DNA of 64,000 nucleotides, taken from positions 1,305,235-1,369,234 of the forward strand of contig NZ_WOTN01000001.1 in NCBI RefSeq assembly GCF_010993745.1, in the 5' to 3' direction. The notes under the pieces were generated by a model. That model was not told the DNA's origin and made no database searches. It saw only the letters and a program-made list of their open reading frames with translations. The number at the start of each line of letters is the position of its first letter. The first letter of the stretch is position 1. Origin of the DNA: Fodinicola acaciae (GTDB taxonomy: Bacteria; Actinomycetota; Actinomycetes; Mycobacteriales; HKI-0501). The translations under genes and the position numbers were made by a program. Below, piece by piece: positions 1 through 64,000 of the stretch.

Positions 1-1236
1 CTGCCGGCCGACCGAGGCGAGTGAGCCGGCCACGCCGGCCATCGAACGCGGCATGCCGGAGATCGCGGTGGTGGTGATCGGCGGGTTCACCATCGCCAGA
101 TACACACCGAAGAACACGAAAACCAGCAGCACGTAGGCCATCGGAGTCGCCGGTCCGAGCAGCAGCGAGCCGGCGCCGCCGAGTGCCAGCGCGGTGCCGG
201 CGATGACCAGCGGCGGCCGCGGACCGTACACGCCGACCAGCCGGCCGGCGTAGGGCGCCGCGACGACGACCAGCAGACCGACCGGCAGCAGGCAGAGGCC
301 GGCAGGCAGCGCGGCCAGACCGCGTACGTCCTGCAGATACTGCGGGACCACGAACAGAAACGCGCCGAAGCCGCAGAGTGCGAGCAGCGCGATCAGGATC
401 GCCGAGCTGAACGGCACGCTGCGGAAAAGCCGCAGCTCCAGCAGCGGATCCTTGCGCCGCAGCTCGTACGCGACAAGTGCCACCGCTGCGAGCGCGGCGA
501 CCACGAACAGGCCGATGATGACCGGTGAGGTCCAACCCCACGTACGCGACTCGATGATCGCGTAGACGAGGCTGCCGAGCAGCACGATCACCAGGAGCTG
601 GCCGACCGGGTCGAAGCGGCGGCCGCGCGCCGCGCGTGACTCGGGGACGTACAAGGCGGTCAGCACGATCGCGGCGACCACGATCGGCACGTTGACCCAG
701 AAGATCGCGTGCCAGCCGAAGCCGTCGACCAGTGCGCCGCCGAGAATCGGCCCCAGCGCGAGGGAAAGTCCGGTCATCGAGCCGAAGACACCGACGGCTT
801 TGGCGCGCTCGGCCGGTTCTGGAAAGGCGGTGGCGATGATGGCCAGCGCGACCGGGTTGAGCATCGTGCCGCCGACCGCCTGGAGCGCTCGCGCGGCGAT
901 CAGCCAGCCGATCGTCGGCGCGAGCGCGCACAACAACGAGCCGGCGCCGAAGATGGCGAGGCCGGTCTGGAAGGCGCGGCGGCGGCCGAACCGGTCGGCC
1001 GCCGAGCCGCCGGCCAGCAGCAGGCTGGCCAGCACCAGGGTGTACGCGTCGACGGTCCACTGCAGCTGGGATCCGGTGGCGTGCAGGTCATGATGGATGG
1101 CGGGCAGGGCGACGTTGATGATGGAGATGTCCATCACCACGACGACGATGCTGGCGCAGCAGATCGCCAGCACCAGCTGGCGATGCCGGCGGCTGAGCTC
1201 GCCGGACGCCGCTCGCGCTCGTAGGGAAGCTGTCAT
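1..1236 (-). CDS. DHA2-type MFS drug efflux transporter, 3' end beyond window
   Basis: Multidrug proton antiporter of the inner membrane (EmrB/QacA-like DHA2 group). The reading frame is open from the ATG at 1236 to base 1, giving 412 residues of an expected 450-520. Residues 35-45 (MDISIINVALP) are the family's TM1 signature, and residues 76-87 (GGSAADRFGRRR) are MFS motif A between TM2 and TM3. Long hydrophobic segments follow throughout. It is divergent from a MerR regulator only 23 bp away, the usual arrangement for ligand-induced efflux, so control by that MerR protein is inferred. Substrate cannot be told from sequence. Confidence 0.9.
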   Translation of the reverse strand, partial: MTASLRARAASGELSRRHRQLVLAICCASIVVVVMDISIINVALPAIHHDLHATGSQLQWTVDAYTLVLASLLLAGGSAADRFGRRRAFQTGLAIFGAGSLLCALAPTIGWLIAARALQAVGGTMLNPVALAIIATAFPEPAERAKAVGVFGSMTGLSLALGPILGGALVDGFGWHAIFWVNVPIVVAAIVLTALYVPESRAARGRRFDPVGQLLVIVLLGSLVYAIIESRTWGWTSPVIIGLFVVAALAAVALVAYELRRKDPLLELRLFRSVPFSSAILIALLALCGFGAFLFVVPQYLQDVRGLAALPAGLCLLPVGLLVVVAAPYAGRLVGVYGPRPPLVIAGTALALGGAGSLLLGPATPMAYVLLVFVFFGVYLAMVNPPITTTAISGMPRSMAGVAGSLASVGRQ

Positions 1237-1246
1237 GTCGCGACGC

Positions 1247-1265
1247 TAGAATTGAGAGCGTGCTC
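1247..1265 (+). promoter_or_regulatory. Leaderless promoter and dyad at merR start
   Basis: TAGAAT at 1247-1252 lies 7 nt before the only usable start codon (GTG 1260), so the transcript probably starts at the start codon. The dyad GAGC-GT-GCTC at 1256-1265 covers that point, flanked by TTGA and TCAA, and is a plausible MerR operator. Confidence 0.5.
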
Positions 1266-1697
1266 GAAGTCAACCAGCGAGCCGAAGCGGCGGCGATCCC
1301 ACCTGAGGGGCTGACCATCGCTGACGCCGCCTACCGCACCGGCGTCAGCGTCCACACGCTCCGCTACTACGAGCGTGCCGGCCTGGTGGTGTCCGCGGTC
1401 GACCGCACGAGCAGCGGCCGCCGCCGCTATCACCGGCTGGACCTGGCCTGGATCCGGATCTGCACGAAGCTGCGCGACACCGGCATGCCGATCCGGACGA
1501 TCCGCCGTTACGCGCAACTGTGTGCCGCCGGTCCCGGCAACGAGGCCGAGCGGCTGGAGCTGCTGGAGGCGCACCGCGCCGAGGTGGTGGCGAGGCTCGC
1601 CGAGGTGCGGGAAAACCTGCGGACCATCGACCGGAAGATCAACACCTACCGGGACAGCCTGGCGGCCGGCGAGGCGGACCAGCTCTGGATGCGCTAG
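1260..1697 (+). CDS. MerR family transcriptional regulator
   Basis: DNA-binding regulator of 145 residues. The N-terminal winged helix (about residues 18-85) has the MerR signature: [20 protein letters not shown] followed by an arginine-rich wing (SSGRRRYH). A coiled-coil dimerisation helix fills residues 95-135, and there is no large effector domain, as in the smaller drug- or stress-sensing MerR proteins. GTG 1260 is the only start before the HTH. There is no Shine-Dalgarno sequence, which agrees with the leaderless promoter just upstream. It is divergent from the DHA2 efflux gene, its likely target. Confidence 0.9.
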
Positions 1698-1701
1698 CAG
1701 C

Positions 1702-1707
1702 TAGGGT
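1702..1707 (+). promoter_or_regulatory. Putative leaderless -10 of thyA
   Basis: TAGGGT sits 7 nt before ATG 1715 in the 17-nt gap after merR. No good -35 is visible. It implies thyA-folA can be transcribed separately from merR. Confidence 0.4.
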
Positions 1708-1714
1708 CGTGGTC

Positions 1715-2512
1715 ATGCCGGACACGCAGTACGAAGACCTGCTCCGCCACGTCCTGGACAGCGGAGCGCGCAAGGCGGATCGCACCGGCACCGGCACCAG
1801 GTCGATCTTCGGTCACCAGCTGCGCTATCGGCTGTCCGACGGTTTTCCGTTGATCACCACGAAAAAGGTGCACTTCCGGTCGATCGCGTACGAGCTGCTG
1901 TGGTTCCTGCGCGGCGACGGCAACGTCACGTGGCTGCAGGACAACGGCGTGACGATCTGGGACGAGTGGGCCGCGCCAGATGGTGATCTCGGACCGGTCT
2001 ACGGCGTGCAGTGGCGGTCGTGGCCGACGCCGGACGGCGGTCACGTCGACCAGATCGGCGAGGTGCTGCGTACGCTGCGCGACAACCCCGACTCGCGGCG
2101 GATCATCGTGTCGGCGTGGAACGTGTCCGACATCCCCCGGATGGCGTTGCCGCCCTGCCACGCGTTCTTCCAGTTCTACGTGGCCGACGGCCGGCTCTCC
2201 TGCCAGCTCTACCAGCGCAGCGCCGACCTGTTTCTGGGCGTGCCGTTCAACATCGCCAGCTACGCCCTGCTCACGCACATGATCGCGCAGCAGGTCGGCC
2301 TCGGTGTCGGTGACTTCGTGTGGACCGGCGGCGACTGCCACATCTACGACAACCACGAGCAGCAGGTCCGCACCCAGCTCGCGCGCGACGCGCGGCCGTT
2401 TCCGACGCTGAGCCTGAAGCCGGCGGACAGCCTGTTCGACTACACGTACGAGCACATCTCGGTCGACGGCTATGACCCGCATCCGGGCATCAAGGCGCCA
2501 GTGGCGGTGTGA
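1715..2512 (+). CDS. thyA: Thymidylate synthase ThyA
   Basis: Makes dTMP from dUMP using methylene-tetrahydrofolate as carbon donor and reductant, releasing dihydrofolate. The protein has 265 residues (E. coli ThyA 264). The catalytic cysteine is C148 in [15 protein letters not shown], and the phosphate-binding arginines ([13 protein letters not shown]) and the folate-binding C terminus are present. ATG 1715 matches the family N terminus; a GTG six bases earlier is possible. The stop codon abuts the GTG start of folA, so the dihydrofolate product and its recycling enzyme are translationally coupled. Confidence 0.97.
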
Positions 2513-2971
2513 GTGATAGGCGTCGAGTGGGCCCAGTCGTCCAACGGTGTGATTGGCCGTGACGGCGTGCTGCCCTGGCATCTGCCCGAGGACATGGCAC
2601 ATTTCCGGACGCTGACCGCTGGCGCGACCGTGCTGATGGGCCGGCGTACGTGGGAGTCGCTGCCGCCGCGGTTCCGGCCGCTGCCGGGCCGGCGCAACCT
2701 GGTGCTGTCGCGCAGGCCGCAGGACGGCGTCGAGACCTTCGCCGACCTGTCGCAGGCGCTCGCGGCCGCGTCCGGAGACGTCTGGGTCATGGGTGGCGCG
2801 GCCGTGTACGAGGCGGCGCTCCCGTACGCGGACCGGATCGTGGTCACCGAGATCCAGGAGAGCTTCGACGGCGACACGTACGCGCCGAAGATCGGCCGCG
2901 AGCCGGACACGGTCGGCGACTGGCAGGAGTCGTCCACCGGCCTCCACTATCGCTTTCTGACCTGGGGTTAG
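2513..2971 (+). CDS. folA: Dihydrofolate reductase
   Basis: Reduces dihydrofolate to tetrahydrofolate with NADPH, closing the cycle opened by ThyA. The 152-residue protein shows the family core: NGVIGRDGVLPWHLPEDM with the substrate-binding acidic residue, GRRTWESLP for NADPH contact, and VMGGAAVYEAALP before the last strands. The GTG start immediately follows the thyA stop with no gap. The 3' end overlaps the convergent amidohydrolase by 4 bp. Confidence 0.96.
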   Translation: MIGVEWAQSSNGVIGRDGVLPWHLPEDMAHFRTLTAGATVLMGRRTWESLPPRFRPLPGRRNLVLSRRPQDGVETFADLSQALAAASGDVWVMGGAAVYEAALPYADRIVVTEIQESFDGDTYAPKIGREPDTVGDWQESSTGLHYRFLTWG

Positions 2972-3810
2972 CCGAGACCGAGCAGCGGCAGCGTGTCGCG
3001 GAAGATGACCGACTCGACGGCCGCGGCGTCGATGCCGTGCAGGCCTTTGGGACTCTCCACGGCGGCGACCGCGCGCAGCCCGTCGACCGTCTCGTTGACC
3101 GTGGTGAACGGATAGTCGGTGCCGAACAGGATCTTGTCCCACACGCCGTACTCCTGCACCAGCATCAGCGCGCGCCACAGCTGGAACGGCCGGTAGACCA
3201 GTGCCGACACGTCCGCGTACACGTGCGGATGCTTGCGGACGACGGCGATGCACTCCCCCTCGTACGGATGGCCGAGGTGGGCGAGGATCATCCGCAGCTC
3301 CGGAAAGCGCGTCGCCACCGGGTCGAGCAAGGCCGGTCGTGCGTATGCGATCGGTGCCTGCGAGACGAAGGTGGTGCCGGTGTGCAGCAGCACCGGCAGC
3401 TGGTGCTCCTGCGCGTACGTCCACAGTGGATCGCACAGCTCGTCGCTGGGGTCGAAGCCGGCGTACATCGGCATCAGCTTGATCCCGCGCAGGCCGAGGC
3501 TCTGGTGCGCGACCTTCATCTCCTCCTGCCAGCCGGGCTGGGTCGGGTCGAGTGCCATGAAGCCGATCAGGTGCTCGGGATGCGCGGCCGCGTATTCGGC
3601 GACGATCTCGTCGTCGACCCACTGGCCGGACAGCCGTGCCTTCGCGCCGAAGACGATCGTCCGCGTGCCCTCCGGTGCGCTGGCCAGGTAATCCTCCCAG
3701 CGGACTCGCAGGTCGACCGGCTCGGTCCGGGAACGTGACGACTGCGCCACGAACGACTCGGTGAAGTGGCTGTGGTCGCGGAAGAAGTGGCTGTGTACGT
3801 CGATGATCAC
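2968..3810 (-). CDS. Amidohydrolase family 2 (TIM-barrel) protein
   Basis: A 280-residue metal-dependent hydrolase or decarboxylase of the amidohydrolase-2 (ACMSD-like) group. The N-terminal DVHSH gives the first two metal ligands, the mid-protein HTG and HLGHP supply further histidines, and GTDYPF near residue 230 holds the catalytic aspartate. There is no signal peptide, so it is cytoplasmic. The start is GTG 3810; TAGGAT at 3818-3823 lies 7 nt upstream, indicating a leaderless transcript whose promoter overlaps the stop codon of the next gene. Substrate unknown. Confidence 0.85.
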   Translation of the reverse strand: MIIDVHSHFFRDHSHFTESFVAQSSRSRTEPVDLRVRWEDYLASAPEGTRTIVFGAKARLSGQWVDDEIVAEYAAAHPEHLIGFMALDPTQPGWQEEMKVAHQSLGLRGIKLMPMYAGFDPSDELCDPLWTYAQEHQLPVLLHTGTTFVSQAPIAYARPALLDPVATRFPELRMILAHLGHPYEGECIAVVRKHPHVYADVSALVYRPFQLWRALMLVQEYGVWDKILFGTDYPFTTVNETVDGLRAVAAVESPKGLHGIDAAAVESVIFRDTLPLLGLG

Positions 3811-3817
3811 GTTCGAG

Positions 3818-3823
3818 ATCCTA
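3818..3823 (-). promoter_or_regulatory. Leaderless -10 of the amidohydrolase gene
   Basis: On the minus strand TAGGAT is followed by 7 nt and then GTG 3810. The hexamer overlaps the TAG stop of the Clp-N gene. Confidence 0.5.
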
Positions 3824-4300
3824 GTTGCTTTTCTCTAATGCCGAAAGAACGTACGCCTTGTCGATGTGCATCGACGCCAGCAAATCGGCGGCCGGATCCG
3901 GCGATCGCGTCGCCAGCAACTCTTTGAGGAGGAACTTCGGAGCGAGGCGGCGCGTACGCAAGGTCGTCGCGCCCACCGCCTTGCCGAGGATGGCGCGAGC
4001 GGCCGACGACACCGGTGGACGCTTGCCGAGGGGCGGCTGGCCGACCGGCTGGAAGTCGCGCGTGTCGATGCCGATCGCCAGCAGGGCCGCCCGGTCCAGC
4101 TCGTCCAGCGCCTCGCGCGCGGCCGACAGATCGACGCCGAGAGCCTTCGCCGGTGCCGACTCAGGTGCGTGCAGCAGGCCGAGCAGCAGGTGCTCGGTGC
4201 CGAGCCGCCGGTCGCCACGCCGCCGCGCCTCGTGCAGCGCCGCCTTCATCACCACCGTGAACGGTTGTTTGCCGCCGTACGCGTCCACCATCTCACTCAC
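3821..4300 (-). CDS. Stand-alone Clp N-domain (double Clp repeat) protein
   Basis: A 159-residue protein built mainly of the double ClpN repeat that in ClpA/ClpC binds adaptors and substrates. Repeat 1 (about residues 8-60) contains ALHEARRRGDRRLGTEHLLL, the canonical EA...LGTEHLLLG pattern; repeat 2 spans about residues 85-155. No AAA+ module, Walker motif or protease domain follows, so it cannot unfold proteins itself. GTG 4300 overlaps the upstream HTH gene stop by 4 bp, so the two are coupled. Family knowledge suggests a role as adaptor, decoy or ligand sensor for the HTH partner, but this is inference. Confidence 0.85.
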   Translation of the reverse strand: MSEMVDAYGGKQPFTVVMKAALHEARRRGDRRLGTEHLLLGLLHAPESAPAKALGVDLSAAREALDELDRAALLAIGIDTRDFQPVGQPPLGKRPPVSSAARAILGKAVGATTLRTRRLAPKFLLKELLATRSPDPAADLLASMHIDKAYVLSALEKSN

Positions 4301-4497
4301 TTTCCGTGCTTCGCGTGTGCCGACTGCCGGGACACCCCGAGCGCGTCGCCGATCTGTTCCCACGACCAGCCCTGCTCTCTGGCACGCCTGACCGCGGCGG
4401 CCTCGACCTGCTCGGCCAGCCGGTGCAACGCGCCGACGGCGCGCAACGCGACGGCCGGGTCGGTCGAGCGGAGCTGTTCGGACAGCGGGTTGTCCAT
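4297..4497 (-). CDS. Small helix-turn-helix protein, probable repressor
   Basis: A 66-residue protein: an N-terminal helix (residues 1-35), then a sigma-like HTH with the core WSWEQIGDALGVSRQSAHAK. No effector domain, so ligand or protein sensing may come from the co-translated Clp-N partner. ATG 4497 is chosen because it lies 7 nt below a -10 box inside the upstream palindrome and mirrors the start of the divergent monooxygenase. The three 16-bp dyads between the genes are the obvious candidate binding sites. Longer starts exist but would run into the promoter. Confidence 0.75.
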   Translation of the reverse strand: MDNPLSEQLRSTDPAVALRAVGALHRLAEQVEAAAVRRAREQGWSWEQIGDALGVSRQSAHAKHGK

Positions 4498-4501
4498 GCC
4501 T

Positions 4502-4566
4502 GTCAGTTTGGATTGACAAGCTGTGGTTGTCAATCCAAACTGACGCTCATGTCAATTCAAACTGAC
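4502..4566. promoter_or_regulatory. Perfectly symmetric divergent promoter with three operators
   Basis: Arms 4502-4519 and 4527-4544 are exact 18-bp inverted repeats around a 7-nt centre. The plus promoter is TTGACA (4513-4518), 17 bp, CAAACT (4536-4541), 7 nt, ATG 4549. The minus promoter is its mirror image: -35 at 4528-4533, 17 bp, -10 at 4505-4510, 7 nt, ATG 4497. The 16-bp unit GTCA-N8-TGAC occurs at 4502-4517, 4529-4544 and, with one change, 4551-4566 over the monooxygenase start. Both transcripts are predicted to be leaderless. Confidence 0.75.
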
Positions 4567-5955
4567 ACCTTCGACGTGGTGATATGTGGTGCTGGACCGA
4601 CCGGCCTGCTGGTGGCTTGCGAGCTGGCGCTGGCCGGTGCCCGACCGGTTGTCCTGGATCGGCGGCCAGAGCCGAGCGCGCTGCCGAAAGCCAACGGCAT
4701 CATCGGCCAGCCGGTGCGGCTGCTCGCGATGCGCGGCCTGCTCAATGGTCAGCGATACATGACGGCGCTGCCGGCGTTTCCGTTCGGCGACGTGCCGGTG
4801 CGGTTGTACGACTGCAAGGTCCCCGGCCTGCTGATGCCCCAGCCAGAGCTGGAGGCCTTGCTGGCGCGGCGTGCGACCGAGCTCGCTGTGGCCGTACGCC
4901 GCGGCCATGAGTTGGTCGACTTCCAGCACGACGAGACGGTGCATGTAACCGTGTCCAGCGCGGCCGACACGTACACACTGAGCTGTGGTTACCTGGTCGG
5001 CTGCGATGGCGGACGCAGCGTCGTACGGGAGCGGTGCGGGATCGGATTCCCCGGCTCGGTCGATCCGGAAGTGCTGCGCTTGGGTCATTTCAGGGTGCCG
5101 ACGGCGACCGGTGACTACACCGCCGCCGGCTGGCAGATCCCGGGCTTCGGCCGGCTCGAGCGAGGCTGGAACCGTACGGCCGCCGGTGCCGTGCTGGCGA
5201 TGTCGCTGCAGCCGGGCGTGCTGATCGTCGGCATCCGCGAGCCTGGCACGATCACCGACGACTCACCGCTGACCATGCCGGAGCTGCACGCCACCGCTCG
5301 CCGCGTGATCGGCGCGGAGCTGCCGGTCGACGACCCGATCTGGCTGTCGCGGGTGGTCACGCAGTCGCGGCTGGCTGACCGCTATCGGGACGGCCGGGTC
5401 TTCGTCGCCGGCGATGCCGCGCACCTGTTCCCGGCCGGTGGTGCGCTCACGGTGTGCCTGGCCGATGCGGCCAACCTCGGCTGGAAGCTGGCGGCGGCGC
5501 TGCGCGGCCGCACCGACCTTCTCGACACCTATGAGAGCGAGCGCCGGCCGGTCGCCGCACGTGCACTGGCCCAGACGAAAGCGCAGGCCGCACTGTCCAG
5601 CGCTACCGGACCGTACGCCGATGCGCTCCGCACCTTCGTCGGCGAGCTCGTGGCGTACGACGATCCACGCAGGCACGTCGGGCGGCTGCTGGACGGCTCG
5701 GACGTGCGCTATCCGACGGACGTGGATCACCAGCTGGCCGGCACCTTCGTCCCCAACCTGCCGCTCGACCTGTCCAGCGGCCGGCCGGTGTTGGTCAATC
5801 AGCCCGTTCCGGACCAGTGGCGCGACCGTGTCGATGCCGCGCCGGGCACGTACGACTGTCCGCCGATGCTGGTCCGGCCGGACGGCTATGTGGCCTGGGC
5901 CGGTGAGGACAGCGTCGGCCTTCAGAGCGCGTTGGCGTACTGGTTCGACCGCTGA
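4549..5955 (+). CDS. FAD-dependent aromatic monooxygenase
   Basis: Class A flavoprotein hydroxylase (468 residues) expected to insert oxygen into an aromatic substrate using NAD(P)H. The N-terminal Rossmann motif GAGPTG is at residues 12-17 followed by an acidic strand end (VLDRRPE). The DG motif is seen as VGCDGGRSVVRE, and the second FAD motif as VFVAGDAAHLFPAGG. The group includes rifampicin and anthracycline hydroxylases, so drug inactivation is possible but unproven. It lacks the full thioredoxin-like C-terminal domain of phenol hydroxylases. Regulation through the shared palindrome with the HTH/Clp-N operon is likely. Its 3' end overlaps the convergent gene by 34 bp. Confidence 0.88.
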   Translation: MSIQTDTFDVVICGAGPTGLLVACELALAGARPVVLDRRPEPSALPKANGIIGQPVRLLAMRGLLNGQRYMTALPAFPFGDVPVRLYDCKVPGLLMPQPELEALLARRATELAVAVRRGHELVDFQHDETVHVTVSSAADTYTLSCGYLVGCDGGRSVVRERCGIGFPGSVDPEVLRLGHFRVPTATGDYTAAGWQIPGFGRLERGWNRTAAGAVLAMSLQPGVLIVGIREPGTITDDSPLTMPELHATARRVIGAELPVDDPIWLSRVVTQSRLADRYRDGRVFVAGDAAHLFPAGGALTVCLADAANLGWKLAAALRGRTDLLDTYESERRPVAARALAQTKAQAALSSATGPYADALRTFVGELVAYDDPRRHVGRLLDGSDVRYPTDVDHQLAGTFVPNLPLDLSSGRPVLVNQPVPDQWRDRVDAAPGTYDCPPMLVRPDGYVAWAGEDSVGLQSALAYWFDR

Positions 5956-7145
5956 CGGCGCTTCTCGGTGCGTACGCGCGTGCGCACCACCCGCTTGATC
6001 CGCGGCCAACTGCTCGCGCGACGAGGTCGAGGCCCCGGCCGCGGTGCTGGCTGGGGTGGCGCCACGGCCTCGACCGCCGGCTCCTCGGGGATCTCTTCGG
6101 CCTCCTCGACGTCGACGACCGGCGCCGGACGGGGGTTTTCGGCCCGCGCGGCCTTCTCCTCGTCCAGCCGCAGCCGATAGGCCCGATAGCCCTCCCAGGC
6201 CGCGCGCGGGTCGGTCACGCCGTGGTCGACCGACCACCTGGTCGCCTTGATCGTGGTGATCGGGAAGTAGAAGCGGCGGATCGCCGAGAACACCGCGCCG
6301 GAGCCGTCGCTGCGTACGCCTTCCGCGGTCAACTGCATGTGCTGGCGGCGGCGCGTGTGCAGGCCCCACAGCCACGGACTGAGGATCGTGAACATCGCGA
6401 TCACCACGGCCAGCGGTGTCGGCGTGCCGTGGTCGCTGAACTGGATGTAGTTGACGCTCGCGACGATCGCGGCGATCGCGTACGCGGACCGCCGCAGCCG
6501 GCCGGCCGTGCGGTTGTCCTTGCGGATCAACGCGTCGTGTGCGTGCCAGTTGACGTACAACGCGACACTCTCGGCGGCCAGGGCGGCGATCGCGCCGACC
6601 GTCCACCTGATCCAGAACGGACTGCTCTCCGGCACCAGGTGGTCGTGCGCGTAGCTGGCCTGGCCCCACGCGCTCACGCCGTTGACGATCAGGATCGGAC
6701 CGGCGCTGCGGAGCCAGTCCCATCGGCTCGGCTTGACCGGCGCCAACACGACCGGCTGCTCGGCCGGTGGCTCCGGGACCGTACGACCGACCGGTGCGGC
6801 CGCCGGAGTCGCCGGCCGCACCGGCGAGGTCGACGGCGAGGTCGACGGCGAGTCCCAGCTGATCGGCGTCCAGTTCAGCTCGGTCGACCACTCGCTCGCG
6901 GTGTCCGAGAAAGACGTGTCGGTCGAGGTCGACATGCTCGAAGGCTCCGGATCGGACAGCGGCCACAGGTCGGTGGCCGGAATGGTCGTTGTGGCTGGCA
7001 TGGTGGCTGGTGCTGGCGAGGTGGCGGCGGTGACCGCGGCTTTCTGCCTGTCGAGCATCGCCTGCGCGCGCTCGCGCGCCTTCTGCGCCTTCTTCTCTCG
7101 CCGACCGGACAGCAGGCCTCGGGACTCATTGACGTCCAGGCTCAC
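5922..7145 (-). CDS. DUF2637-like four-helix membrane protein
   Basis: A membrane protein of about 407 residues. The N terminus is charged and then Ser/Thr/Pro-rich (low complexity). A central block of four hydrophobic helices resembles the DUF2637 group seen in actinobacterial chromosomes and plasmids. The C terminus is Pro- and Arg-rich, ending in a very basic stretch. I prefer GTG 7145 (VSLDVNESRG) because the preceding DNA has little coding character; a start at 7241 would add 32 residues. Function unknown; the basic tail suggests nucleic-acid or lipid contact. The 3' end overlaps the monooxygenase tail to tail. Confidence 0.65.
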   Translation of the reverse strand: MSLDVNESRGLLSGRREKKAQKARERAQAMLDRQKAAVTAATSPAPATMPATTTIPATDLWPLSDPEPSSMSTSTDTSFSDTASEWSTELNWTPISWDSPSTSPSTSPVRPATPAAAPVGRTVPEPPAEQPVVLAPVKPSRWDWLRSAGPILIVNGVSAWGQASYAHDHLVPESSPFWIRWTVGAIAALAAESVALYVNWHAHDALIRKDNRTAGRLRRSAYAIAAIVASVNYIQFSDHGTPTPLAVVIAMFTILSPWLWGLHTRRRQHMQLTAEGVRSDGSGAVFSAIRRFYFPITTIKATRWSVDHGVTDPRAAWEGYRAYRLRLDEEKAARAENPRPAPVVDVEEAEEIPEEPAVEAVAPPQPAPRPGPRPRRASSWPRIKRVVRTRVRTEKRRQRSNQYANAL

Positions 7146-7596
7146 CGGCCGACGCCGCTTCTCTTCGTCGAGACAGTCACGGGGAGGCAGGCTACCCGCC
7201 GCTTCGGACCGCGCTGCGCGGAGAACACACTTCGCTGGCACCGATACGCCGCACGCATCGACTGAAAAGCCTTGTCTGGCGCGGATTCACCGGCCGCCGT
7301 CATGCGGAGCCGGCATTATTTCGATGCATTTCAGGTCGAGTGCCCACTAATTTCGCCACCCGGACACCGCTCCGCACGCGGGCCGCTGCGGTAAAATGCC
7401 AGGCTTGCTATAGAAAGCACCTATATCAACATATACATATCGCGGCTTCGGCTCTCGGTACGATCGTGCGACCTGGCCAATGCCGTCAGCGACCTCTCGG
7501 CCCACGCCTGTTCCCGAGCCCGGTCATTGCGGTGGTGACCTGCCCACGACAGTGGCGTCGGAGTGGCGCCAGAAGCGATTGCCCTGGAGGGTATGA
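7146..7596. other. Divergent intergenic region with AT-rich island
   Basis: About 450 nt without a convincing gene. Bases 7391-7440 form an AT-rich island in a 70% GC background (runs of TATA and ATATACATAT) and probably carry promoters for one or both flanking genes; TTGCTA (7405-7410), 16 bp, CAACAT is one option. TGCT-N6-AGCA at 7406-7419 is a short dyad. Nothing else was recognised. Confidence 0.4.
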
Positions 7597-8769
7597 ATGT
7601 CCGAGCAGCGGACAGAATTGATCCCGATGCAGGAGAAGCCGGGCACCTTCGATGTGGTGTTGCGCGGCTTCGACCGGAATCAGGTGACCACCGCTTTCCA
7701 ACGGATCGAGACGCAGTACCGCGCGACCGTCGCCGACCGCGACGGCGCGTTGCACCGGCTGGAGGAGGCCCGGCAGCAGCTGCGCGAGTCGCAGGCCGAC
7801 ATCGACGCGCTGAAGGAGAAGCTCAAGACCGCCACGGCTCCGTCGTACGAGAACCTCGGCGCCAGGGTCGGCCAGATCCTGCACCTGGCCGACACCGAGG
7901 CCAAGGAGATCCTGGCCAAGGCCAAGGAGGTCGGCGCCAAGGCCGACTCGCGTGACGCCATCGCGCGCGACAAGGCCGACGCGATCGTCGCGGCCGCCGA
8001 GCAGAAGGCCACCAAGCTGGTCGCGGACGCGGACAAGGCGGCCGCGGAGAAGACCGCCGCCGCCGACAAGTACGCGGCCGACAAGCGTACTGCCGCGGAG
8101 AAGTACGCCGCCGAGACCACCGCCAACACCGACAAGGCCGCCCGCGAGCGGACCGCCGCCGCGGAGAAGGCGGCCGCCGAGAAGATCGCCGCGGCCGACA
8201 AGGCCGCCACCGAGAAGCTGACCGCCGCTCGCCAGCAGCACCAGAAGCTGCAGGAGGAGTTCGATGCCAGCATGACCCGCCGGCGCGACGAGGCGGACAA
8301 GGCGCACCAGGCACGCGAGAAGTCCTCCATCGAGGAGGCGCGCCAGCGCGTCGAGCAGGCCAAGGCCGAGGCGGCCAAGCTGCTCGCCGACACCCAGCGG
8401 CAAGCCGAGCAGCAGCGGGCCGCGGCCAAGGCCGAGTCGGACCGGATCATCGCCCACGCCAAGTCGGTCGTCGACCAGCTGATGAACGTACGCGCGACGC
8501 TGGTCGGACAGTTCGGCTCGGTCCGCGAGCTGCTGCAGACCGTCCCGGAGGAGCTGAGCGTCGACCCGGCGACCCTGCCGGACGCGCCGGCCGACCAGCA
8601 GCAGGCCAACGGCGCGACGCCGGAGGCCCAGCAGAAGGCCCAGCAGAAGGCCCAGCAGAAGGCTCCGGCCGCTCAGCCGCAGGCCGCCGCTCAGCAGCCG
8701 CAGCGTCCGGCTCCGGCCACGCAGCAGGTCCAGCAGCAGGCACACGCGCCGGCACCGCAGGCTCGCTGA
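7597..8769 (+). CDS. DivIVA-domain coiled-coil protein
   Basis: A 390-residue cytoskeletal-type protein. The N terminus has a DivIVA-like segment (GTFDVVLRGFDRNQV, about residues 15-60) of the kind that targets curved membrane in Wag31/DivIVA relatives. Residues 60-300 are an almost uninterrupted coiled coil rich in Ala, Lys and Glu with a repeating AAEK/ADK pattern. The C terminus (310-390) is a disordered Gln/Ala/Pro tail with AQQKAQQKAQQK repeats. It resembles Streptomyces Scy/FilP-type or 'cellulose-binding' coiled-coil proteins linked to polar growth. GGAGGG at 7586-7591 sets ATG 7597. A strong hairpin terminator follows. Confidence 0.8.
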   Translation: MSEQRTELIPMQEKPGTFDVVLRGFDRNQVTTAFQRIETQYRATVADRDGALHRLEEARQQLRESQADIDALKEKLKTATAPSYENLGARVGQILHLADTEAKEILAKAKEVGAKADSRDAIARDKADAIVAAAEQKATKLVADADKAAAEKTAAADKYAADKRTAAEKYAAETTANTDKAARERTAAAEKAAAEKIAAADKAATEKLTAARQQHQKLQEEFDASMTRRRDEADKAHQAREKSSIEEARQRVEQAKAEAAKLLADTQRQAEQQRAAAKAESDRIIAHAKSVVDQLMNVRATLVGQFGSVRELLQTVPEELSVDPATLPDAPADQQQANGATPEAQQKAQQKAQQKAPAAQPQAAAQQPQRPAPATQQVQQQAHAPAPQAR

Positions 8770-8777
8770 CAACCGAC

Positions 8778-8823
8778 GCGAGGGTGGCACTCTGACGATC
8801 CACCGTCAGAGTGCCACCCTCGC
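8778..8823 (+). terminator. Hairpin terminator, 20-bp perfect stem
   Basis: Exact inverted repeats 8778-8797 and 8804-8823 with a 6-nt loop, 8 nt after the coiled-coil gene stop. No T-run follows, as is common in actinobacteria. Confidence 0.85.
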
Positions 8824-8834
8824 TCACTCCGCAC

Positions 8835-8870
8835 CCCTATGTAGAGATCTAGGTCGACCCTATGTAGAGT
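8835..8870 (+). promoter_or_regulatory. PadR promoter with repeated CCCTATGTAGAG operator
   Basis: The 12-mer CCCTATGTAGAG occurs at 8835-8846 and 8858-8869, 23 bp apart. TAGAGT (8865-8870) is a -10 box 7 nt before ATG 8878, with TAGAGA (8842-8847) as -35 at 17 bp. Each repeat overlaps one promoter element, which suits autorepression. Confidence 0.6.
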
Positions 8871-8877
8871 GCGGCAC

Positions 8878-9204
8878 ATGGCTAGTGACATACGCATAAC
8901 GGTCGCGGTCGAGCGCGTACTCGCCGCGATGCTGACCGATGCCGACGCCGACCACTACGGGCTCGAGCTGATGAAGCTGACCGGTCTGGCCAGCGGCAGC
9001 CTCTACCCCATCCTCCTGCGGCTGCGAAAGGCCGGCTGGGTCGAGGCGCGCTGGGAGGAGATCGATCCGGTTGCCGAGGGCCGGCCGCCGCGGCGCTATT
9101 ACCGGCTCACGCCCGAAGGCGTACGCAACGCGACGCGCGCGACGGCGAAGCGGGAGTCGCGGCCGGCTCGCACCGAAACGAAGCTCGCGAGGGTCGCGTG
9201 GTGA
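8878..9204 (+). CDS. PadR family transcriptional regulator
   Basis: A 108-residue winged-helix repressor of the short PadR type. Core features: LAAMLTDADADHYGLELMK, then SGSLYPILLRLRKAGWVEARWEE, and the wing PPRRYYRLTPEG. It is co-translated with the membrane protein that follows, a common actinobacterial pair in which PadR represses its own operon. The start ATG 8878 is supported by the leaderless -10 at 8865. Confidence 0.92.
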   Translation: MASDIRITVAVERVLAAMLTDADADHYGLELMKLTGLASGSLYPILLRLRKAGWVEARWEEIDPVAEGRPPRRYYRLTPEGVRNATRATAKRESRPARTETKLARVAW

Positions 9205-10121
9205 GCCGCCTGCTGCGAGAGCTGACCGGCCGAGCGATCCAGGCCGCGGCTCGGCGGTGGCCGGAGGCCGAGCGCGCGGATGCCGTCGCCGAATGGCAGG
9301 CCGAGCTGCATGAGATCGGCGACCATCCCTGGCAGGCCTTCCGTTACGCCACCAGCCTCGCCCTGGCGCGTACGGACCGCGACCTCGGCGTGGCGCCGAG
9401 CGGTGCCGGTCGCCACGTCGGATCCGCTGTCGTGCTGGTGGCTGTGCCGATCGGTGCGGCGGTGCTCAGTTTCGCTCTGCTCATCGCGATCACGATCGGT
9501 ATGTCGTCAGCCGGCGGAGCCGCCAGCACGGACTGGTATGTCGGCCTGTCACTGCTGCTGATCGGCACGCCACTCGGCTTCCTTGGCCGGCGGCTGGGTC
9601 GCCGATCGCCGCACGCCGGCGGACCGCAGGTCGCGACGTGGACAACGGCGGTCCTGGCCATTGCCGCTCTCGCCTTCGCACCCGCCTACTACATGCTGCC
9701 GTGGGTGACTGTCGGCATGCCGTACGCCATGGTGTACGGCACGGTGGTCTGGGCTGCCGTCCTGTGGCTGGCCGGTTGGGGACTTGTGACCCTGCGCCGC
9801 ATCGGCCGCGACCTCGCCGCGACCCTCGTGGCGGTGACCGGCGGAATCGCGGCATGGGTCGCTGGGGTGCTGGTCGCGGGCCTGCTGACGAGCAGCGCGG
9901 CCGAGGCGTCCCGTGCGTACGCGCTGCTCTGGCCGGTGCTCCTGCTCGTTGACCCGCTCGACTCGAGCACCGCGATCGGCAGCCACACGATCATGGTCGT
10001 CGATGAGCTGTTCTTCCTGCCGTTCTTGCTGATCCCGGCAACGGTCTTCGGGCTGGCCTATCTGGCCGGTGCCGGCCGGCGTACGGACCAGGCTCGGGTG
10101 CCGGCTCTTGACACGGCGTAA
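9198..10121 (+). CDS. PadR-associated multi-spanning membrane protein
   Basis: A 307-residue integral membrane protein. The soluble N terminus (about residues 1-60, RAIQAAARRWPEAERADAVAEW) resembles the prefix domain often found on membrane proteins paired with PadR. About seven or eight hydrophobic helices follow (residues 75-300). A second GTG at 9201 would overlap the PadR stop by the standard 4 bp and may be the true start. Function unknown; the pair is probably an envelope-stress or drug-responsive module. Confidence 0.75.
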   Translation: MVSRLLRELTGRAIQAAARRWPEAERADAVAEWQAELHEIGDHPWQAFRYATSLALARTDRDLGVAPSGAGRHVGSAVVLVAVPIGAAVLSFALLIAITIGMSSAGGAASTDWYVGLSLLLIGTPLGFLGRRLGRRSPHAGGPQVATWTTAVLAIAALAFAPAYYMLPWVTVGMPYAMVYGTVVWAAVLWLAGWGLVTLRRIGRDLAATLVAVTGGIAAWVAGVLVAGLLTSSAAEASRAYALLWPVLLLVDPLDSSTAIGSHTIMVVDELFFLPFLLIPATVFGLAYLAGAGRRTDQARVPALDTA

Positions 10122-10152
10122 TCTGGCTCACTAACCTCCGGAAATCGATTTC
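10108..10152 (+). promoter_or_regulatory. Promoter and LacI-type operator of GH172-ABC operon
   Basis: TTGACA (10108-10113), 18 bp, TAACCT (10132-10137). The perfect palindrome GAAATCGATTTC (10141-10152) covers the expected transcription start and fits the central CG operators of LacI-family repressors. The -35 lies inside the end of the preceding gene. AGGAGGA at 10191 sets the downstream start. Confidence 0.7.
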
Positions 10153-10203
10153 TAGCCGCTGCTCGGCAGGAGCGGCGGCTGGAACGCGCGAGGAGGAGCC
10201 TGG

Positions 10204-12948
10204 ATGCGAGGCACATGTGAGTCCGCACCTCGTTTGACCGCTAAAATCGCCGCCGTGCTGCTCACCGTCGCCGCCGCACTGGCGCCAGCCAGCATGCCAG
10301 CGGCGGCGGCGAGCGCTCCGTCGCACGGACCGGTCGGCTGGGACACCTACCGCCATCCCGAGCGGCTGACCGACATCTCCGGCGACGGCCGCACGCTCCA
10401 GTCTTCCAGCTTCGACCGCGGCGGCGGCAACGGCGACGGCAACTCGTGGTGCCTGCGTACGACCTCGGCCGGCTGCGTCATCGCCGAGCGTTCCGGCGCC
10501 GGCGAGATCGACTCGATCTGGTTCACCCGCGACGAAGGCAACGTGACCGCCACCGGCGCGATCACCGTCGAGCTGGACGGCAAGACCGTGCTCTCCGGCT
10601 CGCTGCAGGACATCGTCAACGGCAAGAAGGGCGCGCCGTTCGTCTATCCGCTGGTCGCCAACGCCGACCAGTCCTCCGGCGGCGTGTACGTGAAGGTGCC
10701 GATGCCGTTCACCAGCTCGATGCGCGTCACCGTCGAGCACGGACCGGTCTACTACCACGTGACCTACCGGACGTTCGCCGACGCTCGCGGCATCTCGACC
10801 TTCGACCCCAGCGACAAGGCCGAGGACGTCATCGCCAGGCTCAAGGCCGCCGGCACCGCGGACCCGAAGCCGGCGCAGGCCGGCGCTCGCACGCGTACGA
10901 CCACCGTCAGCCTGCCGAAGGGAGCCAGCAAGACGGTCGCGGCCGGTTCCGGATCCGGCGCGATCACCGCCATCTCGGTCAAGATCCCGCAGCTGGCCGC
11001 TCCCGGCGCCAACACCACCGACATCACCGTCTCCGACGAGATCATCCGCAACACGCGGTTGCAGATCAGCTTCGACGGCCGCCGTACGGTCGACGCGCCG
11101 CTCGGCGAGTTCTTCGGCAGCGGCCTGGGGCTCTATCCGGTCCGCGCGCTGATGTTCGGCATGGACCCGGCGACCAAGACGATGACCGCCTGGTGGCAGA
11201 TGCCGTACCGGTCCAACGCCACCATCACCCTGCGCAACAACAGCTCGCTGGTCGACATCGGCAGCGCGCAGTTGTCCGTGACCACCGCTGCGGCACGTTT
11301 CGACAGCTCAGCCGGCTATTTTCACGCGTACAGCGACCGTACGATCGAGAAGAACGGCCAGGACCACACCTTCGTCGACACCACCGGCCGCGGCCGGATC
11401 GTCGGTGTCACGCAGACCATGGAGGGCCTGATCCCGCCGAACGGGCGTGGCTACCTGGAGGGCGACGAGCGGCTGTTCGTGGACGGCTCGGTGACCCCGC
11501 AGATGTACGGCACCGGCACCGAGGACTTCTACGAGTCCGGCTGGTATTTCAACCGCGGCGTCGACACCGACCCGATGAACGGCAACCCTGCGCACGAGAT
11601 CCAGGGCCTGGGCTGTGTGTACGACTGCACCGGTGCCTACCGGCTGATGCTGGCCGAGGGTCCGCAGTACGGCTCGTCCGTCCGCTTCGGCATCGAGCAC
11701 GGCGGCTATGACGGCGACCCGGCCGTCTATGGCTCCACCACCTACTACTACGCGCAGGACAACCGCACGCTGAAGTGGACCGATGCGGTCACGGTCGGCG
11801 ATCAGAACAGTGAAAAGGCGCACGGCTACACCGGTGGCGCCGCCGCGACGGCGGTGGCGGGCACGTACGAGGGTTACGACGTGCCGCAACCAACCGTGAC
11901 GCGCAAGGTGCGCGCGGCCACCTCGCCGGTCAGCTTCAAGCTGGCGATCTCGCGCGACAACAGAGGCGTCGAGCTGCGGCGTACGTCCGACCAGAAGGAC
12001 GGCTACCAGAGCGCGGCGGTCAGCGTGAACGGCGTCGCGGCCGGCACCTGGCTGCAGCCGCTCGGCAACCCGGGCGCGCGCTGGCTGGACGACTCGTACG
12101 ACCTGCCGGCTGCCCTGACCGCCGGAAAGTCGTCGATCACCGTGACGCTCACGCCGACAGCCGGCGCGCCGGCCTGGACGGCCGCCTCGTACGCGGCGGT
12201 GTCGGTCCTGCCGTCCACAGTGGACACTCGATCGCCGGCCGCGGTGCCGGCCGCCACGGCCACCGGCACGGACGTGAACGCCATCGACCTGAGCTGGCAG
12301 CCGGCGACCGACGACACGTACGCACCGCGATACCAGGTTTTCGCCTCGACGGAGCCAGACTTCGCCGCCAACGAGGACACGCTGTTGACCACGACCCCGC
12401 TGCTGTCCTTCAGCCACACCGACCTGGGCACCAAGCAGACCTGGTACTACCGCGTACGCGCGGTGGACGCCGCCGGCCACACCGGTCCGCTGTCGGCGCA
12501 GGTGAGCGCGGTGAGCGGCGCGAAGCTGCGGGTCGAGGCGGAGAACATGCCGGTGGTGTCCTCGACGGCGCCGATCGGGCCGCAGGGTGACTGCTGCGGC
12601 ATCCACTGGTCCAACGGCAACCAGATGTGGTTCACACCGCACTCGGCACCCAACAACGCCGTGTTGGAGTTCAACGTGAGCACGACCGGCACGTACGACC
12701 TGTCGATGGTGCTGACAAAAGCGGTCGACTACGGCATCGTGACCTTCGCTCTGGACGGTCAGACGATCGGGGACCCGTACGACGCCTTCAACGCCAACGC
12801 GGTGCTGATCACCGCGCCGCTCCCCTACGGCCAGCACCAGCTGGCCGCCGGCACCCACCGGCTGACCATGACCGTGACCGGCAAGAACGCGTCCGCGACC
12901 GGATTCTTCGCCGGCATCGACTACCTGGACCTGAAGCTCGCGACATGA
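10204..12948 (+). CDS. Secreted GH172 (DUF2961) glycoside hydrolase
   Basis: A 914-residue exported protein. Signal peptide: basic start, hydrophobic stretch to about residue 36 ending in an AAAASA cleavage region. The DUF2961/GH172 catalytic domain (about residues 45-520) carries the hallmark YGTGTEDFYESGWYF and the EIQGLGCVYDCTGAYR segment. A linker, a fibronectin-III-like domain (about 670-775) and a C-terminal carbohydrate-binding-type beta-sandwich (about 780-914) follow. Known GH172 enzymes act on arabinofuranose or fructofuranose linkages, including mycobacterial arabinan, so scavenging of such glycans is likely. It is co-transcribed with the sugar importer and overlaps its ATPase gene by 4 bp. 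Confidence 0.85.
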   Translation: MRGTCESAPRLTAKIAAVLLTVAAALAPASMPAAAASAPSHGPVGWDTYRHPERLTDISGDGRTLQSSSFDRGGGNGDGNSWCLRTTSAGCVIAERSGAGEIDSIWFTRDEGNVTATGAITVELDGKTVLSGSLQDIVNGKKGAPFVYPLVANADQSSGGVYVKVPMPFTSSMRVTVEHGPVYYHVTYRTFADARGISTFDPSDKAEDVIARLKAAGTADPKPAQAGARTRTTTVSLPKGASKTVAAGSGSGAITAISVKIPQLAAPGANTTDITVSDEIIRNTRLQISFDGRRTVDAPLGEFFGSGLGLYPVRALMFGMDPATKTMTAWWQMPYRSNATITLRNNSSLVDIGSAQLSVTTAAARFDSSAGYFHAYSDRTIEKNGQDHTFVDTTGRGRIVGVTQTMEGLIPPNGRGYLEGDERLFVDGSVTPQMYGTGTEDFYESGWYFNRGVDTDPMNGNPAHEIQGLGCVYDCTGAYRLMLAEGPQYGSSVRFGIEHGGYDGDPAVYGSTTYYYAQDNRTLKWTDAVTVGDQNSEKAHGYTGGAAATAVAGTYEGYDVPQPTVTRKVRAATSPVSFKLAISRDNRGVELRRTSDQKDGYQSAAVSVNGVAAGTWLQPLGNPGARWLDDSYDLPAALTAGKSSITVTLTPTAGAPAWTAASYAAVSVLPSTVDTRSPAAVPAATATGTDVNAIDLSWQPATDDTYAPRYQVFASTEPDFAANEDTLLTTTPLLSFSHTDLGTKQTWYYRVRAVDAAGHTGPLSAQVSAVSGAKLRVEAENMPVVSSTAPIGPQGDCCGIHWSNGNQMWFTPHSAPNNAVLEFNVSTTGTYDLSMVLTKAVDYGIVTFALDGQTIGDPYDAFNANAVLITAPLPYGQHQLAAGTHRLTMTVTGKNASATGFFAGIDYLDLKLAT

Positions 12949-14528
12949 CATCACAAACCCGAGGAACCGGGTCACCGATCCTGGCGATGCGTGGCATCGC
13001 CAAGGAGTTTCCCGGTGTCCGCGCGCTCACCGGCGTGTCGATGGACGTACGCGCCGGTGAGGTGCACGCCCTGCTCGGCGAGAACGGCGCCGGCAAGTCG
13101 ACCCTGTGCAACATCCTGTCCGGCGTCTTCACCGACTACGACGGCACCATCGAGCTGGCCGGCGAGGAAGCCGACATCCACCATCCCAAGGACGCGCAGT
13201 CGCTCGGCATCGGGATGATCCACCAGGAGCTCAACCTGGTGCCGGAGCTGTCCATCGCGGACAACATCTTCCTCGGCCGCGAGCCGCGGACCCGCTGGGG
13301 CACGGTCAACCGGCCGGTGATGTACGAGGAGTCGCGCAAGCTGCTGGCCGAGCTCGGCCTGCGGCTGGACCCGCGGCGGCTGGTGCGCACCTGCCAGATC
13401 GCCGAGCAGCAGCTCATCGAGGTGGCCAAGGCGCTGTCGCTGAACGTCCGCGTGCTGATCATGGACGAGCCGACCTCCGCGCTGGCCGACGCCGAGGTGC
13501 GGCTGCTGTTCGCGGTCATCCGCCGGCTGGTCGCGCGCGGCGTCGCGGTCGTCTACATCTCGCACCGGCTCGAGGAGCTGTACGAGATCGCCGACCGGGT
13601 CACCGTGCTGCGCGACGGCGGCTACATCGGCACGCGGGACATGGCGGCCACCGACCGCGCCGAGCTGATCCGGATGATGGTGGGCCGGCCGATCGGCGAG
13701 ATTTTCCAGCGCTCCAACGGCAAGCCCACCGGCGGCGAGCGGTTGACCGTACGCGACCTGTCGCTGCCGGCCGATCCGCGCGCCGGCCGGGTCGCGCTGC
13801 ACGACGTGTCGCTGGACGTACGCGCCGGCGAGATCGTCGGCCTGGCCGGCCTGATGGGGGCCGGCCGCACCGAGGTGCTGGAGGCCGTCTTCGGTGTCTT
13901 CGGCCGCTCCGTACGCGGCGCGCTGACGCTGGACGGCAGGCCGTACAAGGCGAAATCGCCCAACCACGCGATCCGGCGCGGTGTCGCGCTGGTCGCCGAG
14001 GACCGCAAGACGCAGAGCCTGGTGCTCGGCAACACCGTACGGTTCAACGCCAGCCTGGCCGCGCTCGGCCAGTTCCGGAAGTGGTCCGGCGTGGACGCCA
14101 GGGCGGAGCGAACCGCGGTCGCCGAGCAGGTCACCAGCCTGCGGGTGAAGACACCGAGCCTGAACAGCACGGTCGCCAACCTCTCCGGTGGCAACCAGCA
14201 GAAGGTCGTACTGGCCAAGTGCCTGCTCACCAAGCCGAAGGTGCTGCTGCTGGACGAGCCGACCCGCGGCATCGACGTCGGCGCCAAGGCGGAGATCTCC
14301 GAGCTGGTCAACAAGCTCGCGGCGGCCGGCACCGGCATCCTGATGGCCTCCTCGGAGCTGCCGGAGCTGCTCGGCATGTGCGACCGGATCGTCGTGCTCT
14401 GCGAAGGCCGGATCACCGCCGAGCTGACCAGGGACGAGGCGACACAGGAAAAGATCCTCGAGGCGGCGATGGCGCGGCAGACAGTGTCCAGCGCCATCCC
14501 GGCTCCGAGCCTTCGGAAGGACTTGTAG
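12945..14528 (+). CDS. Sugar ABC transporter ATPase (RbsA/XylG type)
   Basis: Double-ABC ATPase (527 residues) powering monosaccharide import. Domain 1: Walker A GENGAGKST, degenerate signature around AEQQLIEVAKALS, Walker B VLIMDEPTSAL. Domain 2: degenerate P-loop LMGAGRTEVLEAVFG, signature LSGGNQQKV, Walker B VLLLDEPTRGID. This asymmetric layout is diagnostic of the CUT2 carbohydrate family. ATG 12945 overlaps the glycosidase stop (ATGA), so hydrolase and importer are coupled. Confidence 0.95.
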   Translation: MTSQTRGTGSPILAMRGIAKEFPGVRALTGVSMDVRAGEVHALLGENGAGKSTLCNILSGVFTDYDGTIELAGEEADIHHPKDAQSLGIGMIHQELNLVPELSIADNIFLGREPRTRWGTVNRPVMYEESRKLLAELGLRLDPRRLVRTCQIAEQQLIEVAKALSLNVRVLIMDEPTSALADAEVRLLFAVIRRLVARGVAVVYISHRLEELYEIADRVTVLRDGGYIGTRDMAATDRAELIRMMVGRPIGEIFQRSNGKPTGGERLTVRDLSLPADPRAGRVALHDVSLDVRAGEIVGLAGLMGAGRTEVLEAVFGVFGRSVRGALTLDGRPYKAKSPNHAIRRGVALVAEDRKTQSLVLGNTVRFNASLAALGQFRKWSGVDARAERTAVAEQVTSLRVKTPSLNSTVANLSGGNQQKVVLAKCLLTKPKVLLLDEPTRGIDVGAKAEISELVNKLAAAGTGILMASSELPELLGMCDRIVVLCEGRITAELTRDEATQEKILEAAMARQTVSSAIPAPSLRKDL

Positions 14529-14530
14529 TT

Positions 14531-15676
14531 TTGGCTGGCACAGGCACTGGCAGTGGTACGACCGCGACGGTCGCCGCGACGCCGACCGGCGGCGAGCGCT
14601 GGAAGCGCGTGCTGTCCACGCTCGGCTCGCTGCAGGGCTACGTCGGCCTGGCGCTCGTACTGATCCTCGGCATCGCCACCAAGGGCGACGTGTTTCTCAG
14701 CCAGGCCAACATCACCAACGCGGTCGGCGCGTTCGCCTCACGCGGCATCCTGGCGGTCGGCGAGACGCTGGTGATCCTGGCCGCCGGCATCGACCTGTCG
14801 GTCGGCTCGATGCTCGGCCTCGCCTCGCTCGTTTCGGCTCTGTTGCTGGTCAACGCCGACATGCCGCCGTGGGTGATCCTGCCGGTGTGTACGGTGGCCG
14901 GCGCGGCGATGGGGTTCTGCAACGGCGCCGGCGCGACCTGGCTGCGGATCCAGCCGTTCGTGATGACGCTGGCCACCCTGTCGGTGTTTCGCGGCCTGGA
15001 CCGGCAGATCAGCAACAACGTCAGCGTCGGCACCCAGGTGGCCGGACCGACCGGCAAGCTCAGCGAGCACGCCGACCAGTTCCAGCTTTTCGGTACGCCC
15101 GGCCACAACCTGTTCACCGGCGTACTCGGTGCCGGGGTCTACTACCCCGTGCTGGCGTTCGTCATCACCTGTGTCGTCTTCCAGCTGATCCTGTCCAAGA
15201 CGACCTTCGGCCGGCACATCTACGCGGTCGGCGGCAACGAGACCGCGGCGCGGCTGTCCGGCATCAACGTCGACCGGGTGAAGATCGGTGTGTTCACGAT
15301 CTGTGGCCTGCTGGCCGGTTTCGCCGGTCCGATCGACGCCGCTTACAGCGCGTCCGCGGACCCGCTGGCCGGCAGCGGCTACGAGCTGGACGTGATCGCC
15401 GCGGTGGTGATCGGCGGCGCCGCGCTCGCCGGTGGCCGCGGCAGCATCGTCGGCACCTTCGTCGGCGTACTCATCCTGACGTTGCTCGACAACGTCCTCG
15501 GCCTGAACGCGGTCAGCGACAACCTGCAGCTGATCATCAAGGGCCTCATCGTGGTCGTCGCCGTGGTCCTGCAGCGGCCCGACCTGATCTCCAGCTTCGC
15601 CGCTTTCCTGCGACGAACGTTCGGCCGTACCACAGCGTCAGCGCCTTCGGGCCAGACAACCGGGAGTAAGTCGTGA
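14531..15676 (+). CDS. Sugar ABC transporter permease (RbsC/CUT2 type)
   Basis: A 381-residue permease with about ten membrane helices. Family motifs include IDLSVGSMLGLASL and the EAA-like loop RLSGINVDRVKIGVF. A TTG start at 14531 is inferred: GGAAGG at 14515-14520 is 10 nt upstream and no ATG or GTG fits the spacing to the ATPase gene. It forms the channel with the preceding ATPase and receives sugar from the lipoprotein encoded next, which overlaps it by 4 bp. Confidence 0.92.
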   Translation: MAGTGTGSGTTATVAATPTGGERWKRVLSTLGSLQGYVGLALVLILGIATKGDVFLSQANITNAVGAFASRGILAVGETLVILAAGIDLSVGSMLGLASLVSALLLVNADMPPWVILPVCTVAGAAMGFCNGAGATWLRIQPFVMTLATLSVFRGLDRQISNNVSVGTQVAGPTGKLSEHADQFQLFGTPGHNLFTGVLGAGVYYPVLAFVITCVVFQLILSKTTFGRHIYAVGGNETAARLSGINVDRVKIGVFTICGLLAGFAGPIDAAYSASADPLAGSGYELDVIAAVVIGGAALAGGRGSIVGTFVGVLILTLLDNVLGLNAVSDNLQLIIKGLIVVVAVVLQRPDLISSFAAFLRRTFGRTTASAPSGQTTGSKS

Positions 15677-16668
15677 TCCGTACCAACCTCGGCCGCCTCG
15701 CCGTAGCGGCGGCCGCCCTCGTAGCCATGGCCGGTTGTGCCTCCACCGCCGGCGGCCCGGCCCCGGCGCAGACCGGCGCGAACGGCAAGAAGCAGTTCGT
15801 CGTCGGCTATTCGCAGTCCAACAACGCCGAGCCCTACCGCGCGCAGCTCAACCTGCAGCTGCAGTATTTCGTGAAGCAGTATCCCGACCTCAAGCTGCTG
15901 CCGATCACCGACGCGCACCAGGACTCCGGCACGCAGGTGTCGCAGGTGCAGCAGTTCATCCAGCAGAAGGTCAACGCGCTGATCGTCTCGCCGAACGAGG
16001 CGGCCCCGCTGACCGCCGCGGTGCAGCAGGCGTGTGACGCGAAGATCCCGGTCGTGATCCTCGACCGTACGGTCAACACCCAGTGCTACTCGTCCTTCAT
16101 CGGCGGCGACAACTACCAGGCCGGCCTGAAGGCCGGCCAGCTCGCCGCGCAGCTGCTGCCCAACGGCGGCAACGTGGTGGAGCTGCAGGGCATCCTGTCC
16201 AACCAGCCGCAGATCGACCGCGACAAGGGCTTCAACGACGGCATCAAGGCCAACCCGAAGATCAAGGTCATCCAGAAGCGCGAAGCCAAGTGGCTGAAGG
16301 AGGACGCCACCCGGGTGATGAACCAGTGGCTCGCGCAGGGCCTGAAGATCGACCTCGTCTACGGCGAGAACGACCCGATGGCGCTCGGCGCGTACCTGGC
16401 CGCCTCCTCCGCCAACAAGCAGAAGGCGATCAAGTTCATCGGCACCGACGGCCTGGCCATCCCGGACGGCGGCATCCGCGCCGTCCAGCTCGGGCAGCTC
16501 AACGGCACCTTCATCTATCCGACCGGTGCCAAGGAGGCCGCTGACGCGGTCGAGGCGCTGGTGAACGGCAAGACCGTCAACAAGAAGCAGACCCTGGACA
16601 TCGAGCCGGTCACCCCGGCCAACGCGCAGCAGCTCTACCAGAAGTACGACTTCTCCAACAAGAAGTAG
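15673..16668 (+). CDS. Sugar-binding lipoprotein of CUT2 ABC importer
   Basis: Substrate-binding protein of 331 residues in the periplasmic-binding-protein/LacI fold (RbsB-like). The signal peptide ends in lipobox VAMAGC with C22 as the lipidated residue. Motifs such as QQFIQQKVNALIVSPNEAA and the hinge GENDPMALGAYLA are typical of this group. GTG 15673 overlaps the permease stop (GTGA). It delivers the sugar released by the GH172 enzyme to the permease; the exact ligand is not visible. A strong terminator follows. Confidence 0.94.
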   Translation: MIRTNLGRLAVAAAALVAMAGCASTAGGPAPAQTGANGKKQFVVGYSQSNNAEPYRAQLNLQLQYFVKQYPDLKLLPITDAHQDSGTQVSQVQQFIQQKVNALIVSPNEAAPLTAAVQQACDAKIPVVILDRTVNTQCYSSFIGGDNYQAGLKAGQLAAQLLPNGGNVVELQGILSNQPQIDRDKGFNDGIKANPKIKVIQKREAKWLKEDATRVMNQWLAQGLKIDLVYGENDPMALGAYLAASSANKQKAIKFIGTDGLAIPDGGIRAVQLGQLNGTFIYPTGAKEAADAVEALVNGKTVNKKQTLDIEPVTPANAQQLYQKYDFSNKK

Positions 16669-16680
16669 CGTTCGACAGCC

Positions 16681-16717
16681 GGCGGCGTCGCAATCGGAGT
16701 CCGATTGTGACGCCGCC
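16681..16717 (+). terminator. Hairpin terminator of sugar operon
   Basis: Arms 16681-16698 and 16700-16717 pair with one G-T mismatch, 12 nt after the binding-protein stop. No T-run. Confidence 0.75.
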
Positions 16718-16762
16718 GCCATGTTGACGGCCCGGCCGGCAGCCGCTGTTAGGTTGACAGCC

Positions 16763-16798
16763 ATGGGATCTTGGGAAACTCTCCGTTGTCGGTCCTGA
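16763..16798 (+). CDS. Possible leaderless 11-codon upstream ORF
   Basis: ATG 16763 lies 7 nt after TAGGTT (16750-16755), the leaderless geometry seen elsewhere here, and opens the frame MGSWETLRCRS followed by TGA. It overlaps the start of the MFS gene in another frame, so translation of one would affect the other. It could also mean the MFS gene is frameshifted at its 5' end. Low confidence. Confidence 0.3.
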   Translation: MGSWETLRCRS

Positions 16799-17991
16799 CG
16801 GCGGTCGCGCGCAACACGCGGCCGGTGCGCGACGTGTTGCGCGCACGTGGCGTGCCGCGGCTGCTCGGCTCGGTCCTGCTCGGCCGGCTGCCCACCGGGA
16901 TGGCCGCGCTCGCGCTGGTTCTGTTGGCTCGTCACAAAGGCGCCGACTACACGCTGGCCGGCGCGCTCGGTGGAGCGTTCGCCATCGGCCAGGCGATCGG
17001 CGGTCCGGTGCTCGCGCGCCTGGTCGACCGTACGCGGCAGCCGCCGGTGGTCATCGGCTCGGCCGTCATCGCCTCGGTCGCCTTCGCCGCGCTCGGCCTG
17101 CTGGACATCCCGCATCTCGCCGTCGTCGCGATGCTGCTGGTGTTCGTCGCCGGCGCCGCGACTCCGCCGCTGGAGCCGTGCCTGCGTGCGCTGTGGAGCG
17201 CCGTCCTGCCGGATCAGAAGGCCGTCCACGCGGCGTACTCGCTCGACGCGGCCGCGCAGGAGGTCCTGTTCGTCGGTGGTCCGCTGGTCGTCGTCGGGTC
17301 CATCGCCGTCTTCGGTGGCGCCGGTGGCGTGTACGTGGCCGCCGTGGTCGGCCTGCTCGGCGCCGTCTGGTTCGCGACCGCCGGTCCGGCCCGGCACTGG
17401 CGGGGCACGCCAGGCGAGCGACACTGGGCCGGGCCACTGCGGTCCGGACAGCTGGTCCGGCTGCTGGTGGTCATTCTGTTCGCCGGCGGCACGGTCGGCA
17501 CGTTCACCGTCGCCATCACCGCGTACGCGGAACAGGCCGGCGCGCGCGACGCGGCCGGCTGGCTGGTCTCCGCGAACGGTCTCGGCGCGCTGATCGGCGG
17601 CCTCGCGTACACCACCGTCCCCGGCGGCCGCGACCAGTCGGCGAGGCTGCGGATCGTCGTCGGCCTGCTGGCGATCGGCTACGCGACGCTGCTGTTGGCG
17701 CCGAACATCTGGGCCAGCCTGCCGTTCGCGGTGCTCAGCGGACTGTTCCTGCCGCCGCTGCTGGCCTGCGCGTTCGTGCTGGTCGACAAGCTCGCGCCGG
17801 CCGGCACGGTGACCGAGGCGTTTGCCTGGATCGTCACCGCGTTCTCGGTCGGCTACGCGGCCGGCTCGGCGGTGGCCGGCGTGCTAGCCGACCGCGCCGG
17901 CGCGTACGCGGGTCTGGTCGCCGCCGTCGCGAGCGCGCTGGTCGCGATCGTCATCGCGGTGCCGCGGTTCGCGCCGCCTGACCAGCACTGA
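16771..17991 (+). CDS. MFS transporter
   Basis: A 406-residue, 12-helix major facilitator protein. The loop QAIGGPVLARLVDRTRQPP after TM2 is a degenerate motif A, and the two six-helix halves are joined around residue 200. TTG 16771 is the longest start; a TTG at 16786 is also possible. There is no Shine-Dalgarno sequence and a short leaderless ORF overlaps the start. The transported compound is unknown; the fold resembles drug or amino-acid exporters. It is not part of the sugar operon, which is terminated upstream. Confidence 0.85.
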   Translation: MGNSPLSVLTAVARNTRPVRDVLRARGVPRLLGSVLLGRLPTGMAALALVLLARHKGADYTLAGALGGAFAIGQAIGGPVLARLVDRTRQPPVVIGSAVIASVAFAALGLLDIPHLAVVAMLLVFVAGAATPPLEPCLRALWSAVLPDQKAVHAAYSLDAAAQEVLFVGGPLVVVGSIAVFGGAGGVYVAAVVGLLGAVWFATAGPARHWRGTPGERHWAGPLRSGQLVRLLVVILFAGGTVGTFTVAITAYAEQAGARDAAGWLVSANGLGALIGGLAYTTVPGGRDQSARLRIVVGLLAIGYATLLLAPNIWASLPFAVLSGLFLPPLLACAFVLVDKLAPAGTVTEAFAWIVTAFSVGYAAGSAVAGVLADRAGAYAGLVAAVASALVAIVIAVPRFAPPDQH

Positions 17992-18022
17992 GCTCCGGCT
18001 GGCCGGTGCTACGGTTGGACGC

Positions 18023-18079
18023 GTGACTGCCGGGTCGGCCCATGGCCATGACCGAGTGAGGCTCCCGGCCGCTGAGTGA
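18023..18079 (+). CDS. Possible leaderless 18-codon upstream ORF
   Basis: TACGGT (18010-18015) is followed by 7 nt and GTG 18023, which opens a frame encoding MTAGSAHGHDRVRLPAAE and stops at TGA 18077-18079. The esterase start is 72 nt further on with its own GAAGGGA. Either a small leaderless peptide or an accidental frame behind a real transcription start. Confidence 0.3.
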   Translation: MTAGSAHGHDRVRLPAAE

Positions 18080-18150
18080 GGCCGGCGGCTCGTGGACCGC
18101 CTCGTCGCTTCGATATGTCAGCCGTTCTTGTCGACTTGTCGAAGGGAAAC

Positions 18151-19032
18151 ATGGACATCACTCATCTCGACACCGGCGACGGTGACGATCTGCGAACGCA
18201 GCTCGGCGCGCTGTTCAGTGATCCGCCGATGCTCGATCCGGACGCCGATCCGGCGCCGGTCCTGGACACCGGCGGCGTTCCTGGCGACTGGCTCAGCGTC
18301 CGCGGCCAGTCAGCCGCCGACGGTGTGACGGTCTACCTGCACGGCGGCGGTTTCGCGCACAGCAACCGGTTGTGGGAACGCGTCATGGCCTACCGGTTGG
18401 CGCAGGCCACCGCGCGACCGGCGTTCCGCGTCGACTACCGGCTCGCGCCGGCACATCCGTTTCCGGCGGCCATCGAGGACGCCGTCACCGTCTACCGCGC
18501 GTTGCTTGACCAAGGCGTACCGGCCGAAGCGGTCATGTTCGCCGGCGAGTCGGCCGGCGCCACGCTGGTGCTGTCGACCCTGTTGGTGCTCAAGGAAAAC
18601 GGCGATCCGCAGCCAGGCCACGCGCTCGCTGTGTCACCGGTGACCGACTTCTCCGACCGCAGCGCCGCGGCGACGGCTGACGGCAGCAGCGACACCATCC
18701 GGCCGGGCACGATGGCGGCGGTCGGCAGCACCTACCTTGGCGGGGCGCGGCCGGACGAGGCCCCGCAGTCCCCCGCGTACGGCGATCTGGGTGGCCTCGC
18801 ACCGCTGACGCTCGCGGTCGGCACCGACGAGGTGCTGCTGGCGGACGTACGCCGTTTCGGCGAACTGGCGGCAGAAGCCGGCGTCCGGGTGAGCCTGGAC
18901 CTCTACCGGGACATGCCGCACGCCTTCAACGCCGCCGTCCTCTATCCGCCGGAGCGGCACCTGTCGGTCGCGACGACCTTCCTGGCGCGGGTGGGTCGGC
19001 TGTCGGACCCGGCTGGTAGGAAGAGCCGGTGA
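18151..19032 (+). CDS. HSL-family alpha/beta-hydrolase (esterase)
   Basis: A 293-residue carboxylesterase of the hormone-sensitive-lipase group. The oxyanion motif is HGGGF (about residue 66), the nucleophile serine is in GESAG, and the acid and histidine lie in GTDEVLL and DMPHAFN near the C terminus. ATG 18151 is supported by GAAGGGA at 18141-18147; an in-frame ATG at 18115 is possible. The stop overlaps the next gene by 4 bp, so it is coupled to the mycothiol-family enzyme. Confidence 0.9.
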   Translation: MDITHLDTGDGDDLRTQLGALFSDPPMLDPDADPAPVLDTGGVPGDWLSVRGQSAADGVTVYLHGGGFAHSNRLWERVMAYRLAQATARPAFRVDYRLAPAHPFPAAIEDAVTVYRALLDQGVPAEAVMFAGESAGATLVLSTLLVLKENGDPQPGHALAVSPVTDFSDRSAAATADGSSDTIRPGTMAAVGSTYLGGARPDEAPQSPAYGDLGGLAPLTLAVGTDEVLLADVRRFGELAAEAGVRVSLDLYRDMPHAFNAAVLYPPERHLSVATTFLARVGRLSDPAGRKSR

Positions 19033-19754
19033 CTGGATTCGACGACTGGATTGCTCAGCTGGCCGACCGATCAGCCGCGCTGCGGGCGGCGGTGACCGAC
19101 GAGACGCCGGCGGTGCCGGGTTGTCCGGCCTGGACCTCCGGCGACCTGGTCGCGCACCTCGGCGCCGTCCAGCTGTTCTGGGCCGCGGCGGTCGACAGCG
19201 ACGGCGAGCGACCGTCGGACGAGGCGCTCGGCGATCGCGAGGTGCGCGGCCAGCTGCTGGCATGGTCGGAGGAATGCACCGGCCGGCTGCTCGACGCGCT
19301 GCTGGCCGCCGAGCCGGATCAGCCGTGCTGGACGTGGTGGACCGGCTCCGGCGCGCCGGAGACGGTCGCGGCGGTCGCTCGCCACCAGGTGCAGGAGGCC
19401 GCGGTGCACGCGTACGACGCTCAGGACGCGGCGAAACGGCCGGAGCCGATCCCGGCCGAGATCGCCACCGACAGCATCGAGGAGTTCATCGCCGTCACGC
19501 TCGGTTCGTCGGGTCCGTGGCCACATCCTCCAGTGCGGCTCGCACTGCGCGCGACCGACGGGCCGGCCTGGCACCTCGACCTGAGCGAGAAGGGCGCGCG
19601 CCGCACCGACGCCACCGCCAGCGCCGCGACGCTGACCGGCTCGGCCAGCGACCTGTTGCTGGCCGTCTACAAGCGTGTGCCGCTGGACCGGCTGCAGGTC
19701 GCCGGCGACCGTAGGACCATCGAGGCACTCGTCGCCTGGCCCAACCTCGAATAG
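19029..19754 (+). CDS. Maleylpyruvate-isomerase-family mycothiol-dependent enzyme
   Basis: A 241-residue member of the MDMPI/DinB-like group: an N-terminal four-helix bundle with metal-binding histidines (DLVAHLGAVQLFW near residue 40 and RHQVQEAAVHAYDA near residue 125) and a C-terminal small domain. Members use mycothiol or act as metal-dependent transferases. It is co-translated with the esterase (GTGA overlap) and ends before a bidirectional hairpin. Substrate unknown. Confidence 0.85.
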   Translation: MTGFDDWIAQLADRSAALRAAVTDETPAVPGCPAWTSGDLVAHLGAVQLFWAAAVDSDGERPSDEALGDREVRGQLLAWSEECTGRLLDALLAAEPDQPCWTWWTGSGAPETVAAVARHQVQEAAVHAYDAQDAAKRPEPIPAEIATDSIEEFIAVTLGSSGPWPHPPVRLALRATDGPAWHLDLSEKGARRTDATASAATLTGSASDLLLAVYKRVPLDRLQVAGDRRTIEALVAWPNLE

Positions 19755-19755
19755 C

Positions 19756-19802
19756 CGCATGGCCACCATGCGTGCGTCCAACGCACGCATGGTGGCCATG
19801 CG
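19756..19802. terminator. Bidirectional hairpin terminator, 22-bp perfect stem
   Basis: Exact inverted repeats 19756-19777 and 19781-19802 with a CCA loop, between convergent genes ending at 19754 and 19808. Confidence 0.85.
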
Positions 19803-19807
19803 ACCAC

Positions 19808-20077
19808 TTAGGCGGGGACCTGGTGGATGCCGGGCGGGTCGGCGCAGTGCTCGGCCAGGGTGTCCAGCGGGATCTCCAGCGCTGTCGCCAGCGCGACGAC
19901 GGTGAAGAAGGCCGGCGTCGGTACGCGTCCGGTCTCGATCTTGCGCAGCGTCTCGGCCGAGATGCCGGCCATCGCGGCCACCTCCGGCATGCTGCGAGTG
20001 CCGCGAGCCTCCCGCAACAGCGCGCCGAGGCGCTCGCCGCGAGCGCGGTCCAGTGGGGTGAGCGGTGCGCGAACCAT
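19808..20077 (-). CDS. XRE-family transcriptional regulator
   Basis: An 89-residue Cro/C1-type repressor. The HTH spans about residues 25-70: MPEVAAMAGISAETLRKIE followed by PTPAFFTVVALATAL. There is no sensor domain. ATG 20077 is supported by TATTAT (20085-20090) 7 nt upstream, so the message is leaderless. The dyads ATACCGGTAT and GGTATACC beside the promoter and before map are likely operators. Confidence 0.9.
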   Translation of the reverse strand: MVRAPLTPLDRARGERLGALLREARGTRSMPEVAAMAGISAETLRKIETGRVPTPAFFTVVALATALEIPLDTLAEHCADPPGIHQVPA

Positions 20078-20084
20078 GAGCGTG

Positions 20085-20103
20085 ATAATAATACCGGTAT
20101 ACC
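20085..20103. promoter_or_regulatory. XRE leaderless promoter and overlapping dyads
   Basis: On the minus strand TATTAT (20085-20090) is 7 nt before ATG 20077. Palindromes ATACCGGTAT (20091-20100) and GGTATACC (20096-20103) overlap each other in the gap shared with map. Confidence 0.55.
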
Positions 20104-20129
20104 TATTGGGTCCATGCTGGGGAGCAGAC

Positions 20130-20897
20130 GTGGTGGAACAGAAGTCCGAGGCCGAGATCGCCGCCATGCGTGAGGCCGGACGAGTGGTGGGTCGCGCGCT
20201 CGCGGCGTGCCGCGAAGCGGCCGCGGTTGGCACGTCGCTGAAGGAGCTCGACGACGTCGCGCACGCGGTGATCAAGGACGCCGGCGCCACCTCGCCGTTC
20301 CTGAACTACCGTCCGCGCTGGGCTCCGACGCCGTTCCCCGGCGTGATCTGCGCGTCGGTCAACGACGCAATCGTGCACGGCATTCCCAGCTCGTACCGGC
20401 TGTCCGAGGGTGACCTGCTCAGCGTCGACTGCGGCGCGACACTGGACGGCTGGACCGGCGATGCGGCCATCAGCTTCGTCGTCGGCGAGCCGAGACCGGG
20501 CGACGCCGAGCTGCTGGCCACCACCGAGCGCGGCCTGGCCGCCGGCATCGCGGCGGCGGTCGACGGCGGCCGGCTCGGTGACATCTCGGCGGCGGTCGGC
20601 GACCTCGGCCGGGCCGCCGGCTACGGGATTCCGCGTGACTTCGGCGGCCACGGCATCGGCCGCACCATGCACGAGGATCCGTTCGTCCCCAACGAGGGCC
20701 GCGCCGGCCGCGGGTTGCAGCTGCGCGTCGGGATGGCCTTCGCGATCGAGCCGATGTTCATCGCCGGCGGCGTGGACGAATACGTCACCGGACCCGACGG
20801 CTGGACGCTGCAGACCGTCGACGGCAGCCGCGCAGCGCATTTCGAGCACTCCGTCGCGATCACCGAGGACGGACCGCTCATCCTCACGCTGCCGTGA
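20130..20897 (+). CDS. map: Type I methionine aminopeptidase
   Basis: Removes the initiator methionine from nascent proteins. 255 residues. Metal ligands are visible in order: SVDCGATLDGWTGDAA (two aspartates), GGHGIGRTMHEDP (histidine), IEPMF (glutamate) and HFEHSVAITEDG (glutamate). GTG 20130 and GTG 20133 are both possible; GGGGAG at 20119-20124 suits either. An XRE regulator is divergent, so this is probably an accessory map copy under local control. It overlaps the following kinase gene by 4 bp. Confidence 0.95.
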   Translation: MVEQKSEAEIAAMREAGRVVGRALAACREAAAVGTSLKELDDVAHAVIKDAGATSPFLNYRPRWAPTPFPGVICASVNDAIVHGIPSSYRLSEGDLLSVDCGATLDGWTGDAAISFVVGEPRPGDAELLATTERGLAAGIAAAVDGGRLGDISAAVGDLGRAAGYGIPRDFGGHGIGRTMHEDPFVPNEGRAGRGLQLRVGMAFAIEPMFIAGGVDEYVTGPDGWTLQTVDGSRAAHFEHSVAITEDGPLILTLP

Positions 20898-21808
20898 CGC
20901 CGGAGGAGCTGGACCGCGTCGCCGCCGCTCTCGGCCGCGAGGTCACCGACACGTCCACGCTGGCCGGCGGTTTCTCCCACGAGACCTGCCTGGTCCGCTA
21001 CGCCGGCGGCCAAGTGGTCGCCCGCCTCGGCGGACCGGACCCCGCCATCGAGGCGGCGATCATGGCCGCCGGCAGCCGGTACGTACCGACGCCGCGCGTC
21101 CTGGACATCGTGGCCGCTACCGAGCGGACGCGTGCGGCGATGCTGCTGGAGTTCGTGTCCGGTGCGCCGCTGACCGACATGCTGACCAGCGAGAATCCGA
21201 GGGCACTCGGCCGAGAGGTCGGCCGGGTGGTGGCGGCGATCGGTACGGCTACCTTCGACCGTCCCGGTTTCTTCGCCGACGCCGCGCTGACGGTGGCCGA
21301 CCAGCCACCGTGGTCGGCACAGCTGGCGGACTTCGCGGCCTCAAGCATGAAAGCCACGCCGGACGAGCGGCTGGACCCGGCGAGCAAGGCGGCGTGGGCA
21401 GCTCTGTGCGCCGAGCACGCGCCGGCCCTGGCCGCCATCGACGACCAGCGCCGGCTCGTACACGCGGACATCAACCCGAAGAACATCCTGGTGTCTCCCG
21501 CCGCCGGCGGCTGGCGGGTCGACGCCGTGCTGGACTGGGAGTTCGGCTATGCCGGCTGTCCGTACGGCGACGCCGCCAACATGGTCCGCTTCGGCGCCGA
21601 CTACCCCGCCGGGTTCCTGGCCGGCTTCCGCGCCGGGTTCGCCGACCACCAGCCGTACGCGCTGCCGGAGGACTGGGCCTATCTCGGTCGCGTCCTGGAC
21701 ATGTTCGCGCTGAGCGACCTCTGTACGCGGCCGGTCGGCCATCCGGTCGCCGACCAGGTCGCCGGACTAGTCCGCGGGTGGCTGCGGAGCGGGGTCCCGC
21801 GCGACTAG
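20894..21808 (+). CDS. Aminoglycoside-phosphotransferase-fold kinase
   Basis: A 304-residue kinase-like phosphotransferase (APH/choline-kinase fold). The catalytic loop is HADINPKNIL (about residue 190) and the metal motif is LDWEFGYAG. The N-terminal nucleotide lobe is present but lacks an obvious glycine-rich loop, as usual for the group. GTG 20894 is coupled to map by GTGA. The substrate may be an antibiotic or a metabolite; resistance should not be assumed. The 3' end overlaps the convergent hydrolase by 42 bp. Confidence 0.85.
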   Translation: MTPEELDRVAAALGREVTDTSTLAGGFSHETCLVRYAGGQVVARLGGPDPAIEAAIMAAGSRYVPTPRVLDIVAATERTRAAMLLEFVSGAPLTDMLTSENPRALGREVGRVVAAIGTATFDRPGFFADAALTVADQPPWSAQLADFAASSMKATPDERLDPASKAAWAALCAEHAPALAAIDDQRRLVHADINPKNILVSPAAGGWRVDAVLDWEFGYAGCPYGDAANMVRFGADYPAGFLAGFRAGFADHQPYALPEDWAYLGRVLDMFALSDLCTRPVGHPVADQVAGLVRGWLRSGVPRD

Positions 21809-22657
21809 CTCGCGGATCGCCGCGGTGATCTCCTCCGGCGCCTCCTCGGCCATGAAGTGGCCGGCCTTGGTGGTCAGGTGCCGCAGGTCGGGCGACCAGC
21901 GCCGCCACAGCTGCGCGGCGTCGAAGCCGAGCGCGGCACCCCAGTCCTGCTGGATGACCGTGACCGGCATCCGCAGTGTGGCACCGGCGTCCAGGTCGGC
22001 CTGGTCCTGCTCGACGTCCACGGTGGCCGAGGCTCGGTAGTCGGCCACGATCGACGGCACGGCGGCCGCGCTGGCACGCAGGTATTCGGCGCGTACGTCC
22101 GCCGTGATGCCGGCGCCCCAGGCGTCCAGGAAGTAGCCGAAGAACGCGTCCGCGCTGTTGGCGATCATCTGCTCCGGCAGGCCGGCCGGCTGCGCCATCA
22201 GGTAGAGGTGGAAGCCGACGCTGGCCGACACGCCGTGCATGACCTGCCACATGTCCAGCGTCGGCAGTACGTCCAGGCAGGCCAGGTGACTGACCGCGGC
22301 CGGGTGGTCGAGTCCGGCGCGGAAGGCGACCAGCGCTCCTCGGTCGTGTCCGGCGAGCGCGAACCGCTCGTGACCGAGCTTCCCGCAGAGCGCGACGATG
22401 TCGGCGGCCATGGTGCGCTTGGAGTAGGTCTGCGGATCGGTGCCGGCCGGCTTGTCGCTCTCGCCGTATCCGCGCAGGTCAGGGCAGATGACGGTGTGCT
22501 CGGCGGCGAGCGCCGTCGCGACGTGCCGCCACATCAGGTGGGTCTGCGGGAAGCCGTGCAACAGCACGATCGGAGTCCCCGTGCCGCCGATGGCGGCATG
22601 CAGCGACACGCCGTCGGCGACCGGAACGTGCTGGTAGTCGAAGCCGGGGATGGTCAT
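21767..22657 (-). CDS. Alpha/beta-hydrolase, haloacetate-dehalogenase or epoxide-hydrolase type
   Basis: A 296-residue hydrolase with an aspartate nucleophile: GHDRG (about residue 109) replaces the GxSxG of esterases, as in fluoroacetate dehalogenases and some epoxide hydrolases. The oxyanion segment LLHGFPQTHLMWR is near residue 33 and the catalytic histidine lies in KAGHFMAEEAP. ATG 22657 is preferred; GTG 22678 would add seven residues. Divergent from a BTAD regulator 79 bp away. The substrate needs assay. Confidence 0.88.
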   Translation of the reverse strand: MTIPGFDYQHVPVADGVSLHAAIGGTGTPIVLLHGFPQTHLMWRHVATALAAEHTVICPDLRGYGESDKPAGTDPQTYSKRTMAADIVALCGKLGHERFALAGHDRGALVAFRAGLDHPAAVSHLACLDVLPTLDMWQVMHGVSASVGFHLYLMAQPAGLPEQMIANSADAFFGYFLDAWGAGITADVRAEYLRASAAAVPSIVADYRASATVDVEQDQADLDAGATLRMPVTVIQQDWGAALGFDAAQLWRRWSPDLRHLTTKAGHFMAEEAPEEITAAIRELVARDPAPQPPAD

Positions 22658-22724
22658 CTTGGTCTTTTCGGTGCTCACTCCGGCATCATGGCGCGGCCCA
22701 ATCAGCAACCGATCAGCGCGCCGG

Positions 22725-22730
22725 CACAAT
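22725..22730 (+). promoter_or_regulatory. Leaderless -10 of BTAD regulator
   Basis: CACAAT followed by 6 nt and GTG 22737. Confidence 0.45.
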
Positions 22731-22736
22731 GCTGGG

Positions 22737-24671
22737 GTGTTGTCGTTCCAGGTGCTGGGTCCGGTACGCGTCGTCGCGCCGGACGGCGTGGCGGTGGATC
22801 TGCGCGGTCCCCGCCACCGCGAGGTGCTGGCGCGGTTGCTGGCCGCCGACGACCGCGTTGTGCCGCTCGACCGCCTCATCGACGACCTCTGGGACGAGCC
22901 GCCGGCCAACGCCACCGGCGCGGTGCGTACGTTCGTCGCCGCGCTGCGCCGCGCACTCGAGCCGGACCGGCCGCCGCGTACGCCGTCACGCCTGCTGACC
23001 TCCGAAGGCACCGGCTATGCGCTCAGGGCTGGCCGCGACGCCGTCGACTCGCGCCGCTTCGAGGACGCCCTGTCGTCGGCTCGTACGGCCTCGCCGCGGT
23101 ACGCCGTCGACGCGGTGAACCTCGCGCTCGGCTGGTGGCGAGGCAGCGCCTACGCCGATTTCCCTGACGCGTATTGGGCCCGGGCTCAGCGACGGCGGCT
23201 CGATGAGCTCCGCCTCCAGGCAGCCGAGGTGCGTGCCGCGGCCCAGCTGGACCTCGGCGCCGCCGGACCCGCGATCGCCGACCTGGAGACGCTGGTCGCG
23301 GAGAGTCCGTGGCGCGAGGACGCGTGGCGTCTGCTGGCCGTCGCGCTTTATCGCGACAGCCGCCAAGGCGACGCGCTGGCCGCGCTGAAGCGAGCAAAGG
23401 ACCTGCTGGCCGGCCAGCTCGGCGTCGACGCCGGCGGCCGGCTCCGGCAGCTCGAGGTCGACCTGCTCAACCACGCCGCTCATCTGCAGACTGCGCAGCT
23501 GCACGGCGGTGACACGCACGCGGCGACGGCGCTGTACGAGCGGACGGTCACGCCGGGGTCGCGTACGCACCTGCGGTCGACCGTCGACCTGCTGCGGACG
23601 CTGGCCGTCACGAGCGGACCGAATCTGGTGGCGGCCAGGCAGGAGCGGCTGGCGGCGATCCTGGCGGCCGAGCGCACCGGCGACGCCGACCTGACCGCGC
23701 GGATCATCGGCGGCTTCGACGTGCCGGCGATCTGGAGTCGGTCCGACGACCCCGACCAGGCACGCCAGGTGGTCGCGGCCGCCGAACGTACGCTCACGGC
23801 CCTCGGACCCTCCGCCGCCGACTCGACCAGAGCGCGGCTGCTGGCGACCATCGCGGTCGAGAGCCGCGCCAACGCGGCGACGCGCGGCCTGGAGGCGGCC
23901 GAGGAGGCGGAGCAGCTGGCGCGGCGACTCGGCGATCCGGCGGTGCTCGCCTTCGCCCTCAACGGCCGCTTCATGCAGTCGTTCCGGCAGGCCGGGCAGG
24001 CGCTGGCCCGCGATGCGATCGGCGCCGAGATCGTCGAGCTGTCCGCACGCCACGGCCTCACGACGTACGAGATCCTCGGACACCTGATCCGGCTGCAGGC
24101 CCGGTCCGCGGCCGGCGACCTCGACGGCGCCGACGGCCACGCGACCGCCGCCGAGCGGTTGGCGCGGCACCACGAGGCGCCGCTGGTCACCGTGTTCACC
24201 GACTGGTTCCGGTGCATGAAGGCCGCGGCCACCGGCGAGGATCCGGTCGCGGTCGCACGCGCCTACCGCACAGCGGCCGAGCGGTTGCCGGAGACCGGCA
24301 TGCCGGGCTTCGCCGACGGCCTGCCGGCGCTCGCGCGGCTCAGCATCTGCCTGTTGCACAGCCGGCCAGCGCCGACGGATCCCGGCATCGGCTGGGGTGC
24401 GTACGCGCCGTGGTGCCGGCCGTTGGCGTTGGTCGCCAGCGGCCACCACGACCAGGCGCGGACGGCGCTCGCCTCGCTGCCAGCGCCGCCACCGGACCAC
24501 TTCCTGGAGGTCCGCTGGTGCCTGGCTGGCCACGCGGCGGTCGCGGTCGGCAACCGGCGGCTGGCCGCCGAGGCGTACGAGGCACTGCGGCCGGCCGCCG
24601 GCGAACTGCTCGGCGCCGGCAGCGGCGTACTCACCCTCGGTCGGGCCACCGACTGGCTGAAGCGGCTATGA
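22737..24671 (+). CDS. AfsR/SARP-type BTAD regulator with helical C terminus
   Basis: A 644-residue transcriptional activator-like protein. Residues 1-95 are an OmpR-type winged helix (VDLRGPRHREVLARLLAA). Residues 100-245 are the bacterial transcriptional activation domain (AAQLDLGAAGPAIADLETLV; REDAWRLLAVALYR). The remaining 400 residues are alpha-helical, TPR-like repeats without a NB-ARC ATPase. GTG 22737 is placed 6 nt after a -10 box. It is divergent from the dehalogenase-like gene and overlaps the convergent HTH gene by 6 bp. Target unknown. Confidence 0.88.
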   Translation: MLSFQVLGPVRVVAPDGVAVDLRGPRHREVLARLLAADDRVVPLDRLIDDLWDEPPANATGAVRTFVAALRRALEPDRPPRTPSRLLTSEGTGYALRAGRDAVDSRRFEDALSSARTASPRYAVDAVNLALGWWRGSAYADFPDAYWARAQRRRLDELRLQAAEVRAAAQLDLGAAGPAIADLETLVAESPWREDAWRLLAVALYRDSRQGDALAALKRAKDLLAGQLGVDAGGRLRQLEVDLLNHAAHLQTAQLHGGDTHAATALYERTVTPGSRTHLRSTVDLLRTLAVTSGPNLVAARQERLAAILAAERTGDADLTARIIGGFDVPAIWSRSDDPDQARQVVAAAERTLTALGPSAADSTRARLLATIAVESRANAATRGLEAAEEAEQLARRLGDPAVLAFALNGRFMQSFRQAGQALARDAIGAEIVELSARHGLTTYEILGHLIRLQARSAAGDLDGADGHATAAERLARHHEAPLVTVFTDWFRCMKAAATGEDPVAVARAYRTAAERLPETGMPGFADGLPALARLSICLLHSRPAPTDPGIGWGAYAPWCRPLALVASGHHDQARTALASLPAPPPDHFLEVRWCLAGHAAVAVGNRRLAAEAYEALRPAAGELLGAGSGVLTLGRATDWLKRL

Positions 24672-25418
24672 GACGTCGATGCCGAAGCTGTCGGAGAGGC
24701 CAGCGCGTCCGGCGTCGGTGACGAGTACGACGCGTGGACTCGGCGCGCGGCGCAGCCAGTCCAGCTCGAACAGCCGGTCGGCGAGCGCGGCGCCGAGCGC
24801 GCCGGCCAGGTGGTGGCGCTGCTCGCTCCAGTCCACGCAATAGCGCACCAGCGGCCGGCGTCGCGGGATGCGGTCGACGACGACGCCGAGGTCGGCCAGC
24901 CAGTCGCGGCCATGGCCCGTGACGCGGTAATCGACAGACTGTCCAGCGCTGGACAATCTGTCCAGACCCGCCACGTACGTCCCGTCGTGGCCGGCGAGCA
25001 CGCCTTCCGTCAGCATCGAGGTCATCAGGGCTACACCGAGCCGGCCGGCGATGTGGTCGTAGCAGGTGCGCGCCCGCCGCAGCGCGTTGGCGCGCGTGCC
25101 GGCGCGCAGCGAGCGGACCGGCAGCGGCGGCGAGATCCGCGCGAGCGCCTCCAGCACGTGCGCGACCTCGGGACCACTCAGCCGGTAGTAGCGGTGCCGG
25201 CCGTGCCGTTCGACCGTGATCAGACCTGCCTCCAGCAGCTTGGCCAGGTGACCGCTGACGGTCGCCGCGCTCACCCCGGCCTCGCTCGCCAGCACGCTGG
25301 CCGGCAGCGCGCGGCCGCTGGCCAGCGCGGACAGCACCTTCGTACGCGACTGGTCGCCGATCGCGGAGGCCGTCGCGGCGATGTCCGGCTCTCGGGCAGA
25401 TAGCGCTTGTTCCGCCAT
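24666..25418 (-). CDS. ArsR-like winged-helix regulator with C-terminal domain
   Basis: A 250-residue regulator. The N-terminal ArsR-type winged helix (about residues 5-85) contains VLASEAGVSAATVSGHLAKL and the wing ERHGRHRYYRL. A C-terminal domain of about 150 residues includes a cysteine-containing RARTCYDHIAGRLGV segment, a pattern seen in long ArsR-like actinobacterial regulators. ATG 25418 lies 6 nt after TACGGT, so it is leaderless. Divergent from a VOC protein; the two tandem dyads between them are probable binding sites. Confidence 0.85.
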   Translation of the reverse strand: MAEQALSAREPDIAATASAIGDQSRTKVLSALASGRALPASVLASEAGVSAATVSGHLAKLLEAGLITVERHGRHRYYRLSGPEVAHVLEALARISPPLPVRSLRAGTRANALRRARTCYDHIAGRLGVALMTSMLTEGVLAGHDGTYVAGLDRLSSAGQSVDYRVTGHGRDWLADLGVVVDRIPRRRPLVRYCVDWSEQRHHLAGALGAALADRLFELDWLRRAPSPRVVLVTDAGRAGLSDSFGIDVS

Positions 25419-25424
25419 TCTCCG

Positions 25425-25459
25425 ACCGTACGTCCAGGACACTTCGGCGGCCGCCGAAG
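25425..25459 (-). promoter_or_regulatory. Leaderless promoter of ArsR-like gene with 18-bp palindrome
   Basis: Minus-strand TACGGT (25425-25430) is 6 nt before ATG 25418. A gapless perfect palindrome of 18 bp, CTTCGGCGGCCGCCGAAG, occupies 25442-25459 over the -35 region. Confidence 0.5.
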
Positions 25460-25462
25460 CGG

Positions 25463-25504
25463 TTGCGAATTACTATCCACTGTGGATATTATCCATCACG
25501 GATA
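25463..25504 (+). promoter_or_regulatory. VOC-gene promoter under two tandem dyads
   Basis: TTGCGA (25463-25468), 18 bp, TATTAT (25487-25492). TATCCACTGTGGATA (25474-25488) is a perfect 15-bp dyad and TATCCATCACGGATA (25490-25504) a weaker copy 16 bp on. They cover the -10 and spacer, as expected for ArsR-type repression. Confidence 0.65.
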
Positions 25505-25534
25505 CCAACTACTGCGGTTATAAAGGAGCTCATC

Positions 25535-25903
25535 GTGATCACCGGCATCGGCGTACACAGCCACTACGTCTCCGACCAGGAGGCCGCCCGCGACTTCTTC
25601 GTCAACAAGCTCGGCTTCACCCCGCACACCGACGCCGAGATGAGCCCGGGCCGGCGGTGGATCGAGGTGAAGACGCCGGCCGGCGACCGGATCAACCTGT
25701 TCCCCGCGCAGGACGGTTTCGAGCACCTGCTCGGCAAGGGCGCCACCTTCACGCTCGTGTGCGACGATGCGCAGAAGACCTACGACGAGTTCAAGGCCGC
25801 CGGAGTCGCGGTGGAAGGTCCGTTCGAGGAGCCATGGAGCACCTGGGTCAAGATCACCGACCCGGACGGCAACGACTTCGTCGTCGGCGAGCGCGCGGAC
25901 TAG
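25535..25903 (+). CDS. VOC family (glyoxalase/bleomycin-resistance fold) protein
   Basis: A 122-residue single VOC monomer with two beta-alpha-beta-beta-beta repeats. Candidate metal ligands are H10 in GVHSHYVSDQEAA, the glutamate in RWIEVKTPAG and a C-terminal DPDGNDFVVGE. GTG 25535 has AAAGGAG 6 nt upstream (25522-25528). Divergent from the ArsR-like regulator and preceded by its likely operators, so it is probably induced by a small electrophile or drug. Reaction unknown. Confidence 0.88.
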   Translation: MITGIGVHSHYVSDQEAARDFFVNKLGFTPHTDAEMSPGRRWIEVKTPAGDRINLFPAQDGFEHLLGKGATFTLVCDDAQKTYDEFKAAGVAVEGPFEEPWSTWVKITDPDGNDFVVGERAD

Positions 25904-25930
25904 GGTTTTCGGCTAGACCACGGGAGTGAT

Positions 25931-26290
25931 GTGACACCGGCGATCTTCGCCCTGCTGCTCGCGCTGGCCGGCGGTGAGCGGCACGGCTACGCGCTGATGT
26001 CCGACGTGGCCGCTCTCACCGGCGGCCTCGTCCAACTCGGCCCGGGCACGCTCTACCGCTCACTGCAGCGGATGCGGGTCGACGGCCTGATCACCGAGAT
26101 CGACGACGACGAGGAGCCGGCCGAGGAGCCGGCCGACCGGCGCAGCGAGCGGCGCCGGCGCTACCAGATCACCGATCTCGGCCGGCAGGCCGCTGCGCAG
26201 GAGGCCGGCCGGCTCGCCGTCCTGCTCGCCGCGGCACGCGCACGTGGCATCCAGCCGGTCGAGATCCTGCACCGAAAGGTCACCGGATGA
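25931..26290 (+). CDS. PadR family transcriptional regulator
   Basis: A 119-residue winged-helix repressor: LLLALAGGERHGYALMSDVA, then GPGTLYRSLQRMRVDGLI and a charged wing (DDDEEPAEEPADRRSERRRR) before YQITDLG. GGGAG precedes the GTG start. ATGA overlap with the next gene couples it to a VOC protein, the likely regulated partner. Confidence 0.9.
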   Translation: MTPAIFALLLALAGGERHGYALMSDVAALTGGLVQLGPGTLYRSLQRMRVDGLITEIDDDEEPAEEPADRRSERRRRYQITDLGRQAAAQEAGRLAVLLAAARARGIQPVEILHRKVTG

Positions 26291-26805
26291 CCGCCGCCGA
26301 CCTCGCGCCCGAGGAGTTTCCCGGCGTCACGCCACACCTGGTCGTACGCAGCGTCGCCGCGGCGGTGGCCTTCTACCAGCGGGTGTTCGGCGCGGACGAG
26401 CTGCAGCGCCAGTCCGGCCCGGACGGCCGGATCTGGCACTGCGAGCTGCTGGTCGCCGGCGGCCGGCTGCTGTTGGTCGAGGAGTTCCCGGACATGGAGA
26501 TGCGCTCGCCGCAGACGATCGGCGGCACGCCGGTAATGCTGCACATCTTCGTCACCGACGTGGACGACACGTTCAACCGTGCCGTCGACGCCGGTGCCGA
26601 GCCGGCGATGAAGCCGGTCGACACGTTCTGGGGCGACCGGTATGCGCAGGTGGTCGATCCGCAGGGCCACCGGTGGTCGTTCGGGCTGCGCAAGGACGAC
26701 CTGTCCGCCGAGCAGACCGGCACGCGGGCCCGGCGGTGGAGCGCCGAGCGCGGACATCCGAACAGCCCCGCCGACGTGCCGGAGGATCAGCGCGGCTGGA
26801 GCTGA
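26287..26805 (+). CDS. VOC family protein (PhnB-like)
   Basis: A 172-residue VOC protein of the PhnB/3-demethylubiquinone-methyltransferase-like group: VTPHLVVRSVAAAVAFYQRVFGA at residues 13-35, then VMLHIFVTDVDDTF and DRYAQVVDPQGHRWSFG. The C-terminal 35 residues are extra and charged. It is co-translated with PadR. Similar PadR/VOC/SRPBCC neighbourhoods are common in actinobacteria. The 3' end overlaps the convergent SRPBCC gene by 19 bp. Confidence 0.85.
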   Translation: MTAADLAPEEFPGVTPHLVVRSVAAAVAFYQRVFGADELQRQSGPDGRIWHCELLVAGGRLLLVEEFPDMEMRSPQTIGGTPVMLHIFVTDVDDTFNRAVDAGAEPAMKPVDTFWGDRYAQVVDPQGHRWSFGLRKDDLSAEQTGTRARRWSAERGHPNSPADVPEDQRGWS

Positions 26806-27674
26806 GCCGCGTACGCCTGACGCAGCTCCTCGGTGCGCCGCTCCGGCCACGGACACACGTCCACGCCTTGCAGGTGCTTGCCGAAGGACTCCAGGTGCAC
26901 GTGCCACGCGGCCAGCGACACGGCCGGATCGTCCGGTGCGCTGTCGATCAGCGTGACGCGTACGCCGGTCGGATCCGGCGCGAACTCGAACCGTACGCGG
27001 CCCTCGCCCGACTGGTATTCCAGCAGCTGTGACGGTTCGACCGCGGTGACCGGGCCGGTCGGCACGTATCCGTTGGTCGTCGGCAGCGGCGGCTCGCCAC
27101 CGACCGCCGGCGTCTCGGACTCGGTCAGCTCCGACCACACCTTGTCCAGCGGCACCGGATAGACCCGCTCGAACCGTACGACGCCGTCGGCCGCCGAGCC
27201 GTAGTCGAGACCGAACCGCATGACGTACGCCTCATGCAGCTCCGGAGACCAGCTGCCGACCTCACCGCCGCCGGCGAGCGCGGCCGCGAGCGCGTCCAGG
27301 CACAGCGACCAACCGGTCGCGTAGCTGGCGGCCTTCGGCCGGTCGTCGAAGGTGTGGGTGAAGACCAGCAGGCAGCCGAACGTGGCCGGCCTCAGCTCTA
27401 TCCGGAACAGCTCGCCACCCCAGGAGAAGGCGAACAGCCGCGGCGGCTCCACCTCCAACACCTCGCCGACCGATGGCTCTGCCTCGTCCTCGGAGAACCG
27501 GAAGGTCATCTTCGCGTGCGGCACCAGCTCGAAGCTCGGCGTCGCGGGGAACCAGTGCTTGAGCTCGGCCGGCTCGGTCACGGCACGCCAGACCTTGGCC
27601 GGCGGATGGGTGAGGCGGCGCTCGATGCGCAGCACGTTGCGGTCGAAGATGCGGTGCAGGCTTTCGGTCATCAC
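26787..27674 (-). CDS. Tandem SRPBCC (AHSA1-like) domain protein
   Basis: A 295-residue protein with two START/AHSA1-like domains. Domain 1 (about 12-150): RIERRLTHPPAKVWRAVTEP and LKHWFPA. Domain 2 (about 160-290): RFERVYPVPLDKVWSELTE. Such proteins bind hydrophobic ligands or steroids and are nearly always paired with an ArsR regulator, as here. GTG 27674 overlaps the ArsR stop; ATG 27671 is equally possible. Role as a ligand-binding or stress protein is inferred. Confidence 0.88.
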   Translation of the reverse strand: MMTESLHRIFDRNVLRIERRLTHPPAKVWRAVTEPAELKHWFPATPSFELVPHAKMTFRFSEDEAEPSVGEVLEVEPPRLFAFSWGGELFRIELRPATFGCLLVFTHTFDDRPKAASYATGWSLCLDALAAALAGGGEVGSWSPELHEAYVMRFGLDYGSAADGVVRFERVYPVPLDKVWSELTESETPAVGGEPPLPTTNGYVPTGPVTAVEPSQLLEYQSGEGRVRFEFAPDPTGVRVTLIDSAPDDPAVSLAAWHVHLESFGKHLQGVDVCPWPERRTEELRQAYAAQLQPR

Positions 27675-28000
27675 TCGTCCCGGTCCGATGGCAGGTCAGG
27701 CATGGTGTCCAGATGGCGCTCCAACGCGTCCAGCCGGTCCGACCACAGCCGGCGATAGGGCTGCAGCCAGGCGTCGATCTCCTGCAGCGGCTCGGTACGC
27801 AGCTCGTACCACCGGCGCTGGGCGTCCTGGCGGACCCGGACAAAGCCGGAGTCGCGCAGCACCCGCAGGTGCTTGGAGGTGCCGGGCTGGGTCATCCCGG
27901 TCAGCTCCACCATCTCGTTGACCGAGCGCGGCCGTTCCAGCAGCAGATCCAGGATCCGCCGGCGGCTCGGCTCGGCTAGTACGTCGAAGGTCGTCGGCAC
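27671..28000 (-). CDS. ArsR family repressor
   Basis: A 109-residue metalloregulator-fold repressor of the AHSA1-paired type: VLAEPSRRRILDLLLERPRS, recognition helix TQPGTSKHLRVLRDSGF and wing VRQDAQRRWYELR. No cysteine metal site, so the signal is not a thiophilic metal. GTG 28000 lies 6 nt after a near-consensus promoter and is leaderless. Co-translated with the SRPBCC gene. Confidence 0.93.
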   Translation of the reverse strand: MPTTFDVLAEPSRRRILDLLLERPRSVNEMVELTGMTQPGTSKHLRVLRDSGFVRVRQDAQRRWYELRTEPLQEIDAWLQPYRRLWSDRLDALERHLDTMPDLPSDRDE

Positions 28001-28006
28001 GACCTC

Positions 28007-28035
28007 AATATACCCTGGAAGAAATATACCTTCAA
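28007..28035 (-). promoter_or_regulatory. Leaderless ArsR/SRPBCC promoter
   Basis: Minus strand: TTGAAG (28030-28035), 17 bp, TATATT (28007-28012), 6 nt, GTG 28000. ATATACC repeats at 28008-28014 and 28024-28030 are possible ArsR half-sites. Confidence 0.65.
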
Positions 28036-28042
28036 GGGAATG

Positions 28043-28897
28043 TTAGCGTTTGCGCCCGAACAGCCGCCAGCCGCTGTGGCGTGGCTCGGGTTCCGGCGTC
28101 GGCGGACGTTGCGCGACCGGTGCGGCGGCGAACGGCGTGCCGCCTTCGCCGACGTACCAGGCGGTCCGCTGCCGGATCGGCTTGCGGCCACGCTCCGGAC
28201 GCCGGTCCGGGTCCTCGTTGTGCAGCAACCGCACCTCTGGTGACGCCAGGAAGCTGATCACCGACAGCAGGCCGGACATCGTCTGCTCGAACCGCTCGGT
28301 GGACGCGCCCACCGCACCGGCCACCTCGCCGTAGTCGGCGAGCGCCGACGACAGCGACACCTCGTCGAGCCGCACGGTGACCGGCAGCAGCCGCTCCAGT
28401 CCCCCTTCGCCGAAGTCGACCAGCAGCCGCAGCTCCGGCCGGTCGCTGCGGAAGTTGTACTCCAGATGCGCGTACGCGGCGTCCGCGCCGAGCACCTCAC
28501 GCAGCCCGACGACGTACACGCACCACTCGGGGAGGTTGACGAACCGGTCCAGCGTCGGCAGGTCGACACGCGCGGAATGCCAGAGCCGGTCGACCAGCTC
28601 CGGCTCGAAAAGGTAGGCCGTGCGAGCGAACCGCCAGGCGTAGTAGGCGGCGACGGCGCCGACCGGTGGCGGCGGCGCGTGCGTGCCGTCGAAGTCGGCA
28701 GGTGGCTGCGCCACCACACGGGCCGCGCCACGAGCGATCGGCAGCAGGCACCACTGCGGCCAGTGGCTGGAGTCCTCCAGCCGGACCAGATCCAGATCCC
28801 GCCACGCTCGCGGCCACGCGGACACCACGTCCGCCTCCAGCTCGTCGGCACGTTTCAGAGCCGTCTGCGCATCCGGGTAGCCCATCGCATGGATCAT
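28043..28897 (-). CDS. AcrVA2-like protein
   Basis: A cytoplasmic protein of 284 residues with no signal peptide or membrane helix. The centre reads AYYAWRFARTAYLFEPEL then, 14 residues later, DRFVNLPEWCVYV (about 116-129), and further on LLSVISFLASPEVRL. This order and the NLPxWCVYV box match what I recall of the Moraxella anti-CRISPR AcrVA2, which blocks Cas12a production; this is memory, not a search. The C terminus is basic (RHSGWRLFGRKR). No cas genes are nearby, so a chromosomal homologue with another role is as likely as an inhibitor. ATG 28897 is chosen; a TTG at 28912 is possible. Confidence 0.55.
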   Translation of the reverse strand: MIHAMGYPDAQTALKRADELEADVVSAWPRAWRDLDLVRLEDSSHWPQWCLLPIARGAARVVAQPPADFDGTHAPPPPVGAVAAYYAWRFARTAYLFEPELVDRLWHSARVDLPTLDRFVNLPEWCVYVVGLREVLGADAAYAHLEYNFRSDRPELRLLVDFGEGGLERLLPVTVRLDEVSLSSALADYGEVAGAVGASTERFEQTMSGLLSVISFLASPEVRLLHNEDPDRRPERGRKPIRQRTAWYVGEGGTPFAAAPVAQRPPTPEPEPRHSGWRLFGRKR

Positions 28898-28958
28898 GCC
28901 ATCGCTACCCAAAGTGCTTGGCCTGGCCCTGTTTTGCGCTTTACGCTCGAAGTTAGTT

Positions 28959-28983
28959 GTTAGTAGGTAGTAACTGCTAACAT
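28959..28983 (+). promoter_or_regulatory. TetR operator and leaderless -10
   Basis: The 23-bp dyad 28959-28981 has arms GTTAGTAG and CTGCTAAC (one mismatch). TAACAT (28978-28983) is 6 nt before ATG 28990. Autorepression of the tetR-MFS operon is likely. Confidence 0.6.
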
Positions 28984-28989
28984 GCTGTC

Positions 28990-29571
28990 ATGCGATCAAC
29001 GGCGGTCGAACGGATGTCGGCGGACCAACGACGCGAGCAGTTGCTGGCGCTGGCGGCGGAGGAGTTCGCGCAGGCAGGTCTGCACGGCACCTCGACCGAT
29101 GCGCTGGCGCGACGTGCCGGCATCACGCAGACGTACGTCTTCCGGCTGTTCGGCTCGAAGAAAGCGCTGTTCCTGCAGGTGGTCCGGCGGGCCTTCGGCC
29201 GGCTCACCGACGGCATGGACGAGGCCAGGCAGCAGGCGACCGGCCTCGACGCGGTCGCGGCGATGGGTCAGTTCTACGACAACGCGCTCGCCGACCGGAC
29301 CGCGCTGCTGGTCCAGTTGCAGGCCTTCGCCGCCTGCGGCGACCCGGAGGTGCGCGAGATCGTACGCGAGCAGATGGCCCGGATGTGGGCCGCGGCCGAG
29401 CGCAGCGGGCTGCCGCCGGTCGCGGTGAAGACGTTCCTCGCGTACGGCATGCTGCTCAACACGGCCGCCGCGCTGCAGGTCGGCGAGGTCGACGCGGACT
29501 GGGCACGGGGCATCCGGACCCGCATCCAGGCCGGCCTGTTCGAGCACCTGACCACCGAGAACAACCAGTGA
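28990..29571 (+). CDS. TetR/AcrR family repressor
   Basis: A 193-residue regulator. HTH at residues 15-60: REQLLALAAEEFAQAGLHG, TSTDALARRAGITQTYVFRL, then FGSKKALFLQVV. The C-terminal helical ligand domain is divergent. GTGA overlap joins it to the MFS gene, so a drug-efflux operon repressed by its own TetR is likely. ATG 28990 agrees with the leaderless -10. Confidence 0.93.
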   Translation: MRSTAVERMSADQRREQLLALAAEEFAQAGLHGTSTDALARRAGITQTYVFRLFGSKKALFLQVVRRAFGRLTDGMDEARQQATGLDAVAAMGQFYDNALADRTALLVQLQAFAACGDPEVREIVREQMARMWAAAERSGLPPVAVKTFLAYGMLLNTAAALQVGEVDADWARGIRTRIQAGLFEHLTTENNQ

Positions 29572-30959
29572 ACTCCGCCCGCCGGCAGACCGCGCTGGTG
29601 GTCGCGCTGCTGTTCATCGCGCTCGGCACCGTGGCCATCGGCAGCCTCGGCGCACCCTTGATCACCGCGGTGGCACAGGACTACCAGGTCTCGCTGGCCG
29701 CCTCACAGTGGACGCTGACGATCACGCTGCTGTCCGGCGCGGTGACCGTGCCGTTGCTCGGTCGGCTCGGCTCCGGTCACCACCGCCGTGCGGTGGTGCT
29801 GGTCACGCTCGCCGTGGTCGTCGCTGGCAGCGTCGCCACCGTCGTGCCCGGACCGTTCGCGCTGCTGTTGGCCGGCCGTGCCGGGCAAGGCGTCGGACTC
29901 GGCCTGGTCTCGCTGATGATGGCCATCGCGCGGCAGCACCTCGGCGAGCGCGCACCGGGCGCGATCGCGATGCTGTCCGTCGCCTCGACCGTCGGCATCG
30001 GCGTCGGCTATCCGGTGACCGGTCTGCTGACGCAGGTCGGTGGCGTACGCGTCGCATACCTGGTCGGCCTGCTGACGGCCACCGCCGCACTGGTCGCCGC
30101 GTTCGTGGCGATCCCCCGCGACCAGCCGTCACCGGCGAGAACGCCGGTGGACTGGCTCGGCACCGGCCTGCTGTCGATCGGCCTGATCGCGGTGCTCCTG
30201 GTGACCAGCGAGACCGACCTCTGGACGCACCAACCGGCCGTCGCCGCCGCGTTGCTCGCCGGTGGCATCGTCGTGCTCGCCGGCTGGGTCGCGGTCGAGC
30301 GGCGCGTACGCCGGCCGCTCGTCGACGTGACCGCGCTGCGGCATCCGGCGGTGGCCAGGGCCAACCTGATCATGTTCGTCGCCGGCGTCGGGATGTACCT
30401 GCTGTTCAGCCTGATCACGCGCTATGTGCAGACACCGCCTCGAGCCGGCTACGGCTATGGACTCACCGAACTGGAGGCCGGCCTGGTGCTGGTTCCTTTC
30501 TCGGTGCTGGGGTTCGTCGCCGGCCGGGTCGTACCGCGGCTGCGCGAGCGCGTACGCCCGCTTCGCATGCTCGCCGCCAGCGGCGTCGTGGTGGCCGTGG
30601 CCGGTGGCCTGTTCGCCGGCACGCGGACGCTCGGGGTCGCCTGGCCGATCGTGGCGATGAGCGTGCTCGGCTTCGCCGTCGGCGGCTTCTCCGCGACCAT
30701 GCCGGAGGCGATCCTCGCGGTCACGCCGACCGAGGAGACGGCCGCGGCGATGAGCGTCAACCAGATCGTCCGAGCCGTCGGCTTTTCCATCGGCAGCGCG
30801 GTCAGCGGCCTGCTCCTGGCCGCGTACACACCGGCCGGCCGCTTCACTCCAGCCGACCCGGGCTTCACCGCGGCCGCCTGGATCGCGGCCGGTCTCGCCG
30901 TGGTCAGCGTCGCGCTCGCGTCGGTGCGCGTACGACCGGCGCGACTGCAGCGGGTATGA
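29568..30959 (+). CDS. MFS efflux transporter (DHA2-like)
   Basis: A 463-residue transporter with 12-14 helices. TM1 region: LGTVAIGSLGAPLITAVAQD; loop after TM2: LLGRLGSGHHRRAVVL (motif A-like); then LAGRAGQGVGLGLVSLMMA. It is co-translated with the TetR gene, which makes it the probable regulated pump. The 3' end overlaps the convergent membrane-protein gene by 56 bp, the longest overlap in the window. Confidence 0.9.
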   Translation: MNSARRQTALVVALLFIALGTVAIGSLGAPLITAVAQDYQVSLAASQWTLTITLLSGAVTVPLLGRLGSGHHRRAVVLVTLAVVVAGSVATVVPGPFALLLAGRAGQGVGLGLVSLMMAIARQHLGERAPGAIAMLSVASTVGIGVGYPVTGLLTQVGGVRVAYLVGLLTATAALVAAFVAIPRDQPSPARTPVDWLGTGLLSIGLIAVLLVTSETDLWTHQPAVAAALLAGGIVVLAGWVAVERRVRRPLVDVTALRHPAVARANLIMFVAGVGMYLLFSLITRYVQTPPRAGYGYGLTELEAGLVLVPFSVLGFVAGRVVPRLRERVRPLRMLAASGVVVAVAGGLFAGTRTLGVAWPIVAMSVLGFAVGGFSATMPEAILAVTPTEETAAAMSVNQIVRAVGFSIGSAVSGLLLAAYTPAGRFTPADPGFTAAAWIAAGLAVVSVALASVRVRPARLQRV

Positions 30960-31413
30960 GACGACGACGCCACACCTCGAGCAGTGGCGTACCGATTGCT
31001 GTCGGCAACAGCCACGGCAGCAGTTGCCAGGCACCGCCGACCGGTCCGTCGACAGTGAGTGCGACGACGATCAACGCCGTGGTCAGCGCGATGTAGGAGC
31101 CGCCTTGACCGTGCACGTAGGCGTGGCTCCAGTGGCGGAACCGGTGGGCGGCCGCGTGGCGACCGAGCCAGGCCAGCGCATACGAGGCGGCCGCCACCGG
31201 GACCAGCCACCACAGGTCATGGCGGAACCACGCGCACAGCACGGCGGCGCTCAGACAGACCACCAGGACCGCCACGAGATAGACCCGTCCGCTGACCGTA
31301 CGCACCGGTCCACCGCGTAGCAGTCGACTGTCCCGCCACATGACGAACGCGCCGAGCAGCATGCCGGTGGCACCGGACAGGATGTGGATCGTCAGCAACG
31401 AGGTGCGGATCAT
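30904..31413 (-). CDS. DUF2306-like four-helix membrane protein
   Basis: A 169-residue membrane protein. TM1 contains IHILSGATGMLLGAFVMW and the loop to TM2 is RTVSGRVYLVAVLVVCLSA, the His-Ile-Leu-x-Gly and GRVY pattern of DUF2306/DUF2231-type proteins. Four hydrophobic helices span about residues 5-145. Divergent from a PadR gene whose two dyads lie in the gap, so it is likely under PadR control. Function unknown. Confidence 0.75.
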   Translation of the reverse strand: MIRTSLLTIHILSGATGMLLGAFVMWRDSRLLRGGPVRTVSGRVYLVAVLVVCLSAAVLCAWFRHDLWWLVPVAAASYALAWLGRHAAAHRFRHWSHAYVHGQGGSYIALTTALIVVALTVDGPVGGAWQLLPWLLPTAIGTPLLEVWRRRLIPAAVAPVVRAPTRARR

Positions 31414-31422
31414 CGCCCGACC

Positions 31423-31469
31423 TTCCATAGTGGAATGTCTGATCGAGGGAAGCACCTTCCACAGTGGAA
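31423..31469. promoter_or_regulatory. Two near-identical PadR operators
   Basis: Dyads TTCCATAGTGGAA (31423-31435) and TTCCACAGTGGAA (31457-31469) sit inside a longer direct repeat (ACC before and TGTC after both), 34 bp centre to centre, between divergent genes. AAGGAG at 31474-31479 follows. Confidence 0.7.
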
Positions 31470-31483
31470 TGTCAAGGAGTGCG

Positions 31484-31993
31484 ATGGACCTGAACGCGAC
31501 GGCCGCCTCGCTGCTCGGCTTCCTGCACGACGGCCCGATGTCCGGCTGGGACCTGATGGCCACCGCACGAGCCCGGATCGGCAACTTCTGGAGCCTGACG
31601 CAGAGCCAGGTCTATCGCGAGCTGGCCGCCCTGCAGCGCGCCGGGCTGGTCAGTGCCGGCACGCCTGGCGCCCGCGAGCGCCGGCCGTACGAGCTGACAC
31701 CGGCCGGCCGCCAGGCCTTCGCCGAGTGGTTGTCACGTGACCCCGGAGACGCGCAGATCCGCTATCCGCTGCTGCTCGCGATCGCGCTCGGCCGCTACCT
31801 GGCGCCCGGGCAGTTGGCCGCGGTCATCGCCGAACACCGGCAACGGCACGAACAACAGCTGGCCAGCTATCTGGCCGCGCGTGAGTCCGTCGCCGGCGAC
31901 CCGTACGCGGCCGCCACGCTCGACTTCGGCATCCGGCACGAGACCGCCGTGCTGGACTGGTTCGCCGCGCTGCCGGCGCAGATCAGCGGCTGA
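31484..31993 (+). CDS. PadR family regulator (long type)
   Basis: A 169-residue PadR protein with the C-terminal Vir-type helical dimerisation domain. N-terminal winged helix: ASLLGFLHDGPMSGWDLMA, LTQSQVYRELAALQRAGLV, wing ERRPYELTPAGRQAF. The C-terminal helices (about 95-165) contain LAAVIAEHRQRHEQQLASYL. ATG 31484 has AAGGAG 4 nt upstream. Probably represses itself and the divergent membrane gene via the two matching dyads. Confidence 0.92.
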   Translation: MDLNATAASLLGFLHDGPMSGWDLMATARARIGNFWSLTQSQVYRELAALQRAGLVSAGTPGARERRPYELTPAGRQAFAEWLSRDPGDAQIRYPLLLAIALGRYLAPGQLAAVIAEHRQRHEQQLASYLAARESVAGDPYAAATLDFGIRHETAVLDWFAALPAQISG

Positions 31994-31998
31994 GAGAC

Positions 31999-32517
31999 TC
32001 AGCTAGCGGCGTCGCGGCGGCGTACGTACTCGACGACCGCCGCGCGTGTGCTCGAGACGCCGAAGACCTTGCGCGTGTGCGCGATCCGGCGGTTGGCCGT
32101 ACGCAGTGACAGGAACTCCGCCTCGGCCGCCGCCGCGATCGACTCGCCGTCGGCCAGCCGGTCCAGCAGCGCGCACTCCTCGGCGGTCAAGCCCGGCACG
32201 GTCGGCGCCTGCGCCTCGGCGGCCGCCTCACCGACCGGTCCGATCCGGCGCAGGTCGTCCAGCAGCGCTCGGCCGGTCGTGCTGCGCGGATCCGCGACCG
32301 CAACCACGCCCACGCCGCGCGCGGCCGCCAACACCACCGCACCGACGTCCGCGGTGTCCTCGACCGGACCGGACAGCACGAGCTTGCGGCGGCTCAGGTC
32401 CCACGGCTCGGGCGGCACGACGAAGCCGGTGCCGACCGTCCACCCCTGTTTGGTCAGCCTGCGCAGCACGCCGGCCGCCGCCGACTGCGTCTCCACCACA
32501 TGCAACGGCTGGCTCAT
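31999..32517 (-). CDS. LuxR-type HTH protein
   Basis: A 172-residue protein. The C-terminal third is a LuxR/GerE HTH (LTAEECALLDRLADGESIAAAA, then RTANRRIAHTRKVFGVSSTR). The N-terminal 100 residues form a compact alpha/beta domain without recognisable receiver aspartate. It overlaps the large LuxR ATPase gene by 4 bp, so both are made together and may act as a pair. Confidence 0.8.
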   Translation of the reverse strand: MSQPLHVVETQSAAAGVLRRLTKQGWTVGTGFVVPPEPWDLSRRKLVLSGPVEDTADVGAVVLAAARGVGVVAVADPRSTTGRALLDDLRRIGPVGEAAAEAQAPTVPGLTAEECALLDRLADGESIAAAAEAEFLSLRTANRRIAHTRKVFGVSSTRAAVVEYVRRRDAAS

Positions 32518-35096
32518 GCCGGCTCACCCAGCTCCGCCGCCACCAGCGCCGCGGCCTCGGTCCTGGTGCGCGCCCCGAGCTTGCGCATGCCGGAACGTAC
32601 GTGCGTCTCGACGGTCTCCCGGGACAGACCGAGCCGGGTGGCGATCCGCCGGGTCGACTCCCCCTGCGCCACCAGCTGCAACACCTCGGTCTCGCGGGCC
32701 GACAGCGGACTGCTGCTCGGCCCGACCCGCGGTCGTTCGTCCAGGTTGCGCTGTGACACACGGCCGTGCGCGACATAGCGCCGCAGCGCCTTGCGGACAC
32801 GGCCGAGCAGCACCACCAGACCCGCGTTCTCGGCAGCCGTCTCGGCGGCCAGCAGCGCTGGTACGGCGGCGTCCGGCGGATCGGGCGCGACGACCACGCC
32901 GAGCAGCGCCCGGATCTCCTCGCGTACGACACGCTCGTGCCAAGCGGTCGCAGCCGCGTTGAACTCCGACGACGACGGCCAACCGCCGGCGGCCCGTGTC
33001 CACGCGCGCAGGGTGGCCTCGGCCGCCTGCGCCGGCGGCAGCAACGCGGCGGCCAGCCGGCCGGTGTCCTCGGCGTGCGCACCGATCGCACCGGCGGCAC
33101 GCTCGTACGCGGCCCAGTGCTCGGTGATCTCGGCCAGGCCGAGCAACAACGCGGACTGCCCGATCGCCGGGTCGGCGCCGTCGACCGGCGACTCGTCCAG
33201 CCAGGCGACCTCACGCCCGACCCAGGCGAGCGCCTCGGCCGGTATGCCGCGCACCACCATGCCCTCCGGCAGCCCACCGGACAGCCGGCCGCGGGCCAGA
33301 CCGAGCGCACCCGAGTCCGCCGCCGCCAGGCAACCGGCGGCCAGCGCGTACGCGCGAGCACGGCCCGGCAGCGACCGGTCGAGCATGTCGGCGGCGCGGC
33401 GTACGACCTCGTCCAGCCCCTCGCCGCGCAGCGCCGAGACCCAGAGACCCAGCGCCACGAACCGCGTCTCCCAGCTGTAGGCGCCGCCGGCGGCGCAACG
33501 GCTGGCACCTGCTGCGGCGGCCGGTCCGGCCAGCTCGGTGTCGCCGTCGGAGGCGAGTGTCTCGGCAAGGACCCACCGGCACCAGCGCTCGTCGGACGTA
33601 CGCCCGGCCGCCTCGCACGCCTCCGCCGCCGCGGTCAGCTCCGCCTGCCAGCCCTCCTGACGCTGGGCCGCCGCGGCGATCGCCAACGCGGCCACGACCG
33701 GCGCCGGTCGATCGCCTTCGGCACGCGACCGCGCGGCCGCCACCGCCGCCTCGATCGCCGCACGGTCGGCGGTACCGACCGCGGCCAGGATCCGGATCCG
33801 GTCCAGCTCGGCCAGCTGCGCGTCGTCGAGTCCGTCCGCCGCGCCGGTCGCCGTTTCCAGCGCGCCGGCCGGATCCCCGGCCTGCAACAGCGCCTCCGCG
33901 CGCAACACGCGATGCGCGGCGTTGTGCTCGCCGCCGTCGAAGCTGTCCAGCACGCGTACGGCAGCGTGATAGCGGCCGACCGACAGCGCGGCGGCCACCG
34001 CGTCCAGCCGCACCTCCACCGGAATGTCCACCCCGTCGAGACCGGCCGCGAGCAGCAGGCTCGAGCACCGCTCGCCGTCCGTACGCGCCTGCTCCGCCGC
34101 GACCAGCGCCTGCTCGTACGCGCGCTTGGACTGGCCGGCGGCGGCGAAATGCCGGGCCGCCTCGCCCGGCGGACAAAACTCCGCGAGCCGGCCGTGCAGC
34201 GCCGCGCGGTCGGCGGCCGGCAGCACGCCGGCCGCGATCTCGGCGACACAAGGCGCCACCGGCGCGACCACGTCGTTATCGACGGTGACCAGACCCGCCT
34301 CCACCAGCTCGGCCACGCCGGGGCCGAGCCGGCGCGCCAGCTCCGGCCGGCCGAGCAGGCCGAGCGCGGCGATCGCCGTGCGAGCCGGCCGTTCCAGCTG
34401 CGCCACCGCCTCACCGATCGCGCGCTCCAGGTCGTCGGCGCGCGCCGACGCCGCGCGACCGAGGCCGGACAGGTCGCCGCCGGTACGCAACGCCCGCTTC
34501 GCCAGCACCTGCACCGCCAGCGGCATGCCACCAGCACGCTCCACGACGGCCGCGACCGCGCCGGCAGACAGCTCCGGGACCGTACGCTCGGCGAGCGCGG
34601 TGGCGGCCGCCCCGGTCAGCGGCGGGACCGCGACCCACGCACTCGCGGCCGTACGCAGCGCGGCGACCACCTCGGCCGGCAGGTTGTTCGGAGTACGCAG
34701 AGCGGCCAGAACCCGTACGTGTCGCGCGAGTCTCGGCAAAACGCTCAAAGTGACGCTGTCGGCCCACTGCAGGTCGTCGAGGACGAGCAGGCCGTCCTTC
34801 ACTCGCGCGCGTACGGCCTCGGCCGCGAGGTCCAGATCGGCCTCCGGCAGCCGAGCACGGATCGCACGGCTCAACGCGACGCCTGGCACGTGCCGTAGGC
34901 TGGCGAGCCCGCCGCCACTGAGGACGACGCCGCCGGCCGCGCTGGCCAGCGCGGTGAGCAGCGTCGACCGGCCCACGCCGGGTGCACCGGTGATCACGAC
35001 CAGTCCTGGTCGCACCGGCGCGGCAAGCTCGACAGCCGGATCGGTGGTGGGTGGCGCCACTGCTGGGGGCACCTCTGGGGGCACCTCTGGAGGCAT
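32514..35096 (-). CDS. LAL-type LuxR regulator with AAA ATPase domain
   Basis: An 860-residue MalT/LAL-like regulator. After a short PPEVPPEVPP tail, the ATPase has Walker A TGAPGVGRSTLL (about 36-47) and Walker B LLVLDDLQWAD (about 103-113). A long helical repeat region (250-780) follows. The C-terminal GerE HTH is LSARETEVLQLVAQGESTRRIATRLGLSR-like, ending about residue 850. Members often act as ligand-gated activators of secondary metabolism or catabolism. Co-translated with the small LuxR protein; divergent from the dynamin locus, which it could control. Confidence 0.9.
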   Translation of the reverse strand: MPPEVPPEVPPAVAPPTTDPAVELAAPVRPGLVVITGAPGVGRSTLLTALASAAGGVVLSGGGLASLRHVPGVALSRAIRARLPEADLDLAAEAVRARVKDGLLVLDDLQWADSVTLSVLPRLARHVRVLAALRTPNNLPAEVVAALRTAASAWVAVPPLTGAAATALAERTVPELSAGAVAAVVERAGGMPLAVQVLAKRALRTGGDLSGLGRAASARADDLERAIGEAVAQLERPARTAIAALGLLGRPELARRLGPGVAELVEAGLVTVDNDVVAPVAPCVAEIAAGVLPAADRAALHGRLAEFCPPGEAARHFAAAGQSKRAYEQALVAAEQARTDGERCSSLLLAAGLDGVDIPVEVRLDAVAAALSVGRYHAAVRVLDSFDGGEHNAAHRVLRAEALLQAGDPAGALETATGAADGLDDAQLAELDRIRILAAVGTADRAAIEAAVAAARSRAEGDRPAPVVAALAIAAAAQRQEGWQAELTAAAEACEAAGRTSDERWCRWVLAETLASDGDTELAGPAAAAGASRCAAGGAYSWETRFVALGLWVSALRGEGLDEVVRRAADMLDRSLPGRARAYALAAGCLAAADSGALGLARGRLSGGLPEGMVVRGIPAEALAWVGREVAWLDESPVDGADPAIGQSALLLGLAEITEHWAAYERAAGAIGAHAEDTGRLAAALLPPAQAAEATLRAWTRAAGGWPSSSEFNAAATAWHERVVREEIRALLGVVVAPDPPDAAVPALLAAETAAENAGLVVLLGRVRKALRRYVAHGRVSQRNLDERPRVGPSSSPLSARETEVLQLVAQGESTRRIATRLGLSRETVETHVRSGMRKLGARTRTEAAALVAAELGEPA

Positions 35097-35293
35097 TGCC
35101 GGACCTACCTCCCCCGGGGTGGCACGAACATGGGATGGTGCCCGAGAAGGATAGTTCTAAGGTCGTATCCGTATCGCAGTGAGATCCGCTTTCGTCGAAA
35201 GGCCCTTGGCGCGATGCCCTACAACGTTGTTGATATCAGCTTTTCCCCCGCAGGTCGCGTCCTGACGTCGTCCACCACGTCCTCGAAGTAGCC

Positions 35294-36874
35294 ATGGCAG
35301 CCGGACCCCTGAGCACCCGGGTGGCCGCGCTGTGCGCCGAGGTCGCACCGCGGTTGAGCCCGTCGACGCGGGCCGCCGTGCTGGACCTGCGGCAGCGGCT
35401 CGGCGAGCCGCTCCGCGTGGCCATCGCCGGCCGCCTGAAAGCCGGCAAGTCCACGCTGGTCAACGCGCTGATCGGCCGCCGTGTGGCGCCGACCCAGGTC
35501 GGCGAGTGCACGCGGCTGGTCACCCAGTTCCGCTACGGCACCTCCGACCGCGTCGACGTCGTACGCCGCGACGGCAACCGGGTCAGCCTGCCGCTGGACT
35601 CCAACGGCATGCTGCCGCAGAAGATCGGCGTACCGCGTAACGAGGTCTCGTACATCGACGTCACGCTGTCGATCGAGCGGCTGCGCGACCTGACTGTGGT
35701 CGACACGCCGGGCCTGAGCTCGACCAACGAGCAGATCTCCGCCGGCAGCAAGGACTTCCTGCTCGGCAACGACGGCTCCGCCGAGGAATCGCAGGGCCTG
35801 CTGTCCGACGACATCGACGCGGACAGCGCCGGGGCACTCACCGGGGCCGAGGCGATCGTGTACGTCTTCACGCAGTCGGTCCGGCAGGACGACGTGGAGG
35901 CGCTGGAGGCCTTCCGCACCATGTCGGCCCGGCTGTCCAGCAACCCGATCAACTCGCTCGGCCTGTTCAACAAGGTCGACAAGCTGGTCGCGATGGGTGA
36001 CCCGTGGCCGACCGCCGGCCCGCTGGCCAGCAGCCAGGCCGAGGTGCTGCGCCGGCAGGTCTCCGACGTGGTGCCGCTGGTCGGCCTGCTCGCCGAGACC
36101 ACCGAGTCCGGCCGGCTCACCGCCGCCGACTGCGAGGCACTGCGGCAGATCGCCGGCATGTCCACGGTCGAGAAGCAGGTGCTGACCGCCTCCGTCGACC
36201 TGTTCGTGAGCCGCGACTGCCCGGTGTCCAAGGAGGAGCGTGAGCGGCTGCTCGTCCTGCTGGACATCTACGGCGTACGCTTCTCGCTCGCCGCGCTGGA
36301 GGCCGAGCCGGACCTGCCGACCAACGAGCTGAGCCGCCGCCTCTTCCTCGCCTCCGGCTTTCCGCGCGTACGCCAGGTGCTCGAACGCGCGTTCCGCTGG
36401 CGCAGCGACGCCATCAAGGCCGGCTGGGCCCTGACCGGGCTGGAGCAGATCGCGTCCCGCACCGAGCAGCTGCGCGACCGGGAGCTGCTCAGGGACACCG
36501 TCGAGCGGTTGCTGGCCGAGCCGGAGTATCACCAGCTCCGGCTGCTCGACGTGGCGCAGCAGGTCACCACCGGCGCGGTCGAGCTGCCACAGCAGATGGA
36601 GGACGAGCTGACCCGGCTCGCGCTGTCCGACGACCCCGCCTCGATCCTCGCGCTGCCGGCCGGCGCGCCACCGGCCGAGCTGGAGAAGGCGGCGCTGGAG
36701 GCGGCCACCAGATGGCGGCGCTTCGCCGTCGCCGGTGCGACGCCGTCGCAGGCCAGGGTCGCGCACGTCGCGCACCGCGGCTTCCACATCCTGTCCCAAC
36801 GGGTCCGGCACCGGCCGGGTCCGCCAACCGGTCCCAACCCGGCCCACCGACCGCGCGTAACTGGGGGTTACTGA
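35294..36874 (+). CDS. Dynamin-like GTPase 1 (IniA/IniC type)
   Basis: A 526-residue large GTPase. G1 GRLKAGKST at 46-54, switch-I threonine around ECTRLVTQF, G3 DTPG at 137-140, G4 NKVD at 226-229. The rest is helical stalk. No convincing membrane helix, so membrane contact may need its partner. Related mycobacterial IniA/IniC proteins remodel membrane under envelope stress. It starts a tight operon with a GrpE-like membrane protein and a second dynamin; paired dynamins usually act as heteromers. Confidence 0.88.
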   Translation: MAAGPLSTRVAALCAEVAPRLSPSTRAAVLDLRQRLGEPLRVAIAGRLKAGKSTLVNALIGRRVAPTQVGECTRLVTQFRYGTSDRVDVVRRDGNRVSLPLDSNGMLPQKIGVPRNEVSYIDVTLSIERLRDLTVVDTPGLSSTNEQISAGSKDFLLGNDGSAEESQGLLSDDIDADSAGALTGAEAIVYVFTQSVRQDDVEALEAFRTMSARLSSNPINSLGLFNKVDKLVAMGDPWPTAGPLASSQAEVLRRQVSDVVPLVGLLAETTESGRLTAADCEALRQIAGMSTVEKQVLTASVDLFVSRDCPVSKEERERLLVLLDIYGVRFSLAALEAEPDLPTNELSRRLFLASGFPRVRQVLERAFRWRSDAIKAGWALTGLEQIASRTEQLRDRELLRDTVERLLAEPEYHQLRLLDVAQQVTTGAVELPQQMEDELTRLALSDDPASILALPAGAPPAELEKAALEAATRWRRFAVAGATPSQARVAHVAHRGFHILSQRVRHRPGPPTGPNPAHRPRVTGGY

Positions 36875-36878
36875 CCCG

Positions 36879-37727
36879 ATGTCGACCACCAATCTCCGCA
36901 TTCTCGCGGCGGCGATCACCCTGATCATGGCCGTCGTGGTGGGCGTGTTGACCGGGGTGACCGGCGGCTTGGGCACGGCCCAGTGCGGCAGCGGCGCGAC
37001 CCCCGGACCGGGTCAGAGCACCGGCAGCAACCAGCAGCCCGGCAGTGGGCAGACCGGCGGACAGACAACCGGACAGACCGGTGGGCAGACAGGTGGACCC
37101 GGCCAGCCAGGCGAGTCCGCGCAGCCGGGCACTGGCCCCGAGCAGGGCTCCGAGGACGGTCAGCTGGGCGGCACCACCGGCCAGCAGAACGGCACCGGTG
37201 GCAACCAGATCGGCACTGGGGGCGTCGGCCACGTGCTGACCGCCGAAGGCACCTGCGGCGGCTCGCGCTTCTCGCTGCTCGCCGCGGTGGTCGGCTTCCT
37301 CGGCACGCTGCTGACCGGCCTGGCCTGCCTGTTGATCATGGCCGCCGCCGGCCGCCGCGCCGCTCCGGCTGGCCCGCGCGCACCCGCGTCCGTGCCAGGC
37401 TCGCTCCCCGTCTCGGCACCACCGGCGCCGACGCCGGCCGACGGTGACCGCAAGCAGCTCGTGGACACCCTGATCTACGTACGCGACCGGGCCACCAGCA
37501 CCGCCCTGACCGACCGGATCGCGCGCGACCTGCAGTCCATCGGCGTCACCGAGATCCGGCCCAACGGGGAGAAGTTCGACCCGTCCCGGCACGAGGCCGG
37601 CGGTTCGACCGACACCACCGACCCACAGCAGGACGGCTGGATCGCCGGCGTGGAGACCCCCGGCTACCTCGACCGCGGCCGCGTGCTGCGGCTCCCCGTC
37701 GTGACCGTCTACCGGAGGAACTCGTGA
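36879..37727 (+). CDS. Membrane-anchored GrpE-like protein
   Basis: A 282-residue protein. TM helix 1 (about 8-32), a Gly/Gln/Thr-rich extracytoplasmic segment (about 37-115) with two cysteines flanking it, TM helix 2 (about 130-158), a Pro/Ala linker, then a cytoplasmic domain (195-282) with GrpE-like features: a short helix (VDTLIYVRDRATS) and the beta-domain sequence GVTEIRPNGEKFDPSRHEA and GYLDRGRVLRLPVVTVYR. In GrpE this beta domain contacts DnaK and triggers ADP release. The Hsp70-like gene at 40381-42159 is the obvious partner. The long coiled coil of true GrpE is missing. Confidence 0.72.
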   Translation: MSTTNLRILAAAITLIMAVVVGVLTGVTGGLGTAQCGSGATPGPGQSTGSNQQPGSGQTGGQTTGQTGGQTGGPGQPGESAQPGTGPEQGSEDGQLGGTTGQQNGTGGNQIGTGGVGHVLTAEGTCGGSRFSLLAAVVGFLGTLLTGLACLLIMAAAGRRAAPAGPRAPASVPGSLPVSAPPAPTPADGDRKQLVDTLIYVRDRATSTALTDRIARDLQSIGVTEIRPNGEKFDPSRHEAGGSTDTTDPQQDGWIAGVETPGYLDRGRVLRLPVVTVYRRNS

Positions 37728-39610
37728 GCCAGCCAGTACAGACCGCCAAGCCCGACCCGCGGCAGGCCGAAGCGGCCCTGGTCCGCCAGGTCAGCGCGGC
37801 GATCGACAACGGCCTGGCGCACATCCGCCGGGTCGACCCGGACGCCGCCTCCGACATCGACGCGGTACGCCGGCGCGACGAGGGCCGGCCGGTCGTCGTC
37901 ATCGTCGGCGAGACCAAGCGCGGCAAGTCGTCGCTGGTCAACGCGCTGATCGGCGCGCCGGGCCTGTCGCCGGTGGACGCCGCCGTGGCCACCAGCGCGT
38001 ACCTCGAGTTCAAGCACGGCGACACGCCGGCCGCACGCGCGTACGTGCCAGGTGACGACGCGCCGGTGCCGCTGGAGGTCTCCAGCCTGCGCGACTGGGG
38101 TACGGTGCTCGGCCAGCTTCCCGACGGCGTTCGGCCGCCGCGCCGGATCGAGATCAACTATCCGTCGCAGATGCTGAGCCAGGTCGACATCGTCGACACC
38201 CCCGGCGTCGGCGGACTGGACTCGGCGCACGCCGAGATCGCGCTGGACGCCGTCGAGAACGCCACCGCGCTGCTGTTCGTGGTGGACGCCTCCGCGCCGT
38301 TCTCGCAGCCGGAGCTCAACTTCCTGTCCGAGGCCAGCAAGCGAGTCAACCTGGTGCTGTTCGCGCTCACCAAGACCGACATCTACCCCGGCTGGCGGAC
38401 CGTCATGGACGACGACATCCGGCTGCTGCAGGCACACGCGCCACGGTTCGGACAGGCCGGCTTCTTCCCGGTCTCCTCCGCGCTCGCCGAGGTCGCCGCC
38501 ACCCTGCCGCCGGAGGCCGCCGGAGCGCTGCTGCAGGAGTCGCGGATCGACGTCCTGCGCAAGGCTCTGGCCGAAGGTGTCGCCGCTCGAGGCGAGCTGC
38601 TCAAGCGCGCCAACGTGCTGCGGACCGTGCGGTCGGAGCTGATCCGGCTGGATCAGCTGGCCGGCGACAAGATCCGCACCGCCGACCCGGATCCGGCGAC
38701 CCTGCAGGAGCTCAAGGACGAGCGCGGCAAGGTCGCCGCCAAGAAGCGGTCGGACACGCGGTCGTGGCAGGTCAGCATGTCGACCGAGATCAAGCGGTCG
38801 CGCACTGACATCACCGCGCGCGTACGGACCGAGGTCAGCCGGCTGCAGGAATACTGGATGAACCACATCGACCGGTCCGGCAACGACGCGATCAAGCGGT
38901 TGCCGTACGACGTCGACCGGTCGCTGCACGCGCTGGCGCTGCGGATGACCGCGGACATGCAGCACCGGTTCCGGCAGGTCGGCGCGCGGATCCTCAACCA
39001 GGTCTTCACCCCGCAGGAGATCCACCGCGTGCTCAACCGGCTCAACAGCCGGCTGGTCGCCCGGATCACCACCAAACCGCGGCGTGAGAAGGGCGGCCAG
39101 GACGGCCTGCTGATGGTGACCGCCAGCGCCAGCCCCGGTCTGCTGGCCGGCAAGGCGGTGGCAGCCGGTGGTGCCGCGATCGCCGGCGCCGCCGGAGCCG
39201 TGATCGCCTTCCCGGTGGCCATCGGTCTCGGCCTCGGCGCGGCCGCCTTCATGCTCTATCGCCGGCGCGTCACCACCAACCGGCAGGAGGCCAAGGTCTG
39301 GCTGCGCGAGGTGCTCGCGGAGGCGCGCGCGTCGCTCGGCGACGCGGTCTCCTACCAGTTCACCGACCTGGAGCACAACCTCACGCTGGCGCTGGAGGAG
39401 GCCATCGACCGCCGGATCAAGGAGCTGGACAAGCAGATCGGCGACATCGACCGCGCGCTCGCCGAGGACGCCGCGACCCGTAAGCGCAAGCGTACGGAGT
39501 TCCAGGCGGAGCGCGACGCCATCCGCGGCAAGCTCGGTCCGCTGGACGAGGCACTGGTCAAGCTGCGCAGGGCCACCGCGGTCGCCGGCGCAGAAGGCAC
39601 CGACAGCTGA
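37724..39610 (+). CDS. Dynamin-like GTPase 2
   Basis: A 628-residue large GTPase. G1 GETKRGKSS at 62-70, G3 DTPG at 158-161, G4 TKTD at 216-219. A Gly/Ala-rich hydrophobic hairpin (about 475-517) is a probable membrane paddle, followed by a C-terminal coiled coil (IDRRIKELDKQIGDIDRAL). GTGA overlap with the GrpE-like gene. With dynamin 1 lacking a clear membrane segment, this subunit probably anchors the pair. Confidence 0.88.
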   Translation: MSQPVQTAKPDPRQAEAALVRQVSAAIDNGLAHIRRVDPDAASDIDAVRRRDEGRPVVVIVGETKRGKSSLVNALIGAPGLSPVDAAVATSAYLEFKHGDTPAARAYVPGDDAPVPLEVSSLRDWGTVLGQLPDGVRPPRRIEINYPSQMLSQVDIVDTPGVGGLDSAHAEIALDAVENATALLFVVDASAPFSQPELNFLSEASKRVNLVLFALTKTDIYPGWRTVMDDDIRLLQAHAPRFGQAGFFPVSSALAEVAATLPPEAAGALLQESRIDVLRKALAEGVAARGELLKRANVLRTVRSELIRLDQLAGDKIRTADPDPATLQELKDERGKVAAKKRSDTRSWQVSMSTEIKRSRTDITARVRTEVSRLQEYWMNHIDRSGNDAIKRLPYDVDRSLHALALRMTADMQHRFRQVGARILNQVFTPQEIHRVLNRLNSRLVARITTKPRREKGGQDGLLMVTASASPGLLAGKAVAAGGAAIAGAAGAVIAFPVAIGLGLGAAAFMLYRRRVTTNRQEAKVWLREVLAEARASLGDAVSYQFTDLEHNLTLALEEAIDRRIKELDKQIGDIDRALAEDAATRKRKRTEFQAERDAIRGKLGPLDEALVKLRRATAVAGAEGTDS

Positions 39611-39617
39611 CGGCGGG

Positions 39618-40301
39618 ATGGGGGACGGCGACATGGACCACGATGAGTACGGCCAGTTCGAGCCGGCCGACCACGACCTCGGTGACCACGGCTACGACCA
39701 GTTCGATGCCGCCGGCGACGACACGCACGACGGCGCCGACGACAGCGGCTCGCACGCCGAGTTCGCCGCCTCCGACGGCACGCACGACACGGCCGACAGC
39801 GGCGAGTTCGAGCCAGCGTACGCCGACCACGGCTCGATCGACCCGTATCTCGGCGGCGACGCCGTCGACACCGGTGAGCACGACGACTTCGCGCCGGCCG
39901 ACGCTGTCCACGACGGCGCCGGCGCACACGACGACCAGGGGACATTCGAGGTCGACGACACCTCGACACCGGTCGGCGCGCTGACCGACGTGCCGTACGA
40001 GGTCGACGACACGGGCCTCGGCGACTTCCCGCCGCAGCTCGACCTCGGCATCGACGCGCCGGCCGACGGCGGTCCGTGGCTGGACCTCAACCTGCTCGGC
40101 GAGCCGTCCGACGGCGGTTCGGACCATCTGGACGACGGCACCAGCGCCTACGCCGGCGACATCCCGGACAGCCCGCCGTCCGGCCTCGCCGACCTGACCG
40201 CGATGGACGCCGGCGCCGACAGCACCAGCTGGCCGGACCTGATGGCCTCCGACGACCCGGCCGTACGCTCACTGGCCCACCTATGGACCCCGGCGGCCTG
40301 A
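39618..40301 (+). CDS. Highly acidic, His/Asp-rich protein of unknown function
   Basis: A 227-residue protein, extremely rich in Asp, His and Gly and poor in Lys, with imperfect repeats (EPADHD, FEPAYADHG, FAPADAVHDG). The first 110 residues look disordered; a more ordered C terminus ends DPAVRSLAHLWTPAA. No membrane segment. It lies 7 nt after dynamin 2 and ends at the shared terminator, so it belongs to the operon. It could be a Hsp70 client-like or metal-binding acidic partner; this is conjecture. ATG 39633 is an alternative start. Confidence 0.6.
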   Translation: MGDGDMDHDEYGQFEPADHDLGDHGYDQFDAAGDDTHDGADDSGSHAEFAASDGTHDTADSGEFEPAYADHGSIDPYLGGDAVDTGEHDDFAPADAVHDGAGAHDDQGTFEVDDTSTPVGALTDVPYEVDDTGLGDFPPQLDLGIDAPADGGPWLDLNLLGEPSDGGSDHLDDGTSAYAGDIPDSPPSGLADLTAMDAGADSTSWPDLMASDDPAVRSLAHLWTPAA

Positions 40302-40314
40302 CGACACCAAGCCC

Positions 40315-40381
40315 ACCTCAAAGGCCGTAGGGACCCCACATGCGCCTGGCGCACGTAAGGGGTCCCTACGGCCTTTGAGGT
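40315..40381. terminator. Bidirectional hairpin terminator, 23-bp perfect stem
   Basis: Exact inverted repeats 40315-40337 and 40359-40381. The 21-nt loop contains a nested hairpin with TGCGC and GCGCA arms. It separates the dynamin operon from the convergent Hsp70 gene, whose stop codon shares its last base. Confidence 0.88.
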
Positions 40382-42159
40382 CAGCGGTTGAACTGCGACA
40401 CGACCAGCAGCACCACGAACAGGATCAGGAAGCACACCGCGACGATCGACGAGATCACCACGATCCGCTCCTTGTACCACGGCCGCAGCTCCTCGTCCTG
40501 CTGCGCCGGCGCCGGTGGCAGCGGCTGACCCAACGGCTGCGGTGGCAACTGCGGCGGACGTGGCGGTTGAACTGGCGGCTGAACCGGCTGGAAGCCGCCT
40601 CCGCTGGCCGGCGTGGCAGACGTCGGCGCGACCTGCTGCGCCGGCGGCGGAGCGACCGGCTGAGGAGCTGGCTGAGCCGCTGGCTGAGGTTGTGGGGCCG
40701 GTTGTGGGGCCGGTTGAGGCGGCGGCACTGGACGCGCCGCTGGCTGCGGTGGCGGGGCGGCCGGCCGAGGTGGCGGACTCGCGATCGGACCGTTCGGCCG
40801 CGCCGGCAGCTGCGGACCGCCACCGGTCGTCGGGCGGTTGGCGCCAGGCCCGGGTGGTGGCAGCTGGTTCGGTGGACCGACCGGCCGTGCCGGCGGCGGG
40901 AACTGGCCGGGACGCGGTGGCGGACCGGCCGGCGGACGGCCGGGGAAACCCTGCGGCGGACGTACGCCCGGCGGACCAGGTGGCGGCAGCGGACGTCCGG
41001 GCGGACCAGCCGGACCGGGACCGCCTGGACGCGGCGGCTGAGTCGGCCGGAAGGCCTGCGGTGGCGTCGAGACCGGCGCGGCGCCGGCGTCACCGGCGAC
41101 CGCGCCGGCGCGCAGGCTGCCTTCGGCGACGACCGTCTCCGGCTGTTCCAATGTGGTCGGCGCTACTCCGGTGGAGCTGTGGATCAGGTGCGCGGCCAGC
41201 GGGATCCGGCTGGACCCGCCGACCAGGAAGATGCCGACCAGGTCCTTGGGCTCCAGCCGGGCCTGGCCGATGGTCTGCGACAGACACAGGACCGTACGCT
41301 CCAGATACGGCTTGATCATCTGTTCCAGCTCGTCCCGGGTGACGTGCGCGTCCACCTCGAGCGCCGGCAGATGGATGTCGGCGGTGGACGTGCGGGACAG
41401 CATCTCCTTCGCGCCGCGCACGTCCTCCAGCAGCATCCGGCGGTGCCGCCGGTCGGTGCCGTCCTCCGGCTCGACCAGGTGCTTCCACAGGTCCGGGTGG
41501 GTGTCGCCGTAGGTGCCACCGAGGTGGCTGACCACCGCATAGTCGAAGTCCAGGCCGCCGACGTCGCCGAGCCCCTGCTCGGCCAGCACCTCGAAACCGT
41601 GCTGCGTCCGGCGTACGACGGTCGCGTCGAACGTGCCGCCGCCGAGGTCGTAGATCGCCAGCGACCGGCCCGGCGGCACGGAGGTGCCGAGGACCGCGGT
41701 GAAGTACGACGCGGCGGCCACCGGCTCCGGGATCAGCTGCGGCCGCGGCAGGCCGGCCATCTGCGCCGCCTGCACCAGCATGTTGCGGCGCCGCTCACCC
41801 CAGCGCGCTGGATGGGTCATCCGCAGCTGCTCCGGGATGCCGCCGATCTGCCGGCGTACCTCGGTGACGATCTGCTCCAGCACCGCGGCGGCCAGCCGCG
41901 GCACCTCGATCTCGCTCTCGCCGAGCAACACGGTCACGTCGTCGACGCGGCGCTTGGGATTGGGTTCGAACCGGCCGGGATCGACCCGGGCGTTTCGCTC
42001 GGCGTCCCGGCCGACCAGGATCTTGCCGTCGGTCCCCAGGTAAACCGCGGACGGCAGCAGCGGCGACCCGTCGAACAGCAACGGCCGGACCCGGCCGTCC
42101 GCGGTCCGCAGCATCGCCACCGTGTTGGAGGTGCCGAAATCGACCCCGAGCACGCGCAT
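40381..42159 (-). CDS. Tail-anchored Hsp70-like ATPase without substrate-binding domain
   Basis: A 592-residue protein. Residues 1-350 are an Hsp70 nucleotide-binding domain: VDFGTSN (6-12), IYDLGGGTFDAT (169-180) and VGGSSRIPL (313-321). The usual beta-sandwich substrate domain is absent; instead there are about 200 residues of Pro/Gly/Gln-rich disorder (360-555), then a basic patch (WYKER) and one C-terminal TM helix (about 567-588). The ATPase therefore faces the cytoplasm on a long tether. The neighbouring GrpE-like protein supplies a matching exchange factor. Start ATG 42159 has GAGGGGAG upstream and TAGGGT at 42181-42186 as a possible -10. Confidence 0.85.
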   Translation of the reverse strand: MRVLGVDFGTSNTVAMLRTADGRVRPLLFDGSPLLPSAVYLGTDGKILVGRDAERNARVDPGRFEPNPKRRVDDVTVLLGESEIEVPRLAAAVLEQIVTEVRRQIGGIPEQLRMTHPARWGERRRNMLVQAAQMAGLPRPQLIPEPVAAASYFTAVLGTSVPPGRSLAIYDLGGGTFDATVVRRTQHGFEVLAEQGLGDVGGLDFDYAVVSHLGGTYGDTHPDLWKHLVEPEDGTDRRHRRMLLEDVRGAKEMLSRTSTADIHLPALEVDAHVTRDELEQMIKPYLERTVLCLSQTIGQARLEPKDLVGIFLVGGSSRIPLAAHLIHSSTGVAPTTLEQPETVVAEGSLRAGAVAGDAGAAPVSTPPQAFRPTQPPRPGGPGPAGPPGRPLPPPGPPGVRPPQGFPGRPPAGPPPRPGQFPPPARPVGPPNQLPPPGPGANRPTTGGGPQLPARPNGPIASPPPRPAAPPPQPAARPVPPPQPAPQPAPQPQPAAQPAPQPVAPPPAQQVAPTSATPASGGGFQPVQPPVQPPRPPQLPPQPLGQPLPPAPAQQDEELRPWYKERIVVISSIVAVCFLILFVVLLVVSQFNR

Positions 42160-42303
42160 TGACCACTCCCCTCGGCCGACACCCTATCGATCCGGAGCGA
42201 CCGAACGCCGACCGGAGGGTACGCGGCCGGCCGGACGATTTCCGGCATAACCGGCCTATCCCGGTGAAACCGATCCGACTCCCGGCGGCTGACCAACCCC
42301 CGG

Positions 42304-42309
42304 CATACT
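42304..42309 (+). promoter_or_regulatory. Leaderless -10 of GDPD gene
   Basis: CATACT followed by 6 nt and GTG 42316. The surrounding GGCATACTGCTGC recurs exactly at 45672-45684. Confidence 0.45.
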
Positions 42310-42315
42310 GCTGCC

Positions 42316-43086
42316 GTGGCACACCGGTTTCCCTACCTGGACCACCCGTATCCGCTGGCCTTCGCGCACCGCGGCGGCGCGCTGACCGGCCGCGAGAACA
42401 CCGCGGCCGCCTTCGAGCGGGCCGTGTCGCTCGGTTACCGGTACGTCGAGACCGACGCGCACGTCACCGCCGACGGCGTCCTGGTGGCCTTCCACGACCC
42501 GACGCTGGACCGGGTGACCGACCGGCGAGGCGCCATCGCCAACCTGCCGTGGTCGGAGGTCAGCAAGGCGCGGATCGGCGACGACCCGATCCCGCTGCTG
42601 GAGGACCTGCTCGGCGCCTGGCCGGAGCTGCGGTTCAACATCGACCCGAAGGCCAACGCCGCGGTCGGGCCACTGGTCGAGACGATCCGCCGGACCAACT
42701 CCATCGACCGCGTCTGCGTCGGCTCCTTCTCCGACCGCCGGCTGGCGATGGCCCGCGCCGCGCTCGGACCGCGGCTGTGTACGTCCACCGGCCCGCGCGC
42801 GGTCGCTGCCATCCGCTTCGGCTCCTGGCTGCTGCCTGTCAACGGCCGGGTCGCGCAGCCGCCGGCGGTCCCGTGCCTGCAGATCCCCACCTCGTACGGT
42901 CGCGTGCCGGTGGGCGACGCTCGGCTGGTTCGCCGCGCGCACGCACTCGGCATGCAGGTGCACATCTGGACCATCGACGACCCCGACGAGGTGCGCCGGC
43001 TGCTCGACATCGGTGTCGACGGCATCATGACCGACGACCTGGAGATGCTGCGGTCGGTCTACCAGGAGCGCGGCATCTGGGGCTAG
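42316..43086 (+). CDS. glpQ: Glycerophosphodiester phosphodiesterase
   Basis: A 256-residue cytoplasmic TIM-barrel GDPD that hydrolyses deacylated phospholipid head groups to glycerol-3-phosphate and alcohol. Catalytic AHRGGALTGRENT (about 17-29) carries the first His and Arg; ETDAHVTADGVLVAFHDPTL has the metal-binding Glu/Asp and second His; C-terminal VHIWTIDDPDEVRRLL is conserved. No signal peptide. GTG 42316 fits the leaderless -10. The symbol is by function only; several paralogues share it. Confidence 0.92.
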   Translation: MAHRFPYLDHPYPLAFAHRGGALTGRENTAAAFERAVSLGYRYVETDAHVTADGVLVAFHDPTLDRVTDRRGAIANLPWSEVSKARIGDDPIPLLEDLLGAWPELRFNIDPKANAAVGPLVETIRRTNSIDRVCVGSFSDRRLAMARAALGPRLCTSTGPRAVAAIRFGSWLLPVNGRVAQPPAVPCLQIPTSYGRVPVGDARLVRRAHALGMQVHIWTIDDPDEVRRLLDIGVDGIMTDDLEMLRSVYQERGIWG

Positions 43087-43117
43087 GTTCGGCTAGTAGA
43101 GTGTCGCCGTTGGCGGG

Positions 43118-43975
43118 TCAGCGGAAGTCGTCCGCGTGGTCGACGGCCCACTGCTGGTACGTCAGCGCCGGCCGGCCGAGCACGTCCTGGACCGTCGTGG
43201 TCACCGGTTCCGGCCGCGCCAGCATCCGCGACCAGGTCCGCATCGCACTGTCGGCCATCTCCGTCGGCCAGCCGGCCGCCCGTAACTGACGCTGCGCCTC
43301 GGCTGGCGCCAGCTCCTCGAACCGCAGCTCACGACCGATGGCCGCGCCGATCGCCGCCATCTGCTCGGCCTGCGTAACCAGCGCCGGTCCGGTCACCGCG
43401 TACGTGGCACCCGCGTGGCCGTCGCCGGTCAGCGCCGCCACCGCGACCGCGGCGATGTCCGCTTCGTGGATCAGCGGCCGCGCCAACTGCGCGTACGCCG
43501 CACGTACGACGCCTTCCGCGCGGATGGTCGAGGCCCAGCCGAGTGTATTGCCGGCGAAGCCGCCGGGCCGTACGAAGGTCCACTCGGCGCCGGACCGTCG
43601 CACCTCGCGCTCAAGTGCGGCGTGGAACTCGGAGTTGGGATCCTTTTGCCGGTCCACGCCGTCCACGACCCCCATCGACGACAGCACGACGATCCGCGCC
43701 GTTCTCTTCGCCAGCGCAGCGACGACGTCCGGCACGGTGTCGGCCGGCGTGCCGAGATACGGCCATAGCAGGAACGCCGCCTCGGACTCCTCAGCTGCCG
43801 CCGCGATCGTGTCGGGCTCGCCGAGGTCGCCTCGTACGACCTCGGCACCTGCCAACCGCGCCTTCGACGAGTCGCGTACGACCGCCCGGACCTCCCGGCC
43901 GGCCGCGACCAGCTGGCGTACAACCTGGCCACCGACCTTTCCGGTCGCGCCGGTCACCACTATCCGGTCTGTCAT
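43118..43975 (-). CDS. NmrA-like NAD(P)H-binding reductase
   Basis: A 285-residue atypical short-chain dehydrogenase. N-terminal VVTGATGKVGGQVVRQL (5-21) is the NAD(P) motif; AVVRDSSKARL and FLLWPY follow, with the region WTFVRPGGFAGNTLGW typical of NmrA/SDR5 (quinone-reductase-like) proteins. The active-site tyrosine motif YxxxK is not evident, so it may be a redox sensor. GAGGAG precedes ATG 43975; a 20-bp dyad lies in the promoter. Confidence 0.9.
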   Translation of the reverse strand: MTDRIVVTGATGKVGGQVVRQLVAAGREVRAVVRDSSKARLAGAEVVRGDLGEPDTIAAAAEESEAAFLLWPYLGTPADTVPDVVAALAKRTARIVVLSSMGVVDGVDRQKDPNSEFHAALEREVRRSGAEWTFVRPGGFAGNTLGWASTIRAEGVVRAAYAQLARPLIHEADIAAVAVAALTGDGHAGATYAVTGPALVTQAEQMAAIGAAIGRELRFEELAPAEAQRQLRAAGWPTEMADSAMRTWSRMLARPEPVTTTVQDVLGRPALTYQQWAVDHADDFR

Positions 43976-44013
43976 CGCACACTCTCCTCAACGTCGATTC
44001 CCCTTCCGATCCG

Positions 44014-44044
44014 ACGCTAAAACCTCAATATTCATTGAGGTCAA
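44014..44044 (-). promoter_or_regulatory. Promoter with 20-bp dyad operator of reductase gene
   Basis: Dyad ACCTCAAT-ATTC-ATTGAGGT at 44022-44041. Minus-strand TTGACC (44039-44044) and TAGCGT (44014-44019) at 19 bp make a promoter with the dyad in the spacer. The cognate regulator is not next door. Confidence 0.55.
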
Positions 44045-44171
44045 CCCGGCGAAATTCGCTGCGCCAGACGCGAGGGAGGTCCGTCATGGGGCGCGCAGGC
44101 GTCATCCCGCGCTGAACGCCGGCCGAGAAGCGCGTTCGGATTCCGATCACGCGCGCCTGGAGGCCACCGCG

Positions 44172-45629
44172 GTGTTCCGTCTGCTCGAAAGCCTCGTCGA
44201 CCCGTTCCGTACGCGGCGCGTCGACACCCCGTCCGACCGAGTCTTTCCCCTCCTGATCCATGAGTTCCGGCCGCTGCGAGCGGTCGTCGCGGCCATCGAG
44301 GTCTGGCTGATCGGTTACGCCGGGCGGCTGGTTCCGCGACGACCTTGCCGGCCGGATTGCCACGTGGGTGCGTGACGGTGGCGTCGCCGCGGCCACGGCG
44401 GCGTACACCGTGATCCACACGATCGCCTTCATGGCGACGTACATCGTCGGCTCGGTGTGGCTGATGACCGCGCTCGACGCCAGGATGATCCTGCCGCTGG
44501 CGCTGTGGATCGGGCTGTACGCGGCGCTCATGGTCTACGTCGTGCCGCGCTATCGCCGAGCCTCGGAACTCCAGCAGGAGGCCAACTCCGCGCTGACCGG
44601 CCTGCTCGTCGACTCGTACGCCAACATCGACACGAGCGCCCTTCGCCAACCGTGCCGAGGACGACCGGGAAACCCGGCGCGTCTTCGCGGCCGCCCGCCA
44701 GGCGTACTTCGGCGTGCAGCGCGTCGAGGTGACGATGAACGTCGGCATGCTGTCGCTCGGCGGCGCTCTCGTGGTCGCTCTGGTCGGCTACGCCGTCGAG
44801 GAGCGTCCTTGTTGTTCGGCGCGGTCGGCTCGCTCAAGCGCGCACTGCGTACGACCGCGCAGCCGTTGGCGATCGTCGTACGTGCCGGCCGGATCCGGCT
44901 GACCGACGTGAGCCACCACTACGGCAATGGCCGCGGCGGCCTCGACGGCGTCACGCTGGACATCGCCGCCGGTGAGAAGGTCGGGCTGGTCGGGCGGTCC
45001 GGAGCCGGCAAGTCGACGCCGGTCAACCTGGTGCTGCGGTTCTTCGACGCGGAGGCCGGCAGGATCGAGATCGACGGCCAGGACATCACCGCCGTCACGC
45101 AGGAGAGCCTGCGCCGGCAGATCGCCATGGTCACGCAGGAGGCGGCGCTGTTGCACCGCTCCGTCCGCGACAACATCGCCTACGGTGGCGCCACCGACGG
45201 CGCGCGGCCGCCACCCGCAACGCCGCTGCGGACGGCTTCGTTGCCGCGCTACGCGACCAGGACGGCCGGCGCGGCTATGACGCCAGGGTCGGCGAGCGGG
45301 GTGTACGGCTGTCCGGCGGGCAGCGGCAATGGATCGCACTGGCTCGCGCGCTGTACAAGGACGCGCCGATCCTGGTGTTGGGCGAGGCCACCTCGGCGCT
45401 CGACTCGGAGGTCGAGACGGCCATCCACGAGACGCTCGACCGCGTGATGGACGGGCGTACCGTCATCGCGATCGCGCACCGGCTGTCGACGATCGCCCGG
45501 CTGGATCGCATCGTCGTGCTCGACGCCGGGCGGATCGTCGAGGAAGGTATGCACGCGGAGCTGCTGGCGCGGGACGGCCTCTACGCGGCACTGTGGCGAC
45601 ACCAGTCGGGCGGATTTCTCGGTGGCTGA
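44172..45629 (+). pseudogene. ABC multidrug exporter, multiply frameshifted and deleted
   Basis: Remains of a fused permease-ATPase exporter (normally about 600 residues). Five pieces in order: frame 3 from GTG 44172 (FRLLESLVDPF) to about 44325; frame 1 (WFRDDLAGRIATWVR and TM helices) to about 44640; frame 2 (FANRAEDDRETRRVF) to about 44810; frame 1 (ATPase with GRSGAGKST) to about 45205; frame 3 ([15 protein letters not shown] to HQSGGFLGG) to TAG/TGA 45629. Two joins also lose membrane helices (TM1-2 and TM5-6). Walker B reads [12 protein letters not shown], so the catalytic Asp is replaced by Gly. Non-functional. Confidence 0.88.
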
Positions 45630-45673
45630 CCGCCAATCGCGTTGTCTTCACCAACAGATCGCTCGGGGACCGG

Positions 45674-45679
45674 CATACT
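45674..45679 (+). promoter_or_regulatory. -10 for transcript upstream of UMF1 gene
   Basis: CATACT followed by 6 nt and GTG 45686, which opens a 13-codon frame. Confidence 0.4.
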
Positions 45680-45685
45680 GCTGCG

Positions 45686-45727
45686 GTGCCGCAGATCATC
45701 ATCGCCTCATGGCTGTTTCATGGCTGA
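45686..45727 (+). CDS. Possible leaderless 13-codon upstream ORF
   Basis: GTG 45686 begins at the predicted transcript start and encodes MPQIIIASWLFHG, stopping at TGA 45725-45727, which lies inside the first codons of the transporter gene (ATG 45720). Translation of this peptide would bring ribosomes over the transporter start, which has no Shine-Dalgarno sequence. Confidence 0.35.
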   Translation: MPQIIIASWLFHG

Positions 45728-47081
45728 CCTGACCGCCGCGACGGCCACCGGAGCCCCCGGCTACGCCGACCGCGGTGAACGCACCGGCTGGTATTTCTAC
45801 GAGTGGGCCAACCACGGCTTCTACACCGTCTGCGTGACGGTCTTCCTCGGGCCATACCTGACCGCCGTCACCGAACGAGCCGCCGACGCGCACGGCCTGG
45901 TGCATCCGCTCGGCATCCCGGTCGCGGCCGGTTCCTTCTTCTCGTACGTCGTGTCGCTCTCGGTCTTCCTGAGCGTCTTCGCGCTGCCGGTGATCGGCGC
46001 GATCGCCGACCGCTCGGCGCGCAAGCTCGAGCTGATGGCGGCGTGCGCGTTCGTCGGCGCGGCTGCGACGATCCTGCTGCTCTTTTGCATCGGTGACCGC
46101 TATCTGCTTGGTGGCGTGCTGTTCCTGGTCGCCAACATCGCCTACAGCATGAGCATCGTCGTCTACTACTCGTTCCTCCCCCAGCTCGCACCGCCAGACA
46201 AGCGTGACTCGGTGTCGTCGATCGGCTGGTCGTACGGCTATGTCGGCGGCGGCCTGCTGCTGGCGCTCGCGGTCGTCGCGGTGCTGGTCGGTCCGGCTGC
46301 TTTCGGCTGGCAGACAGCCGAAATCGCCCGGTGGGCCATCGCCTCGGCCGGTGTCTGGTGGGCCGGCTTCACGATCGTGCCGCTGGTGATGATGCGCAAC
46401 CGGTCACCGCTGGAAGGTGTCGCGCACGGCAACCCGCTGGTCTTCGGCTTCAAGCAGCTTGGCCGTACCCTCGCCGAGCTGCGCGCCTTTCCGCTGACCA
46501 TCGCGTTCCTGGTCGGCTTCCTGATCTACAACGACGGCATCCAGACCGTCATCCTGCTGGCCGCGCAGTACGGCACCGCCGAGCTCAAGCTGCCGCAGAC
46601 CGTACTCGTGCCGACCATCCTGATGGTCCAGTTCGTCGCGTTCTTCGGTGCGCTCGGCCTCGGTGCGGTCGCGAAGCGGATCGGCGCGGTGAAGACGGTG
46701 CTTGGCTCGCTGGTGGCCTGGATCCTGCTGATCGTGCTCGCGTTTTTCCTGCCGGCAAGCCAGATCGTGCCGTTCGTGGCGATGGCGGCCGGCATCGGCC
46801 TCGTGCTCGGCGGCAGCCAGGCGCTGTCCCGCTCGCTGTTCAGCCAGCTCATCCCGGCCGGCAAGGAGGCCGAGTACTTCGGCATCTACGTGATCAGCGA
46901 CAAGGGCACCAGCTGGCTCGGACCGCTGCTGTTCGGCCTGGTGTTCCAGCTGGCCGGCAGCTATCGCTTCGCCATCGTGTCGCTGATCGTCTTCTTCGTG
47001 GTGGGCGCCGCCGTACTCGCCTTCGTACCGATCCGCCGCGCCATCCTCGCCGCCGGCAACACCCCGCCCGACCTGCTCTGA
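45720..47081 (+). CDS. UMF1-type MFS transporter (Atg22-like)
   Basis: A 453-residue, 12-helix transporter of the UMF1 family. The N terminus RTGWYFYEWANHGFYTVCVT is the family hallmark (W-x-x-YDWANSAY-like), followed by ALPVIGAIADRSARKLELM (motif A). Family members resemble yeast vacuolar Atg22; bacterial substrates are largely unknown. ATG 45720 is chosen by the conserved N terminus; the start overlaps a short upstream frame. Ends 23 bp before the convergent P450. Confidence 0.88.
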   Translation: MADLTAATATGAPGYADRGERTGWYFYEWANHGFYTVCVTVFLGPYLTAVTERAADAHGLVHPLGIPVAAGSFFSYVVSLSVFLSVFALPVIGAIADRSARKLELMAACAFVGAAATILLLFCIGDRYLLGGVLFLVANIAYSMSIVVYYSFLPQLAPPDKRDSVSSIGWSYGYVGGGLLLALAVVAVLVGPAAFGWQTAEIARWAIASAGVWWAGFTIVPLVMMRNRSPLEGVAHGNPLVFGFKQLGRTLAELRAFPLTIAFLVGFLIYNDGIQTVILLAAQYGTAELKLPQTVLVPTILMVQFVAFFGALGLGAVAKRIGAVKTVLGSLVAWILLIVLAFFLPASQIVPFVAMAAGIGLVLGGSQALSRSLFSQLIPAGKEAEYFGIYVISDKGTSWLGPLLFGLVFQLAGSYRFAIVSLIVFFVVGAAVLAFVPIRRAILAAGNTPPDLL

Positions 47082-47104
47082 TCTGCGGTAACGGCGACAA
47101 CCGG

Positions 47105-48304
47105 CTACCAGGTGACCGGCAGCTTGTGTACGCCGTAGATGGCCATGTCGGAGCGCATCGGCACCTCCTCGGCCGCTACGGCGAGCTGGAGGTCCGGGAA
47201 GCGTGTGGTGAGCTTGGCGAACGCCGTACGCATCTCCATCCGCGCCAGCTGCTGGCCGAGGCACTGATGGATGCCATAGCCGAAGGCCACGTGCCGGATC
47301 GCGTCGCGCGTCACGTCGAAGTCCGCCGCATCGGCGAAATGATCCGCGTCGCGGTTGGCCGACGCGACCGACAGCACGACGGTCTCGTCCTTCCTGATCA
47401 GCTGGCCGCCGACCTCGGTGTCGGCCTTGGCCGTACGCGGCAGGCCGAACTGGATGATCGACAGATAGCGCAGCATCTCCTCGACCGCGCGCTCGATCGT
47501 GTCCGGCTGGTCTCGCACGGTCTCCCACTGGTCCCGGTGGGTCAGCAGCGCGAGCGTACCGAGGCCGATCATGTTGGCGGTGGTCTCGTGACCGGCGACC
47601 AGCAGCAGGTTGCTGATCCCGAGCAGCTCCTCGTCGGTCAGCTCCTCGGCCTCGATCAGGCCGCTGATCAGGCCGTCGTCCGGTTGCCGGCGCTTGCGTG
47701 CGATCAGGTCCAGCATGTACGCGCGCAAGCCGCGCGTCGCCTCCAGCAGCTCCTCCTTGCTGCGGTCCAGTCGTAACAGCACCGAGGTCCGGTGCTGGAA
47801 CTGCTCGCGGTCGGCATACGGCACGCCGAGCAGCTCGCAGATCACCAGCGACGGGATCGGCAGCGCGAACTGGCTCACCAGGTCGGCCGGCGGACCGGCC
47901 GCCTGCATCGCGTCCAGGTGCTCGTCGACGATCTGGTCGATGCGTGGCGTCAGCGACTTCATCCGGCGCACGGTGAACTGGCCGGTGAGCATCCGCCGGT
48001 AATGCGTGTGGTCCGGCGGGTCCATGCCGATGAAGGACGCCGCGAGTCCGGCCTCCTTACGCTCCTCCTCGGTGAGTTGCACGGTCGCGACCGGGCTGTT
48101 GTTGAACCGGCGCTCCGAGCTCAGCGCCGGGTTGACCAGCGCCGCGGTCACGTCGGCGTAGCGGCTGACCAGCCAGCCGGTGCTGCCGTTGGGGAAGGCC
48201 AGCGGCCGGACTGGCGTGTCCGCACGCAGCCGCTCGTACTCGTGTGGTGGGTCCAGCGGACATTTCCGTTCCCGCGGCAGCGGCTGCGCGGCGGTCTGGG
48301 TCAT
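47105..48304 (-). CDS. Cytochrome P450 (CYP105-like)
   Basis: A 399-residue soluble bacterial P450. Oxygen-activation I-helix LVAGHETTANMIG (about 238-250), ExxR helix EEMLRYLS and the heme loop AFGYGIHQCLGQQLAR with the axial cysteine. Such enzymes hydroxylate drugs or secondary metabolites and need separate ferredoxin and reductase, which are not here. GGGAGG precedes ATG 48304. Divergent from a TetR gene, with a 17-bp palindrome over its promoter, so it is likely inducible by the TetR ligand. Confidence 0.94.
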   Translation of the reverse strand: MTQTAAQPLPRERKCPLDPPHEYERLRADTPVRPLAFPNGSTGWLVSRYADVTAALVNPALSSERRFNNSPVATVQLTEEERKEAGLAASFIGMDPPDHTHYRRMLTGQFTVRRMKSLTPRIDQIVDEHLDAMQAAGPPADLVSQFALPIPSLVICELLGVPYADREQFQHRTSVLLRLDRSKEELLEATRGLRAYMLDLIARKRRQPDDGLISGLIEAEELTDEELLGISNLLLVAGHETTANMIGLGTLALLTHRDQWETVRDQPDTIERAVEEMLRYLSIIQFGLPRTAKADTEVGGQLIRKDETVVLSVASANRDADHFADAADFDVTRDAIRHVAFGYGIHQCLGQQLARMEMRTAFAKLTTRFPDLQLAVAAEEVPMRSDMAIYGVHKLPVTW

Positions 48305-48367
48305 CAGAACCTCCCGAGGTCAGGCGAACGGGTCGTGAACACGGCGATCTATCCCGTACCGGTCTTT

Positions 48368-48436
48368 GCTGCCTCTACCGTAGGCAGCTTCTTGCAGATT
48401 CTGCAAGCTTTCACCAAGTGCAATGGATGCTTTAAT
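48368..48436. promoter_or_regulatory. P450/TetR divergent promoters and two dyads
   Basis: P450 promoter on the minus strand: TTGCAG (48401-48406), 18 bp, TACGGT (48377-48382). TetR -10 TTTAAT (48431-48436), 7 nt before ATG 48444. Perfect palindrome CTTGCAGATTCTGCAAG (48391-48407) covers the P450 -35. A second dyad GCTGCCT-N7-AGGCAGC (48368-48388) covers its -10. Confidence 0.62.
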
Positions 48437-48443
48437 GACAGGC

Positions 48444-49079
48444 ATGGTTGACCAGCCCGACGGCCTGCGCGAGCGCAAGAAGCACGCCACCAAGCTCGCG
48501 CTGGCGCACGCGGCCGTCCGGCTGTGCCTGCGCCACGGCGTGGAGAAGGTGACGGTCGACGACATCGCGGCCGAGGCCGAGGTCTCACCGCGTACGTTCT
48601 TCAACTACTTCGCCTGCAAAGAGGAGGCGATCGTCGCCGAGAGCCGGCTGCGCGCCGAGCGACTCGTCACCGAGCTGGCCGCCCGTCCGGCCAACGAGTC
48701 CATCGCCGACTCACTACGCGCCGTCGTCCTGTTGCTGCTCAACGAGGCCGGTCCGCGCGACCAGGCGCGCCGATGGGCCGCGGAGATGCGGATGCTGCAC
48801 CGCACGCCGTCGGTCGTCCCCTACCAGCTGGCCTCGTACGCGGCGCTGGAGCGATCGCTGTCGGAGGCGATCGCCGCACGGACCGGCCTGGATGCCGACC
48901 GCGACCTGTTCCCGCGGGTCGCGGCGAGCATCACGGCAGCCGGCACGCGCGCGGCGTTGGGCCGCTGGCTGGACCAGGACGAGGACGTTTCGCTGACCGA
49001 GCTGGCCACCGCGGCCTTCGACCAGATCGCGCCGGCACTGACGCCTCCAGTGCCGGCGACTGTCCGCTCCGCAGACTGA
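48444..49079 (+). CDS. TetR family regulator
   Basis: A 211-residue TetR protein. HTH residues about 8-55: HATKLALAHAAVRLCLRHG, VTVDDIAAEAEVSPRTFFNY and FACKEEAIV. The C-terminal domain has the helical pattern of MftR/MftR2-like members. ATG 48444 follows TTTAAT by 7 nt; ATG 48435 and 48423 are further upstream but would lie in the promoter. Probable repressor of the divergent P450. Confidence 0.9.
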   Translation: MVDQPDGLRERKKHATKLALAHAAVRLCLRHGVEKVTVDDIAAEAEVSPRTFFNYFACKEEAIVAESRLRAERLVTELAARPANESIADSLRAVVLLLLNEAGPRDQARRWAAEMRMLHRTPSVVPYQLASYAALERSLSEAIAARTGLDADRDLFPRVAASITAAGTRAALGRWLDQDEDVSLTELATAAFDQIAPALTPPVPATVRSAD

Positions 49080-49518
49080 GCTCGACCTTGGAAAACGTTC
49101 TCAGAATCCAGCCGTTCGTCACTCTCCGTACAGATCGCTCGGTTGTCGCCAACGCCGCCGCATTGCCGGACCGACCCGTCGGTTTGTTCGTACGCGCGCT
49201 CCGGCGGTTCGGTCGTGACGGCCGCCACGCCGCGCCGCGTCCGCAACTCGACAGCAGTGGTGAAGGTCACGTGCCTGCCTGAGAGTTCACTGAGAGCGGC
49301 CGGTCCGGTACGAGTGGCCGACAAAGGCCGAAGAACAAGACCGTAAGTCGGGACAAACGGGACGACGATCCGCAATCGTCCGCCGCTCATCTGAGCAGTG
49401 GTCGAAGTTTGTGATCTGCGCCACAATTAGCGTGAGAAGTGTCATGCGGATAAACGTCCGACGTCCTTCCCATGAGTGGGCGAACTCCGGGACCATGGCG
49501 TACCGGAGCGGAAAAGTG

Positions 49519-49544
49519 GGAATCCTTTCGCTCTGCTCGTCGTT
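49519..49544 (+). promoter_or_regulatory. SigR-type promoter of rbpA
   Basis: GGAAT (49519-49523), 18 bp, GTT (49542-49544) matches the oxidative-stress sigma factor SigR consensus. In Streptomyces rbpA is known to be SigR-dependent. Expected start near 49552, about 30 nt before the gene. Confidence 0.72.
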
Positions 49545-49558
49545 ACTCAGAGCGAAAG
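49525..49558 (+). other. 11-bp inverted repeat over the SigR promoter
   Basis: CTTTCGCTCTG (49525-49535) and CAGAGCGAAAG (49548-49558) are exact inverted repeats with a 12-nt centre spanning the spacer and start site. A regulator site or a 5' hairpin if transcription starts upstream. Confidence 0.55.
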
Positions 49559-49583
49559 TGTTTATCAGGAAGGGGTGCCACAC

Positions 49584-49928
49584 ATGGGTGAGCGCACTTT
49601 GCGCGGCAGCCGTCTCGGTGCCGTTAGCTACGAGACCGACCGCAACACCGAACTGGCGCCCCGCCAGGAGGGGTCATACCGCTGCCCGCACGGCCACGAC
49701 TTCACCGTGCCGTTCGCGGCCGACGCGGAGATCCCGCTGATGTGGGAGTGCCAGCGGCACGGCGACCTCGGTCGGCTGATCGACGGTGCCGAGCCGGAGG
49801 CCAAGAAGACCAAGCCGGCGCGTACGCACTGGGACATGCTGCTCGAGCGGCGCAGCGTCGCCGACCTCGAGGAGGTCCTGGCGGAGCGCCTGGAGGTCCT
49901 GCGCGGCCGGCGGAGCAAGTCCGCCTGA
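49584..49928 (+). CDS. rbpA: RNA polymerase-binding protein RbpA
   Basis: A 114-residue actinobacterial general transcription factor that binds principal sigma and RNA polymerase and stabilises open complexes; linked to rifampicin tolerance. The core domain holds the zinc motif region YRCPHGHDF ... MWECQRHG, and the sigma-interaction domain is the C-terminal helix THWDMLLERRSVADLEEVL. ATG 49584 has AGGAAGGGG upstream. SigR promoter above; intrinsic terminator below. Synteny rbpA-fxsA-ppm is conserved in Streptomyces. Confidence 0.96.
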   Translation: MGERTLRGSRLGAVSYETDRNTELAPRQEGSYRCPHGHDFTVPFAADAEIPLMWECQRHGDLGRLIDGAEPEAKKTKPARTHWDMLLERRSVADLEEVLAERLEVLRGRRSKSA

Positions 49929-49933
49929 GACCG

Positions 49934-49954
49934 GTGAGCGGCCACCGCTCACCT
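49934..49954 (+). terminator. 9-bp hairpin just after rbpA
   Basis: GGTGAGCGG-CCA-CCGCTCACC, 5 nt after the stop. Possible RNA 3' stabiliser or weak terminator. Confidence 0.5.
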
Positions 49955-50008
49955 GAGGTTCACCCGTCGCCAGCGCCGCCGGCGGGTGGCTCGTCAACCG
50001 CACGAGCG

Positions 50009-50039
50009 AAGCCTTCTCCGACCGAGGGGAAGGCTTTTT
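50009..50039 (+). terminator. Intrinsic terminator of rbpA
   Basis: Stem 50009-50019 with 50026-50036 (one T-G pair), 6-nt loop, then T-run 50035-50039. One of the few here with a clear T tract. Confidence 0.85.
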
Positions 50040-50060
50040 CCGTGCGCGTTTACAGACGGG

Positions 50061-50567
50061 CTAACGCACGTCGCCTTCGACGATCGTGCCCATGTCGAGC
50101 TGGCGCGCGTCGACCGATGTGGTCGGCGTCGTCGGTGTGTGCGTGGCCGAGCTCCGCCCGCGTTTCGCCTGTACGCGCACCGGCCCGACCATCGACGGCG
50201 GCAGCCGCAGCGCGAGCCGAGCCAGCACGCGCCGGTGCACGGCGCGGCGTACGACCGGGATCAGCGCGATCAGGCCGATCGCGTCGGTCAGGAAACCTGG
50301 GACGACCACCAGCAGCGACGCGACCAGCGCGTACACACCGTCCACCGCCTCCGCGGTCGGCGGACGCTGGTCGGCGGTCGCCGACCGCATCTCACGCCAG
50401 GCGCGCGAGCTCTGCCGGGTGAGCAGCCAGAAGCCGAGCGCCGACGTGGCCACCATCAGCAGCAGCGTCACCAGCACGCCGAGATAGTGGACCGACGCCG
50501 CGATCAGCGCGACTTCCAGGATCGCGGTGCCGACCAGTGCTGCCACCGTGATGACGAACCAGCGCAC
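50061..50567 (-). CDS. fxsA: FxsA family membrane protein
   Basis: A 168-residue membrane protein. Hydrophobic helices at about 4-22, 26-48 and 77-102, with the family motif VASLLVVVPGFLTDAIGL. E. coli FxsA protects against phage exclusion; in actinobacteria its role is unknown. AGGAGG is 8 nt before GTG 50567. It sits next to ppm and lnt as in Streptomyces, suggesting an envelope context. Confidence 0.88.
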   Translation of the reverse strand: MRWFVITVAALVGTAILEVALIAASVHYLGVLVTLLLMVATSALGFWLLTRQSSRAWREMRSATADQRPPTAEAVDGVYALVASLLVVVPGFLTDAIGLIALIPVVRRAVHRRVLARLALRLPPSMVGPVRVQAKRGRSSATHTPTTPTTSVDARQLDMGTIVEGDVR

Positions 50568-50662
50568 CGCCTGCCTCCTTCGTCGGCCTTCCCCACCGAG
50601 GCTATAAGCACCCGGCCAGCGGCGGCAGCGAAACTCAGCGCCAGCTCAGGGTCAGCTCAGGC

Positions 50663-51445
50663 TCAGCGCTTGCGGCGCAGCAGGCCGTCCAGCCGCGACC
50701 TGACCCCCCAGGCGGTGACCCGCCAGTACGCCTCGTAGACGATCTTGGAGCTCATCTTGCTCTTGCCGCGCTCGCGCTCCACGAAGGTGATCGGCACCTC
50801 GATGATGTGCAGCCCGGCCTGCGACGCCTGCCAGGTCAGGTCGACCTGGAAGCAGTAGCCCTGGGACGCGATGGCACCGAGGTCGATCTTGTTCAGCGCG
50901 GTCATCCGGTAGGCCCGGAATCCGGCCGTGGCGTCCCGCACCGGCATCCGCAGCGCCATCCGTACGTACAGGTTGCCGCCGCGCGAGACGCCGTGGCGGT
51001 ATTTCGGCCAGTTGAGCACCTTGCCACCCGGCACCCAGCGCGAGCCGATCGTCACGTCGGCCGAACGCAGCGCGTTGAGCAGTCGGGGCAGCTCCTCCGG
51101 CGCGTGCGAGCCGTCGGCGTCCATCTCCACGACCACGTCGTAGCCGTGCTCGCCGGCCCACCGGAAGCCGGCGATGTACGCCGCGCCGAGCCCCTGCTTG
51201 CCAGGCCGGTGCAGCACCTGGATCTGGTCGTCGGCCGCGGCCAACTCGTCGGCGATCCGTCCGGTGCCGTCGGGGCTGTTGTCGTCGGCGACCAGGATGC
51301 CGGCCTCCGGCACCGCCGCGCGCAGCCGGCCGACGATCTCGCGGATGTTGTCGGCCTCGTTGTACGTCGGGATGACCACCAGCACACGGCCGAGCCCGGG
51401 ATACTCCGGAAACTGCGTGTCGTCCTCAGCCGGCTGCCTACTCAC
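50663..51445 (-). CDS. ppm: Polyprenol-phosphate mannose synthase (Ppm1 glycosyltransferase)
   Basis: A 260-residue GT2 enzyme that transfers mannose from GDP-mannose to polyprenyl phosphate, giving the donor for protein O-mannosylation and lipoglycan assembly. Motifs: VVIPTYNEADNIREI (22-36), LVADDNSPDGTG, MDADGSHAPEELP and RERGKSKMS. No membrane helix, so it depends on the neighbouring Lnt, with which it is fused in mycobacterial Ppm1. GTG 51445 overlaps lnt by 8 bp. Confidence 0.95.
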   Translation of the reverse strand: MSRQPAEDDTQFPEYPGLGRVLVVIPTYNEADNIREIVGRLRAAVPEAGILVADDNSPDGTGRIADELAAADDQIQVLHRPGKQGLGAAYIAGFRWAGEHGYDVVVEMDADGSHAPEELPRLLNALRSADVTIGSRWVPGGKVLNWPKYRHGVSRGGNLYVRMALRMPVRDATAGFRAYRMTALNKIDLGAIASQGYCFQVDLTWQASQAGLHIIEVPITFVERERGKSKMSSKIVYEAYWRVTAWGVRSRLDGLLRRKR

Positions 51446-53054
51446 CCAGTCCCTCCCGACGCTTACGGCGCCACGGGATGCCGACCCACAGCCACCCGAG
51501 CACCGCGGCGGTGGCCACGCTGCCGAGCAGCTCGGGCCAGACCCCGAGCAGTGCCGCCAGCGTAGAGGTCTGCTGGCCGGGCCGCGCGAGCTGGACCTGC
51601 TGAACCAGGATGGCCTGCTCGAACAGGCCGCTGTGCTGGACGACGCCGCCGTTGTGGTCGACCACCGCGGAGATGCCGGTGGTGGAGGCCATCAGCGCCG
51701 GCAGGCTGTACTCGGCGGCCCGGAAGCGCACCATCGCCAGCTGTTGCGCGCTCTCCTCGGTCTTGCCGAAGGTGGCGTTGTTGGTCTGCACGGTGATCAT
51801 CTGGCCGCCGGCGGCGACCGCGTCGTGCACCAGGTCGTCGTAGGCGACCTCGAAACAGATCGAGTCGGCGACCGTGTACTTCCCCAGCGTCATCGTGCCG
51901 ATCCGGTCACCGGGATAGAAGTCGCGCGGCACCAGGTCGACCTTGTCGGTGACCATCCGCGCGATCGGCCGCAGCGGGATGTACTCGGCGAACGGCACCG
52001 GATGCCGTTTCACGTACCGCTCGCCGGGTCCGCTGACCGGGCTCCACACGATCGAGGTGTTGCTGACGTGCGTCGGGCCGGGGCCGTTCATCATGCCGCC
52101 GATCATGATCGGCACCTTGATCGCCTTCGCCGCCATGGTGATCTCCGCGTACGCGTCGGCGTTGGCCAGCGGGTCGATGTCGGAGGAGTTCTCCGGCCAG
52201 ATCACGAAGTCCGGCTGCTTGGCGGTGCCGGCCTTCACCTGGTCGGCGAGCTTCAGTGTGGTCTTCACGTGGTTGTCCAGCACCGCTCGCCGCTGCGCGT
52301 TGAAGTCCAGGCCGAGCCGGGGCACGTTGCCCTGGATGACCGCGACCGTCACGGTCGGACCGCTCGGCGCCGGCGTCGGCACCAGCGGACCGACGGCCAT
52401 CAGCGCGACCGCGCCGGCCGCGAGCCCGGCGATGGCCCAACGGCGGCTCTGCCGCTCGGTGATCAGCCAGATCGCCGCCAGGGCCAGCAGGCCGCCGACG
52501 GCGGCCACCACGAACGTGACACCAGGAGCGCCGGCGATCGAGGCGAGCTTCAGCGTCGGCGCGTCCGACTGCGAGAACGCGACCCTGGCCCACGGGAAGC
52601 CACCGAACGGGATGCGGGACCGCAGCGCCTCCGAGATCACCCAGGCACCGCCGGTCAGCGCCGGCAGCAGGACCGGCTTACGCCAGGTCAGCGGCGTGAG
52701 GAAGCCGAGCAGCGCGGTGAAGGCCGCCTGCGAGACCGGCAGCAGCAACCAGACGGAGCCGACGAACGTGCCGGCCCAGTGCAGCACGAGCGTGAAGAAC
52801 ACCAGGCCGAACAGATAGCCGGCCCACGCGCCACGCCGCTTGCGCTGGCCGCGCAGCGTCAACGCGAAGAGCGCGATGGCGATCGGCGCGGTCCACCAGA
52901 GCCCGACCGGCGGAAACGCCAGCCACAGCAGCACACCGGAGACGACCGAACCGAGGATCACCGCCCACCACGGCAGCGGCTTCGCGTACCAGGGATCGCG
53001 TGCCGGTTCCGGGTCGGCTCCGGCCTCGATGGGCTTGTCCAGCGTCACTGCCAC
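51438..53054 (-). CDS. lnt: Apolipoprotein N-acyltransferase
   Basis: A 538-residue membrane enzyme adding the third acyl chain to lipoproteins. Six N-terminal TM helices, a periplasmic nitrilase-like domain and a final TM helix. Catalytic triad: Glu in WPENSSDID, Lys in YVKRHPVPFAEY, Cys in DSICFEVAY. The adjacent ppm gene gives a two-gene version of the fused mycobacterial Ppm1. AGGAG precedes GTG 53054. CACAAT (53093-53098) may be its -10. The window's sugar-binding lipoprotein is a natural substrate. Confidence 0.95.
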   Translation of the reverse strand: MAVTLDKPIEAGADPEPARDPWYAKPLPWWAVILGSVVSGVLLWLAFPPVGLWWTAPIAIALFALTLRGQRKRRGAWAGYLFGLVFFTLVLHWAGTFVGSVWLLLPVSQAAFTALLGFLTPLTWRKPVLLPALTGGAWVISEALRSRIPFGGFPWARVAFSQSDAPTLKLASIAGAPGVTFVVAAVGGLLALAAIWLITERQSRRWAIAGLAAGAVALMAVGPLVPTPAPSGPTVTVAVIQGNVPRLGLDFNAQRRAVLDNHVKTTLKLADQVKAGTAKQPDFVIWPENSSDIDPLANADAYAEITMAAKAIKVPIMIGGMMNGPGPTHVSNTSIVWSPVSGPGERYVKRHPVPFAEYIPLRPIARMVTDKVDLVPRDFYPGDRIGTMTLGKYTVADSICFEVAYDDLVHDAVAAGGQMITVQTNNATFGKTEESAQQLAMVRFRAAEYSLPALMASTTGISAVVDHNGGVVQHSGLFEQAILVQQVQLARPGQQTSTLAALLGVWPELLGSVATAAVLGWLWVGIPWRRKRREGLGE

Positions 53055-53226
53055 GCGTCAACTCCTGTCGGGGCCTCTACGACCGTCAATGCATTGTGCA
53101 TCGTGAGGACACGCGGGGTCAGGCCACCCGCCGAGATACACCCCGAATGTGACCGGATGGCCGTACGCGGCTGACAAGGCGCCGCGCGGGAGTTGTCAGT
53201 GCTGTCTGGGTCGGCGCCGCGGCGGC

Positions 53227-53252
53227 GGACCGCCTCGAAGGCGAGGCGGTCC
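53227..53252. repeat. 11-bp perfect hairpin
   Basis: GGACCGCCTCG-AAGG-CGAGGCGGTCC. A possible terminator for minus-strand transcription before lnt, or a boundary of the adjoining folded region. Confidence 0.55.
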
Positions 53253-53303
53253 GGCGACGCGGCTGGGTCGCGCCTCGGACGGCGACGCACCGTCTGCGCC
53301 CAC

Positions 53304-53627
53304 AGGTGTCATGCCCAGGTGGCGTTCACACAGTGGTGGAAGTGGCCTTCGGTCCAAGACCGCACACACTGGCTGAATGCGCGACCTTGTTGTCTAACGG
53401 TCCCCCCAAGCCTCCAAGTGCTGTGCACCACCAGAGGACCGCCACTGGAAGGGGGCCTTCCCCGCTCACCCGCTGAGCCTGGCGTTACGCCCTTGTGCGC
53501 GCTGCTCAGGGGTTGCACGAAGGACGACGTCCCGGCAGCCCTTTTCCTGGAGTACGACGTGGAGCACATTAGGCACTCCGGCGGTAGCCTCGCAAGGTCG
53601 GCCTGACCTGGGGGTTTGGCACCTTTT
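53304..53627 (+). ncRNA. Candidate rod-shaped structured RNA (6S/Ms1-like shape)
   Basis: Nested long-range pairings, in order from the ends inward: AGGTGTCA (53304-53311) with TGGCACCT (53617-53624, one wobble); CCCAGGT (53314-53320) with ACCTGGG (53606-53612); CGACCTTG (53382-53389) with CAAGGTCG (53593-53600); AGTGC (53417-53421) with GCACT (53573-53577); TGTGC (53422-53426) with GCACA (53564-53568); CCAC (53428-53431) with GTGG (53559-53562). Side hairpins include 53331-53371, GGAAGG-GGG-CCTTCC (53447-53461) and CTGAGC/GCTCAG (53473-53509). Wobbles and the TTTT end favour the plus strand. Size and shape recall the Ms1 RNA that binds RNA polymerase; identity is a hypothesis and no promoter was recognised. 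Confidence 0.45.
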
Positions 53628-53718
53628 CGCAGGTCATCGCCATGCCGCGTTCACCGGCTTTTCATCAACGAATTTGCCAGTCTTCGGCGTGTCGCCAGCG
53701 GCACACCGACAACGTGTG

Positions 53719-55209
53719 CTACGCGGCGTGGATCACGGCTCCGCCGACGAGCGTACGGACACAGTCCGGCGGCTCCTGGAGGTCGCCGTACGGGTCGGAT
53801 TCGGCCCGGAACATCGCCAGATGCGCCGGCGCACCGACCGCGATCGCGCCACCGTCCTGTCCGACCGCCCGCCAGCCGGAGCGAGTGTGCGCGTCGTACG
53901 CCGCCCGCCAGGTGAGTCCGTGTTCGGCGGTCCGGTGCTCGACGGCCGCGCGTACGCCGGCCCACGGATCGATCGGCGTCACCGGAGAGTCGGAGCCAAG
54001 CACCAGCCGTACGCCGGCGTTGTGCAGTGCCGCAAAGGGATTCAGGGTCGCCGCGCGGTCGGCACCGAGCCGTTCCGCGTACATGCCGGCCGGACCGCCC
54101 CAGGCCGCGTCGAAGGCCGGCTGGACGCTGGCGATGATCCCCAGCTCGGCCATCCGCGCGATGGCCGTGTCGTCCACCATCTCCGCGTGTTCGATCCGGT
54201 GCCGGCCGGCTCGGATCGCGGCGGCGCCGACTTTCTCAGCCGCGTAGCCAAAGCCGCACACCACCGCGCCAACCGCGGCGTCGCCGATCGCATGGAATCC
54301 GGCCGACAGCCCCAAACTCGCGCAGTCCAGCACGTGGTCGCGGACCTGCTCCGCCGACAGGTAGGCGTGTCCCCTGCCGGCCGAATCCAGGTAGTCGCAA
54401 GACAGCGCGGCGGTGTGCGAACCGATCGCGCCATCCGCGAAGAGGTCTCCGCCGGCGCCGATCGCGCCGAGCTCGCGAGCCTTCGCCGCCTCCCCCAGCT
54501 CGCCCCAGTAGCCGAAGACCGCCGGACCCGGCTCATTGCCGGCCAGGCCCAACAACTCGGTGAAGTCGTCCTCGCCGGCGATGTCAGGTCCGCCGCACTC
54601 GTGCAGCGCTGCGATGCCGAGCGAGGCGGCGCGCTGCAGTGTCAGCCGCTGCGCGGCACGCCGCTGGTCAGCGGTCACCGAAGCGTACGCGATCGCGCGT
54701 GCGGCGTGATGCGCGTCGACGGTCAGGTGTCCCGACGCGGCGAATCCCTTGCTGGACGGGGTGATCTCGCGCAGGAGAGCCGTCGAGGCGACCGCGGAGT
54801 GCACGTCCGTACGCGAGAGATATGCCGGCCGCCCGCCGGCCGCCACGTCCAGCTCAGCCGCTGTGGGAGGCCGGCGATCGGTCCACCGGCTCTCGTCCCA
54901 GCCGTGTCCGAGGAGGACGGCGTCGCGAGGCAGCCGCTCGGCGTGTGCGCGTACGGCCGCCAACATCGCGGCCAACGACGGAACGCCGGTCAGGTCCAGG
55001 CCGCCGAGTGCCAGCCCGGTCGCGGTCGCGTGTACGTGACCGTCGACGAACGCCGGCAGCACGTACGCGCCGTTCAGATCCACGACCGTGTCGGCGGAGA
55101 TGTCCGCGGAATCCGTTCCCAGCCAGGCGATCCGGCCATCGGCCACCAGGACGGCGGAGGCCGGCCCGCCGGTCGTGCGGATGATGCCGTGCCGGTAGAG
55201 CGTGCTCAT
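53719..55209 (-). CDS. YtcJ-type amidohydrolase
   Basis: A 496-residue amidohydrolase-3 (YtcJ-like) protein. The first metal motif is FVDGHVHATATG (about 53-64), followed by GLSAGFHAIGDAAV, HRIEHAEMVDD and the aspartate in LVLGSDSPVTP. N-terminal beta-sandwich residues flank the barrel. Substrate not predictable; relatives act on N-substituted amides. It lies 12 bp after lrp on the same strand, so AsnC/Lrp probably regulates it. The same order (rbpA, fxsA, ppm, amidohydrolase) occurs in Streptomyces. Confidence 0.88.
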   Translation of the reverse strand: MSTLYRHGIIRTTGGPASAVLVADGRIAWLGTDSADISADTVVDLNGAYVLPAFVDGHVHATATGLALGGLDLTGVPSLAAMLAAVRAHAERLPRDAVLLGHGWDESRWTDRRPPTAAELDVAAGGRPAYLSRTDVHSAVASTALLREITPSSKGFAASGHLTVDAHHAARAIAYASVTADQRRAAQRLTLQRAASLGIAALHECGGPDIAGEDDFTELLGLAGNEPGPAVFGYWGELGEAAKARELGAIGAGGDLFADGAIGSHTAALSCDYLDSAGRGHAYLSAEQVRDHVLDCASLGLSAGFHAIGDAAVGAVVCGFGYAAEKVGAAAIRAGRHRIEHAEMVDDTAIARMAELGIIASVQPAFDAAWGGPAGMYAERLGADRAATLNPFAALHNAGVRLVLGSDSPVTPIDPWAGVRAAVEHRTAEHGLTWRAAYDAHTRSGWRAVGQDGGAIAVGAPAHLAMFRAESDPYGDLQEPPDCVRTLVGGAVIHAA

Positions 55210-55221
55210 CCGGCCAGTGAA

Positions 55222-55662
55222 CTACAGCGCCGGCGGACGCCGCTCGTACGGTGTCGACAGCACGACGGTCGTACGCGTGGACACCGACGCGGACGTGCGG
55301 ATGTCCTGCAGCAGCCGCTCCAGGTCGCCGGGCGAGCGGACCCGCACCTTCAGCAGATAGAACTCGTCGCCGGCGACGCTGTAGCAGGACTCGATCTCCG
55401 GCAGGTGCCTCAGCCGCTCCGGCGCGTCGTCCGGCGCGCCCGGGTCGATCGGCTTGATCGCGATGAACGCGGTGAGCGGCAGGCCGACCGACTCCAGGTT
55501 GACGTTCGCCGAGTAGCCGGAGATCACCCCGCGTTGCTCGAGCCGTCGGACCCGCTGGTGCACGGCGGAGACGGAGAGGCCGACCCGCTCGGCGAGGTCG
55601 GTGTAGCTGCACCGGCCATCCTGAGCGAGCGCCGCGACGATCGTGCGGTCGATGTCTTCCAC
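55222..55662 (-). CDS. Lrp/AsnC family regulator
   Basis: A 146-residue regulator with N-terminal HTH (DRTIVAALAQDGRCSYTDLA, VGLSVSAVHQRVRRLEQRGV) and C-terminal RAM/ligand domain (ESCYSVAGDEFYLLKVRV). Such proteins sense amino acids. GTG 55662 follows TACGGT by 7 nt, so it is leaderless. The next gene downstream is the amidohydrolase, its likely target. Confidence 0.93.
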   Translation of the reverse strand: MEDIDRTIVAALAQDGRCSYTDLAERVGLSVSAVHQRVRRLEQRGVISGYSANVNLESVGLPLTAFIAIKPIDPGAPDDAPERLRHLPEIESCYSVAGDEFYLLKVRVRSPGDLERLLQDIRTSASVSTRTTVVLSTPYERRPPAL

Positions 55663-55669
55663 GGCCGCG

Positions 55670-55675
55670 ACCGTA
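55670..55675 (-). promoter_or_regulatory. Leaderless -10 of lrp
   Basis: Minus-strand TACGGT is 7 nt before GTG 55662. Confidence 0.5.
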
Positions 55676-55882
55676 CCCGACGCCAGCAGCGGAAATACTT
55701 AAGCGACTCATAAATATCGCCGCAAGTGACGCCAACCGCGACACAAAGCGCCGCGTCAGGACGCGATCACAGCCGTGCTTCCGGCCGCGGCCAAAACCGA
55801 TCATCTGACCGAACCGATCACTCAACATGATCGGTCAGCCACGTAGCGTTTGGTGGCGTCTGACAGCTGTACGCTGATGCCC

Positions 55883-56120
55883 ATGAGCCAGCCAGACGAC
55901 CATGAGTCCCGCATTTCCAGGCTGGAGACAAAGGTCGAGGACTTGACCACCGAGGTCCGCCGCACCCGCGCGGATGCGGCGGCAGCTCGCGTGCTGGCCG
56001 GCGGAGCTGAACTACGAGATGAGCGGTGTGCGTGGCCGGCTCGATGGTATGGCGGCTGGCATCAGCCAAATCGCGGAGTCGATCCAGCTGCTCATTGATC
56101 GAGACAACCGGTCGGAATAG
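55883..56120 (+). pseudogene. Small coiled-coil protein gene with internal frameshift
   Basis: From ATG 55883, MSQPDDHESRISRLETKVED and about 20 more coiled-coil residues run in frame to about 56000. The frame then degrades, but a +1-shifted frame from 56004 continues the coiled coil (ELNYEMSGVRGRLDGMAAG, then ISQIAESIQLLIDRD) to TAG 56118-56120. Together they make a typical 80-residue actinobacterial coiled-coil protein. Disruption, sequencing error or recoding in GGCCGGCGGAG cannot be told apart here. Confidence 0.65.
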
Positions 56121-56945
56121 TCAGCCGGCGGCGATGACGGCGGCGATTTCGGTGACCTGGTTGGGATCGGTCGACCAGTTGTAGAGGATGAGCTCGTCGG
56201 CGCCGGCATGCTCTGCGTCGGCGATCGCGGCCAGCAGTTGCTCGGGTGTGTCGAGTAGGCCAGCCGCGACCTGGTGACCGTACGGCTCGCCGTAGTAGGC
56301 GAGCACGTTCGTGCGAGCCTCGTCTGCTGCGGTGCGGAGGGTCGCGTTCACCTGGATGACGATCCGCGGCTGGCCGGGCCGGCCGGCGGCCTGCCACTGC
56401 TCGCGTACGGTCTCGATCACCCGCGGCCGCCACTGCGCGGCGCCGGCCGCGATCAGGCCGTGGCCAAACTTCGCGACCCGGGCGAGCGCGGCCGGCCGGA
56501 ACGCGCCGAACAGGACCTCCGGTGAGCCCTCCAGCGGCGCAGGGCCGACGACTTTTCCCGACCAGAGCTGAAAAAGCTCGGTCATCTGCCGGTCCAGTCG
56601 GCGGCCGCGCGTGGCCAGGTCGACGCCTGCGACGGCGAAGTCGTCCTCGCGACCACCGACGCCGATGCCGAGCGTGAAGCGACCGCCGGAGAGCCGGTCG
56701 AGCGTGGCCGCCTGTTTGGCCAGCAGCGGCGTTTCCCGCAGTGGCGCCAGCAGCACCTCGGTCTGCAGCCGGATCCGTTCGGTCGCGCCGGCCAGCACGG
56801 ACAGGGTGACCAGCGGTTCCGGGTTGTCGTAGACCAGCCGGTCGAGCAGAGCGAGCGTGCTGAATGAGCCGGCGTCGGCGCGGCCGGCCCACTCGAGCAG
56901 GACGGCGCGGTCGGCGATGGCCGGCAGGCCGAGTCCGATCTTCAT
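56121..56945 (-). CDS. LLM-class flavin-dependent oxidoreductase
   Basis: A 274-residue luciferase-like monooxygenase (F420 or FMN). N terminus MKIGLGLPAIADRAVLLEWA; mid-protein RIRLQTEVLLAPLRETPLLA, AATLDRLSGGRFTLGIGVGG (family hallmark) and C-terminal ADELILYNWSTDPNQV. ATG 56945 is chosen by the conserved N terminus; upstream codons belong to the leader. A shared symmetric promoter with the exonuclease lies 170 bp upstream. Confidence 0.9.
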   Translation of the reverse strand: MKIGLGLPAIADRAVLLEWAGRADAGSFSTLALLDRLVYDNPEPLVTLSVLAGATERIRLQTEVLLAPLRETPLLAKQAATLDRLSGGRFTLGIGVGGREDDFAVAGVDLATRGRRLDRQMTELFQLWSGKVVGPAPLEGSPEVLFGAFRPAALARVAKFGHGLIAAGAAQWRPRVIETVREQWQAAGRPGQPRIVIQVNATLRTAADEARTNVLAYYGEPYGHQVAAGLLDTPEQLLAAIADAEHAGADELILYNWSTDPNQVTEIAAVIAAG

Positions 56946-56990
56946 GGTGATGCCTTTCGAAGGAGGGTACGGAAACACAGCCGCCCCTCC

Positions 56991-57030
56991 GTCCGTACCC
57001 AGACGTACGGACATCCGCCGGTTTGCGGAT
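56991..57030. repeat. Two inverted repeats in LLM leader
   Basis: GTCCGTAC-N6-GTACGGAC (56991-57012) and ATCCGC-N6-GCGGAT (57013-57030) are adjacent perfect dyads in the untranslated leader of the LLM gene. Confidence 0.5.
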
Positions 57031-57114
57031 CTCTTGCGGTCCGGAGAACCAGCCTCGATTGGCTGGCCGACCGCCGGCTCCTCCGTGTGCGGCTCGCTGC
57101 GCGGGAAGCGACTC

Positions 57115-57148
57115 CACGTTAGCAACACCGTCGACGGTGTCCAACGTG
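57115..57148. promoter_or_regulatory. Mirror-image promoters around a 16-bp palindrome
   Basis: ACACCGTCGACGGTGT (57125-57140) is perfect; outer arms CACGTT (57115-57120) and AACGTG (57143-57148) extend it. Minus promoter: TTGGAC (57139-57144), 17 bp, TAACGT (57116-57121). Plus promoter: TTAGCA (57119-57124), 17 bp, CAACGT (57142-57147). The palindrome fills both spacers. Confidence 0.6.
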
Positions 57149-57160
57149 ATATCCGGCATC

Positions 57161-58096
57161 ATGGGTCGGGTGACAGGACCTCTCATGCTGCTGGACTCGG
57201 CCGGCCTCTGGTTCCGAGCGTTCTACGCGATCCCGGAGAAGATCACCGCGCCGGATGGCACACCGGTGAACGCGATCCGCGGCTTCTGCGACATGCTGGC
57301 CGCGCTGGTGCAGCAGCGCAGGCCGTCACGGCTGGTGGCCTGCCTCGACCTGGACTGGCGGCCGGCCTGGCGGGTCGAGCTGCTGCCGTCCTACAAGACC
57401 CACCGGCTCGACCTCGGCGGTCCCCCCGGCGCCGAGGACACGCCGGACCCGCTGGCCGCGCAGATCCCGGCGATCCTGGAGATCCTGCACGCCTTCGGCA
57501 TCGCGACCGCCGGCGCGCCGGACTACGAGGCCGACGACATCATCGGCACGCTGGCCACCCGCGGACCGTCTCCGGTCGAGGTGGTCACCGGTGACCGCGA
57601 CCTGTTCCAGCTCACCGACGACGCGGCCGGCGTCTCGGTCGTCTACATCGGCCGCGGCATCGCCAAACTGGTCGTGATGGACGACGCCGGCGTACGCGAG
57701 AAGTACGGCGTGCCGCCGTCCGGCTACGCCGACATGGCCGTGCTGCGCGGCGACCCGAGCGACGGCCTGCCAGGTGTCGCCGGCATCGGCGACAAGACCG
57801 CCGCCGGACTCATCAGCCGCTACGGCTCGGTGGAGCGGCTCATCGAGGCCATCGACGACGACGGCGACACGGCTCTGGGTCGTACGCACCGCGGCAAGCT
57901 CGCCGCCGCGCGCGACTACCTGGTCGCCGCGGCCAAGGTCGTACGCGTCGTCCGCGACATCGACCTGCCGGTGCTCGACGACGCCATCCCCGCCGAGCCG
58001 GCCGACCCGGAGGCGCTGGAGGCCCTCGCCAAGCGCTGGGGGGTCGCCAACTCCATCAAACGCCTGCGTACGGCCCTCGCCGAGGCCACTGCCTAA
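57161..58096 (+). CDS. 5'-3' exonuclease (PolA N-domain-like)
   Basis: A 311-residue stand-alone flap/5'-3' exonuclease. Metal-binding residues lie in LLLDSAGLWFRAFYA, YEADDIIGTLA and VTGDRDLFQLTDD; the H3TH DNA-binding motif is DGLPGVAGIGDKTAAGLI. It probably removes RNA primers or flaps. Tail-to-tail with helY, a pairing also found in mycobacteria (Rv2090/helY region). ATG 57161 is close to the predicted transcript start. Confidence 0.93.
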   Translation: MGRVTGPLMLLDSAGLWFRAFYAIPEKITAPDGTPVNAIRGFCDMLAALVQQRRPSRLVACLDLDWRPAWRVELLPSYKTHRLDLGGPPGAEDTPDPLAAQIPAILEILHAFGIATAGAPDYEADDIIGTLATRGPSPVEVVTGDRDLFQLTDDAAGVSVVYIGRGIAKLVVMDDAGVREKYGVPPSGYADMAVLRGDPSDGLPGVAGIGDKTAAGLISRYGSVERLIEAIDDDGDTALGRTHRGKLAAARDYLVAAAKVVRVVRDIDLPVLDDAIPAEPADPEALEALAKRWGVANSIKRLRTALAEATA

Positions 58097-60864
58097 CCGA
58101 GCGAGGACCAGGCGACGACGCCGCGGCGTACGGCGTCGACGGCGGAGCGGGCCGTCGCGGCGATCGGTGTGTCGGTGCCGCCGAGCTGGTCGAGCAGGTC
58201 GATGACCTGGCGGCACCACCGTACGAAGTCGCCGGCCGGCAGCTCGCCGTCGGGTCCGGAGCCGGAGGTCGCACGCAGTACGCGCTCCAGCGGCTCGCCG
58301 CGAGCCCACCGGTAGACCGGCCAGACGAAGCCGAGCTCGGGCTGCCGCGTCAGCGACAGGCCACGCTCGGACTCGTCGGCCTCCAGCTCGGCCCACAGCC
58401 GCGCGGTGGCCGCCAGCGCGTCGGCGAGTGGCCCGCGCGGCACCGCGGAGGTCTCCTCGCCTGGACCGCGCGACTCGTAGACGATCGCGGCCACCGCGGC
58501 CGCCAGCTCGGCGGCGCTGAGGCCGTCCCAGGTGCCGGCGCGCAGGCACTCGGCGACCAGCAGGTCCGACTCCGACCAGATCCGCGCGAGCCGCCGGCCG
58601 ATGCCGGTGACCTCGTCCGGCGCCGCGCCGGCGTCCACGTCGGCGTGCGGCAGCAGATAGCCGCGCGACTCCAGCAGGTCACAGACTTTGTCGAAGGTGC
58701 GCGCCAGAGTGTTCGTACGGTTGGCCACGCGTCGCCGCAACGACTCGGTGTCGCGCGACAGTCGGTGATAGCGCTCGGCCCAGCGCGCGTGGCTCTCGCG
58801 GTCGGCGCAGCCGTGGCACGGATGTCGCCGCATCGCCTCGCGCAGCTCCAGCAGCTGCGGGTCGTCACCGGCCACGCCGCGCCGGCGACGGCTCGACGGC
58901 TCGCGGAGGTCGGCGTTGCGCAACGACGAGGACAGGTCACGGCGAGCCTGCGGCGAGCGATGGTCGAAGTTCTTCGGCACGCGTACGCGCCCGAGCGGCT
59001 CGACCTCGCCGGTGAAGTCGGCCGGCGAGAGTCGGCCGGCCCACCGCTGCTCGGTGAGCACGAGGGGCCGTGGCTCGGTCAGCGCGGACAGGCCGGGGTC
59101 GAGCACCACCGCCAAGCCGGAGCGCCGGCCGGTCGGTACGTGGATCACGTCGCCGGCCTTCAGCGCCTCCAGGGTCTGCAGAGTGGCGGCACGGCGTTGT
59201 GAGCCGCGGCTGCGCGACAGGGCCTTCTCGCGCTCGTTGATCGCCGCGCGGAGCTTGAAGTATTCCTCGAAGTCGCCGAGGTGGCAGGTCATCGACTTCT
59301 GGTAGCCGGCCAGCGCCTCGGTGTTGTGCTGCACCTGCCGCACCAGCCCGACCACCGACCGGTCGGCCTGGAACTGCGCGAAGCTCGACTCCAGCAGCTC
59401 GCGAGCGCGCGCCCGGCCGACCGAGCCGACCAGGTTGACGGCCATGTTGTACGACGGCCGGAACGACGACCGCAACGGATACGTGCGCGTCGAGGCCAGG
59501 CCGGCGACGTGCCGCGGGTCGGTCCCCGGCGCCCACACCACGACCGCGTGGCCCTCGATGTCGATGCCGCGGCGGCCGGCACGGCCGGTGAGCTGCGTGT
59601 ACTCCCCCGGCGTGATGTCGACGTGGGCCTCGCCGTTGTATTTCACCAGCCGCTCGAGCACGACCGTACGAGCCGGCATGTTGATGCCCAGCGCGAGCGT
59701 CTCGGTGGCGAAGACGGCCTTGACCAGGCCGCGTACGAACAGCTCCTCGACGACCTCCTTGAAGGTCGGCAGCATGCCGGCGTGATGTGCGGCCAGGCCG
59801 CGCTGCAGGCCTTCCATCCATTCCCAGTAGCCGAGCAGCTGCAGGTCCTCGGCGCCCAGCTCGGCGGTGTGCTTCTCGGCGACCCGGCGGATCTCGGCGC
59901 GCTCCTCGCTCGTCGTCAGCCGCAGGCCGGCGCGCAGGCACTGCTGTACGGCCGCGTCACAGCCGGCGCGACTGAAGATGAACGTGATCGCCGGCAGCAG
60001 GCCTTCGCGGTCGAGCCGCTCGATGACGTCCGGCCGCGACGGCACCAGGCCGCGCGGAGGCCGGCGGCTGGACGGACCGCCGCGGCGCCGGCCGCGGCCC
60101 GGCGCGAAGGACGACTCGGACGTACGCCGCAGGATGTCGCGCGTGTGCCGCATCAACTCCTCGTCGACGTCCTTCTGCTGGCTTCCCGACTTGGTGCTGA
60201 ACAGGTCGAAGAGCCGGTTGCCGACCAGCATGTGCTGCCAGAGCGGCACCGGCCGGTGCTCGTCCACCACGACGGCCGTGTGGCCGCGTACGGTCACCAG
60301 CCAGTCGGCGAACTCCTCGGTGTTGCTGACCGTCGCCGACAGGGAGATCAGGGCCACCGAGGACGGCAGATGGATGATCACCTCTTCCCACACCGCGCCG
60401 CGGAACCGGTCGGCCAGGTAGTGGACCTCGTCCATCACGACGAAGCCGAGGCCTTCCAGCGTGCTGGACCCCGCGTAGAGCATGTTGCGCAGCACCTCGG
60501 TGGTCATCACCAGCACTGGTGCGCGCGAGTTGATCGCGTTGTCACCGGTCAGCAGGCCGACGTTGGCCGCGCCGTGCCGGGCCACCAGGTCCGCGTACTT
60601 CTGGTTGGACAACGCCTTGATCGGCGTCGTGTAGAAGCATTTGCGACCCTCGCTCAGCGCGAGGTGCACGGCGAACTCGCCGACCACCGTCTTGCCGGCG
60701 CCGGTCGGCGCCGCGACCAGCACGCCGGAGCCGTCTTCGACCGCGCGGCAGGCGCGCACCTGGAAGTCGTCCAGCTGGAAGGCGAGACCGGCGGCGAACT
60801 CGGTCAGCTGCGGATGGGCGGCCCGTTCCTGAGAGCGCGTGAAGCGCTCGGCGGGGCTGCTCAT
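58093..60864 (-). CDS. helY: DEAD/DEAH-box helicase HelY (Ski2-like)
   Basis: A 923-residue RNA/DNA helicase. Motif I AAPTGAGKT (about 51-59), motif II DEVH, motif III SLSATVSN, motif VI QLTGRAGRRG. The middle holds an arginine-rich insert (about 255-275) and the C terminus a DSHCT-like domain (690-920). Related to Ski2/Mtr4; role in RNA turnover in actinobacteria is not settled. ATG 60864 follows TAGCCT by 6 nt, so the message is leaderless. Confidence 0.94.
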   Translation of the reverse strand: MSSPAERFTRSQERAAHPQLTEFAAGLAFQLDDFQVRACRAVEDGSGVLVAAPTGAGKTVVGEFAVHLALSEGRKCFYTTPIKALSNQKYADLVARHGAANVGLLTGDNAINSRAPVLVMTTEVLRNMLYAGSSTLEGLGFVVMDEVHYLADRFRGAVWEEVIIHLPSSVALISLSATVSNTEEFADWLVTVRGHTAVVVDEHRPVPLWQHMLVGNRLFDLFSTKSGSQQKDVDEELMRHTRDILRRTSESSFAPGRGRRRGGPSSRRPPRGLVPSRPDVIERLDREGLLPAITFIFSRAGCDAAVQQCLRAGLRLTTSEERAEIRRVAEKHTAELGAEDLQLLGYWEWMEGLQRGLAAHHAGMLPTFKEVVEELFVRGLVKAVFATETLALGINMPARTVVLERLVKYNGEAHVDITPGEYTQLTGRAGRRGIDIEGHAVVVWAPGTDPRHVAGLASTRTYPLRSSFRPSYNMAVNLVGSVGRARARELLESSFAQFQADRSVVGLVRQVQHNTEALAGYQKSMTCHLGDFEEYFKLRAAINEREKALSRSRGSQRRAATLQTLEALKAGDVIHVPTGRRSGLAVVLDPGLSALTEPRPLVLTEQRWAGRLSPADFTGEVEPLGRVRVPKNFDHRSPQARRDLSSSLRNADLREPSSRRRRGVAGDDPQLLELREAMRRHPCHGCADRESHARWAERYHRLSRDTESLRRRVANRTNTLARTFDKVCDLLESRGYLLPHADVDAGAAPDEVTGIGRRLARIWSESDLLVAECLRAGTWDGLSAAELAAAVAAIVYESRGPGEETSAVPRGPLADALAATARLWAELEADESERGLSLTRQPELGFVWPVYRWARGEPLERVLRATSGSGPDGELPAGDFVRWCRQVIDLLDQLGGTDTPIAATARSAVDAVRRGVVAWSSLG

Positions 60865-60870
60865 AGGTCC

Positions 60871-60876
60871 AGGCTA
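60871..60876 (-). promoter_or_regulatory. Leaderless -10 of helY
   Basis: Minus-strand TAGCCT is 6 nt before ATG 60864 in the 32-bp gap after marR. Confidence 0.5.
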
Positions 60877-60896
60877 CGGCGCGTGGCGAACGACTT

Positions 60897-61415
60897 TCAC
60901 CGCCGGTAGGCCGGCGCGGGCGCCTCCAGGTCGCGCAACGCGTCGCGGAGCAGGTCGGCCAGCGCTCGCGCGGTCGCCTCCGGCAGCCGTCCGAGCAGCG
61001 CCGACTGTGCCTCGTTGGTGGCCAGGACGACCTCCTCCGCCGCCTCGATCCCCTTCGGCGTGAGATAGACCCAGGTGCTGCGCCGGTCGCCTTCGTCGGC
61101 CTTGCGCGCGACCAGGCCCGCGTCGACCAGCCGGTGCAGCACGTTGGTCGTGCCGCCGGAGGACATCGACAACGACCTGGTCAGCTCGTTCGGCTTGCCT
61201 TCGTACGGCGCGCCGGCGGCACGCAGCCGAGCCAGCACCTCGTACTCGGCCTTCGTCAGTCCCAGCCGCTCCAGCACGCCGTGCGTCGCCGCGTCCACCA
61301 AACCGGCGAGCCGGCCGATGCGCTTGGTCAGCTCCAACGGCCGGCTCTCCACCTGCGGCAGCTCGCGACCCCACGCGGAGACGATGTCGTCAGCGAAGTC
61401 CGGAGCAGCGGTCAT
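60897..61415 (-). CDS. MarR family regulator
   Basis: A 172-residue winged-helix repressor: TKAEYEVLARLRAAGAPYEG, NELTRSLSMSSGGTTNVLHRL and the wing DEGDRRSTWVYLTPKG. It has an extra N-terminal helix (residues 1-35). ATG 61415 follows TAGTCT by 6 nt (leaderless). CTTTCGCGAAAG at 61437-61448 upstream is a perfect dyad and likely autoregulatory. The epoxide hydrolase gene ends just upstream and could share control. Confidence 0.92.
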   Translation of the reverse strand: MTAAPDFADDIVSAWGRELPQVESRPLELTKRIGRLAGLVDAATHGVLERLGLTKAEYEVLARLRAAGAPYEGKPNELTRSLSMSSGGTTNVLHRLVDAGLVARKADEGDRRSTWVYLTPKGIEAAEEVVLATNEAQSALLGRLPEATARALADLLRDALRDLEAPAPAYRR

Positions 61416-61421
61416 GCGCCG

Positions 61422-61448
61422 AGACTAGCCAGCTCCCTTTCGCGAAAG
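61422..61448 (-). promoter_or_regulatory. marR leaderless -10 and operator
   Basis: Minus-strand TAGTCT (61422-61427) is 6 nt before ATG 61415. Perfect 12-bp palindrome CTTTCGCGAAAG at 61437-61448 overlaps the -35 region. Confidence 0.55.
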
Positions 61449-61452
61449 CTAT

Positions 61453-62535
61453 CTAGTGGCCGAAGAACGCGCGGACATCCTGGACGTACGTGTCCGTGGC
61501 CTGATGCGCGGCCCAGTGGCCGTCGCCGTCATAGACGTTCCAGGAGGCGATGTTGGCGTGGTCGCGGTCGGCCAGCGTCCGCACCGAGTTCCAGTCGTAC
61601 TCGAACATCGCCAGCCCCAGCCGTACGGTCGTCCGCTCCTTGGCGACCGGCTCCGCGACATAGAACTCGCGATAGATCCGCATGGCCGACGCGATCGTGC
61701 CGGTCAGCCAGTAGATGCTGACGTTGGTGAGGCCGAAGTCGATGTCGACGCTGTCGCGCCAGAGCTGCCCGTTCCACGCCAGCAGCCCCACCGGTGAGTC
61801 GGCCAGGGCGTGCGCGAGGGTCTGTGGGATCTGCCGGTGCACCTTGTCGTACGCGCCGCCGTTTCCGGAGAACCACTCGTTCTCCGCGACCGCCGCGCGC
61901 TCCTGCTCGGTCAGCCGTGCCAGCTCCTCCGGGTCGCCGGACGGCTCCGACCAGACCTGCTGGACGTGCACGCCGACCACGTTGTCCGGCGCGGCCCGGC
62001 CGATCTCCGGCGCGATGTAGGAACCCCAGTCGTTGCCGACCACACCGTACGAGCCGTAGTCGAGCCGTTTCATCAGCTCGACGAACGCCGGCACCATCCG
62101 CCACGGCGACCAGCCGCGGTCCTTCGTCGGACCGGAGAAGCCGAAGCCGGGCAGCGACGGGATCACCAGATGGAAGTCGGCGCTCAGCGGCTCGATCACG
62201 TCCAGATATTCCACCACCGACCCCGGCCAGCCGTGCAGCATGAGCAGCGGCAAGGCGTCCGGCCGCCTGGACCGTACGTGCAGGAAGTGGATGGTCTGGC
62301 CGTCGATCTCGGTGGTGAACTGCGGATACGCGTTGAGCCGCCGTTCCCAGGCCCGCCAGTCGTACTCGTCGCGCCAGTACGCGACCAGCTTGCGCAGGTG
62401 GTCGACCGGCACGCCGTAGTCCCATCCCGCGTCGTCCAGCTCCTCGGTCCAGCGCACGCGGCCGAGCCGGTCGCGCAGCTCGTCCAGCTCGGCCTGCGGC
62501 ACGTCGATCGCGTACGGCCGGATCTGCTCGGTCAT
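61453..62535 (-). CDS. Epoxide hydrolase (EHN-domain alpha/beta-hydrolase)
   Basis: A 360-residue enzyme with the N-terminal epoxide-hydrolase domain (RPYAIDVPQAELDELRDRL) and an alpha/beta core. HGWPGSVVEY (oxyanion), GNDWGS nucleophile aspartate (about 170), GPTKDRGWS and a C-terminal histidine region. It hydrolyses epoxides to diols. GAGAGG precedes ATG 62535 by 9 nt. Same strand as marR, 37 bp upstream of it. Confidence 0.92.
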   Translation of the reverse strand: MTEQIRPYAIDVPQAELDELRDRLGRVRWTEELDDAGWDYGVPVDHLRKLVAYWRDEYDWRAWERRLNAYPQFTTEIDGQTIHFLHVRSRRPDALPLLMLHGWPGSVVEYLDVIEPLSADFHLVIPSLPGFGFSGPTKDRGWSPWRMVPAFVELMKRLDYGSYGVVGNDWGSYIAPEIGRAAPDNVVGVHVQQVWSEPSGDPEELARLTEQERAAVAENEWFSGNGGAYDKVHRQIPQTLAHALADSPVGLLAWNGQLWRDSVDIDFGLTNVSIYWLTGTIASAMRIYREFYVAEPVAKERTTVRLGLAMFEYDWNSVRTLADRDHANIASWNVYDGDGHWAAHQATDTYVQDVRAFFGH

Positions 62536-62730
62536 GACGGTCATCCTCTCGTCCGTGGGGTACGCCGGGTGATCGGAACCGCGGCACGGATTTCGACAGC
62601 CGTGCGCCGACCGAGACCAAAGTCCCTTCTCACCGGCCGTTCGGACAGCACTTCGGGGTTTGCCGCGCCGGTTGGCCGGGTACTTGTCACTCTGGCGATG
62701 TTGACCATGCGCAACCATCGGGGGTCCGTG

Positions 62731-62880
62731 ATGGACACGCAGAACACCGCACCTGAAGACGACCACCGCGGCTATCGCGGCCGGCACCGCCGGACCGGGC
62801 TCGCCGCCAGTATCGCGACCTTGCTCGCCGTACCGATGACGTTCATCGGCCGGCGCAAGACGCACCTCACTCCGGCATAA
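62731..62880 (+). CDS. Small hydrophobic-ended protein of unknown function
   Basis: A 49-residue candidate protein: acidic and basic start (MDTQNTAPEDDHRGYRGRHR) then a hydrophobic stretch ASIATLLAVPMTFIGRR. It could be a small membrane-associated peptide. No Shine-Dalgarno sequence was seen; GTG 62728 is an alternative. It stands alone between the epoxide hydrolase and a monooxygenase, so coding status is uncertain. Confidence 0.35.
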   Translation: MDTQNTAPEDDHRGYRGRHRRTGLAASIATLLAVPMTFIGRRKTHLTPA

Positions 62881-62953
62881 CTCACACACCGGGACATTCG
62901 GTGCCGTTCGCCGCGGCACCCTTTGTCGCGGTGGCTTTGTGTTCAGAAACTGG

Positions 62954-62985
62954 GTACGGTGTACTCGATCGCGTACGGCGTACTC
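62954..62985 (+). promoter_or_regulatory. Direct-repeat operator before FAD monooxygenase
   Basis: GTACGGTGTACTC (62954-62966) and GTACGGCGTACTC (62973-62985), 19 bp apart, just upstream of GGAGG and GTG 62999. A TetR-like or other repressor site is likely; no regulator is seen beside it, so it may lie beyond the window. Confidence 0.55.
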
Positions 62986-62998
62986 AGTTGGAGGCTCG

Positions 62999-64000
62999 GT
63001 GCCTGATACATCCGTCCTCGTCGTCGGCGGCAGCAGTGTCGGCCTGGCGACGGCCCTCTTCCTCGCGCGTCAAGGCGTACGGACCACGCTGGTGGAGCGG
63101 CGGTCCGGCGTGTCCATCCACCCACGCGCGCTCGGTCTCGGCCTGCGTGCCGTCGAGGTGCTGGAAGACGCCGGACTGACCGCGGCGCTGGCGAAGGTGC
63201 AGCGTCCGACCGGTGGCGCGACCGGCCGCATCGACGTGGAGCGGATCGTCGGGGCCGACTTCTCCACGGTCGCGCGGCGTACCCCGCTCACCATGACCAC
63301 CGACGACTTCGCGGCCGTCACTCCGGCGACGATGGGGCAGGTGAGCCAGGACCGGCTCGACAGCGTCCTGCTGCCGGCGGCGCGGGAGGCCGGCGTGACC
63401 GTACGGTTCGACGCCGACGTCACCAGTCTCGAACAGGACCCCGATGGCGTACGCGTGACACTCCAGGATGGCGAGGTCATCGAGGCCGCGTACGTCGTCG
63501 GCTGCGACGGCGCCAACAGCCGCGTACGCGAACTGGCCGGGATCACCCGCTCCGGGCCGGGCAAGCTCGCCGACGGATACGTCATCAACACGCTGTTCGA
63601 AGCCGATCTCAGCAAGTGGATCCCGCCGATGGCCTTCGGCATGTGCGGCATTCACAACGAGCAGGTCGGCGGCATCCTGATCTCCATCGACTATCCCAAG
63701 CGCTGGCTGTTCCACATCATGAACTCCGGCATCGAGTCGATGGACGACTATCCGCCGGAGCGCTGCGCCGAGCTGATACGCGCCGCGATCGGCGCGCCGG
63801 AGCTGCCGGTCGACGTGCTCAGCGCACTGCCGTGGCGGTCGAGCCTCTGGCTGGCCGACCGCTTCCGCGCCGGCCGTGTGTTCCTGGCCGGCGACGCCGC
63901 GCACGTCCATCCGCCGACCGGCGGCTTCGGCCTCAACACCGGCATCCCGGACGGCCACAACCTGGCCTGGAAGCTGGCGTTGGCGCTGCAAGGCGTGGCC
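62999..64000 (+). CDS. FAD-dependent monooxygenase, 3' end beyond window
   Basis: Class A flavin hydroxylase, open for 334 residues to the last base. FAD motif VVGGSSVG (7-14), the acidic strand end LVERRSG, DG motif VVGCDGANSRVREL (about 163-176) and second FAD motif VFLAGDAAHVHPPTGGFG (about 294-311). Such enzymes hydroxylate phenols, polyketides or drugs. GGAGG (62990-62994) is 4 nt before GTG 62999. A direct-repeat operator lies in the promoter. Confidence 0.92.
   Translation, partial: MPDTSVLVVGGSSVGLATALFLARQGVRTTLVERRSGVSIHPRALGLGLRAVEVLEDAGLTAALAKVQRPTGGATGRIDVERIVGADFSTVARRTPLTMTTDDFAAVTPATMGQVSQDRLDSVLLPAAREAGVTVRFDADVTSLEQDPDGVRVTLQDGEVIEAAYVVGCDGANSRVRELAGITRSGPGKLADGYVINTLFEADLSKWIPPMAFGMCGIHNEQVGGILISIDYPKRWLFHIMNSGIESMDDYPPERCAELIRAAIGAPELPVDVLSALPWRSSLWLADRFRAGRVFLAGDAAHVHPPTGGFGLNTGIPDGHNLAWKLALALQGVA

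What the first reader, a model, noticed from the sequence alone, without database searches (positions are those of the whole stretch)
35294..42159. Dynamin-GrpE-dynamin operon facing a tail-anchored Hsp70
Seen: two large GTPases with complete G1, G3 and G4 motifs, with a membrane protein carrying a GrpE-like beta domain between them, then an acidic protein, and an Hsp70 ATPase on the opposite strand across a shared terminator. Known: GrpE drives nucleotide exchange on Hsp70, and paired bacterial dynamins remodel membrane (IniA/IniC in mycobacteria are induced by envelope stress). Inference: the Hsp70/GrpE pair is a dedicated, membrane-bound chaperone or disassembly motor for the dynamin pair, analogous to Hsc70 uncoating of clathrin.
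Basis: partly seen in the sequence, partly recalled or inferred. Interest (0 to 1): 0.82.

Follow-up and report, generated by a model that had tools for sequence, protein, structure and literature searches.

The report
Dynamin pair linked to Hsp70 parts
Soil actinobacteria often keep a pair of membrane-remodelling dynamin-like proteins next to a stripped-down Hsp70 ATPase, and some also carry a fragment of its nucleotide-exchange partner GrpE, hinting that a cut-down chaperone switch controls bacterial membrane remodelling.

Summary
Window 35294-42159 encodes two dynamin-like GTPases (IniC-like and IniA-like), a membrane protein ending in a genuine GrpE beta-wing domain, an acidic protein and, across a 23-bp inverted repeat, an Hsp70 with a C-terminal membrane anchor. 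The linkage is not chance. A non-canonical Hsp70 lies within 5 kb of 19 of 26 dynamin-pair loci in a 148-genome sample (0.6 expected), and in the flanks of 31 of 44 loci of a second scan. GrpE-wing proteins sit by a dynamin pair in 14 of 15 strong matches. The module resembles mycobacterial iniBAC, with an IniR-like regulator next door. The chaperone or uncoating reading is only partly supported: the Hsp70 has no detectable substrate-binding domain, the "GrpE" matches only the C-terminal third, and Hsp70 is not adjacent in the Amycolatopsis, Saccharothrix and Glycomyces GrpE-wing loci. I favour an ATP-driven membrane switch (Hsp70 ATPase domain plus GrpE wing) regulating an IniA/IniC-type dynamin pair. 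No interaction was tested. Dynamin-Hsp70 neighbours are in print for cyanobacteria, and a dnaK-like gene beside iniR for M. smegmatis; I found no paper on the GrpE-wing protein. New variant of a known kind.

The parts
31999..32517 (-). 172-aa protein directly downstream of the LuxR-type regulator; a homologue is kept beside that regulator in the same-genus genome, and Glycomyces has a 170-aa gene in the same place
   Evidence: L087 hit 252 bits; L188 6873-7385; no family
32514..35096 (-). 860-aa AAA ATPase / LuxR-HTH regulator divergent from the dynamin operon, IniR-like
   Evidence: GerE 62.9 bits over the cut-off; AAA_16 31 bits, just under its cut-off of 32.6; profile-profile match to an IniR-type set prob 99.3, E 3.7e-20, 25% identity over 706 columns
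35294..36874 (+). dynamin A, IniC-like dynamin-like GTPase (P0001)
   Evidence: Dynamin_N 55 bits; AlphaFold model pLDDT 83.8, top PDB fold match IniA 6j72
36879..37727 (+). GrpE-wing membrane protein (P0002): hydrophobic segments at about 36894-36950 and 37284-37340, Gly/Gln/Thr-rich linker between them, GrpE helix pair and beta-wing at about 37434-37718
   Evidence: PF01025 36.2 bits; fold 1dkg E 2.8e-7; hydropathy
37724..39610 (+). dynamin B, IniA-like dynamin-like GTPase (P0003)
   Evidence: Dynamin_N 58.7 bits; IniA 6j72 E 1e-24; LeoA/LeoBC models 85.7/79.3 bits
39618..40301 (+). acidic, Asp/His-rich protein without Lys or Arg (P0004), in the place where several related loci have other acidic proteins; possible IniB analogue
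   Evidence: 26% D+E, 0% K+R; no family
40315..40381 (.). 23-bp perfect inverted repeat, two-way terminator candidate between the convergent genes
   Evidence: only copy in the genome with up to 3 mismatches
40381..42159 (-). Hsp70 ATPase domain (41086-42159), Pro-rich linker, C-terminal membrane anchor (about 40408-40464); no substrate-binding domain detected (P0005)
   Evidence: PF00012 125.8 bits, profile 105-374 of 599; catalytic residues kept; hydropathy

Best explanation
This is an actinobacterial iniBAC-like membrane-maintenance module. An IniA-like and an IniC-like dynamin form a heterotypic pair that remodels the plasma membrane under envelope stress, with an acidic partner protein and an IniR-like regulator. 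What is special is an attached ATP switch: a tail-anchored Hsp70 ATPase domain without substrate-binding domain, and a membrane protein that shows the GrpE beta-wing to the cytoplasm. I propose that the GrpE wing speeds nucleotide exchange on the Hsp70 domain at the membrane, and that this ATP/ADP cycle recruits, holds or releases the dynamins (or their acidic partner) rather than folding clients. Shown: gene order, domains, folds, catalytic residues, recurrent linkage. Inferred: heterotypic pairing (from known pairs), stress role, cytoplasmic topology, Hsp70-GrpE contact, control of the dynamins.
For: Non-canonical Hsp70 within 5 kb of 19 of 26 pair loci, 0.58 expected, and within 5 kb of 30 and within the fetched flanks (up to 10 kb) of 31 of 44 loci in a second scan. 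GrpE-wing next to the pair in 14 of 15 strong matches in 394 genomes, including 7 of 8 neither used in the model nor found through a dynamin. In Frankia (L205) hsp70-hsp70-grpE-dynB-acidic-dynA run in one direction, with one further small reading frame before dynA; L082 has the same order. In L092 and L072 hsp70 follows the dynamin pair 13 and 6 bp behind it. GrpE fold. DnaK residues D8, T11, K70, E171, D194 and T199 kept in 19 of 19 dynamin-linked non-canonical Hsp70s outside family f2, the truncated same-genus copy left out. Membrane segments on the GrpE-wing protein go with a neighbouring Hsp70: 7 of 8 with segments have one, 0 of 7 without (kinship not corrected, gene starts partly uncertain). 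IniB N-terminal domains over cut-off in the two related proteins tested. IniR-like regulator. A J-domain gene downstream of the pair in Glycomyces.
Against: Hsp70 is absent within the fetched flanks of GrpE-wing loci of Amycolatopsis (3), Saccharothrix and Glycomyces, of G616 and G735 and on the short contig of G085. In the second scan GrpE-wing does not predict an adjacent Hsp70: 3 of 8 against 28 of 36 without it. The Amycolatopsis, Saccharothrix, G616 and G735 GrpE-wing proteins show no hydrophobic segment. The Hsp70s do not form one dynamin-only clade, and relatives sit in type VII secretion loci. All five Mycobacteriaceae-type (f2) non-canonical Hsp70s near the pair have lost the T199 equivalent and none keeps K70, so an active ATPase cannot be general there. 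One GrpE-wing gene stands without dynamins (G698). Linkage counts ignore phylogeny. No interaction was measured or modelled.
Confidence: 0.55

Rival explanations
1. One reading: a dedicated Hsp70/GrpE chaperone that disassembles the dynamin coat, as Hsc70 uncoats clathrin or HSP70B/CDJ2/CGE1 disassembles VIPP1.
For: Gene linkage. A GrpE- and Hsp70-containing machine assembles and disassembles the membrane-remodelling protein VIPP1 (PMC10602608, passage). A dynamin next to Nostoc BDLP1 carries a DnaJ-like domain (PMC6104087, passage).
Against: Uncoating and VIPP1 disassembly use a complete Hsp70 (recalled) and a J protein (PMC4436892, abstract in listing). The PF00012 matches of the dynamin-linked non-canonical Hsp70s's capped list end at profile 368-381 of 599; no J gene was found near the window's dynamins.
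Confidence: 0.15
2. The Hsp70 ATPase domain is a general membrane-anchored scaffold or sensor used by several envelope machines (dynamins, type VII secretion). It is next to the dynamins because all belong to one envelope-stress regulon, and the GrpE wing serves it in trans or has become a structural domain.
For: Relatives of the window Hsp70 at 49-52% identity, one in each of three Amycolatopsis genomes and in Saccharothrix, sit beside genes of type VII secretion type (EccD, EccC and WXG100 confirmed by family for L291 and L293 genes). C-terminal parts vary widely: WD40, PQQ-like or other propellers, transmembrane tails. GrpE-wing loci without Hsp70.
Against: The dynamin-Hsp70 link recurs far above chance and includes single-direction gene runs.
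Confidence: 0.25
3. A LeoABC-like dynamin defence or vesiculation system.
For: Dynamin B matches LeoA/LeoBC models at 85.7 and 79.3 bits.
Against: Dynamin A matches them weakly (26 and 18.7 bits); the regulator, IniB-domain relatives and IniA structural match point to the Ini group. None of the GrpE, acidic and Hsp70 proteins matched a defence model at E 0.01.
Confidence: 0.05

Closest known systems
Mycobacterial iniBAC with IniR (PMC5760070, passages and section 10; PMC6715688, passages)
   Same: Paired IniA/IniC-type dynamins, nearby AAA/LuxR regulator, a low-complexity partner; [quoted passage not shown] smegmatis
   Different: The window has a GrpE-wing membrane protein between the dynamins, the reverse order of the two dynamins, no IniB N-terminal domain, and an Hsp70 that keeps the catalytic residues
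Cyanobacterial dynamin-like proteins of the 'chaperone group' (PMC5827413, passages)
   Same: A DnaK-domain protein is encoded next to a bacterial dynamin
   Different: The passage describes a DnaK-domain gene downstream of a dynamin; the passages seen report no GrpE-like protein. Phylogenetic relation not tested
DLP next to Nostoc BDLP1 (B2IZD2) with a DnaJ-like domain (PMC6104087, passages)
   Same: An Hsp70-system domain attached to a dynamin pair
   Different: J domain fused to the dynamin, not a GrpE wing in a separate membrane protein
HSP70B-CDJ2-CGE1 acting on VIPP1 (PMC10602608, passages)
   Same: Hsp70 plus GrpE homologue controlling a membrane-remodelling polymer
   Different: With a J protein and (recalled) a complete Hsp70; ESCRT-III-type polymer (PMC8281802, abstract in listing), not a dynamin
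GrpE (PDB 1dkg, 9bls)
   Same: Helix pair and beta-wing fold
   Different: Matches only the C-terminal third of the profile; two membrane segments and a linker instead

Membership tests
Dynamin-like protein | GTPase motifs and dynamin GTPase domain | tested here: met
   invariant motif columns
Dynamin-like protein | Fold of a bacterial dynamin | tested here: met
   P0001 model: IniA E 5e-10, mitofusin, BDLP; global TM only 0.37. P0003 by sequence only
Dynamin-like protein | GTP hydrolysis, membrane binding, pairing | not testable with these tools
   needs biochemistry
iniBAC locus | Adjacent IniA-like and IniC-like genes | tested here: met
iniBAC locus | IniB N-terminal domain protein | tested here: not met
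   P0004 has no IniB_NTERM match and IniB queries did not hit the window; the two relatives tested have it over cut-off
iniBAC locus | IniR regulator | tested here: inconclusive
   hhalign prob 99.3, E 3.7e-20, but AAA/LuxR regulators are generally alike
GrpE nucleotide exchange factor | Beta-wing domain | tested here: met
GrpE nucleotide exchange factor | N-terminal paired long helices (recalled as the dimer-forming part) | tested here: not met
   profile match starts at 105 of 165; before the wing the model has only helices 186-204 and 208-220 besides the two membrane segments
GrpE nucleotide exchange factor | Exchange activity on Hsp70 | not testable with these tools
   needs assay
Hsp70 chaperone | ATPase domain with catalytic residues | tested here: met
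Hsp70 chaperone | Substrate-binding domain | tested here: not met
   PF00012 match ends at 374 of 599; Pro-rich region and anchor instead
LeoABC | Match of the dynamins to LeoA/LeoBC | tested here: inconclusive
   P0003 85.7 bits, P0001 26 bits, no curated cut-off shown
Cyanobacterial chaperone-group DLP | DnaK-domain gene beside a DLP; phylogenetic clade | not tested
   only the gene arrangement was compared with the paper's passage

The most novel reading that the evidence does not exclude
A new use of the Hsp70 ATPase domain: not a chaperone but a membrane-anchored nucleotide switch, reset by a membrane-anchored GrpE wing, that gates assembly of a bacterial dynamin pair.
Probability: 0.35. 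Interest if true: 0.85.

Novelty: new variant of a known kind. Interest (0 to 1): 0.6.

Why it matters
How bacterial dynamins are regulated is open (my judgement), and IniA is reported to help mycobacteria withstand cell-wall drugs (PMC6715688, passages). A recurrent Hsp70 ATPase neighbour and a GrpE wing give concrete, testable regulators. They also suggest that the Hsp70/GrpE nucleotide cycle has been cut loose from protein folding and reused at the membrane.

Tried and rejected
Tried without use: a class-wide search with the whole Hsp70 (machine error); a collection scan with the GrpE-wing alignment (too diverse); a phylum-wide GrpE-wing search at a loose threshold, whose listed matches beyond the window I read as mostly canonical GrpE from their scores and spread, without checking them one by one; reading a GrpE contact from the DnaK exposed loop: the loop is missing in the window Hsp70 but also in accessory Hsp70s that sit beside GrpE genes, so it decides nothing. 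LeoABC membership was considered and ranked low. A strict four-gene system was rejected because GrpE-wing loci without neighbouring Hsp70 exist. A single dynamin-only Hsp70 clade was rejected (label needs 13 changes, shuffled mean 21.8; the deep split has support 48 only).

Single-dynamin or one-sided cases (G009, G011, G023, G031, G057) and the same-genus genome G148 were left out of the 26. Seven of the 26 lack a non-canonical Hsp70 within 5 kb: G107:C23, G118, G017, G056, G079, G085:C114, G142:C228; several of these lie near contig ends. In the tree, L092 1681-5052 was dropped as a probable false hit, four canonical DnaKs were set apart, and five short fragments were left out. In one search the Hsp70 distance for L212 may rest on an over-long reading frame. 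The second scan's 44 loci are L188-L230 and L233 of 61; the other 17 (L231, L232, L234-L248) had only weak dynamin matches. The 44 include metagenome bins and may share species with the first sample. and the 148-genome sample overlap. In the membrane-segment count (8 with, 7 without) L205 was not scored for hydropathy and is left out, as are the G523-type loci other than L318 and L319.
Full report
What is there. The window lies at 1305235-1369234 of contig 1 of an 8.86-Mb genome. The five reported genes were all picked by my simple codon-composition caller and have the reported coordinates. On the plus strand: dynamin A (526 aa), a 282-aa membrane protein, dynamin B (628 aa) and a 227-aa acidic protein, with spacings of a few bases or a 4-base overlap. 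On the minus strand, convergent, a 592-aa Hsp70-type protein; between them a perfect 23-bp inverted repeat that folds far better than shuffles and occurs once in the genome. Divergent from dynamin A is an 860-aa AAA/LuxR regulator followed by a 172-aa gene.

The dynamins. Both exceed the Pfam Dynamin_N cut-off. Dynamin B's best solved relative is IniA of M. smegmatis (E 1e-24). Dynamin A's model (pLDDT 83.8) has IniA as its first structural match, followed by mitofusins and BDLP, although the global TM-score is only 0.37. So the pair is of the IniA/IniC type. PMC6715688 (passages) reports GTP-dependent membrane fission by IniA in vitro.

The GrpE protein. PF01025 is passed (36.2 against 25.8 bits) but only by profile positions 105-163 of 165. 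The sequence aligns with human GRPEL1. The AlphaFold model shows two helices (186-204, 208-220) and six strands, block-mean pLDDT 95-97 over residues 191-280, and its 12 best PDB matches are all GrpE, 1dkg first. The seven homologues from public loci scanned all pass PF01025. In front of the domain are two hydrophobic segments separated by a Gly/Gln/Thr-rich stretch. With two membrane passes the wing would face the cytoplasm, the same side as the Hsp70 domain; this is inference. Homologues from Amycolatopsis, Saccharothrix, G616 and G735 show no hydrophobic segment in the parts examined.

The Hsp70. Only the ATPase domain is detected (PF00012 to profile position 374 of 599), then a Pro-rich stretch and a terminal hydrophobic anchor. 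Residues equivalent to DnaK D8, T11, K70, E171, D194, T199 and the GG of the adenosine motif are kept (numbering recalled). The first six are kept in all 19 dynamin-linked non-canonical Hsp70s outside family f2, the truncated G148 copy left out; in the five f2 (Mycobacteriaceae-type) ones T199 is Gly in all and K70 is kept in none. Relatives beside other dynamin pairs carry no substrate-binding match but WD40 (L066), PQQ-like (L205) or other propellers (L072) or membrane tails.

Is the linkage chance? In 148 genomes of the class, dynamin A relatives occur in 26 and dynamin B relatives in 27 at 1e-10. Of 26 pair loci, 19 have a non-canonical Hsp70 within 5 kb; with the observed numbers of PF00012 matches and genome sizes 0.58 would be expected (P about 8e-27; phylogeny not corrected). 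In a second scan of public genomes and bins, which may share species with the first, 30 of 44 pair loci have one within 5 kb and 31 within the fetched flanks. Gene orders differ widely, yet co-directional runs recur: dynA-dynB-hsp70 (L092), dynB-dynA-hsp70 (L072, L076), and hsp70-hsp70-grpE-dynB-acidic-dynA in two genomes, one of them Frankia (L082, L205). The GrpE test was run the other way round: a GrpE-wing model searched in 394 class genomes gave 17 matches at 1e-15 or better. Fifteen are strong (1e-20 or better); 14 of these lie by a dynamin pair and one is alone (G698). Of the eight neither in the model nor found before through dynamins, seven lie by a pair. The two weaker matches belong elsewhere: in G102 an Hsp70, a J-domain and the GrpE match lie together, and in G551 an Hsp70 and the GrpE match flank a 380-aa gene with a similar start. 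Of the 14 pair loci, 11 also have an Hsp70 in the fetched stretch.

What speaks against a fixed four-gene machine. Glycomyces lechevalierae, the closest named relative (dynamin A 57%), three Amycolatopsis species and Saccharothrix algeriensis have GrpE-wing plus dynamin pair without Hsp70 in the fetched flanks of 3-10 kb. In the second scan GrpE-wing loci have Hsp70 in 3 of 8 cases, other pairs in 28 of 36. Their genomes do hold relatives of the window Hsp70 elsewhere: 72% identity in Glycomyces, about 58 kb from the dynamins if, as its equal length and the lack of shared sequence suggest, G515:C4 is the dynamin contig in the same orientation; 50-53% at best in the others. In each of those four other genomes one relative (49-52%) sits in what looks like a type VII secretion locus; EccD, EccC and WXG100 were confirmed for genes of L291 and L293. 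In the tree of 83 Hsp70 domains the dynamin-linked ones are clustered (13 label changes, shuffled mean 21.8, none of 500 as low) and 24 of 25 fall in one half, but they are not one clade and the deep split is weak. So the Hsp70 lineage is shared among envelope machines and is not a private dynamin part.

Where the GrpE-wing protein has hydrophobic segments, an Hsp70 is usually a neighbour: 7 of 8 (window, L066, L067, L068, L082, L192, L193; not Glycomyces L188). Where it has none, no Hsp70 is near: 0 of 7 (L065 on a short contig, L189, L190, L191, L233, L318, L319). The second group is probably mostly one lineage and gene starts are uncertain, so this is a lead: it fits co-anchoring of the two proteins in the membrane.

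Relation to iniBAC. Two related pair loci tested carry proteins over the NCBIfam IniB N-terminal cut-off. The window's regulator matches an IniR-type profile over 706 columns. The acidic protein has no IniB domain; it holds 26% acidic and no basic residues, the most acidic balance of 54 called genes of 100 aa or more in the window, and other pair loci have different acidic proteins nearby. PMC5760070 (section 10) says that M. [quoted passage not shown] My searches for dynamin with GrpE and Hsp70, IniA/IniB with Hsp70, and related terms showed no paper on a GrpE-wing protein with dynamins in their listings; the library holds open-licence papers only.

Mechanism. The anatomy fits an ATP-dependent switch better than a folding chaperone: an ATPase domain with its catalytic residues, anchored to the membrane, no client-binding domain, and a membrane protein with the part of GrpE that contacts the ATPase domain in 1dkg (recalled). 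I propose that nucleotide state sets whether the Hsp70 domain holds the dynamins or their acidic partner at the membrane, with the GrpE wing resetting it. The VIPP1 precedent (PMC10602608, passage) shows that an Hsp70/GrpE system can control a membrane-remodelling polymer, but there with a J protein. A J-domain gene lies downstream of the pair in Glycomyces; the other J hits near pairs (L080, L091, L228) belong to what look like canonical dnaK operons.

Verdict. I file it as a new variant of a known kind: an iniAC-type dynamin module with a cut-down Hsp70/GrpE pair.

Noticed in passing
L291 2932-10798, L293 3396-11415, L289 2795-10548, L287 1-5428: SBD-less Hsp70 genes related to the window's sit next to EccC-type genes, with EccD or WXG100 genes close by, in Amycolatopsis and Saccharothrix (EccD in L291, EccC and WXG100 in L293 confirmed by family; the rest by sequence likeness).
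   Followed up: partly
L138 6597-8866, L140 5671-7983, L099, L110, L120, L123, L147, L152: Other accessory Hsp70 genes, closer to DnaK, lie beside GrpE-like genes without dynamins, two of them in the window's own genome.
   Followed up: partly
L326 9092-12242, L327 5505-9429: Hsp70 and GrpE-like genes with a J-domain gene (L327) or a similar gene (L326) between them, and no dynamins in the fetched stretch.
   Followed up: no
L079, L080, L083, L088 (family f2, Mycobacteriaceae-type, same order): All five non-canonical Hsp70-like genes near the ini dynamins have lost the DnaK T199 equivalent and keep no K70 equivalent, so they may be pseudo-ATPases; two of those read have Thr/Pro-rich tails behind a membrane segment.
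   Followed up: partly
L189 7960-9842, L190, L191, L233, L065 8047-9306: In Amycolatopsis-type loci the genes upstream of dynamin A look like a histidine kinase and response regulator instead of the LuxR/AAA regulator (read from sequence only).
   Followed up: no
L189 15478-16197: The acidic protein downstream of dynamin B in Amycolatopsis decaplanina is a DUF6802 member (46.9 bits); this suggests a role for DUF6802 near dynamins.
   Followed up: no
L085-L087 (genome G148): The same-genus genome has the same gene order, with 87-92% identity for dynamin A and 82% for the Hsp70, and broken reading frames, probably assembly errors in a 74% complete genome.
   Followed up: no
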